Shown here one piece after another: positions 1 to 37,932 of a stretch of DNA of 37,932 nt; the stretch's first letter is position 1, and each line of letters opens with the position of its first letter. A model generated the notes under the pieces. That model had not been told where the DNA came from, searched no databases, and saw only the letters and a list, made by a program, of their open reading frames with translations. Source of the stretch: a virus. The stretch spans positions 1 to 37,932 of IMG/VR virus record IMGVR_UViG_3300025806_000074; one strand, written 5' to 3'. Made by a program: the position numbers and the translations under genes.

Positions 1-2
1 TA

Positions 3-611
3 GGGGTTGTTGAAGGACAACTCCCAGAGGATGTTGTGGCTAACCTATGGACTGTGATTAACGAGGCAAGAGAAAAGCCAGAAGATATGAAGCCTGAACT
101 TGCAGGTAACATCAGCTCCTCTATACGCCTTGATGGTAACTCACCCTTACTAGAAGAGTTTGTCGGTGAGTTAATCCCTAAGTTTATGGACAGCCACATT
201 GAGTCTTATGGCCCACCTTGGCGAGCTGTTATGAAAGAAGGTGAAGGGTTTAACTTAGAAAGCCTCTGGGTAAACTTCCAGAAGAAGCACGAGTTTAACC
301 CACCACATGATCACGGTGGTGTTTATAGTTTTGTAATATGGATGCAAATACCTACATCCTATGCAGAACAGCGCAAGCTACCTGTATGCGCTGAGTCAAA
401 TGCAGATAATCATATATCTAACTTTGCATTTAGTTACACAAATACACTAGGCAAAGTATCAACATTTGCGTATAATATGGAGAAGGAAGCAGAAGGTTAT
501 ATGGTTATGTTTCCTGCACAAATGCTCCACCAAGTCTTTCCGTTTTATGAAAATGACGGAGAGAGAATATCAATCTCAGGTAATATTAACATAGAAAAAA
601 AGGAAGAATAA
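3..611 (+). CDS. 2OG-Fe(II) oxygenase-like protein (5' partial)
   Basis: The frame is open to the left edge of the window. An in-frame GTG at 36 exists but has no Shine-Dalgarno sequence and the upstream codons read as ordinary protein, so the gene most likely starts outside the window. The product resembles phage proteins of the non-heme iron, 2-oxoglutarate-dependent oxygenase superfamily. A PPHDHGG motif (His at nt 306, Asp at nt 309) supplies a plausible HxD-type facial triad, and LHQVFPF near nt 530 supplies the distal His, followed by an RISISGNI strand whose Arg could bind 2-oxoglutarate. Such enzymes hydroxylate proteins, nucleic acids or small molecules; the substrate here is unknown. 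It is followed after 1 nt by the next gene, suggesting co-transcription. The family assignment is by motif and remembered similarity, not by a search. Confidence 0.75.
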   Translation, partial: GVVEGQLPEDVVANLWTVINEAREKPEDMKPELAGNISSSIRLDGNSPLLEEFVGELIPKFMDSHIESYGPPWRAVMKEGEGFNLESLWVNFQKKHEFNPPHDHGGVYSFVIWMQIPTSYAEQRKLPVCAESNADNHISNFAFSYTNTLGKVSTFAYNMEKEAEGYMVMFPAQMLHQVFPFYENDGERISISGNINIEKKEE

Positions 612-612
612 A

Positions 613-882
613 ATGGCAAGAGAAGCAGATCAGATTGCACAAGACTACTCAGCAATGCTGGGCAGTGTAAGTGTTATAACAGAAGTTATAAAGACACACG
701 ACAAAGGTGCTGATGCAACAAGTGAAGACTTCTGTAGTGATATGACAACAGCAGAAAAGAAAGAACGTGTCGCTAGAAGCAAAGGCTACTTAGATACAAT
801 GAAGGCATTAGAAGATTGGGGCAGCGAAGACATGGCTCCAGTAACAAGTGCTATTAATGCAGCTACAACCTTTATAGGTTAA
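613..882 (+). CDS. Small conserved phage protein, function unknown
   Basis: An 89-residue soluble, acidic, probably helical protein beginning MAREADQIAQ. It has no signal peptide, membrane segment or recognisable catalytic motif. It starts 1 nt after the oxygenase stop and is followed by a 26-nt gap containing the next gene's ribosome binding site, so it sits in the same operon. I believe similar short proteins occur next to structural genes in other marine phages, but cannot name a function. Confidence 0.7.
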   Translation: MAREADQIAQDYSAMLGSVSVITEVIKTHDKGADATSEDFCSDMTTAEKKERVARSKGYLDTMKALEDWGSEDMAPVTSAINAATTFIG

Positions 883-908
883 ACAAACCATAACATAGGG
901 AGAAAATT

Positions 909-1157
909 ATGGCTAAAAAGAAAGAAGAAGTTAAGGAAAACGTAATTAATATTGATGGACAAGAGTTTACAGAAAAATCTTTATCTCATTCTTCAAAATA
1001 TTTAATTGCTCAAATTAGAGACTTAGAATCTCAACAAAATAATCTTCAATTTCAAATGGATCAAAAGTTGGCGGCTCTTAGTGTTATGAGAGCTAATCTT
1101 GTTGAATCTTTAAAACCTGAAGAATTAAAAGAAGAAGTTGTTGAAAAAGCAAGTTAG
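909..1157 (+). CDS. DUF6447-like small coiled-coil protein
   Basis: An 82-residue protein preceded by TAGGGAGAAAATT, a good ribosome binding site. The N-terminal third contains VINIDGQEFTEKSLS, and the rest is a heptad-like helix rich in Leu, Gln and Glu (about residues 28-80). The order 'IDGxE(F/Y)' followed by a helix starting near IAQIRDLESQ matches what I recall of DUF6447, a short phage family of unknown role. It lies between two other small genes and just upstream of a possible holin-like gene. Function unknown; the family call is tentative. Confidence 0.65.
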   Translation: MAKKKEEVKENVINIDGQEFTEKSLSHSSKYLIAQIRDLESQQNNLQFQMDQKLAALSVMRANLVESLKPEELKEEVVEKAS

Positions 1158-1165
1158 GATTAACA

Positions 1166-1357
1166 ATGGCAAGAACAGTAGTGCAAGCTCACGACCGCAT
1201 AGACATAATCGAACCTAAGATTACTAAACTAGAGACTGAGAATCACATTCAGTTTAAAGAGGTGTTCTATAGATTAAAACGTTTGGAGATGTTTTTAGTG
1301 GGTGGGCTTGGTGCTACTATTGCCATGTTAGTGAGTATATTACTTAAAATGGGTTAG
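1166..1357 (+). CDS. XhlA-like small membrane protein (possible lysis accessory)
   Basis: A 63-residue protein with an amphipathic, charged N-terminal half (about residues 1-40, coiled-coil-like) and one C-terminal hydrophobic segment (about residues 42-62, MFLVGGLGATIAMLVSILL). This arrangement of a short cytoplasmic coiled coil followed by a single C-terminal membrane helix is that of the haemolysin XhlA family, which assists holin-mediated lysis in some phages. It lies 8 nt after the previous gene. The holin/endolysin pair is 3.8 kb downstream, so a lysis role is inferred from architecture alone. Confidence 0.6.
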   Translation: MARTVVQAHDRIDIIEPKITKLETENHIQFKEVFYRLKRLEMFLVGGLGATIAMLVSILLKMG

Positions 1358-1367
1358 GCATTATTAA

Positions 1368-1490
1368 ATGAATGTATTTTATAAATATTTATTAATACTA
1401 TTGTTAATTATACCTGGATGTTCCAGTGGAGTAATAATTGATTGCCCTTTGAAGTTAGGAGAGCCTTTCTGTACTTGGAGTAAAAAATGA
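1368..1490 (+). CDS. Small predicted lipoprotein, 40 aa
   Basis: The 40-codon frame encodes a short basic N-terminus (MNVFYKY), a Leu/Ile-rich core and a lipobox-like IIPGC at residues 14-18, followed by a 22-residue mature peptide with two further Cys residues. It is therefore a plausible signal-peptidase-II substrate. Its TGA overlaps the ATG of the next gene (ATGA at 1487-1490), typical of translational coupling. Size and lipid anchoring resemble outer-membrane spanins (Rz1-like), but proline enrichment is absent, so the role is open. The Shine-Dalgarno sequence is weak. Confidence 0.6.
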   Translation: MNVFYKYLLILLLIIPGCSSGVIIDCPLKLGEPFCTWSKK

Positions 1491-2098
1491 AAAAATCTTT
1501 TCTCTATATAACTTGGGCTTTTTTAATATGTTTATTTTTAATAGTATTAGTTCCAATAGTTTACGCACAAACTGTACCTTGTGATAGTGCAACAAACAGT
1601 AACTGTATCGAGACAAACAGCAACACAAACTCCACAACTACATCTACAATAGACAGCACGACTACTGTTAAGTCTCCACCGCCATCCGCTATGGCTCCAA
1701 GCATTAATTCATCTAACTCAGACACCTGTCATGTGTCTGTAGCAGGAGCTGTACAGACACAGATACTCGGCATTAGTGCGGGCAAAACAGTGCGAGATCT
1801 GAACTGCGAACGGTTAAAAAATGCAAAAGTCATGTACGACATGGGGCTAAAAGTAAGTGCTGTATCAATAATGTGCCAAGACAAAAGAATTCACCTAGCG
1901 ATGGCAAATTCTGGCACGCCATGCCCAATCAACGGTCTTGTGGGAGATGCGGCTAAGACAGAGTGGGAAAACAACCCGCACTTAGTGCCTGGTTATGTGG
2001 CTGGAAAGAAGGAGGAATGGGATGAAGATGACAAGAACACTGCCAAAGGTGCTGCTGGCATTGGCGGTCTTTTCTTGGCCTTACTACTGCTTCTCTGA
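1487..2098 (+). CDS. Exported protein with C-terminal hydrophobic anchor, unknown function
   Basis: A 203-residue protein with a long Sec signal or anchor (about residues 8-27, ending VYAQ). A Ser/Thr/Asn-rich low-complexity linker follows (about residues 30-80), then a Cys-containing domain (about residues 82-165), and finally a Gly/Leu hydrophobic tail ending FLALLLLL. The conserved-looking core has several Cys residues compatible with disulfides in the periplasm. It overlaps the lipoprotein gene by 4 nt, and its last 77 nt overlap the next gene in another frame. It is the second member of a six-gene run of exported proteins. Function unknown. Confidence 0.75.
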   Translation: MKKSFLYITWAFLICLFLIVLVPIVYAQTVPCDSATNSNCIETNSNTNSTTTSTIDSTTTVKSPPPSAMAPSINSSNSDTCHVSVAGAVQTQILGISAGKTVRDLNCERLKNAKVMYDMGLKVSAVSIMCQDKRIHLAMANSGTPCPINGLVGDAAKTEWENNPHLVPGYVAGKKEEWDEDDKNTAKGAAGIGGLFLALLLLL

Positions 2099-2909
2099 GA
2101 ACATATACGGCAATACAGAGAACGCAGCTTCCAAGGCTCACACATGGGCAATGAATAACCTACTGCCAAGTCAAACTGGGCTGACAGTTGAGGGTATATT
2201 TCACCGATACACACTTACAAAAGACGCAACCAAAGACTCTACTGTGTCTATTACGAATAAAAAAATAGGTGGTGATGGGTATATATACGAGTACATTGAT
2301 GACTGGAATAAGATACCCGGAGGTACTAAAGTTACCTATGACGCAGTTCCTTCCACGTTGGGTAATTTATTTGGTAATGGAGAGATAAAGGTAACAGGAG
2401 ATGGATCACTCTCTGACGTTACAATACTCTATCACTATAAGTTTGATCCATGTCACACACCACTTAGCGATCCGAGTTGTCCAGATTTTCAAGACGCACT
2501 GTATCAATATTTACTCGATAACAACTTGTTAGATTCTCCTAATGTTGATGATCCTTTTTATAATCAGTGGGTACAGATTCAACTTGATGAACAGGCAGAG
2601 GCAGAAGAGCAAGAGGCTTTAGAGGCTCAAGAGGAAGAAGAAAGCGAAGAGTTAAGCGTTGAGGAAATACTTTCTGTAGCAGGTGCGGCAGAGAAAATTG
2701 CAGATCCTATGCAACAGTTAAACATGATGCAACAGATAGCGGCTGTCGGAAAACTTGAACTATACTACAATGTTGTTATAAATGGTGGTGTGTATAAAGA
2801 TAATTTAACCATAGAAGGCGGTACTATAGAGGACAATTTTAGTGGGTTACGAAACCTAACCCAAGATAGCGTTCACAGAAGTATTGTTAGATCACAGTAT
2901 GACGACTAA
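2022..2909 (+). CDS. Exported protein with acidic coiled region, unknown function
   Basis: The start at 2022 is chosen over the upstream ATG at 1995 because AAGGAGG (2009-2015) lies 6 nt before it and the protein then begins directly with a Sec signal peptide (MKMTRTLPKVLLALAVFSW). The mature part has a globular region (about residues 25-170) and a very acidic Glu/Ala-rich helix (about residues 180-220). The C-terminal domain contains YYNVVINGGVYKDN and ends in a VRSQYDD tail. The protein is 295 residues. I recall similar C-terminal domains in other marine phages but know no function. It overlaps the previous gene by 77 nt. Confidence 0.75.
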   Translation: MKMTRTLPKVLLALAVFSWPYYCFSENIYGNTENAASKAHTWAMNNLLPSQTGLTVEGIFHRYTLTKDATKDSTVSITNKKIGGDGYIYEYIDDWNKIPGGTKVTYDAVPSTLGNLFGNGEIKVTGDGSLSDVTILYHYKFDPCHTPLSDPSCPDFQDALYQYLLDNNLLDSPNVDDPFYNQWVQIQLDEQAEAEEQEALEAQEEEESEELSVEEILSVAGAAEKIADPMQQLNMMQQIAAVGKLELYYNVVINGGVYKDNLTIEGGTIEDNFSGLRNLTQDSVHRSIVRSQYDD

Positions 2910-2923
2910 ACAACGGAGATATC

Positions 2924-3427
2924 ATGATTAAAAAAATAACCCCTATAATATTTTTGCTGTCAGCTACTTGCGCTTGGGCAGTCAATTCACCGATTAACGG
3001 TTTGGTGCAAGCCAACTGCTCAATATACACGACTACACCAGGTGAGTACGGAAACCCCTCACCTTGGAAACTTTCTACAACCGCTTCTGACGGTGGTGTC
3101 GAAGCAATCATAAGAGTAGATATTGCTGCCGCTGACTACTACAAAACAAAGTTTACCCATCCAAACAGCTTTAGCTCATCACCTACTTTAACTGACGGCG
3201 TAGCGTGGACAGGAAGCACAACAGTAAGTTCGCACTCTGTTTCTGGTATGAGCGCGTATGAAGCGGCCAAAGTTGTTGTTTCTAACACCACAACGTACAA
3301 TATGACATTGGCTGGCTCAACTTGGTTTAAGGTGGCGTCAACTGCTTCTTATGGTTCAGCAGATAATACTGCACTTCCAGCAGGTAATTATACAGCAATG
3401 ATTGTAGCGGAATGTATTGCAAAGTAG
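2924..3427 (+). CDS. Exported small beta-rich protein, pilin/coat-like in appearance
   Basis: A 167-residue protein with a clear Sec signal peptide (MIKKITPIIFLLSATCAWA). The mature domain is rich in Ser, Thr, Gly and Tyr, as in beta-sandwich surface proteins, and it ends with LPAGNYTAMIVAECIAK. The 'PAGxY.......C' ending is reminiscent of secreted pilin or spore-coat-U-like domains, but this is only a resemblance. It is preceded by CGGAGATATC before the ATG and overlaps the next gene by 16 nt. Probably delivered to the host periplasm or outer surface. Confidence 0.7.
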   Translation: MIKKITPIIFLLSATCAWAVNSPINGLVQANCSIYTTTPGEYGNPSPWKLSTTASDGGVEAIIRVDIAAADYYKTKFTHPNSFSSSPTLTDGVAWTGSTTVSSHSVSGMSAYEAAKVVVSNTTTYNMTLAGSTWFKVASTASYGSADNTALPAGNYTAMIVAECIAK

Positions 3428-3786
3428 CACTAATCTTTATGTTGCTTGGGTTTCAGGCTCAAGCTCATGAGATGACACCTGCATACCCCAAGTTTAAACT
3501 GTCATATATTGATGGTGTGTCGGTTACAAAGATGTCTCTTTTTAACAGGCGAAGTGAAATTTCTTATTTTGAGATTGGTGTGTTTACTGCGGATTGGAAG
3601 CAAATTCCATTTGCATCAACGTCAAAACTTATAAAGGTGCGTTACACTAAACGATATCCGTTTGAGGTGTATGTGCGAAATGAAGACTTAGACAGAGTAC
3701 AGTATATCTGTACAATTTCAAAAATACTCAAGGGAGAGGAACAAATTAGTCAAATAGCGTCGAGGATTTGTTCTAAAGTAAATTAA
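3412..3786 (+). CDS. Exported 124-aa protein, unknown function
   Basis: The N-terminus (MYCKVALIFMLLGFQAQA) is a short Sec signal peptide ending in a good AQA cleavage site. The mature domain of about 106 residues includes KMSLFNRRSEISYFEIGVF and a pair of Cys residues near the C-terminus (YICTIS and RICSKVN). The beta-strand pattern is faintly like periplasmic pilus chaperones, which would suit the neighbouring beta-rich exported protein, but no diagnostic chaperone motif is complete. The start overlaps the previous stop by 16 nt. Function unknown. Confidence 0.7.
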   Translation: MYCKVALIFMLLGFQAQAHEMTPAYPKFKLSYIDGVSVTKMSLFNRRSEISYFEIGVFTADWKQIPFASTSKLIKVRYTKRYPFEVYVRNEDLDRVQYICTISKILKGEEQISQIASRICSKVN

Positions 3787-4179
3787 ATGAGAATATGGTT
3801 TATAGTATTATTAATGGTTGCAAAGTCTGCTTTTGCAGACTCAACATCAAACTCATTGAGTTTATCGTTACCCAACAGTGGTACAAACTATCAATCAGAT
3901 TCTTTTAGATCAGGGGATTTGGATTGCAGTAATGCCATTGGCTCGGCAACAAACATTGAATTTGGCCTTACGAGTATCATTCAGGGAGGTACAATAGAAA
4001 ACAGTGGAAAGACTGGAGATATTGGCATTTACAGCAAAATTACGATACCATTAGGCAAAAGAGCTAAGTCTAGGATAGATTGCAATAGGCTTTATGAACT
4101 AGAGCTACAAAAGAAGCAGTTGGAAGTAATGAAGCTACAGCAAGAAATTAATAAGCTACGAGAGCTGGCATTCGAGTAA
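3787..4179 (+). CDS. Exported protein with C-terminal coiled coil, unknown function
   Basis: A 130-residue protein starting at the base after the previous stop. It has a Sec signal peptide (MRIWFIVLLMVAKSAFA), a Ser/Asn-rich segment, a short beta-rich domain containing two Cys residues (DLDCSNAIGSAT and RIDCNRLY), and a C-terminal heptad helix ending in INKLRELAFE. It closes the run of exported proteins. The coiled coil suggests oligomerisation or interaction with another exported product. I recall comparable proteins in other marine phages without a known role. Confidence 0.7.
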   Translation: MRIWFIVLLMVAKSAFADSTSNSLSLSLPNSGTNYQSDSFRSGDLDCSNAIGSATNIEFGLTSIIQGGTIENSGKTGDIGIYSKITIPLGKRAKSRIDCNRLYELELQKKQLEVMKLQQEINKLRELAFE

Positions 4180-4189
4180 GGAGAAGATT

Positions 4190-4747
4190 ATGGCTGATAT
4201 GGAAGTGGGTGGCGTAAAGTTTTCTGGCTTTGGCAAAATCGGTATTGCAGTAACAGCATTAAGTACACTAGCTGGCTCTGCATACGTTGGTTATGAGTTT
4301 TATTTTGATTACCTCGACTTGCGCGAAGTGGTGCAGGAAATAGACATAGATGAGATCAAAGCTCAAAACGAGTTGGTTTTAACAAAGCTGGATGACGCTA
4401 TTGTCTACACCAGAGACATTAAGAACAACCTTAGAGATGACCTGCTTAAACTAGAGGGATACATTGATAAGTTGGAGAAGAAGATTGAAACATCTTCAGA
4501 GCGTATAAAGACTACACAAGGCTCTATAGACTTAGTGTTAGAAGATGTTCTTAATGAAATGAACCAAGTGCAAAAAGACGTGACATCTGCAATAAGAGAG
4601 GTTGAAACGTTAAATAGGGAGACAGAGAAGGATGTTCGTGATACAATGCGAGAAGTAGAGAATAGAATAGAAAAAGACATGAATAAACTTGAAGATAAGT
4701 TAAATGAGCGTTTGCAAGAGGCTCTTGACAATCCATTGTCTAATTGA
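4190..4747 (+). CDS. Membrane-anchored long coiled-coil protein
   Basis: A 185-residue protein preceded by AAGGAGAAG, a strong ribosome binding site. One membrane segment lies at about residues 16-38 (GIAVTALSTLAGSAYVGYEF). The rest is almost entirely a charged heptad-repeat helix of roughly 140 residues. Topologically it resembles an inner-membrane spanin or other envelope-spanning rod, and its position directly before the EF-hand membrane protein, holin and endolysin fits a lysis function. However it lacks family-specific spanin signatures, so the role is inference. Confidence 0.7.
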   Translation: MADMEVGGVKFSGFGKIGIAVTALSTLAGSAYVGYEFYFDYLDLREVVQEIDIDEIKAQNELVLTKLDDAIVYTRDIKNNLRDDLLKLEGYIDKLEKKIETSSERIKTTQGSIDLVLEDVLNEMNQVQKDVTSAIREVETLNRETEKDVRDTMREVENRIEKDMNKLEDKLNERLQEALDNPLSN

Positions 4748-4759
4748 GGAAGTTAAGTT

Positions 4760-4822
4760 ATGATTATTATTATGAACATACTTTTGACATTGGCTATCTT
4801 AGATTCAGCGGGGATTATTTAA
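4760..4822 (+). CDS. Possible 20-aa hydrophobic peptide
   Basis: A very short frame encoding MIIIMNILLTLAILDSAGII, nearly all hydrophobic and able to span a membrane once. GAGGAAG lies 7 nt upstream of the ATG, and it fills exactly the gap between the coiled-coil gene and the EF-hand gene. At this size chance cannot be excluded. If real it would be a single-pass membrane peptide of the lysis cassette. Confidence 0.35.
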   Translation: MIIIMNILLTLAILDSAGII

Positions 4823-4825
4823 CAA

Positions 4826-5149
4826 ATGGGTAAAAAACTACAGGAAAATAGTAAATACGCAATGGCAGATGCCGATGGCGACGGAATTATAACTGATGAT
4901 GAAATGGATCGTCACGAAAGATGGATACGACTGGAGAATGAGGACAAGTTAGCTGATACGCAACGTATGATGGCGTGGATTGCAATGGTTGTGACGATTG
5001 TGGCGGTCATTGTCTTATTAACGCCAGTTGTCGCAATTGACAGAGTTGCCACTGCGTCAGGTTTCTTAAATACATTTATTGTAGCTCAATTAGGAGTTGT
5101 TGTTGGTTTTATGGGGGCAACAGCCTTATCTAAAACTAAGTTAAAATAG
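4826..5149 (+). CDS. EF-hand membrane protein (holin-like)
   Basis: A 107-residue protein. Near residues 15-26, DADGDGIITDDE is a complete EF-hand calcium-binding loop. Two membrane helices follow (about residues 50-70, MAWIAMVVTIVAVIVLL; and about residues 80-102, LNTFIVAQLGVVVGFMGATA). The start is 3 nt after the tiny upstream frame. Two-helix proteins with cytosolic termini next to a holin and endolysin often act as holins, antiholins or pinholins. Calcium binding by such a protein would be unusual, and the sequence does not show whether Ca2+ gates it. Confidence 0.75.
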   Translation: MGKKLQENSKYAMADADGDGIITDDEMDRHERWIRLENEDKLADTQRMMAWIAMVVTIVAVIVLLTPVVAIDRVATASGFLNTFIVAQLGVVVGFMGATALSKTKLK

Positions 5150-5158
5150 GAGGATAAT

Positions 5159-5623
5159 ATGTTATCACTATTAGGAGCAGCACTAGGGTTTGGTACTTCT
5201 ATCATACCCTCTATTCTTGATCTGTTTCAGCAAAAACAAAAAGACGCGCAAGAACTTAAGATGCTTGAAGCGAAAGGTAAGTACGCCGCACAGCTATCTT
5301 CTCTTAAGTTAGATGAGCTAGATGCTAAAGCAGACATTGCGGAATCAGAGGGTATATACAAAGCAATGGCAGCGGCAAACGCCAAGTCTGGATTTGCGGC
5401 GGCTTTATCAGGATCGGTACGACCAGTTGTAACATATTTATTTGTGGGTTTGTTTCTGACTGTAAAAATTAGCGGTTTATTTTATTCTATGAGTACAGGC
5501 GTTACATTTAACGATGCGGCACAAGCCATATGGAATGACGACACAAACTTACTATTCACCAGTATTATTAGTTTTTGGTTTGGATCACGTCAGTTTGCTA
5601 AATTAAGAAAGAATGCAAAATGA
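5159..5623 (+). CDS. Holin, GTA-type three-transmembrane family
   Basis: A 154-residue protein preceded by AGGAGGATAAT. The N-terminal part is a small hydrophobic segment plus a charged helix. The C-terminal half has SVRPVVTYLFVGLFLTVKI, a second hydrophobic stretch, and a final ISFWFGSRQFAKLRK. The 'RPxxTY' helix and 'FWFGSR' ending are characteristic of the holin family first recognised in gene transfer agents (3TM GTA holins). Its role is to permeabilise the inner membrane so that endolysin reaches peptidoglycan. The stop overlaps the endolysin start by 4 nt (ATGA), supporting the pairing. Confidence 0.85.
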   Translation: MLSLLGAALGFGTSIIPSILDLFQQKQKDAQELKMLEAKGKYAAQLSSLKLDELDAKADIAESEGIYKAMAAANAKSGFAAALSGSVRPVVTYLFVGLFLTVKISGLFYSMSTGVTFNDAAQAIWNDDTNLLFTSIISFWFGSRQFAKLRKNAK

Positions 5624-6132
5624 GAGATAATTTTGAGCAGTGCATGGGTTGGCTTTTGGAACACGAAGGGGGTTACGTAAATCACCCTAGTGATCCTGGA
5701 GGGGAAACAAATTTTGGAGTTACACGCGCAGTTTATGAGCAATACGCTGGTCGGCAAGTAATGGACGGAGAAATGGAAGGTCTTACCCACGATGATGTGT
5801 ATCCTATATATAGGGAGAACTATTGGAATCGTGTTCGTGGAGATGATCTTCCTTCTGGTGTTGATTGGTCTGTATTTGACTGGGGTGTAAATAGCGGAAC
5901 AAGTCGAGCGGCCAAGGCACTGCAACGTATTGCAGGTGTAGAGCAGGATGGTGGTATAGGTCCAATGACACTGCAAGCTGTATTAGAAGTTGAGCCAGCA
6001 GAAATAGTAGAGCAAATGCACCACATGAGAGATGGCTTTTACAGATCTTTAAGTACGTTTGATACGTTTGGTCGAGGTTGGATTAGAAGAAACGATGAGA
6101 CAAAAGAACAGGCTTTAAACTTGTTAAATTAA
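5620..6132 (+). CDS. Endolysin, glycoside hydrolase family 108 muramidase
   Basis: A 170-residue protein. The N-terminal domain has the family hallmark HEGGYVNHPSDPGGETNFGVT (residues 15-35), with the catalytic Glu16 of the EGGY motif. The second half contains the family's peptidoglycan-binding-3-like part, with FDWGVNSG, ALQRIAGV and DGGIGPMTLQA. The enzyme hydrolyses the beta-1,4 bond between N-acetylmuramic acid and N-acetylglucosamine. There is no signal peptide, so export depends on the adjacent holin, whose gene it overlaps by 4 nt. Length matches the family. Confidence 0.92.
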   Translation: MRDNFEQCMGWLLEHEGGYVNHPSDPGGETNFGVTRAVYEQYAGRQVMDGEMEGLTHDDVYPIYRENYWNRVRGDDLPSGVDWSVFDWGVNSGTSRAAKALQRIAGVEQDGGIGPMTLQAVLEVEPAEIVEQMHHMRDGFYRSLSTFDTFGRGWIRRNDETKEQALNLLN

Positions 6133-6165
6133 TTTTTTAGTGTAAAACATTACTAGGAGAAACGT

Positions 6166-8280
6166 ATGCCATTGACCAAACTCCAGTTTAAACCCGGTAT
6201 AAACCGTGAAACCACCTCTTATTCTAATGAGGGCGGTTGGTTTGACATGGATAAAGTTAGGTTTAGATTTGGCTTTCCTGAAAAAATTGGTGGATGGATA
6301 AAAAATACAACTACAAATTTTTTAGGAACTTGTAGAGCATTACATCCTTGGGTCGCTTTGGATAGTAGTGCTTACTTAGGCGTTGGCACGCACTTAAAAT
6401 ATTATATTAATGAGGGTGGTGCTTACTACGACATAACACCTATAAGATTAACGACATCTGCTGGTGACGCTACTTTTGCCACTAAAGCAAATACCTTGAG
6501 CGCTTCAGTTACAGCAGTAGACACTACGATTCCATTAACAAGCTCTACAGGCTTTCCAGCGTCTGGTAGAATAAAAATAGATAGTGAGATAATAACTTAC
6601 GCAGCTGTGTCAAGTAATGATTTAATTGGTTGTGTAAGAGGTTTAAACAGCACAGCAGCAGCAGCGCATAGCTCTGGTGCGTCTGTTGGTTGTGCAACTA
6701 TAACAGTTAGCGAAACTGATCATGGCGCCTTAGTAAATGATTTTGTTACGTTTTCAGGCTCTGCAAGCTTGGGCGGGTTAATAACAGCAGCTGTTTTAAA
6801 CCAAGAATATCAAGTTACAGATATTGTAAATGATGACACATATCAAATCGAGGTAAGAGAAGTAGCAACTATTGGTGATATTACCACAACCAATGGGTTA
6901 GAACCTACATATGTGTTTTCAAATACAAGTGATAGTAGCAATGGAGGTGGCTCTGTTGTAGCTGCTTATCAAATTAACACTGGCCTTGATACAACTATAA
7001 CTGGAACAGGTTGGAGCGCGGGAACTTGGGGTCGAGGTACCTGGAACTCTGCTGCTTCTTTGATTGTATCTGGTTCTACTTTAAGAATTTGGAGCCATGA
7101 TAACTTTGGTGAAGATTTAATTATTAATGTTAGAGATGCTGGTATTTTCTATTGGGACAAAACAAATGGCACTTCCACAAGAGCCGTTGCAATAAGTGAC
7201 CTTGCTAATTCAGTTTCAGCACCAACTATTGCAAAACAAGTATTGGTTTCTGATAAAGATAGGCACGTTATTGCTTTTGGATGTGACAGCGAAACAAATG
7301 CTGGTGTGCAAGATCCATTGTTAATTAGATTCTCAGATCAAGAGAATGTTCTTGTTTGGAATTCTCTTGTTACAAATACTGCGGGTGATTTAAGAATTGG
7401 TTCTGGATCAAAAATTGTAACTGCCGTTGAAACCAGACAGCAAGTTCTTGTTTTTACCGATGTTTCTTTACACGCAATGCAATATTTAGGGCCACCATTT
7501 ACTTTTGGCATTAATTCTATATCTGAAAACATAACAATAGCTGGACCACTAGCATCAATAGCTGTTGAAGATAGTGTTTATTGGATGGGTGCAGAAGAGT
7601 TTTATGTATATGGCGGCTCTGTTCAGAGATTACCTTGTTCTGTAAGAGACTATGTGTTTAACGATATAAACAATGGTCAGTTAGAAAAAGTTACTGCATC
7701 TACAAATACAGCATTTGCTGAAATAATGTGGCTCTATCCATCTGCAAGTAGCACTGAATGTGATCGTTACGTTGTTTATAACTATCAACAACAAATTTGG
7801 TACTATGGAACACTATCTAGGACAGTATGGTTGGATAGAGGCGTTGAGACTGATCCTATAGCTGCTGGAACCGATCATTTCTTATATTCGCATGAAGTTG
7901 GCTTTGATGACGGTAGTAGCTCTCCTAGTAGTCCTATCAGCGCTTATATAGAAAGCAGTCAGATAGATATGGGAGATGGTGAGCGTTTTGTATTTATGAA
8001 AAAATTAATACCAGATTTAACCTTTAGAAACTCTACTGCTGCAACTCCTGCTGCTACGATGATTTTAAAAACAAGAAACTTCCCTGGTGCTAATTATGTT
8101 CAAAGCAATTCAAATGATGTTTCACAAAGCACAACAGTGCCAATTGAACAATTCACCAATCAAGTATTTCTAAGGTTAAGAGGGAGATCATTTGCTTTTA
8201 GAGTAGAAAGTGATGACGAAGGAGTCACATGGAGATTAGGTACGCCGAGAGTTGAAATGCGACTTGATGGGAGGCGTTAG
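6166..8280 (+). CDS. Tail/neck stabilisation protein, P22 gp10-like
   Basis: A 704-residue protein preceded by TAGGAGAAACGT. The opening GINRETTSYSNEGGWFDMD, then KVRFRFGFPEKIGGW, is the signature start of podovirus packaged-DNA or tail stabilisation proteins related to P22 gp10, a component of the short tail. The body has repeated beta strands as expected for a propeller-like fold. Two apparent inserted modules lie at about residues 110-175 (TGFPASGRIKI with GCVRGLN) and about 175-240 (VSETDHGALVNDFVTFSG). These resemble small beta modules reused in phage adhesion and fibre proteins. The inserts are inferred from remembered patterns. The TAG stop shares its G with the next GTG start. Confidence 0.8.
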   Translation: MPLTKLQFKPGINRETTSYSNEGGWFDMDKVRFRFGFPEKIGGWIKNTTTNFLGTCRALHPWVALDSSAYLGVGTHLKYYINEGGAYYDITPIRLTTSAGDATFATKANTLSASVTAVDTTIPLTSSTGFPASGRIKIDSEIITYAAVSSNDLIGCVRGLNSTAAAAHSSGASVGCATITVSETDHGALVNDFVTFSGSASLGGLITAAVLNQEYQVTDIVNDDTYQIEVREVATIGDITTTNGLEPTYVFSNTSDSSNGGGSVVAAYQINTGLDTTITGTGWSAGTWGRGTWNSAASLIVSGSTLRIWSHDNFGEDLIINVRDAGIFYWDKTNGTSTRAVAISDLANSVSAPTIAKQVLVSDKDRHVIAFGCDSETNAGVQDPLLIRFSDQENVLVWNSLVTNTAGDLRIGSGSKIVTAVETRQQVLVFTDVSLHAMQYLGPPFTFGINSISENITIAGPLASIAVEDSVYWMGAEEFYVYGGSVQRLPCSVRDYVFNDINNGQLEKVTASTNTAFAEIMWLYPSASSTECDRYVVYNYQQQIWYYGTLSRTVWLDRGVETDPIAAGTDHFLYSHEVGFDDGSSSPSSPISAYIESSQIDMGDGERFVFMKKLIPDLTFRNSTAATPAATMILKTRNFPGANYVQSNSNDVSQSTTVPIEQFTNQVFLRLRGRSFAFRVESDDEGVTWRLGTPRVEMRLDGRR

Positions 8281-8573
8281 TGTCAAGAAATTTAAATTTA
8301 CCATATTTTCCAATAGCTCCAGAACAATATCAAAGACAATATTTTGATGAAATTATAAGGACTTACTCCACATACTTAAGCCAAATTCAAAATGCTGGAG
8401 AAGGAAGAAACACCTTTACTGTATTTACAGCTCTTCAAACTGATGATTCTGGGCTAGAGGATGGGGGTGTATTTAATCATGGGGGAGCGCTAAGAGTTCC
8501 TGTAGAGTATTCTCCTTATGTAAGGGGCTTTCAAGCTACGGGAGAAGTTGGATCGGTAACAGTTAGCACATAA
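8280..8573 (+). CDS. Small virion-associated protein, unknown
   Basis: A 97-residue protein starting with GTG directly on the last base of the stabilisation-protein stop codon, which implies coupled translation. The sequence has an N-terminal helix (PIAPEQYQRQYFDEIIRTYSTYL) and a C-terminal beta segment ending VGSVTVST. There is no membrane or catalytic motif. Position between two virion genes suggests a tail accessory component. Confidence 0.7.
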   Translation: MSRNLNLPYFPIAPEQYQRQYFDEIIRTYSTYLSQIQNAGEGRNTFTVFTALQTDDSGLEDGGVFNHGGALRVPVEYSPYVRGFQATGEVGSVTVST

Positions 8574-8584
8574 TGCTAGTAATG

Positions 8585-8614
8585 TTGTAAAAGTTTTGTT
8601 AAAGTGTATATAAA
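8585..8614 (+). promoter_or_regulatory. Possible sigma70-like promoter before the virion gene at 8632
   Basis: In the 58-nt gap, TTGTAA (8585-8590) is followed after 18 nt by TATAAA (8609-8614). Agreement with consensus is moderate and the background is AT-rich, so this is weak. Confidence 0.3.
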
Positions 8615-8631
8615 TAGCTAATGAGATTGAT

Positions 8632-9639
8632 ATGATGCAAAATATGGCGGCTATGGGAAGAAACGGAGATACGCAATTAGCGCACGTTTCTCCTGGCGAA
8701 ATGATGGTTCCTCGACAAGTTCTTGATAATAATCCTGGGCTAAATTCAGGAATCAATGCAGCTATTATGGACATGGGTGGAGATCCTAATAGATATACAG
8801 TTGGTAATCAAAGTAACAGCATCAATCCAATGACAGGTCAGCCAGAGTTCTTTTTTACTGAGTTACTTAGCTTTATTAAGCCAATTTTAGGAAGTGCTGC
8901 AGGTCAAGCAATTCTTACGAATGCTGCTGGTAGTTTAATATCAGGTCAAAAACCTACTCTTAGAGGTGCTTTGCTTAGTGGTATTTTAGGTGGCGGTATA
9001 AACTCTTTAGGTGGTGGGTCTTTACAAGATTCATTTGGTTTAGGAACAGATGATATATCTTCTGGAATTATTAGCGCTGGAGCAAATCAACCTTATGGAG
9101 GTATGTACTCAGAACCAGAAAGAGGAGCAAATGCTCTTTCAGAAGTCGCTAAAGCTTCTGCTAAAACAGGAGGCAATATTAAATTTAGAGATGATTTAAT
9201 GGGTGCGGGAAGTATTCTTTCTAAAATATTTCCTAGTCTTGGTAAAGAAGGTAGTACATTAGGAAATATTTTAAACACTCCTGCTGGAGAGGCATTGTTA
9301 TTTGGACTTGGCGCTCAAGGTTTATCTATGTTTGATAAAAAAGAAACAGACGCAATGGGAGAAGAAGCTAATAGACCATTTGGTTTTGGCAATGTGCCAG
9401 TTTCAGCTAACATGATGAGAGCTGAAAAAGGTGGTCAAGTTCCAGAATATTTTCCAAGAAGAACTGGTGGAATAATGCCAAGCGAAGGTTCTGGTACTGA
9501 AGATGACGTTCCTGCTATGCTTACAGCAGGTGAATTTGTTCTTAATAAGCCAGCTATACAAGGATTAGGTGGCGGTGATCAGAAAAAAGGTATAGAACGT
9601 GCATACGCCCTACAAGACACTCTGGAAGGAATGGCATAA
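8632..9639 (+). CDS. Virion protein with PGE motifs, probable tail component
   Basis: A 335-residue protein. The N-terminus has LAHVSPGEMMVPRQVLD, and near the C-terminus MLTAGEFVLNKPAIQGLGGG, a motif also seen at the ends of tape-measure-type and other virion proteins. Between them is a Gly/Ser/Leu-rich region with a hydrophobic stretch around residues 78-130. It lacks recognisable enzyme motifs. The stop overlaps the next start (TAATG), and all neighbours are large virion proteins, so a structural or DNA-ejection role is likely. The exact function is unknown. Confidence 0.65.
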   Translation: MMQNMAAMGRNGDTQLAHVSPGEMMVPRQVLDNNPGLNSGINAAIMDMGGDPNRYTVGNQSNSINPMTGQPEFFFTELLSFIKPILGSAAGQAILTNAAGSLISGQKPTLRGALLSGILGGGINSLGGGSLQDSFGLGTDDISSGIISAGANQPYGGMYSEPERGANALSEVAKASAKTGGNIKFRDDLMGAGSILSKIFPSLGKEGSTLGNILNTPAGEALLFGLGAQGLSMFDKKETDAMGEEANRPFGFGNVPVSANMMRAEKGGQVPEYFPRRTGGIMPSEGSGTEDDVPAMLTAGEFVLNKPAIQGLGGGDQKKGIERAYALQDTLEGMA

Positions 9640-11207
9640 TGGCTGAAACAACTACAGTTCAAACAACACAACGTCGTCCAGAATACATTGAACAACGCGA
9701 ACAACTTTTATTAGATCAAATATTTGGCACGCCAACAACTGCGGAAGATGGAAGTGTTACTTATTCTGGTGGTCTTATAGATGCCTCTAAGTATCCTGAT
9801 TTATTTACTATACCAGAGTATAAACAAGCAGCATTAGATCCTTTAGAGCAAGCAGCTTATGGAATGTTTGATACGCCAGAAGAAAGACAGGCATATGTTA
9901 ATCGTTATCAACCTTATTTTTTAGATCAATCTGGTAAGCCAAGGTATTTACAGGAGGCTGGATCAGGAATTGCATCTGGATTAGACACTTTAAGAGATGC
10001 TTCTTCTTATTTTCCAACTGCTCAAAACTACATTTCTAGTGGTGCTGGTTCAATTGACGCTAAAGGAATGTATGACACAGAGCTTGGGGGAGCTAAATTA
10101 AGAGCAGATTTAGGTTCTCAAACATATCAACCACCTGTAGGTTCTTATGAAGCAGCTATTAGTGACATAAACAGAGGCCAGGGTGATTTTGGGGCGCAAC
10201 AAGTATATGACAGAAGGATTGACCCTTCTTTAGAAACAGCCAAACAAGGTCTTGGTAAGTTTGACCCTTCTCAAGCAGTTTCATCATTTATGGACCCCTA
10301 TAAACAACAAGTTATTGATGAAGCTATGAAGCAAATCAATAAACAAGGTGAGCAAGCTATAAATAAAATGAACGCTAGTGCTGTTGGCGCTGGAGCGTTT
10401 GGTGGTTCTCGAACAGGTGTACAAGCGGCAGAAACAGCTAAAAATATTTTAGACTCAAAGAGCAGTACAATAGCTAATCTTTTGTCTGGTGGTTATTCGC
10501 AGTCTTTACAGAGTGCAATGGCAGCGGATGAAGCTTCAAGAAAAAGAGCTTTAGATGCAGCAGGTCTAACTGGTAAGTTAGGGGCAGAAGGGGCTAGGCT
10601 TGAAGGAGCAGCGTTTGAAGGTGCTAGAAAAAGAGATTTATCAGCAGGACAACTTGGCGCTGGAATAACTGAGGCAGAAAACAAAGCTCAACAAGCAGCA
10701 TTTGAAAGTGGTCAAAAAAGATTGCAACAAGCTGCAGATCAATATAGATCTATGGGCCTTTCTAGCGCACAGGCACAAGCTAGAGCGCAAGAAGACGAAT
10801 ATAAACGTAACTTAGAGGCAGGGCGTTTATATGGTGGCTTAGGGCAAACACTGGGAGCCATTGGCTCTGCTCAGGGTGAAATGGGTGGTAGATACGGTAA
10901 CCTAGCTGCTAGAGCAGCTGATATTGGCACTGCTTACTCAAGACTTGCTCCAGCAGATATAGCCATGATGGGTTCACTGGGAATGGGTAGAAGAGATTAC
11001 ACACAACAAGGAATTGATATTGCTAGACAAGAAGGCATGAGAAATACACAACAAGCTCTAATGCCTTACAATTATGCCTACAGTGCGCTATCTGGCACAC
11101 CTTCTGCCAGTATGTATAATTCATATAACACATCACCAGTCGCCCAAACAAATCCGTTTTTAGCCGGAATAGGAGCTTACACTACATACCAAGGGCTAAA
11201 TAATTAA
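9639..11207 (+). CDS. Ala/Gln-rich helical virion protein, possible ejection protein
   Basis: A 522-residue protein. The N-terminal 110 residues look globular (EYIEQREQLLLDQIFG and FTIPEYKQAALDPLE). The central part, about residues 190-420, is long Ala/Gln/Lys/Glu-rich helix, e.g. GAFGGSRTGVQAAETAK. The C-terminus is Tyr/Asn-rich. Such long Ala-rich helical proteins downstream of the tail genes of podoviruses are often internal or ejection proteins. It overlaps the previous gene by 1 nt. The role is inferred from composition and position. Confidence 0.65.
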   Translation: MAETTTVQTTQRRPEYIEQREQLLLDQIFGTPTTAEDGSVTYSGGLIDASKYPDLFTIPEYKQAALDPLEQAAYGMFDTPEERQAYVNRYQPYFLDQSGKPRYLQEAGSGIASGLDTLRDASSYFPTAQNYISSGAGSIDAKGMYDTELGGAKLRADLGSQTYQPPVGSYEAAISDINRGQGDFGAQQVYDRRIDPSLETAKQGLGKFDPSQAVSSFMDPYKQQVIDEAMKQINKQGEQAINKMNASAVGAGAFGGSRTGVQAAETAKNILDSKSSTIANLLSGGYSQSLQSAMAADEASRKRALDAAGLTGKLGAEGARLEGAAFEGARKRDLSAGQLGAGITEAENKAQQAAFESGQKRLQQAADQYRSMGLSSAQAQARAQEDEYKRNLEAGRLYGGLGQTLGAIGSAQGEMGGRYGNLAARAADIGTAYSRLAPADIAMMGSLGMGRRDYTQQGIDIARQEGMRNTQQALMPYNYAYSALSGTPSASMYNSYNTSPVAQTNPFLAGIGAYTTYQGLNN

Positions 11208-11226
11208 GTATAGATGGAGTAATTAA

Positions 11227-12984
11227 ATGGCTGATCCACTACAAAGAGTTTTTACAGGTCAAGGGCCTCTTATATCTGACGAAGCTACAAAGAGGGGCAT
11301 TGGATCTCTTTATGATATTTCTAAAGATTCTTTTAACAAAACTCAAAATTTAAAAAAAGTTCTTGGAACTGGTATTTTATCTGAATTAATAAAAATGGGG
11401 CAAGAAGCGACTGGTTCTTATTCTGGTCCAGAAATAAAACTTGAAGAAAGCATTTCTAGTGAGCTTCCTTCAGAAAATATTTTTGGAGATTTTGCGCTTT
11501 CAGGTTTAAATACTATGGGTTCACGCGACAGTATATACCGTGAAGATGAAGAAGATAGATTTAATGAAAAATATGGTAATATTGATATTACAGAGTTTGA
11601 ACCAGATGAATTTCCTACTATTGTTGATATACCTGGAATAACAAATACAGCAGGTACTTCTACAAAATTAGAAGAAGCTGCAGGTGGTTATGTTGCTCAA
11701 GACCCAAGTGAAATAGGAAAATTAATACCTAAGAAAGCCGAGGAAAAATTCTTTACAGGTCAACCTGGCAAGCCAAAGCCCGGTGAAATGATGGATGATC
11801 AATTTTTTAAGTATCCTGACGCAACTTTTCCTGGAACTGAAAAGGCTATGGAAGATACTTTTAAAGAAGCTCTTTTAGACACAGCTAAAGCTAAAGGTGA
11901 AACAGTAACGCCAGAAACACAAGAGGATCTCTTAGAAAAATACAAAAAAGAATTTTATGATGCCACTGGACTTGACTCAAGTGGTAAGGTTGATAAGAGT
12001 GCGGCTCTTATGGCTTTAGGTCTTAGCTTAATGCAGAATAAAGCTGGTAAAGGATTTAATGTAGGCAAAATGCTATCTGCTGTTGGAGAGGCTGGAGAGA
12101 AAGCACTGCCAGAACTTACTAAAGCTAAAGCTACAGCTAAAGCTGAACAAGTAGCGGCAGGTAAATATGCTCTTGGTCAAATTCAAGCTGGAAAATCAGC
12201 ATCAGCTGCTCTTGCAAAAGAAAGAAGAGCGCTAAATCAAGCTAGAGATTTAAAAATATTAGAATTAAATATAGACGCTAAGAAAGACAAAAAAGCAGGT
12301 TTAGAAGTAAAAGGCGTCAAAAATGTAAAATATTTTAATGGATTTGATGTAGAAATGGGGAGAAACGCAACAGGCGCAAAATTTGCTCTTCCCGGAAGTG
12401 CTTTAAATAAAACAGAATCTGCTATGAAAAGAATTAATGGCGCTTTAACAAAAACTGATGAAATTGATGTATTATTATCTTCTTACGATAATGTGGGTAA
12501 TTTTGCTGGAAGTGCTGGTACAATAGCTTTAAACAGAGCAAAGGAAATGGCTAACAGGTTTGGCGCTGACTTTGATTTTAACAATCCTAAAAATAAAAAT
12601 TTATCTCCAAGACTTCAAATAGAATCATTAGGTAACGCAATTATAGCTGAGTATAAAAAAATGTTAACTCAAGAATCTGGAAATGGTATTTCAAATACAG
12701 ATGTAAATAGATTAGTAGAGCTGTTAGGAAAACCAGGAGAATTTTTAAGTATAGAACAGTTGCAAATGAATGTTGGCGCTATTAGGGAAATATTCTTATC
12801 TAAAAAACAAGATATAGATGGTGTAGCTAATCTTCTTCAAGATCCAGCCTATTATGCGTTAGAATCTGAATGGGAAGAAAACAAAGAAAGAGCAATGAAT
12901 TTAAAAAGAGTAAAATATAACCTTGTAGATGGAGACATTGTTACAAGCGCTATTCCTAGAATTTCTGTAATATCAAAGGATTAA
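11227..12984 (+). CDS. Large virion protein, unknown
   Basis: A 585-residue protein preceded by ATGGAGTAATTAA. An acidic N-terminal half (about residues 70-230) is followed by an Ala/Lys-rich helical stretch (about residues 255-365, including LTKAKATAKAEQVAAGKYALGQ without the last two letters counted as motif). The C-terminal domain contains PRLQIESLGNAIIAEYKKML. It lies 8 nt before the 970-residue gene. The succession of three long helical proteins after the tail-stabilisation gene parallels podovirus internal-core or ejection-protein operons; this is inference, as no family signature is evident. Confidence 0.65.
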   Translation: MADPLQRVFTGQGPLISDEATKRGIGSLYDISKDSFNKTQNLKKVLGTGILSELIKMGQEATGSYSGPEIKLEESISSELPSENIFGDFALSGLNTMGSRDSIYREDEEDRFNEKYGNIDITEFEPDEFPTIVDIPGITNTAGTSTKLEEAAGGYVAQDPSEIGKLIPKKAEEKFFTGQPGKPKPGEMMDDQFFKYPDATFPGTEKAMEDTFKEALLDTAKAKGETVTPETQEDLLEKYKKEFYDATGLDSSGKVDKSAALMALGLSLMQNKAGKGFNVGKMLSAVGEAGEKALPELTKAKATAKAEQVAAGKYALGQIQAGKSASAALAKERRALNQARDLKILELNIDAKKDKKAGLEVKGVKNVKYFNGFDVEMGRNATGAKFALPGSALNKTESAMKRINGALTKTDEIDVLLSSYDNVGNFAGSAGTIALNRAKEMANRFGADFDFNNPKNKNLSPRLQIESLGNAIIAEYKKMLTQESGNGISNTDVNRLVELLGKPGEFLSIEQLQMNVGAIREIFLSKKQDIDGVANLLQDPAYYALESEWEENKERAMNLKRVKYNLVDGDIVTSAIPRISVISKD

Positions 12985-12991
12985 AATTAAT

Positions 12992-15904
12992 ATGGGTATT
13001 ATTTCAGTAGATACTGCTTATGGAGCAATGGAGTTTGAAATTAGTGGTGATGCCCCTACTCAATTAGAAAATGACAAAATAAGAGAAATTGTTTCTAATC
13101 CTAAACCTTTTTTTTCTGAAATAGATCAGGGTCAAACATCAGCGCAAGGCTCTGATCAAAGTTTTGATACGACAACTGGTATTCAAGATGCGGGTCTTCG
13201 AGCCAGCTTAAGTATAGCAGATAAATTTGAAGAACAAGAAGCAGTTTTGCAAAAAAATGGTTTAAACGAGGAAGATTACACCAAAGATAATAGAGGGCAA
13301 TTAGCCCTGACTCCTTCGGGCGCTATTAAATTTGGTATAGAAACTGATAAAAACATTGTTATAGATGAAAGAGGTTTAAGCAAAAATGATATTAGCGATC
13401 TTGCAGGTATTGCTCCAGAAATAGGAGGAGCTGTAACAGGAGCTGTAGTTGGTCAAGCATTAATACCAATTCCTATATTGGGAGCTATGATTGGGGCAGC
13501 GATTGGTGGAGGTGGTGCAAACTTAATTGAAGAGTTTTACGAAATGGCTTCTGGTGTGTCTAGGCAAACACCAGGAGAAATAGCTAAACAAACTGGTAAA
13601 GAAGCTTTATTATCTGGTGCTTTTGAAGGTGGAGGACAAATTTTATTTAAAACTATAGGTAAAGCTTTTAGTCCAGGAGGTTCAAAACTATCTCCTGAAG
13701 ATTTAAAATTAATGGGAGAATCCATAGAAATGGGTATTACTCCTACTTTAAGCACATTAGGAGCTTCTCCAGTTATATCAAGACAGCAAGCGTTAGCTGA
13801 AAGAATTTTTAAATCATCACCTCGATTAAAAAGAAATTTTGATGTTATAAACTCTAAAATAGAGAAATTTAGAGAAAAAGCAGGTGCTTCAGATGTTAAT
13901 AAATTAGGTCGTATATTAAAAGAAGCTGCAGATTCTGGAAATACTAAATTATTACAAGAAGAAGCACGACTGTCTAAAGATGTAATTTCATTCATGACTA
14001 AAGCAGCTGATAATCTTGATAGGGCGGCTGTGCAAGATTTAGCAATAGATGATAATTTATTTTCAGTATTAAGCCAGTCTTTTAAACATTTTGATGACTT
14101 ATCTGTTGCTGGATTTAAAAAAATAGATGAAATAAACAAATCAGTTGTTGGAAACGCTGATATTATTCCTTCTGGAAGTTTAAAAGCCTTAGTAGACGAC
14201 TTTGGTGGAATTGCAAAATATGACAATATAATTCCAAATACAAGTCAAGATTTGGAAAAAACTATTTTAACATCAATGAGTCAAGTGGGAGAAAAATCTT
14301 CTTTTGCAAAATTATATTCTGCTAGAAAATCTTTAAGTGATACAAAAATGACTAAAGGCGCAGAGCAAGGCGTTTATAATATGGCTAATAAATTTATTGA
14401 TGAAATAGATACTATATTGTCAAGAAAAAATTTAGAGGGCATTGAAAATATTGCATTTAGAAATATTGGTTCTGGAGCAGGTTCAAGAAAAAAAATTCTT
14501 TCTGCGGCTGATTCTGTTCAAGAACAAAGAAGACTTTTTGCTGAAGGAATGAGACAATTTGATGCCTTAGAGCATTCTTCAATATTAAAAGATATAGCTA
14601 ATACTGTTAGGAATAATAAACCCATAGATGCTTCAAGAATGCAAGCCAGTATATTAAAGCCCGATGCTCCTGAAAGACTTATAAGTTTAAAAAAAGTATT
14701 AGATAATCAAGCGGAAAGAATGAATGCTGCTAAAAAACCTGGTGCTAAAAGTGTAGTCAGTGAATATGAAAATTTAAGATCTAGGATGGCGGGAGAGTGG
14801 TTAAGAAAAAATATTGATGAGTCTGCTTCTATTTTAGACCCTACAAAATTTAAAGGGGAAAAATTTGCAAAAGCTTATAAAGCCTTGGGAACAACTGCGG
14901 ACGAATTATTTGGGTCTAAGGCTCCTCAAGTAAAGAAACTTTCAGAACAAATGAACGCATTATCTTTATCAAATTTAGACCAAAGAGTAATAGGTCTTTT
15001 AGATGAAGGTTCTGTATTTGCTGATGATGGAATTAATTTATTACAAAATTTAGTAAATAAAAGAAAATCAATAAATGAATTTCAAAGAAGTAGTTTAGTT
15101 AAAAAATTAAGAGATGGTACTTTAGATGATGTAGAAGCTGCTGCTTATATAAGCAATCCAAATACTAAACCAGCAGACGTTGCACAGGTTATGAATTATT
15201 TTAAAGATGATGCCTCAAAGGAAGTCCTTAAAGGCGCATATATGGATGATTTAATAGGTAATTTTGATGCAAAATTTTTAACAGATCCAACTCAATTTAG
15301 AACTTTTGGTGATAAATTAATTAAAGATAATGCAAAAATTTCTGAAATTTTTGGAGAAGAAATGTCTAAAGAAATGTTGCAGTTTGGAAAAATTCTTAAA
15401 CTTAATGCAAAAGCAGCAGAAGGTGGCGAGTTAATAGCTGCTAGTATAGCGGCTAGTCCTTTACAAAATGTAGGCAAGCTTCTTAAATTTACTCTTTTAG
15501 GAAGAATGTTTTCTTCTGAAATTTTTTATAAAAGATTTATGAAAGATTATAGACTTTTAACTGGACAGGGGATTACGAAAAAAGAAGCTTTTGCTGATTT
15601 ATTATCTAAATCTGTATCTCAAATTGTAGGTCAAACATCCGCTAAAGGAATTTCAAGCGGCGTGGAACAAACAAAATCCCTTGTTAGTAATGCTATAAAT
15701 TCACAAAAAATGCCTCAACAAAGACCATCAATGCCTGTGCCAAATGTTGCACCTGGTGAAATTGAAGGAGCAACTCTATCGCAAATAATGTCAAATATCT
15801 CTGCGCCTCAAGCTAATCAATCAGCCATACGACAAAGAGCGGCGCAAAACCCAGCAGTAGCTTCGAGCTTACTTGGTGGGCTTGGAAGCGCCGATCTTCT
15901 TTAA
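12992..15904 (+). CDS. 970-aa glycine-zipper protein, probable internal virion/ejection protein
   Basis: This is the largest gene in the window. Residues about 140-170 form a Gly/Ala zipper (PEIGGAVTGAVVGQAL, PILGAMIGAAIGGGGA) of the type that inserts into membranes. The rest is predominantly Lys/Glu/Leu-rich helix, with a Pro/Gln-rich C-terminal tail ending SLLGGLGSADLL. A very long helical protein with a membrane-active segment at the end of the virion operon is typical of podovirus proteins that form the DNA-ejection channel. No lytic transglycosylase motif was seen. The last 4 nt overlap the convergent minus-strand gene, marking the end of the structural operon. Confidence 0.7.
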   Translation: MGIISVDTAYGAMEFEISGDAPTQLENDKIREIVSNPKPFFSEIDQGQTSAQGSDQSFDTTTGIQDAGLRASLSIADKFEEQEAVLQKNGLNEEDYTKDNRGQLALTPSGAIKFGIETDKNIVIDERGLSKNDISDLAGIAPEIGGAVTGAVVGQALIPIPILGAMIGAAIGGGGANLIEEFYEMASGVSRQTPGEIAKQTGKEALLSGAFEGGGQILFKTIGKAFSPGGSKLSPEDLKLMGESIEMGITPTLSTLGASPVISRQQALAERIFKSSPRLKRNFDVINSKIEKFREKAGASDVNKLGRILKEAADSGNTKLLQEEARLSKDVISFMTKAADNLDRAAVQDLAIDDNLFSVLSQSFKHFDDLSVAGFKKIDEINKSVVGNADIIPSGSLKALVDDFGGIAKYDNIIPNTSQDLEKTILTSMSQVGEKSSFAKLYSARKSLSDTKMTKGAEQGVYNMANKFIDEIDTILSRKNLEGIENIAFRNIGSGAGSRKKILSAADSVQEQRRLFAEGMRQFDALEHSSILKDIANTVRNNKPIDASRMQASILKPDAPERLISLKKVLDNQAERMNAAKKPGAKSVVSEYENLRSRMAGEWLRKNIDESASILDPTKFKGEKFAKAYKALGTTADELFGSKAPQVKKLSEQMNALSLSNLDQRVIGLLDEGSVFADDGINLLQNLVNKRKSINEFQRSSLVKKLRDGTLDDVEAAAYISNPNTKPADVAQVMNYFKDDASKEVLKGAYMDDLIGNFDAKFLTDPTQFRTFGDKLIKDNAKISEIFGEEMSKEMLQFGKILKLNAKAAEGGELIAASIAASPLQNVGKLLKFTLLGRMFSSEIFYKRFMKDYRLLTGQGITKKEAFADLLSKSVSQIVGQTSAKGISSGVEQTKSLVSNAINSQKMPQQRPSMPVPNVAPGEIEGATLSQIMSNISAPQANQSAIRQRAAQNPAVASSLLGGLGSADLL

Positions 15905-16125
15905 TCTTCAATTACAGCGTAGCCACCTAGACCACTACCGACTGGCGGTGGTGTAATTTTTGTCATTTGTTGGCCTGTAGCTGTAGATACTCTACTGTAC
16001 TCCTGGTCTATCATTCGAGATAACTGACGACCTATAGCTCTATCCTCTTGATCTGATATGAATACTAACTTAGCATAAGCATCAAGGTTTAGTCCTACTG
16101 ATTTATATTTTCCGGGGTTTGGCAT
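15901..16125 (-). CDS. Small protein with ribbon-helix-helix-like region
   Basis: A 74-residue minus-strand gene between two plus-strand modules. The part YKSVGLNLDAYAKL, then FISDQEDRAIGRQLSRMIDQEY, has the strand-helix-helix spacing of ribbon-helix-helix DNA-binding proteins. The C-terminal 25 residues are Pro/Gly-rich. Its stop overlaps the end of the 970-aa virion gene by 4 nt. Its Shine-Dalgarno GGAAGGA lies within the 21-nt divergent gap. A small regulator at the junction between structural and replication modules would make sense, but DNA binding is only inferred. Confidence 0.6.
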   Translation of the reverse strand: MPNPGKYKSVGLNLDAYAKLVFISDQEDRAIGRQLSRMIDQEYSRVSTATGQQMTKITPPPVGSGLGGYAVIED

Positions 16126-16146
16126 AATGGAGGTTCCTTCCCAATA
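16126..16146. promoter_or_regulatory. Divergent gap with opposed Shine-Dalgarno sites
   Basis: The 21 nt between two divergent ATGs contain GGAGGTTCCTTCC. Read on the plus strand, GGAGG serves the gene at 16147 (spacing about 12 nt). Read on the minus strand, GGAAGGA serves the gene starting at 16125. There is no room for promoters here, so each gene's promoter must lie inside the other gene or further out. Confidence 0.55.
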
Positions 16147-16518
16147 ATGTTAGCAAGAACAACATATAATCCCAGAAGGCTTGGGTCAAGACCCAAATAC
16201 GGTAATAAAAAAGTTATTATCAATAATATTAAATTTGATTCTAAGTGGGAATCAGAACGATATTTGTACCTAAAATCCCTTGAACGCGCCAAGACTGTGA
16301 AAGATTTAGAGCTGCAAGTAAGGTTTAATCTGGAGGTAAATGGTCAAAAGATCTGTGCTTACATAGCCGACTTTAGATACAAAAGACAAAATCCAGAGGG
16401 TGATTGGAAAGAAATTATTGAAGATGCCAAAGGCGTAGAAACCCCTGAATTTAAACTAAAAAAGAAGCTTATGAAGGCGTGTCTTGGCATAGAAATATAC
16501 TTATCTAAAAAAAAGTAG
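16147..16518 (+). CDS. DUF1064 family protein, predicted PD-(D/E)XK nuclease
   Basis: A 123-residue protein of the usual family length. The N-terminus has RPKYGNKKVIINNIKFDSKW, then ESERYLYLKSLE. The middle has LELQVRFNLEVNG and AYIADFRYK, and then IIEDAKGVETPEFKLKKKLM. The pattern 'E...(x)ADF.Y.......EDxKG...TxxFxxKxK' fits the DUF1064 family. That family is thought to be related to restriction-endonuclease-like or T7 endonuclease I-like folds, with active-site Asp, Glu/Asp and Lys in ADF and EDAKG. In phages it probably processes branched DNA. Position at the start of the replication module supports this. The enzymatic role is inferred. Confidence 0.8.
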   Translation: MLARTTYNPRRLGSRPKYGNKKVIINNIKFDSKWESERYLYLKSLERAKTVKDLELQVRFNLEVNGQKICAYIADFRYKRQNPEGDWKEIIEDAKGVETPEFKLKKKLMKACLGIEIYLSKKK

Positions 16519-16548
16519 TTGACATAATAAATTAATCGGTCATATTTT
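16519..16548 (+). promoter_or_regulatory. Sigma70-like promoter for the recombination/replication operon
   Basis: TTGACA (16519-16524) is a perfect -35 hexamer, followed after 17-18 nt by an AT-rich -10 candidate (ATATTT at 16542 or TATTTT at 16543). It lies in the 69-nt gap before the gene at 16588, which has AAGAAAGGG as ribosome binding site. Confidence 0.55.
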
Positions 16549-16587
16549 AACGTTCTAGCAGACTTAACAAACCAAGAAAGGGTTAAA

Positions 16588-16986
16588 ATGTCAAACATTG
16601 ATTTATTTACTCGTCGTGACGAGCTGTCTCAACAAATCCGTTTGTTGAAAGTTGAGGTAAAAGATATTGATGAAAAGTTGTCAGAATCTTATTTGCCGAT
16701 TGCACGACAAAAATTAAGTGAACTTGGAAAGGACTTTGGTACAACTAGTGTTTTAGTTGATAACATGAAGTTCAAAGTAAAAGTTAACAAGAAAGTTACT
16801 TGGGATCAGGAGGCTTTGAAAGAAGTCTTCATCAATATGTCTCCTGAGAACGCAAATCATTACGCAAAAATTACTTACCATGTTGAGGAGACTAAATATA
16901 GTGCTTCTCCTCCAGATGTGCGTGATCAATTGCAATCTTGCAGAACCACTGAGATTGGTTCTTTTAAAGTAGAATTGGAGAATTAG
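16588..16986 (+). CDS. Conserved phage protein preceding the Sak4 ATPase, unknown
   Basis: A 132-residue protein with an N-terminal coiled coil (about residues 8-45, RRDELSQQIRLLKVEVKDID) and a C-terminal beta-rich domain containing KFKVKVNKKVTWDQEALK and ITYHVEETKYSA. It ends 1 nt before the ATPase gene. I recall comparable small proteins beside phage recombination ATPases; a role as a cofactor in recombination is guesswork. There is no nuclease or zinc motif. Confidence 0.7.
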   Translation: MSNIDLFTRRDELSQQIRLLKVEVKDIDEKLSESYLPIARQKLSELGKDFGTTSVLVDNMKFKVKVNKKVTWDQEALKEVFINMSPENANHYAKITYHVEETKYSASPPDVRDQLQSCRTTEIGSFKVELEN

Positions 16987-16987
16987 A

Positions 16988-17848
16988 ATGGGATTAAATA
17001 TTATAACTGCCGATCAACGTATGGCAGAAAAAAGAGGTCATAAGATTGTTGTGTGTGGTCCTAGCGGAGTTGGTAAAACAACTCTTGCTAGAACATTAGA
17101 CTACGATAGCACGTTGTTCTTTGATCTCGAAGCTGGAGATGCAGCTATTGAAGGTTGGCCTGTCGATGTTATCAGACCTAAAACCTGGGGGGAGTGTCGA
17201 GACTTTGCGTGTTTTTTGGGTGGTCCTAATCCGTCACTGGCAGAAGACCAGCCATACGGTAAATCACACTTTGATTATGTTTCGTCTATCTACGGTGAGC
17301 GTGAAGAAGTAATGAACAAGTATGATACTTTGTTTATTGATTCTATCACGGTTGCCGGACGCTTATGCTTTCAATGGTGTCAACAACAGCCAGAAAGCAG
17401 ATCAGATCGTACAGGCAAGTTAGATACAAGATCAGCCTACGGTTTACATGGTCGTGAGATGATGGCTTGGCTGACACATATACAGCACATTCGAGAGAAG
17501 AACGTAATCTTTGTTGGTATCTTAGATGAAACAACTGATGATTATAATCGTAAGCAATATGCTTTACAAATTGAAGGCTCGAAGACAGGTCGTGAATTGC
17601 CAGGCATTGTGGATGAGATTATCACCATGTCTATTTTAACTGGCGAGAATGGACCCTACAGGGCTTTTGTGTGTCAGGCATTAAATGAGTGGGGTTATCC
17701 AGCTAAGGATCGCTCTGGTCGTCTTGACGTGCTTGAAGAGCCACACTTGGGTAAACTTATTTCTAAAATGGGGAGCGGCAAACCCCAACCAACTGTTTTT
17801 GTCGATCCTAAAACACAAACACCAAAAGAGGAGGTGAACAATGATTAA
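16988..17848 (+). CDS. Sak4-like RecA-fold ATPase (AAA_24), single-strand annealing/recombination
   Basis: A 286-residue protein with Walker A GPSGVGKTT at residues 24-32 and a hydrophobic strand ending in Asp (YDTLFIDSIT, about residue 115), consistent with Walker B. RELPGIVDEIITMSI in the later part is typical of this family. It matches Sak4-type phage proteins: short RecA-like core ATPases that pair with an SSB-like protein to anneal or recombine single strands. It overlaps the downstream SSB-like gene by 8 nt, exactly the expected pairing. It probably acts in recombination-dependent replication and double-strand-break repair. Confidence 0.85.
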   Translation: MGLNIITADQRMAEKRGHKIVVCGPSGVGKTTLARTLDYDSTLFFDLEAGDAAIEGWPVDVIRPKTWGECRDFACFLGGPNPSLAEDQPYGKSHFDYVSSIYGEREEVMNKYDTLFIDSITVAGRLCFQWCQQQPESRSDRTGKLDTRSAYGLHGREMMAWLTHIQHIREKNVIFVGILDETTDDYNRKQYALQIEGSKTGRELPGIVDEIITMSILTGENGPYRAFVCQALNEWGYPAKDRSGRLDVLEEPHLGKLISKMGSGKPQPTVFVDPKTQTPKEEVNND

Positions 17849-18458
17849 TTTAAATGAAGTGCAGCCAGAAACAGGTCAGATGGAAAGAACTTTAATTCCA
17901 CTTGGCACAGTAGCGAGAGCAACTATCTTAGTGAAGATGGGTGAAACATCAATCCCTGAGTTTGGAAACGGTCAGTGGTTTAAAGCATCTCAATCATCAT
18001 CTGCAAAGTGGATGGAACTAGAGTTTACTATTATTGGTGGTCAGTTTGATCGTCGTAAGTTCTGGGATAGGATCTTTGTTGATGGCGATAAGATGGGTCA
18101 GAGTGGTATTCCGTTAGCTAAAGAGATTGGTTTGCGTACTTTGCGTTCAATTATTGAGAGTGCAAATAGTTTAGATCCAGCAGATATGTCTCCAGAAGCT
18201 CAGTCTCGTCGTCAGATTTCTGGCGTAGACGCTTTGACTGGCATGGAGATTTGTGCCAAGGTAGGTATTAAGAAGGGAACAAATGGTTATGATGATCAAA
18301 ACAAGCTCATGGTAGCATTGACACCAAACCAAAAAGAGTTCATTCCTTCAGGTAATTACGCTACTCAGCAGGTGCAACAACCAACGCATCAGCCACAGGC
18401 ACAGGCTCAGACACAACCCACATCGAATGGGCCTGTGCCTAGTTGGGCAAATAAATAA
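17841..18458 (+). CDS. Single-stranded DNA-binding protein-like (Sak4 partner)
   Basis: A 205-residue protein preceded by GAGGAGGTGAACA. The first 125 residues look like an OB-type beta domain with a helical segment (KWMELEFTIIGGQFDRRKFW, then GIPLAKEIGLRTLRSIIE). The C-terminal 45 residues are a disordered Gln/Pro/Thr tail ending PVPSWANK. A globular domain with a flexible Gln-rich tail is the layout of SSBs, and the 8-nt overlap with a Sak4-type ATPase supports the call. It resembles the DUF669-type phage proteins that occupy this position. The acidic SSB tip is not obvious here. Confidence 0.65.
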   Translation: MINLNEVQPETGQMERTLIPLGTVARATILVKMGETSIPEFGNGQWFKASQSSSAKWMELEFTIIGGQFDRRKFWDRIFVDGDKMGQSGIPLAKEIGLRTLRSIIESANSLDPADMSPEAQSRRQISGVDALTGMEICAKVGIKKGTNGYDDQNKLMVALTPNQKEFIPSGNYATQQVQQPTHQPQAQAQTQPTSNGPVPSWANK

Positions 18459-18459
18459 T

Positions 18460-18541
18460 CTAGCGGCAGGACTCTTGGTTGTCTGCTAGAAACACGGAAC
18501 GGGGGGCCGTGAGCCGCTAACCCCCCAACTTTCTAGTAGCG
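18460..18541 (+). ncRNA. Structured intergenic RNA candidate, nested double pseudoknot
   Basis: The gap between the SSB-like and helicase genes can form four pairings at once. P1 is TAGCGGC (18461-18467) with GCCGCTA (18513-18519), 7 of 7. P2 is CTGCTAGAAA (18483-18492) with TTTCTAGTAG (18530-18539), 10 bp with one G-U. P3 is CACGG (18493-18497) with CCGTG (18507-18511). A GGGGGG loop (18501-18506) can pair with CCCCCC (18521-18526). The order P1-P2-P3-P3'-P1'-P2' is the HDV-type nested pseudoknot. An alternative fold exists with CTAGC (18460-18464)/GCTAG (18485-18489) and CGCTA (18515-18519)/TAGCG (18537-18541) hairpins. The helicase ribosome binding site (AAGGA, 18543-18547) follows immediately, so translational control is plausible. 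Confidence 0.6.
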
Positions 18542-18553
18542 TAAGGAAATCAA

Positions 18554-20221
18554 ATGTTATTAAGACCCTATCAAGAGGTCGCTGTGTCAGATGCGTCAAC
18601 AGCCTTAGACAAACACAGCAACACAATCGTAGTAGCGCCCACAGGGGCTGGAAAAACTATTATGATGTCTGCCTTGATTGGTAAGAGGCATAAAGAAGGA
18701 AAGCGTGTCCTGGTTCTACAGCATAGAGATGAGCTGGTAGAACAAAACAGCATTAAATTTAATAAAGTAAATCCATACATTACCACCAGTATTGTTAATG
18801 GTACGATAAAACACTGGGAAGGTGATGCAGTCTTTTCTATGGTTCAAACCATGTCAAGGGATGCCAACTTACGAAACCGACCTAAATTTGATATGGTTGT
18901 CATAGACGAGAGCCACCATGTTGCAGCAAGAACATACCAAAAGATAATTGATGCAGTTCGAGAAGACAACGAAAACGCTGAAATTGTGGGCTTTACAGCC
19001 ACTCCTAACCGTGGAGATAGGAAAGGGTTAAAGAGTGTCTTTAACAACTGCTCACATCAGATTGAATTAACTACATTAATTCGTGAAGGGTTTTTAGTTA
19101 AGCCAGTTGCCTACGTTATTGACGTTGGTGTGCAGAGCCAATTAGGAGAAGTCAGGCGACTTGCTAATGATTTTGACATGGAACAAGTTGAAGCGATTAT
19201 GAACCGCACCATTATTAATGAGCGTGTTGTTAAAGAATGGTTAGAAAAGGCTTCAGATAGGAAGACCGTTGTATTTTGTTCTACTATTCGCCATGCAAAT
19301 GATTTGCTTGATGAGTTCATTGCTAATGATATTAATGCAGAAATTGTAACTGGAGAAACGCCATCTGATGAACGTGCGGATATTTTGCACAGTTTAGAGT
19401 TTGGTCATGTTCAAGTTGTCATCAACGTAGCTGTTTTAACTGAAGGCTTTGACGCTCCACCTGTTTCGTGCATTGTGCTTACAAGACCATGCTCATACAA
19501 ATCCACAATGGTGCAGATGATTGGTCGAGGTCTGCGTATCATTGACCAAGAGGTACATCCTGGACTAATTAAAAAGGATTGCATTGTTTTAGACTTTGGC
19601 ACCAGTATTTTAACGCATGGTGCTTTGGATGAGAATGTAAACTTAGATGGCGCTCCAGAAAACCCTAATGCAGTTGGTATAGATAAGCAGTGTCCAGAGT
19701 GCGATTTTATTATTCCAGCCAACTCAAGAGTATGTCCTAACTGTGGTCATGGTTTTGAGGGCATTGCCAAGTCTGAGCTATCTGACTTCTCATTAACAGA
19801 ATACGATCTTATGCAGCTATCTCCGTTTAGGTGGCTGGACATCTTTGGAAATGGCTCTTGTATGATGGCTACAGGCTTTCAAGGTTTTGGTATTGTCGCA
19901 ACAATAGATGATACCTCAGTAGCCATTGTTAAGTCTAAGCATGGTAAGTTGAGAGCAGTTTCCATTGGCGCTCGTGTTCAGGCAACATCTGCAGCGGATG
20001 ATTTTCTTCGAGAGATCGAAGATGGTAATGCAGCTAACAAAACAAAAAGGTGGCTTTCACAAAATCCATCTGCTTTACAGTTGCAACATTTAAAATCAAA
20101 TGGCGTTACTGTTAGCCCAATGGATTTCTCCTGGGATAAGTATAAGGCTGCTTGTTGGTTAAGTTATCTTTGGAACAAAAATGACATTGATAGAATGGTG
20201 GAGGAAATAAATTATGAATAG
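18554..20221 (+). CDS. SF2 DEAD/DEAH-type helicase with zinc finger
   Basis: A 555-residue protein. RPYQ at residues 4-7 (Q-motif-like), Walker A APTGAGKT at 28-35, motif II DESHH near residue 117, motif III GFTATP, and a C-terminal helicase domain with VVINVAVLTEGFDAP and motif VI MIGRGLRI make this a superfamily-2 helicase of the DEAD/RecG/UvsW-like class. A four-cysteine zinc finger follows (CPECDFIIPANSRVCPNCG, about residues 379-397), then an extra C-terminal domain of about 150 residues. It likely unwinds or remodels branched DNA during replication and recombination. It is preceded by the structured intergenic element and overlaps the next gene by 8 nt. Confidence 0.9.
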   Translation: MLLRPYQEVAVSDASTALDKHSNTIVVAPTGAGKTIMMSALIGKRHKEGKRVLVLQHRDELVEQNSIKFNKVNPYITTSIVNGTIKHWEGDAVFSMVQTMSRDANLRNRPKFDMVVIDESHHVAARTYQKIIDAVREDNENAEIVGFTATPNRGDRKGLKSVFNNCSHQIELTTLIREGFLVKPVAYVIDVGVQSQLGEVRRLANDFDMEQVEAIMNRTIINERVVKEWLEKASDRKTVVFCSTIRHANDLLDEFIANDINAEIVTGETPSDERADILHSLEFGHVQVVINVAVLTEGFDAPPVSCIVLTRPCSYKSTMVQMIGRGLRIIDQEVHPGLIKKDCIVLDFGTSILTHGALDENVNLDGAPENPNAVGIDKQCPECDFIIPANSRVCPNCGHGFEGIAKSELSDFSLTEYDLMQLSPFRWLDIFGNGSCMMATGFQGFGIVATIDDTSVAIVKSKHGKLRAVSIGARVQATSAADDFLREIEDGNAANKTKRWLSQNPSALQLQHLKSNGVTVSPMDFSWDKYKAACWLSYLWNKNDIDRMVEEINYE

Positions 20222-20501
20222 AAATGATTTAATTAATTCAGCTAAAGAATTAGTTAATGGTGATAGAGCTGAAGTATATGGTGACGCAAAGATTAACCAT
20301 GAGCGCATCGCTAGTGGTTGGAATATTATCGCTCAAGCAGCAATGAAAAATCAGGGTGATTTGACACCAGCGCATATTACGTTGATGATGGATTGGACAA
20401 AGACCTGTAGATTATTAGAAACTATGGATCACAGAGATTCTTGGATAGATAAGATAGGCTATGCAAGTTTAGGTGGGGAAATGGCAACGAAGGAAGAGTA
20501 A
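20214..20501 (+). CDS. DUF6378 domain protein
   Basis: A 95-residue protein preceded by GGTGGAGGAAATAAATT, with its ATG inside the helicase gene (8-nt overlap). NGDRAEVYGDAKINHERIA and the C-terminal DSWIDKIGYASLGGEMA are the characteristic ends of DUF6378, a short helical phage family common in replication modules whose function is unknown. The spacing between the two motifs matches my recollection of the family. The stop and the next start share one base. Confidence 0.8.
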   Translation: MNRNDLINSAKELVNGDRAEVYGDAKINHERIASGWNIIAQAAMKNQGDLTPAHITLMMDWTKTCRLLETMDHRDSWIDKIGYASLGGEMATKEE

Positions 20502-20824
20502 TGCCAAGATTTGAAATGTCTATATTACTTGCGTTGGAGAACAAAGTTGGGGAGGTTAGCACAGAAGAATATGATATGATTTGTTGGGCTGATAACCCTA
20601 GTGATGACGTGCAAGTGCATAAGACAGCCACTGAAATCATAGATGATCATACAGATAATTTAATTTCTTTAGATCAAGTAGTTTTGTTTGGTATAGCCTA
20701 CATAAGAATGAAACCAGACAAAGTAATGAACCTACTTTTTGAAAACCATGAGGTTGATAAGAGTAAAATAAAAAGAGTTATGGATTTGTATAGCCATGAT
20801 TCTGAAAATAAAAAAATACATTGA
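20501..20824 (+). CDS. Small acidic protein, unknown
   Basis: A 107-residue mostly helical protein that starts on the last base of the previous stop (TAATG), so it is translationally coupled. It shows no signal peptide, metal site or nucleotide-binding motif. The C-terminus is Lys/Asp/His-rich. It is part of the replication operon. I do not recognise the family. Confidence 0.65.
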   Translation: MPRFEMSILLALENKVGEVSTEEYDMICWADNPSDDVQVHKTATEIIDDHTDNLISLDQVVLFGIAYIRMKPDKVMNLLFENHEVDKSKIKRVMDLYSHDSENKKIH

Positions 20825-20833
20825 GGGAGAGAT

Positions 20834-21055
20834 ATGTATCCAGATTCAAGAAAACCTATGGAAGAGGTCACACTAATCTTTAAAGCCATTGGATGGGAAA
20901 AAAGATTATGTGATTTAACAGAGCAACAAGTTCAGGCATTAATTTTTGGGTTGCAAAACGCTGAAAAAATAGAAGAGGAGATAAATATTGGAAAACTCGA
21001 AGACACCTACTATGAGTCAACTGGCGTCACCGCAACAACCAGTATCCCCTTTTAA
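20834..21055 (+). CDS. Small helical protein, unknown
   Basis: A 73-residue protein preceded by GAGGGAGAGAT. Residues 5-50 form a helix-rich domain (EEVTLIFKAIGWEKRL, LTEQQVQALIFGLQNA). Its last 68 nt overlap the start of the following nuclease gene in another frame, an unusually long overlap for this window. The sequence has the look of a small DNA-metabolism accessory protein, but nothing diagnostic. Confidence 0.6.
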   Translation: MYPDSRKPMEEVTLIFKAIGWEKRLCDLTEQQVQALIFGLQNAEKIEEEINIGKLEDTYYESTGVTATTSIPF

Positions 21056-21764
21056 GAATATTACTGATCACATTGAGTTTGCAGTTGATGAAGCAATAGT
21101 TGACTTTAATAGTAAGAAGCCAAAAAGAAAATATATAGGTGCTTCTTCTATAGGCGAAGAGTGTTCGAGAAAAATTCAATACAGGTTTATGGGCTATCCG
21201 TCTGACAAAGAAAAAGAGTTTAGTGCAAGAACACTGCGTATATTTCAGTTTGGACATGAGATTGAGGATTACGCTGCAAAGTGGTTAAGAGATGCAAAGT
21301 TTGATTTAAGAACAGAAGATACCAATGGTAAGCAGTTTGGTTTTTCAATAGCTGATGATCAAATAAAAGGTCATATAGATGGCGTTATCTGCGATGGTCC
21401 GGTATCTATGAACTATCCGTTCTTATGGGAAAACAAATCAGCAAACGACAGAAAGTTTAAAGAGTTTGTTAAGGTTGGCGTTGCAAAGGCCAACAAGGTT
21501 TATGCAACTCAAATAGCTTTATACCAGGCGTATATGGAACTAGAGGACAACCCATGTTTGTTTACGGTTGTTAATAAAAACACGAGCGAGATTTATTATG
21601 AATTGGTTCCGTTTGATAAGCATCTCGCTCAATCCGCAAGTGACAAAGCAGTAAATATCTTGACTGCTATTAAATCAGGTGACACTCTGCCACGCATCGC
21701 ACAAAGTAAAGATTTCTTTTTGTGCAGGTTCTGTGATTTTCAGAATTCTTGCTGGGAGCAATAA
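20988..21764 (+). CDS. PD-(D/E)XK exonuclease, Cas4/RecB-like with Fe-S cluster motif
   Basis: The start is TTG at 20988 because GAGGAG lies 7 nt upstream; the first in-frame ATG at 21012 lacks such a site. The protein is 258 residues. GASSIGEECSRKIQYRFMG carries the first Cys (about residue 59), GHIDGV the active-site Asp, and LWENKSAN the Glu-x-Lys. The C-terminus LCRFCDFQNSCW supplies the C-x2-C-x5-C that with the first Cys completes the 4Fe-4S arrangement of Cas4, AddB and related nucleases. It probably resects DNA ends for the Sak4/SSB recombination system. It overlaps the preceding gene by 68 nt. Confidence 0.85.
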   Translation: MENSKTPTMSQLASPQQPVSPFKNITDHIEFAVDEAIVDFNSKKPKRKYIGASSIGEECSRKIQYRFMGYPSDKEKEFSARTLRIFQFGHEIEDYAAKWLRDAKFDLRTEDTNGKQFGFSIADDQIKGHIDGVICDGPVSMNYPFLWENKSANDRKFKEFVKVGVAKANKVYATQIALYQAYMELEDNPCLFTVVNKNTSEIYYELVPFDKHLAQSASDKAVNILTAIKSGDTLPRIAQSKDFFLCRFCDFQNSCWEQ

Positions 21765-21793
21765 AGTAAAAATATAAACGTGGGTGGAAAACA

Positions 21794-23986
21794 ATGGGCG
21801 TACTTAGAATTGGTAATACAAAATCAAAAAATCTAGCAGACGATATTAGTGAAAAAGTTCCAAAATCAGTACAACTTCAAGCGTTGGTAGATACATATCC
21901 AAATGGGATAATGAGAGGCACACAGTTTGAAATTGGTTCTTTAGATGGAGAAAAGGGAAAATCATTAAAGATATCTGTTGATGCAAATAGATCTGATTTC
22001 ATGCAAGGTATGGATTTCAGCACCCACGAGGGCGTTGGCGGTATCACAAAGATTATGATGGAAGGCAGAGGCATGACGCTGCAAGACGTGTCTGAATACT
22101 TTGCTGATTATTTAGGTCCAGATTTTCGCCCACGACCACCAGAAAACCCTGTCAATCTTAATCTTAACCAAGAAAGCCCAAAGCCTCAAAAGATGCAGAT
22201 TGATATTAATACACCGCATGATGGTGAACACGTTTACGAATCTAGTGAAGGTGAGATTATATGTCTTGTACGGCGTTACATATCTAGGAGCGAAGATGGA
22301 GAGGTTCTTCGAGGTAATGATGGCAAGGCTAAAAAAGAATTCCGTCAGTTCTCTGGCAACAGCACGTTTCCTAAAATGCCAGACACAAGACCTTTATACA
22401 ACATACCAGGCATCTTGGAAGCCGAGCGCATCATATGGGTTGAAGGTGAGAAATGTGCAGACGATCTAAACTCTTTGGGTCATACAGCTACCTGTCATTT
22501 AGGGGGCGCTGGTATGCTTTCTGTTAGATCTGCACCTAGCTATGATTTCTCTCCGTTACAGGGCAAGCAAGTCATTCTATGGCCTGATAACGATAGCGCA
22601 GGGGTCAAAGTAGCAAAGTTAGTGCAAGACCTAGCAACGAAGGCTGGAGCCACCTCTGTCACAATGCTAACGCCTCCAAGGGGCAAGCCAGAAAAATGGG
22701 ATGCCTCTGATGCTATCTCTGAGGGTTTTGATGTAAATAACTTCTTAAATGCACCACAGCATAAAACAAAACAAAACATATCATTGCGTGATGAAAGTTT
22801 ACTTGTCTCCAATATGTTTGTTGGCTCTGCTCCAGAGCAAAGGTTTTTAATTGCAGATACAATACCTCTTGGCGTTCCAGTTGTGTTTGCAGCGGCTGGT
22901 GACAGTGGTAAGGGTATGATGACGTTAGATCTCGCAATGAAGGTTGCATCTGGTGAATCAATGCAGAGTTCTTTTGGTGGCTTTGTAGCTAATCATGGCA
23001 ATGTTGTATTGATGTCAGCGGAGGATGATAAGGATGAGCTGCATCGACGTATTGAAAGGCTTGATCCGTTAAACGCTCGAAGTGATTACCAACATGATTT
23101 GCGTGTATTGCCATTGCCAAACTTGGGTGGTGTGTTTCCAATGATGCAAAAGGTAGACAATACATACATTATGGCTCCAGAATTTGAGCGGTTATATGAG
23201 CAAATACTTGAGATAGATAACCTGGCTTTGTTTGTTGCAGATCCGATGGCATCGTTTGTTCATGCAGACATCAATGCTGACCCAGCGGCAGGAGCTGCAT
23301 TTATGGGTATGCTTGCACAGTTAGCTACAGAAACTGGTGCGACTGTCATGGTAAACCACCACATGGCTAAGATTAGAGACAACGACGTGATTACAACGCC
23401 TGAACAGGCTCGTAACCTAATTAGAGGTACATCAGCGATTGTAGATGGTGTGCGCTCTGCATTTAGCGTCTGGCAAGTAGACGAGAAAATGGGGCGTCAG
23501 CGGTGTAAAGACCTAGGTGTTACATATACTCGTAATTCTGTCTTTGATGGTGCTGTGGTTAAATCTAATGGCCCTGCAAACAGAGAAATCAGACACTTTA
23601 TAAGGAATCAAAGCAGTGGCCTTCTTGAAGATAGGTCCGTGGACATTAGAAACTTAGCTCTCTCTACAACAGTGCGACTAAGGCTTGAGTATATGTATGA
23701 GTTTATTTCTATGTGCGAGGAACATGGAATGGCGATAACCAAAGGCGGTAGTGATGATGGAGCCTATGAAGCAATCCGTGTTAGTTCTTCCACAGAGCCA
23801 TGCGTCTTAGCGCTCAAAGAAGTTAGTTCATCTACTATAAAGAACACAATTACAGCTCTACAAGAAGAAGGTCGCATTGATACTTACAAATTGTCTCAGA
23901 CTGGTCCTAAAAAATGGTTAGGAACTAAGATTGGTGTTATGTCTCAGGGTATCTACGAGGCTAGAACTGCAAGAGAAAATCATTGA
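21794..23986 (+). CDS. TOPRIM primase-like/RepA-type replicative helicase fusion
   Basis: A 730-residue protein. The N-terminal 200 residues are a region usual in phage primase-helicases. A TOPRIM domain follows with IIWVEGEKCADDL (about residues 212-224) and ILWPDNDSAG (about residues 258-267). The C-terminal half is a RecA-fold AAA_25/RepA-like hexameric helicase: Walker A AAAGDSGKG near residues 365-373, MSAEDD, LFVADPMASFVH as Walker B, and MVNHHMAK. No obvious N-terminal zinc-binding domain was seen, so primase activity is less certain than helicase activity. This is probably the replicative helicase of the phage. Confidence 0.85.
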   Translation: MGVLRIGNTKSKNLADDISEKVPKSVQLQALVDTYPNGIMRGTQFEIGSLDGEKGKSLKISVDANRSDFMQGMDFSTHEGVGGITKIMMEGRGMTLQDVSEYFADYLGPDFRPRPPENPVNLNLNQESPKPQKMQIDINTPHDGEHVYESSEGEIICLVRRYISRSEDGEVLRGNDGKAKKEFRQFSGNSTFPKMPDTRPLYNIPGILEAERIIWVEGEKCADDLNSLGHTATCHLGGAGMLSVRSAPSYDFSPLQGKQVILWPDNDSAGVKVAKLVQDLATKAGATSVTMLTPPRGKPEKWDASDAISEGFDVNNFLNAPQHKTKQNISLRDESLLVSNMFVGSAPEQRFLIADTIPLGVPVVFAAAGDSGKGMMTLDLAMKVASGESMQSSFGGFVANHGNVVLMSAEDDKDELHRRIERLDPLNARSDYQHDLRVLPLPNLGGVFPMMQKVDNTYIMAPEFERLYEQILEIDNLALFVADPMASFVHADINADPAAGAAFMGMLAQLATETGATVMVNHHMAKIRDNDVITTPEQARNLIRGTSAIVDGVRSAFSVWQVDEKMGRQRCKDLGVTYTRNSVFDGAVVKSNGPANREIRHFIRNQSSGLLEDRSVDIRNLALSTTVRLRLEYMYEFISMCEEHGMAITKGGSDDGAYEAIRVSSSTEPCVLALKEVSSSTIKNTITALQEEGRIDTYKLSQTGPKKWLGTKIGVMSQGIYEARTARENH

Positions 23987-24012
23987 CAACAATGGGAGTA
24001 TGTGTTAATAAT
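23983..24012 (+). promoter_or_regulatory. Sigma70-like promoter overlapping the helicase stop codon
   Basis: TTGACA (23983-23988) contains the TGA stop of the preceding gene. AATAAT (24007-24012) follows after 18 nt and matches five of six -10 positions. ATGGGA (23992-23997) and TCCCAT (24012-24017) form an inverted repeat spanning the -10 region, a possible operator. Confidence 0.6.
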
Positions 24013-24038
24013 CCCATATTAAACGAAAGGAGGTAAAG

Positions 24039-24272
24039 ATGTTAAAAGTATTCGAAACATTAGAAACAAAACCAACGTTAAAACAAGCTCAAGAGATTGT
24101 GGGTGGTCTTGTTGAAATGGTACACTCTCCAAGTGACCCAGATATTCAAGTCTTGGTTAATGAGGAAGGTCTGTTACTTAACCTACCCTGGAACAAAGAA
24201 GCCACAAGATACGCTGAAACTGGTATTGTAGGTAATGCCATTGTTTTAAAGGGTGATGCAAAATGGGACTAA
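24039..24272 (+). CDS. DUF3846 family protein
   Basis: A 77-residue protein preceded by a perfect AAAGGAGG Shine-Dalgarno at 24026-24033, the best in this part of the window. QEIVGGLVEMVHSPSD, LVNEEGLLLNLPWNKEAT and GIVGNAIVLKGDA follow the pattern of DUF3846, a small phage and plasmid family with a beta-rich fold and unknown function. It has its own promoter, so it may be expressed early or strongly. It overlaps the next gene by 10 nt. Confidence 0.75.
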   Translation: MLKVFETLETKPTLKQAQEIVGGLVEMVHSPSDPDIQVLVNEEGLLLNLPWNKEATRYAETGIVGNAIVLKGDAKWD

Positions 24273-24451
24273 AATCATTACATCCGGCGCAAAATGCAGA
24301 GTTAGACTTTTTGCGTCGGGCAGTAGATAGACTACAAGAAGACAAAAACAGAAATGATGAAAATCATAATGTAAGATTACGCCTCTGGGAAGCCAGGGAA
24401 GAATTAGATGACTTTGTTAAAAACCTCAGAAAAGAAGGTTATAACATATAA
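24263..24451 (+). CDS. Small charged helical protein, unknown
   Basis: A 62-residue, highly charged, probably single-helix or coiled-coil protein (LDFLRRAVDRLQEDKNRND). It overlaps the DUF3846 gene by 10 nt. Its TAA is immediately adjacent to the stop codon of the convergent minus-strand gene, with no terminator hairpin between them. Confidence 0.6.
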   Translation: MGLKSLHPAQNAELDFLRRAVDRLQEDKNRNDENHNVRLRLWEAREELDDFVKNLRKEGYNI

Positions 24452-26173
24452 TTACCTAATTGAATTAGCAAATGGCGACGCATAAGAACTAAATTGCGCT
24501 GGATATTGCGGCTGAACACTTCCGTAAGGTTGCTGATTGCTACCATAAGATTGATACTGTTGTGCCATTTGATACGGCTGTTGATAAGATTGTTGATACG
24601 GCTGCTGATAACTCGAATAATTGTTCGGGTAACCATAAGAACTTCCGCCCATAATACCACCACCATAATACGGTTGTTGTTGCATTGGCGGTTGATAATA
24701 AGGCTGTTGATAAGACGGTTGTTGGTACCCTCCATAACCACCTCCGTAACCGCCAAAGCCTCCTTGAAAACCACCACCATAACCACTGCCGTAACCTCCA
24801 CCATAGCCAAGTGGCTGCATATAATTTCTTCTTTGTTGTCTCTGCTGGTTAAACTGACCGTAAGCATCAGTACCTTCGAAAGCTGATTGTAATCTTTGAA
24901 GCTCTGCTTTTTGCTCTTCAGTTGGCCCTAAACCACTAGCGTAATCATTGTACGCTTTGTACTCATCTGTATCAGTAACCGCAGTTCTATACTGCTGCAT
25001 TGGATTAGAATAATTGTTCCTGTTTCTCTGCCCGCCTCCCATATATTGCTGAAACAACTGTCTTAACTGAGCGCCAATACCATCTGATAGATTTGGAATG
25101 CCCGGAGTTTCTGTTGGAGGAGCTGAAGTTGTTGGAGGAGCAGTAGGATTAGCTGGTACTACTTCTGTGCCTAAAATTGCTGGTGTTGTAGCCGCTGGTG
25201 GACTACCGCCAGCTTGTCCAGTATCTGGGGCTAATATATTTTCCTTAGTAGTTATTTGCGTAGGATCCATATCAGCGACTGGTGTGTTAAATTCTGGTAA
25301 CCTACCGTCACCAGTCTCTACACCTTCAAGTCCAAGCCTACCTTCTTCTTGTTCTGCTAGATAATCAGTATAGGCATCAGGTTGTTTATAATTAACACCG
25401 CCTCGTAAGTAACCTGTGTTTCCTGTTCTGTTTAAATAATCTTCATATGATCTAGTCTTTCTGCTTGAAGCACTGCTGCTACCTCCTGATCCAAAGTAAG
25501 GGTTAGAACCAGTAGGTAGCATATCCATTGTATCCGCGCCACTATAATTTCGTAACTCTTTATACTCTGGTGAGTCGTAGTACCCTGCTTCGATGTTAGG
25601 GTTTTTAGTAATAGGTTGCTGTGGCTGTTGTGGGCTAGTATCAATTACAGTACGAGGATCAACACCACCCGGACCGAAGTTGTCTAGTTCGCCACCTAAT
25701 CCTGGAAACTTCTCTTCTCCAAAAAAACCTCTTAATGCTGAAAAATCTGCTGTTGGCTCTGGTTTTTCCATTTGTTGTAAAGCCAAATCTTGAGCTTTTT
25801 GTCTTGATTCCTGTTGTGTTTGGGACCCACCTTCTGCTATATCTTTTACTCTCTGTTGATAATCTCTATCACCTATTAAAGATTCAAGTAACCTTTCTCT
25901 CTCTGCTGGGTCAGTTGCTTGATTTTCACGCAGTAAAGATGAAAAATCTGTCCCTATACCTTGATCTACTGGATTTTGATCTAAACTAAATGGAGTTCCT
26001 TCTTGAAACATCTGCTGAATTCTAGTTGAGTCTTGTGTATTAACAACTCCATCTTGATTAGCATCATAACGAGGATCCATGTCCATTAAACCTACAGACA
26101 TTTTTAAAATATCATTTGCATATTGAGCGTAATTACTCATATCTGGTTTTTGTTTAGGCCTAAATGGATCCAT
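24452..26173 (-). CDS. Prion-like Q/G/Y/P-rich protein with EF-hand/dockerin-type loop
   Basis: The start is placed at 26173 (MDPFRPKQ) because GGAG lies 7 nt before it; the ATG at 26233 would add a hydrophobic 20-residue leader without a ribosome binding site. The protein is 573 residues. Near residue 40, DANQDGVVNTQDSTRI is a calcium-binding loop of dockerin/EF-hand type. Middle regions are Pro/Thr/Ala-rich and disordered. The last 125 residues are low complexity, with GGGYGSGYGGGFQGGFGGYG runs and repeated YQQPYQQ. Nothing enzymatic is visible. It is transcribed alone, opposite its neighbours. A virion or adhesive role is possible but not shown. Confidence 0.7.
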   Translation of the reverse strand: MDPFRPKQKPDMSNYAQYANDILKMSVGLMDMDPRYDANQDGVVNTQDSTRIQQMFQEGTPFSLDQNPVDQGIGTDFSSLLRENQATDPAERERLLESLIGDRDYQQRVKDIAEGGSQTQQESRQKAQDLALQQMEKPEPTADFSALRGFFGEEKFPGLGGELDNFGPGGVDPRTVIDTSPQQPQQPITKNPNIEAGYYDSPEYKELRNYSGADTMDMLPTGSNPYFGSGGSSSASSRKTRSYEDYLNRTGNTGYLRGGVNYKQPDAYTDYLAEQEEGRLGLEGVETGDGRLPEFNTPVADMDPTQITTKENILAPDTGQAGGSPPAATTPAILGTEVVPANPTAPPTTSAPPTETPGIPNLSDGIGAQLRQLFQQYMGGGQRNRNNYSNPMQQYRTAVTDTDEYKAYNDYASGLGPTEEQKAELQRLQSAFEGTDAYGQFNQQRQQRRNYMQPLGYGGGYGSGYGGGFQGGFGGYGGGYGGYQQPSYQQPYYQPPMQQQPYYGGGIMGGSSYGYPNNYSSYQQPYQQSYQQPYQMAQQYQSYGSNQQPYGSVQPQYPAQFSSYASPFANSIR

Positions 26174-26240
26174 AATAACACTCCATAATGATTTAATACC
26201 GACGATACATAAAAAAATCCCGTAAAGCAACAAAATATAA

Positions 26241-26258
26241 CGAATATTTGTTCGGGTT
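26241..26258. repeat. Outlying imperfect copy of the GAACAATTGTTC palindrome family
   Basis: CGAATATTTGTTCGGGTT matches the right arm (TGTTCGGGTT) of the palindromes clustered at 30606-31146, but its left arm is degraded. It lies between the start of the prion-like gene and the terminator, where a minus-strand promoter for the prion-like gene would be expected. Confidence 0.5.
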
Positions 26259-26284
26259 TGCCCGCAGCGTCCGTTTGAAATGCA

Positions 26285-26325
26285 AAAAGACGCCCCGTGA
26301 AAGAAAAAAAATCAGGGCGTCTTTT
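26285..26325 (-). terminator. Rho-independent terminator of the minus-strand methyltransferase operon
   Basis: AAAAGACGCCC (26285-26295) pairs perfectly with GGGCGTCTTTT (26315-26325) over 11 bp, with a 19-nt A-rich loop. Read on the minus strand the hairpin ends in TTTTT, just downstream of the last gene of the operon (stop at 26394). It could also function weakly on the plus strand. It separates this operon from the prion-like gene. Confidence 0.8.
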
Positions 26326-26393
26326 CTAAAGATGCAAACTTCTACAGGTCATCACCACAACAAACCTTTTAGCGTAAAAATTAAATCATCTTA

Positions 26394-26588
26394 TCACTGC
26401 GTGTTGAAATCAACACTAACTACGTTATCTAACTCTTTGTTCTTGCGAACAATAATCGTTCTGTGACCAGTGCCTTGGCAATAATAACAGCAATCAGTAA
26501 TATATGCACCAATCCTATCATCGTATTCGGTATAAAAACCTTTGCCCATACAGGAATGGCAGTTCTCACCTTCATCAACTATGTTCAT
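26394..26588 (-). CDS. Small DnaJ-type zinc-finger protein
   Basis: A 64-residue protein with CHSCMGKGF (Cys at about residues 10 and 13) and CCYYCQGTGH (about residues 33-42). These two CxxCxGxG half-motifs form one zinc site of the kind found in the DnaJ central domain. The rest is short and polar. It is the last gene of the minus-strand operon and overlaps the preceding gene by 4 nt. Such single-module zinc proteins are common in phages; the partner is unknown. Confidence 0.75.
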   Translation of the reverse strand: MNIVDEGENCHSCMGKGFYTEYDDRIGAYITDCCYYCQGTGHRTIIVRKNKELDNVVSVDFNTQ

Positions 26589-26854
26589 TTTAAACCCTCA
26601 GAGGTAAAAAAGTTTAAGAAACTTTCTGTAATTGTTATCTTCTTTGGCTCAACAGGCTTCGAAGCTTTCTTCATAATCTTCTTCATATCCTTAACCCAAG
26701 CACCACTATCTTCTAATTTATAAATAATATAATGCAACTGATTAGGCTTTAAACCTAGCTTTGCAGCGATAGCTTTGTTTGAAAGCTCACCTCGAAACGC
26801 AAGATCGTGCGCCTTATCAATTAACGCCTGGGGGTATTTAGATTTTATTTCCAT
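26585..26854 (-). CDS. Helix-turn-helix-like small protein
   Basis: An 89-residue protein. IDKAHDLAFRGELSNKAIAA, continuing KLGLKPNQLHYIIYKL, has the spacing of a helix-turn-helix (residues about 14-48), with SNKAIAAKLG as the first helix and turn. The C-terminal part is basic (KKIMKKASKPVEPKK). It overlaps the methyltransferase stop by 17 nt and the zinc-protein start by 4 nt. It may regulate the operon or bind phage DNA; this is inferred from the motif only. Confidence 0.65.
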   Translation of the reverse strand: MEIKSKYPQALIDKAHDLAFRGELSNKAIAAKLGLKPNQLHYIIYKLEDSGAWVKDMKKIMKKASKPVEPKKITITESFLNFFTSEGLK

Positions 26855-27995
26855 TTATCTGCTCCTTTATTGCTAATCCTATGTTCATTGCTATCTGTGG
26901 CACAATCGCGTTGCCAAGCCCTTTTAATCTGTCCACCCTTCTGGGTACCCCATAAGCCACTCTACCCACGTCGGGTTCAACTGACCATATACTTTCTGTC
27001 TGCCCCCAGCCGCATCTATGACCTCTGTTGTTAAGCTCTTCTGTGAACCCTTCTTGCCCCTCGTCCTGTCCTGATAACCCTGACGACCCTCGCTTGCCGC
27101 TGGTGTTGGCCACATATGACCTGCTACTACTTCCTCTAGGTTGGACTTGTTTCGGTTCGCTAACTGCTCCCTGTTCTCTTCCGTTATCATCGGGTGTACT
27201 TTGTTCGCCCTCGGTGTCGGCCACATCTTCTCCGCGTGGTTCACCGCATCTCTCAGCTTCACGCCCCACCGAACTCCGTCCTTGTTCCTCCGACTGAACG
27301 TTCCGTTCTCCAACTCCACGTCCTGCGCTGTTCCCCCCTCCACGTCCGATGCCGTTGGGGTGGGCCAGTTCTTGACGTAAAGATCCATCGTCTTCTCGTC
27401 CACTTGCTCTCGAAGATTGCTCGGTCTGGATCTGCCCTTGCGATGACCCTCTTGCATCTTCTTCGTTGACTCCTCCGACCTTGGCGGTAGATGATCCATC
27501 GTGTTGGGCGTTGCCCACAATCCAGAGTCGGTCTCTTCGATGGGGAGCGTTGACACCGCAAGCTGGAACAACAAACGTCCGCGTGGCGTAGCCTTCGGCT
27601 TCCAAGTCAGCAAGCACCTGGTCGAGACCCAAGGCAATGTGACCATGAACGTTTTCGAAAACGCACCAAGTCGGTCTTTTTTGTGCAACAATTCTAAGGA
27701 TGTACGGCCAGATGTGGCGGTCATCTTCTGTGCCTTTTTGCTTTCCCGCGACGGAGAAGGGCTGACAGGGGTATCCCGCTGTGAGGATGTCGCAATCGGG
27801 AACAGTTCTTTCTGGGTCATTAGCTAACTCCTTTACATCTGTAGCTATGGGTACATTTGGAAAATTCTTTGCGAGTATCTCACGACACCAAGGCTCGGTG
27901 TCGCAAAACAATATGGGAGTGGACAACTCAGCCCACTCAAAACCAAGGCTAAAGCCACCAATACCCGAACAAAGATCAACGTGTCTAAGCATCAT
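26838..27995 (-). CDS. C5 cytosine DNA methyltransferase
   Basis: A 385-residue protein. Motif I DLCSGIGGFSLG (residues 7-18), catalytic motif IV GYPCQPFS with Cys77, motif VI FENVHG, motif VIII APHRRDRLWIVG, and C-terminal motif X GLGNAIVPQIA are all present, so the enzyme should methylate cytosine C5. Between about residues 160 and 345, where the target-recognition region would lie, the sequence is Gly/Ser/Glu/Arg-rich and contains repeats of the type (V/L)A(D/N/H)(T/P)xG. This same stretch is overlapped by a second reading frame. Phages use such enzymes to evade restriction. The start overlaps the preceding gene by 11 nt; an ATG at 27992 is equally possible. Confidence 0.9.
   Translation of the reverse strand: MMLRHVDLCSGIGGFSLGFEWAELSTPILFCDTEPWCREILAKNFPNVPIATDVKELANDPERTVPDCDILTAGYPCQPFSVAGKQKGTEDDRHIWPYILRIVAQKRPTWCVFENVHGHIALGLDQVLADLEAEGYATRTFVVPACGVNAPHRRDRLWIVGNAQHDGSSTAKVGGVNEEDARGSSQGQIQTEQSSRASGREDDGSLRQELAHPNGIGRGGGNSAGRGVGERNVQSEEQGRSSVGREAERCGEPRGEDVADTEGEQSTPDDNGREQGAVSEPKQVQPRGSSSRSYVANTSGKRGSSGLSGQDEGQEGFTEELNNRGHRCGWGQTESIWSVEPDVGRVAYGVPRRVDRLKGLGNAIVPQIAMNIGLAIKEQINGNKI
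26924..27820 (-). CDS. WPTP-repeat protein encoded in an alternative frame inside the methyltransferase gene
   Basis: A 298-residue frame lies wholly inside the methyltransferase gene on the same strand, shifted +1. It has its own strong ribosome binding site, AAAGGAG (minus strand of 27828-27834), 7 nt before its ATG. The product contains four related motifs, LWATPNTMD, WPTPTASD, MWPTPRAN and MWPTPAASE, and ends GQLNPTWVEWLMGYPEGWTD. I recall this ending and the WPTP repeats from phage proteins annotated near cytosine methylases, which argues that the frame is genuine. Each WPTP motif coincides with a (V/L)A(D/N/H)(T/P)xG motif of the methyltransferase. Function unknown; a specificity or partner subunit is a guess. 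Confidence 0.75.
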   Translation of the reverse strand: MTQKELFPIATSSQRDTPVSPSPSRESKKAQKMTATSGRTSLELLHKKDRLGAFSKTFMVTLPWVSTRCLLTWKPKATPRGRLLFQLAVSTLPIEETDSGLWATPNTMDHLPPRSEESTKKMQEGHRKGRSRPSNLREQVDEKTMDLYVKNWPTPTASDVEGGTAQDVELENGTFSRRNKDGVRWGVKLRDAVNHAEKMWPTPRANKVHPMITEENREQLANRNKSNLEEVVAGHMWPTPAASEGRQGYQDRTRGKKGSQKSLTTEVIDAAGGRQKVYGQLNPTWVEWLMGYPEGWTD

Positions 27996-28311
27996 TCATC
28001 TCATCTTGAAGGCGCCAACTCTTTGATCTGTAGTCGGTCATAATGCACCAATCGGGGTTGGGGCTATTGTACATATCCCACAACATATGAGCTTCAAAAC
28101 CCTTGGCACTCAGAACTTTCATCGTTAAAAGCGCGGTTAATTTTTCGTGCTGAGACAACCAATACATGATGTATTTCTTATCGGGATCTAACTCTATCTT
28201 CTCATAACTAGAGTTATTTCTTTCAAATCTATTCCATTGGCTCCCATAAAAGCTCTCACAACTTGTATGATACAACTTATCAAAGTCATCTAATGTGTAT
28301 TCAACTATCAT
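27985..28311 (-). CDS. Hypothetical protein, 108 aa
   Basis: A 108-residue protein rich in aromatic and charged residues (LYHTSCESFYGSQWNRFE; CIMTDYRSKSWRLQDEMND). It overlaps the methyltransferase start by 11 nt and the upstream gene by 4 nt, so it is embedded in the operon. It has an alpha/beta appearance but no recognised motif. Confidence 0.65.
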   Translation of the reverse strand: MIVEYTLDDFDKLYHTSCESFYGSQWNRFERNNSSYEKIELDPDKKYIMYWLSQHEKLTALLTMKVLSAKGFEAHMLWDMYNSPNPDWCIMTDYRSKSWRLQDEMNDA

Positions 28312-28814
28312 GTGGCCTCTCCCTTCTGAACGTATGCGGTTGCTTTAATTTTTGCAATCGCCTCGTCTTCTGGCAACTCATTCAAGAACACTTCACCATT
28401 TTCTCGAAGTCTGTCCATGTTCTCTTTAGTAGGCTTAACAGTATCGCTCTTACCATAACTCCACATTTTGCCGTCAGTAATTCCACAAATCTGTTTTAAA
28501 AACGGCCTGTAGTGCTTACGCTCCAAATGATCTTCCAACAAAACATGGCAAGCGTGTTCCATACTGCCGTTAATCCAAACGTCTTTATAACCTTTGAACT
28601 TATATGCTTCACGGCAATACTGCTCTACCTCTCTAAGCTTCTTTGACCAATTGCCCTTAAACCTTGGATCTTGATCCTCGCTGTCAGCACCGCCTTGACC
28701 ATGATTACCCACAATCGCAAATGGCTTGCCATCAACATAAAGATTAGCATTGTAACAATGAGTTTCCTCAGATTTCCACTGAGCGTGCTTAATACTTTTT
28801 AGTTCTAATTTCAT
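28308..28814 (-). CDS. Hypothetical protein, 168 aa
   Basis: The start at 28814 is chosen because GGAGG lies 8 nt upstream; the longer version from 28838 would overlap the previous gene needlessly. The protein begins MKLELKSIKHAQWKSEETHC and contains FAIVGNHGQGGADSEDQDPR and a middle helix rich in Tyr and Lys. No catalytic signature is recognised. It starts 1 nt after the upstream stop and overlaps the next gene by 4 nt. Confidence 0.7.
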   Translation of the reverse strand: MKLELKSIKHAQWKSEETHCYNANLYVDGKPFAIVGNHGQGGADSEDQDPRFKGNWSKKLREVEQYCREAYKFKGYKDVWINGSMEHACHVLLEDHLERKHYRPFLKQICGITDGKMWSYGKSDTVKPTKENMDRLRENGEVFLNELPEDEAIAKIKATAYVQKGEAT

Positions 28815-28815
28815 C

Positions 28816-29316
28816 TTATACTCCTCCAATATCATCATCTAAATAACCGCAAAACATATCGCTCTCATCTCGGTAAAACCAACGAAACCTAACGCCCTCA
28901 AACTTATGTTTCAGAAAATGGGCAATCGGTGTCGGGGCTGACCATGCGGTGTTAAAAATAAATTCAACACCATCCTCGTCTTCCCAATCAACTGTCGCAT
29001 CACAACTGTTCCACTTAGTTCCCCAATTCTCACAACACCAATCATAAGAACCAATGGTGCCATGCTCCTTCTTTAAACGTTTTAAATCCAAGTCAGTGAG
29101 CTGTTCACCAACACCATTTGGCTTACTGTCATCGCACCAACAAATTTCATTGGCAATCGTTCCATTGGTGCAAAGGCGATTAAACACCTCTGGCATCGGA
29201 ATGATCTTATTAAAATCAAATGGATTATCATCAGATGTTACTAGCTTCATGAACTTATTTTTCTGATGGCTCATGTCAAAAGTAAACGTTACTTCATTTG
29301 TTACCCAATTAGGCAT
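28816..29316 (-). CDS. Api92/DUF1281-type ferredoxin-like protein
   Basis: A 166-residue protein. MPNWVTNEVTF, DFNKIIPMP, ENWGTKWNSCDA and FNTAWSAPTPIAHFL are the successive landmarks of the Api92-like (DUF1281) family, named from plasmid and phage proteins with a ferredoxin-like fold. There is no iron-sulfur cluster motif: the name refers to the fold. Function unknown; the family is frequent in mobile-element accessory regions. It overlaps the upstream small membrane gene by 8 nt. Confidence 0.8.
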   Translation of the reverse strand: MPNWVTNEVTFTFDMSHQKNKFMKLVTSDDNPFDFNKIIPMPEVFNRLCTNGTIANEICWCDDSKPNGVGEQLTDLDLKRLKKEHGTIGSYDWCCENWGTKWNSCDATVDWEDEDGVEFIFNTAWSAPTPIAHFLKHKFEGVRFRWFYRDESDMFCGYLDDDIGGV

Positions 29317-29449
29317 TGTTCTTCCTCCTCATAAATTCTCTGTATTGACGCCTGTCTTCACGCCTCATTCTAATAACCTTGATCAAAACGTAAGGCATAT
29401 AGAACATCAAAAATAATCCGTACAATGTAATAAGTATTTCAAATGTCAT
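29309..29449 (-). CDS. Small single-pass membrane protein, 46 aa
   Basis: A 46-codon frame preceded by GGAGAGAAATA. The N-terminal half is hydrophobic (MTFEILITLYGLFLMFYMPY) and the C-terminal half very basic (RMRREDRRQYREFMRRK), consistent with an inner-membrane protein with a positive cytoplasmic tail. Its ATG overlaps the upstream stop and its TAA lies just inside the start of the DUF1281 gene, so it is tightly coupled on both sides. Function unknown. Confidence 0.65.
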   Translation of the reverse strand: MTFEILITLYGLFLMFYMPYVLIKVIRMRREDRRQYREFMRRKNNA

Positions 29450-29676
29450 TATTTCTCTCCTTCATGTGGTTCGTTAATATCCCACTCCCAAGTAAAGCTG
29501 TCCCAAGGGGAAAAGTATTTCTGTCTAACTGCCATTGGCCTGTCATTCGTCCAACGTCTTTTACAGCTAGAACAACGGTAGTAATGCCTGACCTTACTAT
29601 ATCCTCGAACGTAAGTGCTGGCATTGTAGCTGCCTGTCTTCTTAGCCGTATCTGTTAAACAATAATCACAATACAT
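29449..29676 (-). CDS. Small zinc-ribbon protein
   Basis: A 75-residue protein read from the ATG at 29676 (MYCDYCLTD). A GTG at 29718 would add 14 residues but its purine-rich site is too close. CDYC (residues 3-6) and CSSC (about residues 37-40), separated by a Tyr/Arg-rich segment (VRGYSKVRHYYR), form a CxxC...CxxC zinc ribbon followed by KRRWTNDR. This is the first gene of the minus-strand operon. DNA- or RNA-binding is plausible. Confidence 0.65.
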   Translation of the reverse strand: MYCDYCLTDTAKKTGSYNASTYVRGYSKVRHYYRCSSCKRRWTNDRPMAVRQKYFSPWDSFTWEWDINEPHEGEK

Positions 29677-29779
29677 GATCGTCTTTCTTGTTGTGGTAAT
29701 GCCTAACTTATCCCACACCTTCCAAGAAGTAAAGCCCTTTTTGGCTAAAAATTAAGTCATTGTTTTTAAACAATATTTT

Positions 29780-29980
29780 ACGTTAAAAAAAATCACGTTA
29801 AAACTTAACGCAGTTAACGTAACGTAGAATATTGAATTAAATCAATGGTTTAGCCGTTTACGTTAATTACGTTAAAAGTGCCATTTAACGTAGAATATGT
29901 AATGAAATCAAACACTTATTTTACGTTAATTGCGTTACCCCCCTTATAGGGGGGGGTATATACCTTACCCCCCTTAACGT
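29780..29980. repeat. Iteron-like array of ACGTTA/TAACGT repeats
   Basis: ACGTTA or its complement TAACGT occurs at 29780, 29795, 29815, 29820, 29860, 29869, 29886, 29923 and 29975, with near copies at 29806 (TAACGC) and 29932 (GCGTTA). Two longer imperfect direct repeats are also present: TAACGTAGAATAT begins at 29820 and again at 29886, each followed by an AAATCAA box and then TTTACGTTAAT. A 7-bp-arm palindrome (ATTGTTT/AAACAAT) lies at 29759-29774. The array fills the noncoding gap between divergent operons and is AT-rich, as in replication origins or multi-site operators. Confidence 0.7.
29935..29976. repeat. Duplicated TTACCCCCCTTA with G-run, strong hairpin potential
   Basis: TTACCCCCCTTA occurs at 29935-29946 and 29965-29976. 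Between them lies a run of eight G (29949-29956) that can pair with either C6 tract, so two alternative hairpins are possible (C6-TTATA-G6 or G8...C6). The block is at the right end of the iteron array. Confidence 0.6.
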
Positions 29981-30025
29981 AAGTGTAGGCTGTCAATTAA
30001 TCGCTAGGTATGGGAATAGTTAGGC

Positions 30026-30054
30026 TTGACCTCGTAGCCAATAACAACGATAAT
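30026..30054 (+). promoter_or_regulatory. Sigma70-like promoter for the small terminase gene
   Basis: TTGACC (30026-30031) and GATAAT (30049-30054), each matching five of six consensus bases, are separated by the optimal 17 nt. Transcription would start near 30061, 21 nt before the terS ATG, which is preceded by CGAGG. Confidence 0.65.
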
Positions 30055-30081
30055 CGGGGCGTAACATAATCGAGGTTTGAA

Positions 30082-30603
30082 ATGTCTAAAGTCGGTGAGT
30101 CAAGAAAAGGTGAGCCAAGATTATCACCACAGCAACAAAAGTTCCTGGATAACTACTTGCATAAAGATCTAACACAAACTGCCTCAGCCAGAGCTGCAGG
30201 GTACAAGAACGCAAATGTATCAGCCGTCCAACTTCTCAACAATCCGAGAATAAAAGAACGGATGGAAGAAATGCGGATGGAGCTGGAAAGTAAGTTCGGT
30301 GTCACAGTCACCAAGTCAGTTCGGGATATGCAAAGACTTCGAGATGAAGCTTGGAACGTAGGCAACTACTCAGCCGCTATAAAGGCAGAAGAGCTTCGCC
30401 TGAAGGTCACGGGGCTTATGGTCAATAGAAGCCACGTCACGCACGAAAATTTGGACGCTATGAGCCGAGAAGACATAGCCCTTAAACTGCAAGAGTTTAT
30501 GGATCGTGCTAAAACACGCATGGTGGATGTCACGCCCAGCGAAAATTCAGAAAATACCATAAATCACGAAACAATCCCTATAACGAATTGTAATCCAGAG
30601 TAG
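30082..30603 (+). CDS. terS: Terminase small subunit
   Basis: A 173-residue protein. LSPQQQKFLDNYLHKDLTQT followed by ASARAAGYKNANVSAVQLLNN is the hallmark helix-turn-helix start of Terminase_2 family small subunits. The central part is a coiled helical segment (ERMEEMRMELESKFG), and the C-terminus is polar and likely binds the large subunit. It recognises the packaging start site and oligomerises with TerL. Unusually, TerL is 6 kb downstream, separated by accessory genes. A palindrome-rich noncoding island begins directly after the stop codon. Confidence 0.85.
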   Translation: MSKVGESRKGEPRLSPQQQKFLDNYLHKDLTQTASARAAGYKNANVSAVQLLNNPRIKERMEEMRMELESKFGVTVTKSVRDMQRLRDEAWNVGNYSAAIKAEELRLKVTGLMVNRSHVTHENLDAMSREDIALKLQEFMDRAKTRMVDVTPSENSENTINHETIPITNCNPE

Positions 30604-30605
30604 AG

Positions 30606-31146
30606 AATTGTTCGGGAAAACAATCGGGGGTGGCCCGGACGACCCCCTGGAGGCCCCCAATTGTTCGGGTTATCGGGACATAACCTTCGGGATTTCCGAA
30701 ACTATGCGGGTTTTTGCCTGGGATCGGGACTTTAGCAGCGGGTATAACCCGATGAATTGTTCGGGTTAGCTGCACCGGACCAAGCGTTATTTTTAAGCAG
30801 CGGGCCATCCGAACATTTGTTCGGGATATTAACCGGATTCAGCCTGGCTGCCGGAGTTTTACCTGGGCGGGACCAGGACTGCAGCTTGAATCGGGCCTCG
30901 GATCGGAACAATTGTTCGGGTTATTGCCCGGCTGCCTAGCCGACTGCTGTGTTTTCTACACCTGTAGTTTTTTTTACCCAGGCGGTTGCTGCGGGAACCG
31001 GGCCGAATCGGGAACAATTGTTCGGGTTTGGCGCTGCAGTCCCCCGGTTACCCAGGCAGCTAGATTACCTACAGCGGTATTTTGTCTACCTGTGGTTACT
31101 GCAGCGCCAGCGGCCCGGTTAGAACCCGAACAATTGTTCGTGTTCT
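30606..31146. repeat. GC-rich noncoding island with seven palindromes (GAACAATTGTTC type)
   Basis: Copies or half-copies of a palindrome with core GAACAATTGTTC are centred at about 30607, 30660, 30756, 30816, 30911, 31017 and 31133. The full arms extend to AACCCGAAC on the left and GTTCGGGTT on the right, seen for instance as AACCCGA...TCGGGTT around 30746-30767. The spacers are much richer in G and C than the genome and full of GCAGC, CCGG and ATCGGG words. Short frames crossing the island lack ribosome binding sites and are not convincing genes. The 130 nt after 31146 hold only a T-run and a promoter. Confidence 0.75.
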
Positions 31147-31217
31147 TGCAGCCAGCAGCCTCGTGCAGCTCGAAGTTACCCAGGTTAATTTTTTTTTGGT
31201 TGATGTGTTTTTTTATG

Positions 31218-31246
31218 TTGACAGTTATAAATGTATGGGATAGGGT
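31218..31246 (+). promoter_or_regulatory. Candidate promoter for the GGCT operon
   Basis: TTGACA (31218-31223) is followed after 17 nt by TAGGGT (31241-31246), a poor -10 match. GTATGGGATA (31233-31242) overlaps the -10 position and resembles, in reverse, the TATCCCATA seen in the promoter region at 34021. Confidence 0.45.
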
Positions 31247-31276
31247 GGGAACACCACAAGAAAAGGAATCATTACA

Positions 31277-31609
31277 ATGACAAAGAAAGAACAAATTAGA
31301 AGAGATCTAGAAGATACAATTATTACTGACGACAACAGCCCAACAAGAAGATTTTTTAGATGTTGGCTTGATGGGTCGTATCTAGGTGAACAGCATTACA
31401 GACGCAATCAATCCTATATTAAGGAGAACTTAAGCAACAAAGGTCGCTTACGTTCGTTCGTAATTGCTGAGTTCGCCAAGTACATTGCACATGATGGCGA
31501 CTGTTCCCCAAGCTATGCGCGTTGTATTGTTTTGGAAAAGATTGGCAGAGATAATATTGAAGCCCTCAACGATAAACTTATTGAAGATGCGCGGGAGCTG
31601 GTAGCATGA
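31277..31609 (+). CDS. Hypothetical protein, 110 aa
   Basis: A 110-residue basic and acidic mixed protein preceded by AAAAGGAATCATTACA. It contains RRFFRCWLDGSYLGEQHYRR, FAKYIAHDGDCSPSYARCIV and a C-terminal helix. No known motif is recognised. It overlaps the GGCT gene by 4 nt (ATGA), so the two are translationally coupled and probably functionally linked. Confidence 0.65.
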   Translation: MTKKEQIRRDLEDTIITDDNSPTRRFFRCWLDGSYLGEQHYRRNQSYIKENLSNKGRLRSFVIAEFAKYIAHDGDCSPSYARCIVLEKIGRDNIEALNDKLIEDARELVA

Positions 31610-32181
31610 GCTTTTTAGAAACTAAATATCTTTACATGGCTTACGGTATGAATACAAATAGGAGGGCGATGGAGGCACGTTGCCCCCTAGCCAAACCAAT
31701 GGGCGGATTTTATTTGCCCAATTACCGCCTCGTATTTAGAGGAGTGGCTGACATTGTGCCAGAAGATGGAGGAGTTGTTCCCGTTGTTCTCTGGTCTATC
31801 ACGGGTAAGTGCTTGCAAGCTTTGGACAGATTAGAGGGATATCCTCACCTGTACACACGACGCAAGATTAATCACGGCTGGCTAACGTACATGATGCAAG
31901 ATAAGACACAAATCTCTAAGCCTAATCATAACTACTATAGAATGATTGAAGAAGGATATAAAGATTTCGGTCTTGATGATGGGGCGCTTGCTCAGGCATC
32001 GGATGACGCTGGCGGGGACTTTTATCGTTCCCGCCATTTCAGAGATGTTCGGGTTGACTCACGCTATGGTAAACCCAGTAAGTTTAAATCAGACTGGATT
32101 GCAGACGCTATGCAATCGGGCAAGATGAATCGGGCTGAAGCCGAGGATTGCTGGGACAAGCAAGAGTATCGGGATTCGTAA
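31606..32181 (+). CDS. Gamma-glutamylcyclotransferase-like (AIG2/GGCT fold) protein
   Basis: A 191-residue protein. YMAYGMN (residues 10-16) is the substrate-binding YGSN-type loop of the family, and LDRLEGYP carries the expected catalytic Glu77. A beta-barrel core of strands (RLVFRGVADI, VVPVVLWSI) follows the usual order. GGCT-fold enzymes cyclise gamma-glutamyl amides to release 5-oxoproline, or act on related isopeptide bonds. The C-terminal 60 residues (SRHFRDVRVDSRYGKP, then KMNRAEAEDCW) look like an extension. An amidoligase is encoded 0.4 kb downstream. It is terminated by a strong hairpin. Confidence 0.8.
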   Translation: MSFLETKYLYMAYGMNTNRRAMEARCPLAKPMGGFYLPNYRLVFRGVADIVPEDGGVVPVVLWSITGKCLQALDRLEGYPHLYTRRKINHGWLTYMMQDKTQISKPNHNYYRMIEEGYKDFGLDDGALAQASDDAGGDFYRSRHFRDVRVDSRYGKPSKFKSDWIADAMQSGKMNRAEAEDCWDKQEYRDS

Positions 32182-32183
32182 CA

Positions 32184-32212
32184 ATCGGGATCGGGATCGG
32201 ATCGGGGTCGGG
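32184..32212 (+). repeat. ATCGGG short tandem repeats
   Basis: Immediately after the GGCT stop, ATCGGG or ATCGGGG occurs four times in about 28 nt. The same word is frequent in the end of the GGCT gene and in the palindrome island at 30606-31146, so it may belong to the same repeat system. Confidence 0.5.
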
Positions 32213-32235
32213 CTTTAATCAGTCCGACCCTTTTT
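32205..32235 (+). terminator. Rho-independent terminator after the GGCT gene
   Basis: GGGTCGGGC (32205-32213) pairs with GTCCGACCC (32222-32230) with one G-U, loop of 8 nt, followed by TTTTT (32231-32235). It closes the transcript of the 110-aa and GGCT genes. Confidence 0.8.
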
Positions 32236-32279
32236 ATATATACACATATATACATACATATACACACATACACACACGT
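32235..32279. repeat. 45-nt perfectly alternating pyrimidine-purine tract (TA/CA repeats)
   Basis: From 32235 to 32279 every step alternates pyrimidine and purine, built from TA and CA dinucleotides ending in CACACACGT. Such tracts are flexible and can adopt Z-like or unwound forms. It follows the terminator directly and lies in a noncoding gap of 243 nt. Confidence 0.75.
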
Positions 32280-32320
32280 TCCTTATAATTAAAAAAACCA
32301 ATTTTTTGAGTTTTATCAAA

Positions 32321-32338
32321 ACCCGAACAATTGTTCGT
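32321..32338. repeat. Copy of the GAACAATTGTTC palindrome family
   Basis: ACCCGAACAATTGTTCGT carries the full 12-bp core (32325-32336) and the left arm. It lies about 100 nt upstream of the small regulator-like gene at 32425, a position suited to an operator. Confidence 0.65.
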
Positions 32339-32362
32339 ATTCCATTAAATCCCATAAAGCAC

Positions 32363-32390
32363 TTGCAATTCCCATAAATGCTGATATTAA
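32363..32390 (+). promoter_or_regulatory. Possible promoter for the regulator/amidoligase pair
   Basis: TTGCAA (32363-32368) and TATTAA (32385-32390) are separated by 16 nt. Two CCCATAAA words flank or overlap it (about 32351 and 32371). Evidence is modest, but a promoter is needed here because a terminator lies upstream. Confidence 0.4.
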
Positions 32391-32424
32391 GGTTGTACCA
32401 CAACAAAACAAAGGAAAGAACAAA

Positions 32425-32601
32425 ATGAGAACAGATACACAAACAAAAATTTACCTAATGATACTCAAAGGGTCGACACTTAATGAATTGATTAGTTCAA
32501 CCAATCGCAACGGTTTATTTATTCGTGGCGTAATTAGTAATTTAAAATCATACGATATTAAAATTACATTCAACAACAACATTTACAAAGTGGAGGTTTA
32601 A
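32425..32601 (+). CDS. Small winged-helix/DUF3489-like protein, 58 aa
   Basis: A 58-codon frame preceded by AAAGGAAAGAACAAA. TKIYLMILKGSTLNELISST, NGLFIRGVISNLKS and a final beta hairpin (IKITFNNNIYKVEV) match the layout of small DUF3489-type helix-turn-helix proteins, where 'GxTLxEL...T......VRGxLS.L' forms the helix-turn-helix and the hairpin the wing. It ends 3 nt before the amidoligase start and probably shares its mRNA. It could regulate this block, possibly through the palindrome at 32321-32338. Confidence 0.6.
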   Translation: MRTDTQTKIYLMILKGSTLNELISSTNRNGLFIRGVISNLKSYDIKITFNNNIYKVEV

Positions 32602-32604
32602 ACA

Positions 32605-33690
32605 ATGTTTACATATGGAATAGAAATAGAAACAAGCGGTCAAAGCATAACCGAAATTAAAAATGCATTAAGACACAATGAAATTAATGGTTGCATCGTT
32701 AAACCCGATGGAACACCAAGCGTCGATTGTGAAATCGTATTGCCACCATTACCAGTTTGTGACTTCTCATTTGATTACATTAAAAAAGTTTGTCGCGTAT
32801 TGCAAAACATTGGTTGTAGAATAAACAGACAATGTGGTTTACACGTTCACATCTCAAACGCTCAAACGCTACGAAACAACCCAACAGATCTAGCAAGTAG
32901 AAGTATCCAATACACTGAAAGAACTGGTCGCTTCATTGGTGGGTCTGAATTCTTTGGTGATCCAATGGACGCGGTAGCGGTCAAAGACATCATGACTAGA
33001 TATGCTAACGCTCAACCAATAATCAATTCAATGTTCCCTAGTTCACGAACAAGCAATCGTTACTGTAACGTAATGAGAACAAACAGACTAGACACCGCTA
33101 GAACCATTGAGCAATTACGCGACGCGACAACAGGCAAGTTTTCAGTGATCAATCTTAATCACTGGCGAAACGGTACAATTGAATTCAGACAGGCAAGCGG
33201 TACAATTGAAGCGGATAAGATTATCAATTGGGTTTTGTTCCTAATTAACCTTGTTCACCACACTATTGAAAATAGAATTGAGAATGGTCAAAGTTCTGAG
33301 ACAATCTCAACACCAGAACAAGTGTTCAGATCTGGATCTAGGATTGGTTTGATTTATTCAATGTGCCGTTCCAATGGTGGTTGCGATGTTCACGACCTAA
33401 TGAACGCAACAGGTACAACGGCAATCAATATCCGCGCCAGAATATCTGAGATTAGAGCGCGACTATCAGACGGCGCGGTAGTCACTCACACCATGCAAGC
33501 GAATGGCAATTCATACGGCGACGGTCAAGACTTGGCACGCTACGAAATACTTAGCGAGTATCAAACACAATCAACTGGTGCTCGCTTGATGCCAGATAAT
33601 AGACTAGGCTTAGGAAGTGTTTGGGCAAGCCTACCAGATGACATTTTTGAATGGTGGCAAAATAGAATAACCGAGCTTTCCAGATCATAA
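32605..33690 (+). CDS. Amidoligase (Amidoligase_2 family, ATP-dependent COOH-NH2 ligase)
   Basis: A 361-residue protein preceded by GGAGG at 32592-32596. GIEIET (residues 5-10), KPDGTPSVDCEIVLPPLP (about residues 33-50), and CGLHVHIS (about residues 86-93) are the metal- and nucleotide-binding landmarks of this glutamine-synthetase-fold family. FSVINLNHWRNGTIEFRQASG contributes the later catalytic arginine region. Family members are predicted to form amide or isopeptide bonds using ATP and are known to co-occur with GGCT-like proteins, as here. Substrate unknown: candidates are cell-wall peptides, small peptides or host proteins. The gene ends in an 11-bp hairpin followed by a terminator. Confidence 0.85.
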   Translation: MFTYGIEIETSGQSITEIKNALRHNEINGCIVKPDGTPSVDCEIVLPPLPVCDFSFDYIKKVCRVLQNIGCRINRQCGLHVHISNAQTLRNNPTDLASRSIQYTERTGRFIGGSEFFGDPMDAVAVKDIMTRYANAQPIINSMFPSSRTSNRYCNVMRTNRLDTARTIEQLRDATTGKFSVINLNHWRNGTIEFRQASGTIEADKIINWVLFLINLVHHTIENRIENGQSSETISTPEQVFRSGSRIGLIYSMCRSNGGCDVHDLMNATGTTAINIRARISEIRARLSDGAVVTHTMQANGNSYGDGQDLARYEILSEYQTQSTGARLMPDNRLGLGSVWASLPDDIFEWWQNRITELSRS

Positions 33691-33700
33691 TCTGGAAGGC
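33675..33700 (+). promoter_or_regulatory. Hairpin spanning the amidoligase stop codon
   Basis: GCTTTCCAGAT (33675-33685) and ATCTGGAAGGC (33690-33700) pair over 11 bp with one G-U and a CATA loop. The stop codon sits in the loop and stem. There is no T-run, so it may stabilise the mRNA 3' end rather than terminate. Confidence 0.6.
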
Positions 33701-33713
33701 CGAAAACACTAGA

Positions 33714-33743
33714 AAAAGATCGCTTAACAGCGGTCTTTTTTTT
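33714..33743 (+). terminator. Rho-independent terminator after the amidoligase gene
   Basis: GATCGC (33718-33723) pairs with GCGGTC (33730-33735) with one G-U, extended by an A-run against a run of eight T (33736-33743). The loop is TTAACA. Confidence 0.85.
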
Positions 33744-33814
33744 ATTCGCCATACAGCCCGGATTAAGCTGGTTGTGTATATCCATACATTAATCCCACGT
33801 TATCCCACTCAGTG

Positions 33815-34049
33815 ACCCGCACAATTGTTCTGGTAAGGTACCCTAGGCTTCTATGTCGATCGGTCGGGTCGGGGCGGAGCCTTTCGGGTATACCCCTTAT
33901 TTGACAATCGATCGGTCAGATCACCTTACACTCAGTTCCCCACCAACATTTACCACAAAAAAATGCAGAGTTAGCAGCAAGTACCTTGACACCACAAAAA
34001 AATTTTTTAAAAAAAATACATTGACCTATCCCATATAAGTCCATACGGT
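33815..34049 (+). promoter_or_regulatory. Intergenic region with palindrome copy, direct repeat and candidate promoter
   Basis: The 334 nt between the amidoligase terminator and the gene at 34078 hold no convincing gene. ACCCGCACAATTGTTCTGGT (33815-33834) is a mismatched copy of the palindrome family. CGATCGGTC occurs at 33857-33865 and 33909-33917. TTGACA lies at 33901 and 33986 without a good -10. TTGACC (34021-34026) has TACGGT 17 nt later (34044-34049), with TATCCCATATA between them. The last is the best-placed promoter for the downstream gene, but its -10 is poor. Confidence 0.45.
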
Positions 34050-34077
34050 ACTGAACAAAGTAAAAATGGGGAAGTAG

Positions 34078-34317
34078 ATGCCTAGATACCGTGTTAATTA
34101 TGGCAATTCTTTTGAGTTCGAGGCTCAAGGTCCAGAGGAGGTTGTTCCTGTGATGCAATCGCGTCATAGGATATCTGGCATTGGTGATGAGCGTGCTTTT
34201 ATGCGTAGATCTGCTATTGAGATGTGCGAATGGAACGGCAAAAATTATTATTATTGCACAAGAACCACTTATGCGAATAGTATGATTAAAAATGGTTTAC
34301 TAGAATGTGTTGATTAA
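34078..34317 (+). CDS. Small hypothetical protein, 79 aa
   Basis: A 79-residue protein preceded by TGGGGAAGTAG. It begins MPRYRVNYGNSFEFEAQGPE and has a Tyr/Asn/Arg-rich C-terminal half (EWNGKNYYYCTRTTYANSM). No family is recognised. It lies 55 nt before the large Pro/Gly-rich gene. Confidence 0.6.
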   Translation: MPRYRVNYGNSFEFEAQGPEEVVPVMQSRHRISGIGDERAFMRRSAIEMCEWNGKNYYYCTRTTYANSMIKNGLLECVD

Positions 34318-34371
34318 ATTTTAATATTTTGTTAAGAATGTTTTAAATATTTTACATAACGGAGATTTTGC

Positions 34372-36702
34372 ATGGCATTACCCCCAATGGGTCCGATGAG
34401 TCCCCCTTCACCAACACTTGGCGGTCCTCAACCAAACATGGGTCCTCCGCCTATGCCTCCGATGCCACAGATGGGTGGGGGAATGGCACCTCCGATGGCA
34501 CCTCCTCCAATGGGTCCTCAGATGGGTCCCCCACCAATAAATCCTACAAATCCTACTGCTGGCAACGGGCAATCTTTTGGCGGTGATGCTGGTGGTCGCA
34601 AGACTTTCAGCCAGTATTTACAATCTATGAATAAATCTTTTCCTCCGACACCTGCTGCTCAAGATCCTATGGCTGGTGGTATTGGTGGCGGTGCGCCTTC
34701 GATGCCTCCTTTAGCGATGATGGGCGGCGGAGCTGTTCCGCGCAGTACGATGATTGGCAGAGAGCCGCATAGGTTAGCGTATATTAATCCTGGTGAAGAG
34801 ATGATGCTTCGTGCATCTGGCGGTACTGGCGAACCTGGTCCGGGGGGCGTACCTGCTTTCCGTGGTGGCGCTGGTGGTTATGGTGGATTTGGCGAAGGAT
34901 TTGGTTTTGGCGGTGGCGGTGGTGGCCCTGGAGATGGCGGTCGTGGAGATCGTAACAGTGTTGATATTGGTTTTGTAAATGCTTTAGCTGATCAAGTTGC
35001 AGAAGAGCAAGAAGCGGCAGCAATTGCTGATTCTAATGAGATGATGTCACCTTTAGGCGGCGCTGATGCGATAGCGAGAAGTAATTTAGTTGATGCCTTT
35101 ATGGATACGAAAGACGGTCGTGATCTAGCGACGTTTAATGATAGTTTTACAGATATTCCAAGTCCAGTTACTTCAGCCTCAAGTGTGCCTGTTTCTAATA
35201 TTGCGACAGATGATATTGGTGTTAATACTTTAGATGAGGCTTTTTTAAATCAATACAACGATCCGAATCTTTCAGTAAATATTCCTGGCACAAACGTAAA
35301 TATGCCTGACGTTTCTTCATTACTTGGCGGCGTTGTGAGGCCCGATATGATGCCTCCTGGTTATCAGCCTACGCCTGACGATCCAACCTTTGAGGGTTTA
35401 ACTTCTAATGCGCCTTCTATGTCAATGAATATGGGTCGCATAGATCCAAATTTAGGTGCGCCTATAGCGCCTGATTATGGCGATTTAAATATTGATATGG
35501 GTACAGATAACCTAGGCGGTGTTGGCGTTGGTGTTGAAGATCCTACTTTTGGTTATAACATTGATATGGAAAGTGATCCTTTTACTGGCGCAAGCGCGTT
35601 TACAGGACTTGATGCTCAAACGCCAACTGGAATGCAAGATCCATCACAGGTTGCTACAGGTATTGTAAACTCACCTCAATTAGATGAATCTGCGAGAGAT
35701 GCTATTGTTGCTGCAAGAGCTTCAGATAATTTAAATCCACAGGGTCCTACATTCACTCCGTCTATTCCAGAATTGACAGGCCCTGCTTTAGCAGAGGCAA
35801 CAATGGGCGCTCCAATTGGTGATCCTGCTATGGACAGAAGAGAAGCTGCGCTTGGTGATATGAACACTCCAGAGCCTATGGGTACAGATTTTGGCACTTT
35901 AGAGGCTTCTTTAAGTTCTTCTCCATCTAATATTGGTTTACCTTCAGATTACGATCCATTACAAGGCGCAAAAAATTATCGTCAACAAGCAGAAGCTATG
36001 AGAGTTGCGGAAGCTGGTGTTCAGAATCAAGAAGACATTGAGGCAAATAAGGGCAAATTTAATCTTTTAAGCTTACTTCCCGGAGCTAGTTTACTAGGAA
36101 CTTCAGAATCCAGAAAACAAAAAGCAATTAATCAAGTAATAAGTCAAAGCGGCGGTTCTGGTTTACTTGGCACTGGTATAGGTGGTGCTACAGGTATTCT
36201 TGGCACTGGTGCTACTAGATTTAATCCTGTTTATGATAAAGACGGTAATTTTGTAGGTTCCCAAGGTGTTAGCGATAAATCTGGTGAAACTGTAAGTTAC
36301 ATGGGTGATATGCAAGGTGATGAAGGTTATTTTGATAGTGATGGAAATAATGTTGAAATGTCAAAGGCAATTGAAGGTTATCAAGAAGATATAGGGGGTC
36401 AAGGATCTCCTGAAGGACTTGATGAGCCATATAACCCTTGTCAGCCTGGCTTTGAATTAGATCCAAATACAAATACTTGTGTTCCTATTGATGTTGTTGG
36501 CGGAGGTGGCGGTTCTTCTGGGCCGATTGATTTAAACCCAATTATTAGACCTACAACACCAGTTGTAACGCCAGATCCAGTACCACCCACACCAGTTGTA
36601 AGTCCTGTTTTAAGAATGCCAAAACAATTTAATATGGGCGGTGCGACTTCAGGTTCTAACTTAGATGGTGCAATTGGTAGGTTACTAAGCTCGATGTCAT
36701 GA
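34372..36702 (+). CDS. Large Pro/Gly/Met-rich protein between terminase genes, probable virion protein
   Basis: A 776-residue protein preceded by GGAG with 7-nt spacing. The first 65 residues are a Pro/Met/Gly low-complexity tract (MALPPMGPMSPPSPTLGG and PPMAPPPMGPQMGPPP). Around residue 135, HRLAYINPGEEMMLRASGG resembles the 'PGE' motif of the virion protein at 8632. A Gly-rich run (about residues 160-200) follows, then a long acidic Pro/Asp-rich region, a Gly zipper-like stretch near residue 600, and a C-terminus KQFNMGGATSG. The composition suggests an extended, largely disordered structural protein. The stop codon overlaps the TerL start by 4 nt. Confidence 0.65.
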   Translation: MALPPMGPMSPPSPTLGGPQPNMGPPPMPPMPQMGGGMAPPMAPPPMGPQMGPPPINPTNPTAGNGQSFGGDAGGRKTFSQYLQSMNKSFPPTPAAQDPMAGGIGGGAPSMPPLAMMGGGAVPRSTMIGREPHRLAYINPGEEMMLRASGGTGEPGPGGVPAFRGGAGGYGGFGEGFGFGGGGGGPGDGGRGDRNSVDIGFVNALADQVAEEQEAAAIADSNEMMSPLGGADAIARSNLVDAFMDTKDGRDLATFNDSFTDIPSPVTSASSVPVSNIATDDIGVNTLDEAFLNQYNDPNLSVNIPGTNVNMPDVSSLLGGVVRPDMMPPGYQPTPDDPTFEGLTSNAPSMSMNMGRIDPNLGAPIAPDYGDLNIDMGTDNLGGVGVGVEDPTFGYNIDMESDPFTGASAFTGLDAQTPTGMQDPSQVATGIVNSPQLDESARDAIVAARASDNLNPQGPTFTPSIPELTGPALAEATMGAPIGDPAMDRREAALGDMNTPEPMGTDFGTLEASLSSSPSNIGLPSDYDPLQGAKNYRQQAEAMRVAEAGVQNQEDIEANKGKFNLLSLLPGASLLGTSESRKQKAINQVISQSGGSGLLGTGIGGATGILGTGATRFNPVYDKDGNFVGSQGVSDKSGETVSYMGDMQGDEGYFDSDGNNVEMSKAIEGYQEDIGGQGSPEGLDEPYNPCQPGFELDPNTNTCVPIDVVGGGGGSSGPIDLNPIIRPTTPVVTPDPVPPTPVVSPVLRMPKQFNMGGATSGSNLDGAIGRLLSSMS

Positions 36703-37932
36703 ATGAAATTAGCAAGTTTACAGATTTTTTAACGGATGAGGAACTTGCTACAGTAGCTCCTATGCTAGAGCGTTTAACAACGTTGGACGATAGGGCTGAA
36801 AAACAAAAAGATTTCATGGCTTTTGTAAATCATGTGTGGCCTCAGTTTATTGAGGGGCGTCATCACAAGGTTTATGCTGAGAAACTCCAAGCTGTGGCAG
36901 ATGGTAAGATAAAAAGGCTTATTATTAATATGCCGCCACGTCATACTAAGAGCGAATTTGCCTCTTATTTGTTTCCAACGTGGCTTATGGGCCGAGATCC
37001 TACTAAAAAAATCATTCAAGCGACTCACACGGCTGAATTAGCTGTTGGTTTTGGTCGAAAAGTAAAGAATTTAATTGATAGCGATGACTTTAGGGACATT
37101 TTTCCTGATGTTAAGCTTGCATCAGACGCAAAAGCCTCTGGTCGCTGGAGTACCAACGGCGGTGGGGAGTATTACGCGGTTGGTGTGGGGGGTGCGTTAG
37201 CTGGCCGTGGTGCTGATTTGGCTATTATTGATGATCCTGTGTCTGAGCAAGACGCTTTAAGCGCTACTGCGCTAGATAATATCTACGAATGGTACACTTC
37301 TGGCCCAAGACAGCGTTTACAGCCAGGTGGTTCGATCATTATTGTGATGACTAGGTGGTCTATTAGGGACTTAACGGCTAAAGTTTTAAAAAGACAGAGC
37401 GAAAAGGGCGCTGATCAGTGGGATATAGTGGAATTCCCTGCAATTATGCCTTCTGGCACCTCTTTATGGCCTGAATACTGGGATTTAGAGGAGTTAGAGA
37501 GCGTAAAAGCGTCTATTCCTGTTGCTAAATGGAATGCTCAGTATATGCAAAACCCTACCGCTGAAGAGGGTGCAATTATTAAAAGAGAATGGTGGCAGCA
37601 GTGGAATAAGGAAGATCCGCCCCCCTGTAGCTACATTATTCAAAGTTACGATACGGCATTTAGTAAGAGTGACAGAGCTGATTACTCTGCTGTTACAACT
37701 TGGGGTATTTTTACTGAAGATAAAACAAATGAAGACCATATTATGCTTTTAGACGCTGTTAAGGGTCGTTGGGAGTTCCCTCAACTCAAGCAAGAAGCAA
37801 ATGATCTTTACAAGTTGTACGAGCCTGATATGGTTTTGATAGAGCAGAAGGGGTCTGGTATGCCGTTGACGCAAGAGTTGCGCCGGATTGGTATTCCTGT
37901 AACGCCTTTTACTCCGAGCCGTGGTGCAGACA
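36699..37932 (+). CDS. terL: Terminase large subunit (3' partial)
   Basis: The frame starts at ATG 36699, overlapping the previous stop (ATGA), and runs open to the right edge: 411 codons are present. The ATPase domain has IINMPPRHTKSEF (Walker A-like, about residues 75-87), with Thr in place of the usual Gly before Lys84. Walker B is LAIIDDP (about residues 174-180), and VMTRWS follows. The nuclease domain begins with YIIQSYDTAFSKSDRADYSA (about residues 312-331), which contains the first metal-binding Asp; the rest is outside. It translocates DNA into the prohead and cuts it, guided by TerS. Confidence 0.92.
   Translation, partial: MNEISKFTDFLTDEELATVAPMLERLTTLDDRAEKQKDFMAFVNHVWPQFIEGRHHKVYAEKLQAVADGKIKRLIINMPPRHTKSEFASYLFPTWLMGRDPTKKIIQATHTAELAVGFGRKVKNLIDSDDFRDIFPDVKLASDAKASGRWSTNGGGEYYAVGVGGALAGRGADLAIIDDPVSEQDALSATALDNIYEWYTSGPRQRLQPGGSIIIVMTRWSIRDLTAKVLKRQSEKGADQWDIVEFPAIMPSGTSLWPEYWDLEELESVKASIPVAKWNAQYMQNPTAEEGAIIKREWWQQWNKEDPPPCSYIIQSYDTAFSKSDRADYSAVTTWGIFTEDKTNEDHIMLLDAVKGRWEFPQLKQEANDLYKLYEPDMVLIEQKGSGMPLTQELRRIGIPVTPFTPSRGAD

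Follow-up and report, generated by a model that had tools for sequence, protein, structure and literature searches.

Several known RNAs, some of them beside genes for single-stranded DNA (ssDNA)-binding proteins, come close to the element considered here. In a 2010 review, T4-type gene 32 is the only case named as a viral pseudoknot in translational autoregulation: the mRNA of gp32 has a pseudoknot in its leader, to which gp32 binds (PMC3014915), and this operator is a simple H-type pseudoknot located 5' of its own gene. The STAXI motif (Weinberg 2010, PMC2864571), a tandem array of two to three pseudoknots from Enterobacteriales, occurs near SSB and other DNA-manipulating genes. Short nested double pseudoknots are known from HDV-like ribozymes, in which a U and a G of loop 3 (U23 and G28) are invariant (PMC3386971), and the phage HDV-like ribozymes, called theta ribozymes, lie beside tRNAs (PMC10879173). 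Lastly, the 3' ends of stabilized operon segments in E. coli coincide with stable hairpins that lack U tracts (Dar and Sorek 2018, PMC5927463), and the same work cites the puf intercistronic stem-loop.

The window, which is the whole of a 37.9-kb virus record, contains a Sak4-like gene, an ssb-like gene and a helicase gene in one operon segment (Table 1). The ssb-like stop (18458) and the helicase start (18554) are separated by 95 nt, a gap that is conspicuous because the other gene neighbors in the operon nearly abut. The first protein matched Pfam AAA_24 (E value, 1.6e-44) and the Sak4-like family PHROG 124 (8.9e-48), and the helicase matched Pfam ResIII/Helicase_C and the DNA helicase family PHROG 16 (6.4e-97). 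The second protein had no match in a Pfam search; its designation as SSB-like comes from an AlphaFold model (pLDDT of 79) with the ssDNA-binding protein PrgE as the best PDB match (8s4s; E value, 2.9e-5). This model is closer to PrgE, a conjugative-plasmid protein, than to a classic SSB, and the PSWA tail is conserved. Gene order suggests that the ssb and helicase cistrons share one transcript. No intrinsic terminator, defined as a U run behind a GC-rich hairpin, was found between positions 18300 and 18700, and no promoter match was found at the RNA locus.

Table 1. Genes and RNA parts at the ssb-helicase boundary of the window
Feature	Position	Strand	Remarks
Sak4-like ssDNA annealing ATPase gene	16988..17848	+	First in local operon segment
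Gene for SSB-like protein with OB fold and PSWA tail at the C terminus	17841..18458	+	Stop codon 18456-18458
S1, H1 5' strand UCUAGC	18459..18464	+	Directly after ssb stop codon; H1 covariation
PK1 5' strand GGC, bulge of H1/H2 stem (inner HDV-like P1)	18465..18467	+	Pairs with 18513-18515
H2 hairpin, stacked on H1, loop variable	18468..18484	+	
S2, H1 3' strand GCUAGA; doubles as optional P2 5' strand	18485..18490	+	
H3 (P3) 5' strand CACGG	18493..18497	+	Covariation
PK2 5' strand, G6 in H3 loop	18501..18506	+	Covariation
H3 (P3) 3' strand CCGUG	18507..18511	+	Covariation
PK1 3' strand GCC	18513..18515	+	P1 extension 18516-18519 in window
PK2 3' strand C6	18521..18526	+	Covariation
S3, optional third CUAG strand	18530..18539	+	With 18483-18492 makes HDV-like P2
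Shine-Dalgarno AAGGA of helicase	18543..18547	+	Sequence
Superfamily 2 helicase gene, downstream of RNA	18554..20221	+	

The strands of the RNA follow one another in the order S1, PK1a, H2 hairpin, S2, H3a, PK2a, H3b, PK1b, PK2b, S3 (where present) and Shine-Dalgarno sequence. Folding of the single sequence gave an unremarkable minimum free energy of -27 kcal/mol (z = -0.5); since this energy is uninformative, the proposed structure was tested by comparison of homologues. IMG/VR searches with the helicase, the SSB and a pattern, together with one genome scan, yielded some 490 loci. Counting the window, 267 of the first 408 sequences contain the RNA according to an HMM, as 96 unique 88-nt forms, and more divergent relatives exist beyond these. 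Each of the 267 contigs carries a single copy. An apparent second copy in one sequence (G007), a weak match of 17 bits, proved false on reading of the sequence.

When 60 unique forms were aligned with plain MAFFT, 92% of the helix cells were paired and two-sided changes were present at 16 of the 20 pairs. None of 500 shuffles matched this result, and slid controls were only 42 to 56% paired. A covariance model fitted to H1 and H3 only recovered 68 homologues, and the two pseudoknots left out of the fit were paired in 100% (PK1) and 94% (PK2) of their cells. The number of pairs with two-sided changes rose to 18 of 20, PK1 included, in a set of 34 divergent forms (0 of 500 shuffles), with H3 changing on both sides at all six of its pairs. 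PK2 showed such changes at 6/6 pairs, the variants being GGGUAG:CUACCC, GGGAAG:CUUCCC, GAGGGA:UCCCUC and GGGGAG:CUCCCC, while PK1 occurred among the homologues as GGC:GCC, CGC:GCG, GUC:GAC and CUC:GAG. When the most divergent loci were scanned with a descriptor, true hits scored 22.3 to 25.5 and reversed-sequence controls no more than 21.2; the scan returned PK1 as GUC:GAC and CUC:GAG, PK2 as GGGAAG:CUUCCC and H1 as GCAAG:CUUGC. Pairing is built into this descriptor, and the independent statistic is that of the 34 divergent forms. This covariation proves four helices, H1 (CUAGC/GCUAG), H3, PK1 and PK2 (G6:C6). In addition, pairs 16-17/32-33 of H2 covary in the A3 homologue alignment. The non-Watson-Crick letters within the helices of well-aligned rows include 13 G-U and no A-C combinations; therefore, the sense strand is the folding strand, and a DNA-structure or antisense reading is ruled out. 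Unpaired positions vary widely, and few unpaired bases are conserved.

The initial annotation of this locus had described a double pseudoknot in HDV order, and each of its pairings is present in the sequence: P1 (18461-18467/18513-18519; 7 bp), P2 (18483-18492/18530-18539; 10 bp with one G-U), P3 (5 bp; H3 in Table 1), a G6:C6 loop pairing (PK2) and a competing CUAGC/GCUAG stem (18460-18464/18485-18489). The HDV order is borne out for P3, for G6:C6 and for the inner 3 to 5 bp of P1, but not for the outer P1 pairs, which vary. A covariance search for compensatory changes, suggested there for P1, P2 and P3, returned them for P3 and the inner P1, as well as for G6:C6 and H1, but not for P2. P2 had been taken as a defining helix, a role that it loses, as S3 is missing in many lineages and the covariation-backed helices do not include P2. 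Conversely, the stem that had been presented as a competing fold is the conserved and covarying H1, and the idea of strand competition among S1, S2 and S3 survives.

Among the 68 homologues, PK1 reaches 3 bp or more in almost every row and 5 bp or more in 49; P1 is limited to 3 bp in 18 of the 68 rows and throughout a whole clade. S1 has two possible partners, either S2, with which it forms H1, or the P1 extension, which uses its last two bases. S2 and S3 can pair over at least 5 bp in most rows and not at all in several lineages, and S3 is absent from the L021, L040, L278, L290, L393, L317/L366, L409 and L410 lineages. When the next gene is swapped, S3 stays with the RNA (L240 versus L241 and L297). 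S3, which repeats CUAG near the Shine-Dalgarno sequence in most lineages, could displace S1 from S2 to form P2. A naive sum of helix energies, which counts helix terms alone, favors P1 plus P2 in the window and in 34 of the 68 homologues and favors H1 plus PK1 in 17.

With the strand order P1-P2-P3-P3'-P1'-L3 pairing-P2' in the window, P1 plus P2 as its energetically best fold by this naive sum and minimal HDV-like ribozymes occurring in phages (PMC10879173), a self-cleaving ribozyme that would cut the operon mRNA just 5' of P1 has to be considered. The RNA indeed shares with HDV-like ribozymes, minimal phage theta ribozymes included, its short size, its phage occurrence and the nested topology of P1, P3 and a loop-3 pairing, and PK1, H3 and PK2, which build this topology, covary. 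However, the loop-3 pairing is 6 bp long, compared with the very short P1.1 of HDV-like ribozymes, and the P1 of about 7 bp and the P2 closed by the 3' strand are not family traits here: P1 is conserved over 3 to 5 bp, and P2 is optional and mostly replaced by the upstream H1. Loop 3 of the window reads AACGGGGGG and has no U, at odds with the invariance of U23 and G28 (PMC3386971), there is no association with tRNAs, and conserved unpaired bases are few. No HDV family was among the Rfam matches up to an E value of 10. Membership in the HDV ribozymes thus fails, and the RNA is probably not a self-cutting ribozyme; we consider HDV-type cleavage at the 5' edge of P1, with a catalytic C in J4/2, highly improbable. 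The conserved order with S1 as P2' would correspond to a circularly permuted HDV fold, a likeness of geometry and not evidence of catalysis. A permuted fold of this type with S1 and S3 exchanging on S2, one state of which would cut or gate the operon mRNA, seems just as improbable.

Wherever the surroundings of an RNA were read, it lies after ssb and before the helicase, always in the same Sak4-ssb-helicase operon. An extra gene separates the RNA from the helicase in L040, L044, L049, L241, L272, L297, L298 and the MKTYE group, and these genes overlap the helicase start or end within a few nucleotides of it; in L439 and L440, the number of extra genes at this place is two. On the other side, one gene lies between ssb and the RNA in L409, and in the L410 clade ssb is followed by two genes and a G/T-rich stretch and then by the RNA directly before the helicase, with about 500 nt between the last stop codon and the RNA in L410. 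A strict 3' element of ssb is refuted by the L409 and L410 clade, in which the RNA is one to two genes beyond ssb, and a pure helicase leader is refuted by the genes inserted between the RNA and the helicase. Frameshifting, readthrough or bypass was also rejected, as both ssb and the gene after it carry a stop, a Shine-Dalgarno sequence and a start of their own, and neither the type of stop nor the spacing is constant. Insertions on both sides occur without loss of the RNA; therefore, a boundary element is likelier than a sensor of one stop or one start.

The ssb-helicase interval is a gene-insertion hotspot, in which at least five different sets of genes have entered before or after the RNA (L040, L049, L241, L314, L409, L410 and L439). 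G/T-rich repetitive stretches of several hundred bases precede the helicase in L437 (2320-2970), L442 and L410 (about 4443-4953).

The gene arrangement bears on a translational operator in the style of T4 gp32, with free SSB binding the pseudoknot, spreading over the next ribosome site and repressing the helicase unit. Nearly all homologues have the SSB-like gene immediately upstream, about 17 nt separate the end of the RNA from the helicase Shine-Dalgarno sequence in the window, and gp32 itself binds a leader pseudoknot (PMC3014915), which among pseudoknots next to the ssb gene of a phage is the closest precedent in function. However, the gp32 operator is a simple H-type pseudoknot in front of its own gene, whereas this RNA has two pseudoknots and follows ssb and precedes the helicase unit, at a distance of one to two genes from ssb in the L409 and L410 clade, and no conserved A+U-rich tract was identified. 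We regard such an operator as unlikely. STAXI is alike in being a pseudoknot RNA near SSB and other DNA-manipulating genes but differs in architecture, and the RNA has no Rfam match.

Less likely still is a translation-coupled bistable switch, in which the ribosome finishing ssb would cover S1 and free S2 for S3, changing access to the helicase site. S1 begins about 1 nt past the ssb stop in roughly half of the unique forms, and 0 to 4 nt past it in most, both S2 and the P1 extension are possible partners of S1, S3 accompanies the RNA, and the naive energy sum prefers P1 plus P2 in half of the 68 homologues. Against this, roughly one unique form in four has 11 to 18 nt between stop and H1, in addition to the long spacing in L410, many lineages are without S3, and S2:S3 is not among the helices backed by covariation.

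Comparison of homologues shows the fold, its conservation, its strand and its location at the operon boundary, and from these we infer, with a probability of roughly 0.4, as the most likely role that of a cis-acting boundary or expression-balancing element between the operon halves. The element, about 70 nt of sense-strand mRNA, folds as a nested double pseudoknot, in which the bulge of the H1/H2 stem and the loop of H3 each pair downstream. Its predicted action in cis is that of a mechanical boundary within the early recombination and replication mRNA. By blocking exonucleases or otherwise, it would insulate the Sak4-ssb part from the helicase part, such that one transcript would give much SSB and little helicase. 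In lineages with S3, exchange among S1, S2 and S3 near the ribosome site may in addition gate the next gene, a role that the position of S3 near the Shine-Dalgarno sequence suggests. Pairing is kept and unpaired sequence is not, which fits a shape or mechanical element, and a boundary role would explain the tolerance of gene swaps on both sides, the conservation of pairing and the absence of a terminator. Operon decay barriers (PMC5927463) are the nearest mechanistic precedent for such a role: like the puf stem-loop and the Dar and Sorek hairpins, the RNA is stable, free of a U tract and intercistronic, on a transcript deduced to be shared from gene order. Those structures are simple hairpins, whereas this RNA is a conserved, covarying double pseudoknot. 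Besides the hint of gating from S3, two findings speak against a boundary. In most lineages, H1 starts about 1 nt past the stop and would be opened by the terminating ribosome, an odd arrangement for a 3' barrier. Moreover, one clade (L437, L442 and L450) keeps the operon, with a G/T-rich stretch before the helicase, and the descriptor scan found no RNA there.

Compact double pseudoknots are frequent in small riboswitches. For this RNA, a ligand-binding riboswitch or a trans-acting small RNA is nevertheless very unlikely, as the unpaired positions vary widely, promoter and terminator matches were not found, and the operon context is always the same.

The RNA is a new structured family that is apparently undescribed: Rfam gave nothing at the gathering score for the window or 12 loci, and a literature search found no description of the element, an absence that is not proof. 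A strongly covarying family with an HDV-like nested double pseudoknot would thus be new to a widespread group of uncultivated phages. As a second pseudoknot next to an ssb gene of phages, and one that nature offers in hundreds of variants, it makes the expression logic of a recombination operon testable. In annotated phage isolate records, there was no DNA match to the RNA, and relatives of the SSB were only distant, in Wolbachia and Megaira phages. The genome scan gave two matches in metagenome-assembled bacterial genomes, L297 (WTIQ01000492.1), binned as Rhodobacteraceae, and L298 (JARGOI010000355.1), binned as Thalassolituus. Both contigs carry the operon and the RNA, and the binning hints at a host or at mis-binning.

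The pattern-search hits are mostly another recurrent element. This is a long hairpin, GTGTGTGGGGG(G/A)CACAGGGCCGC(A/T)CCCCCACAC, with matched changes at its ends and a fixed loop, and it is present in L083, L085, L086, L088 and dozens of other pattern-search loci on many phage contigs. It is located just upstream, on the opposite strand, of an open reading frame beginning MALITLSELK.
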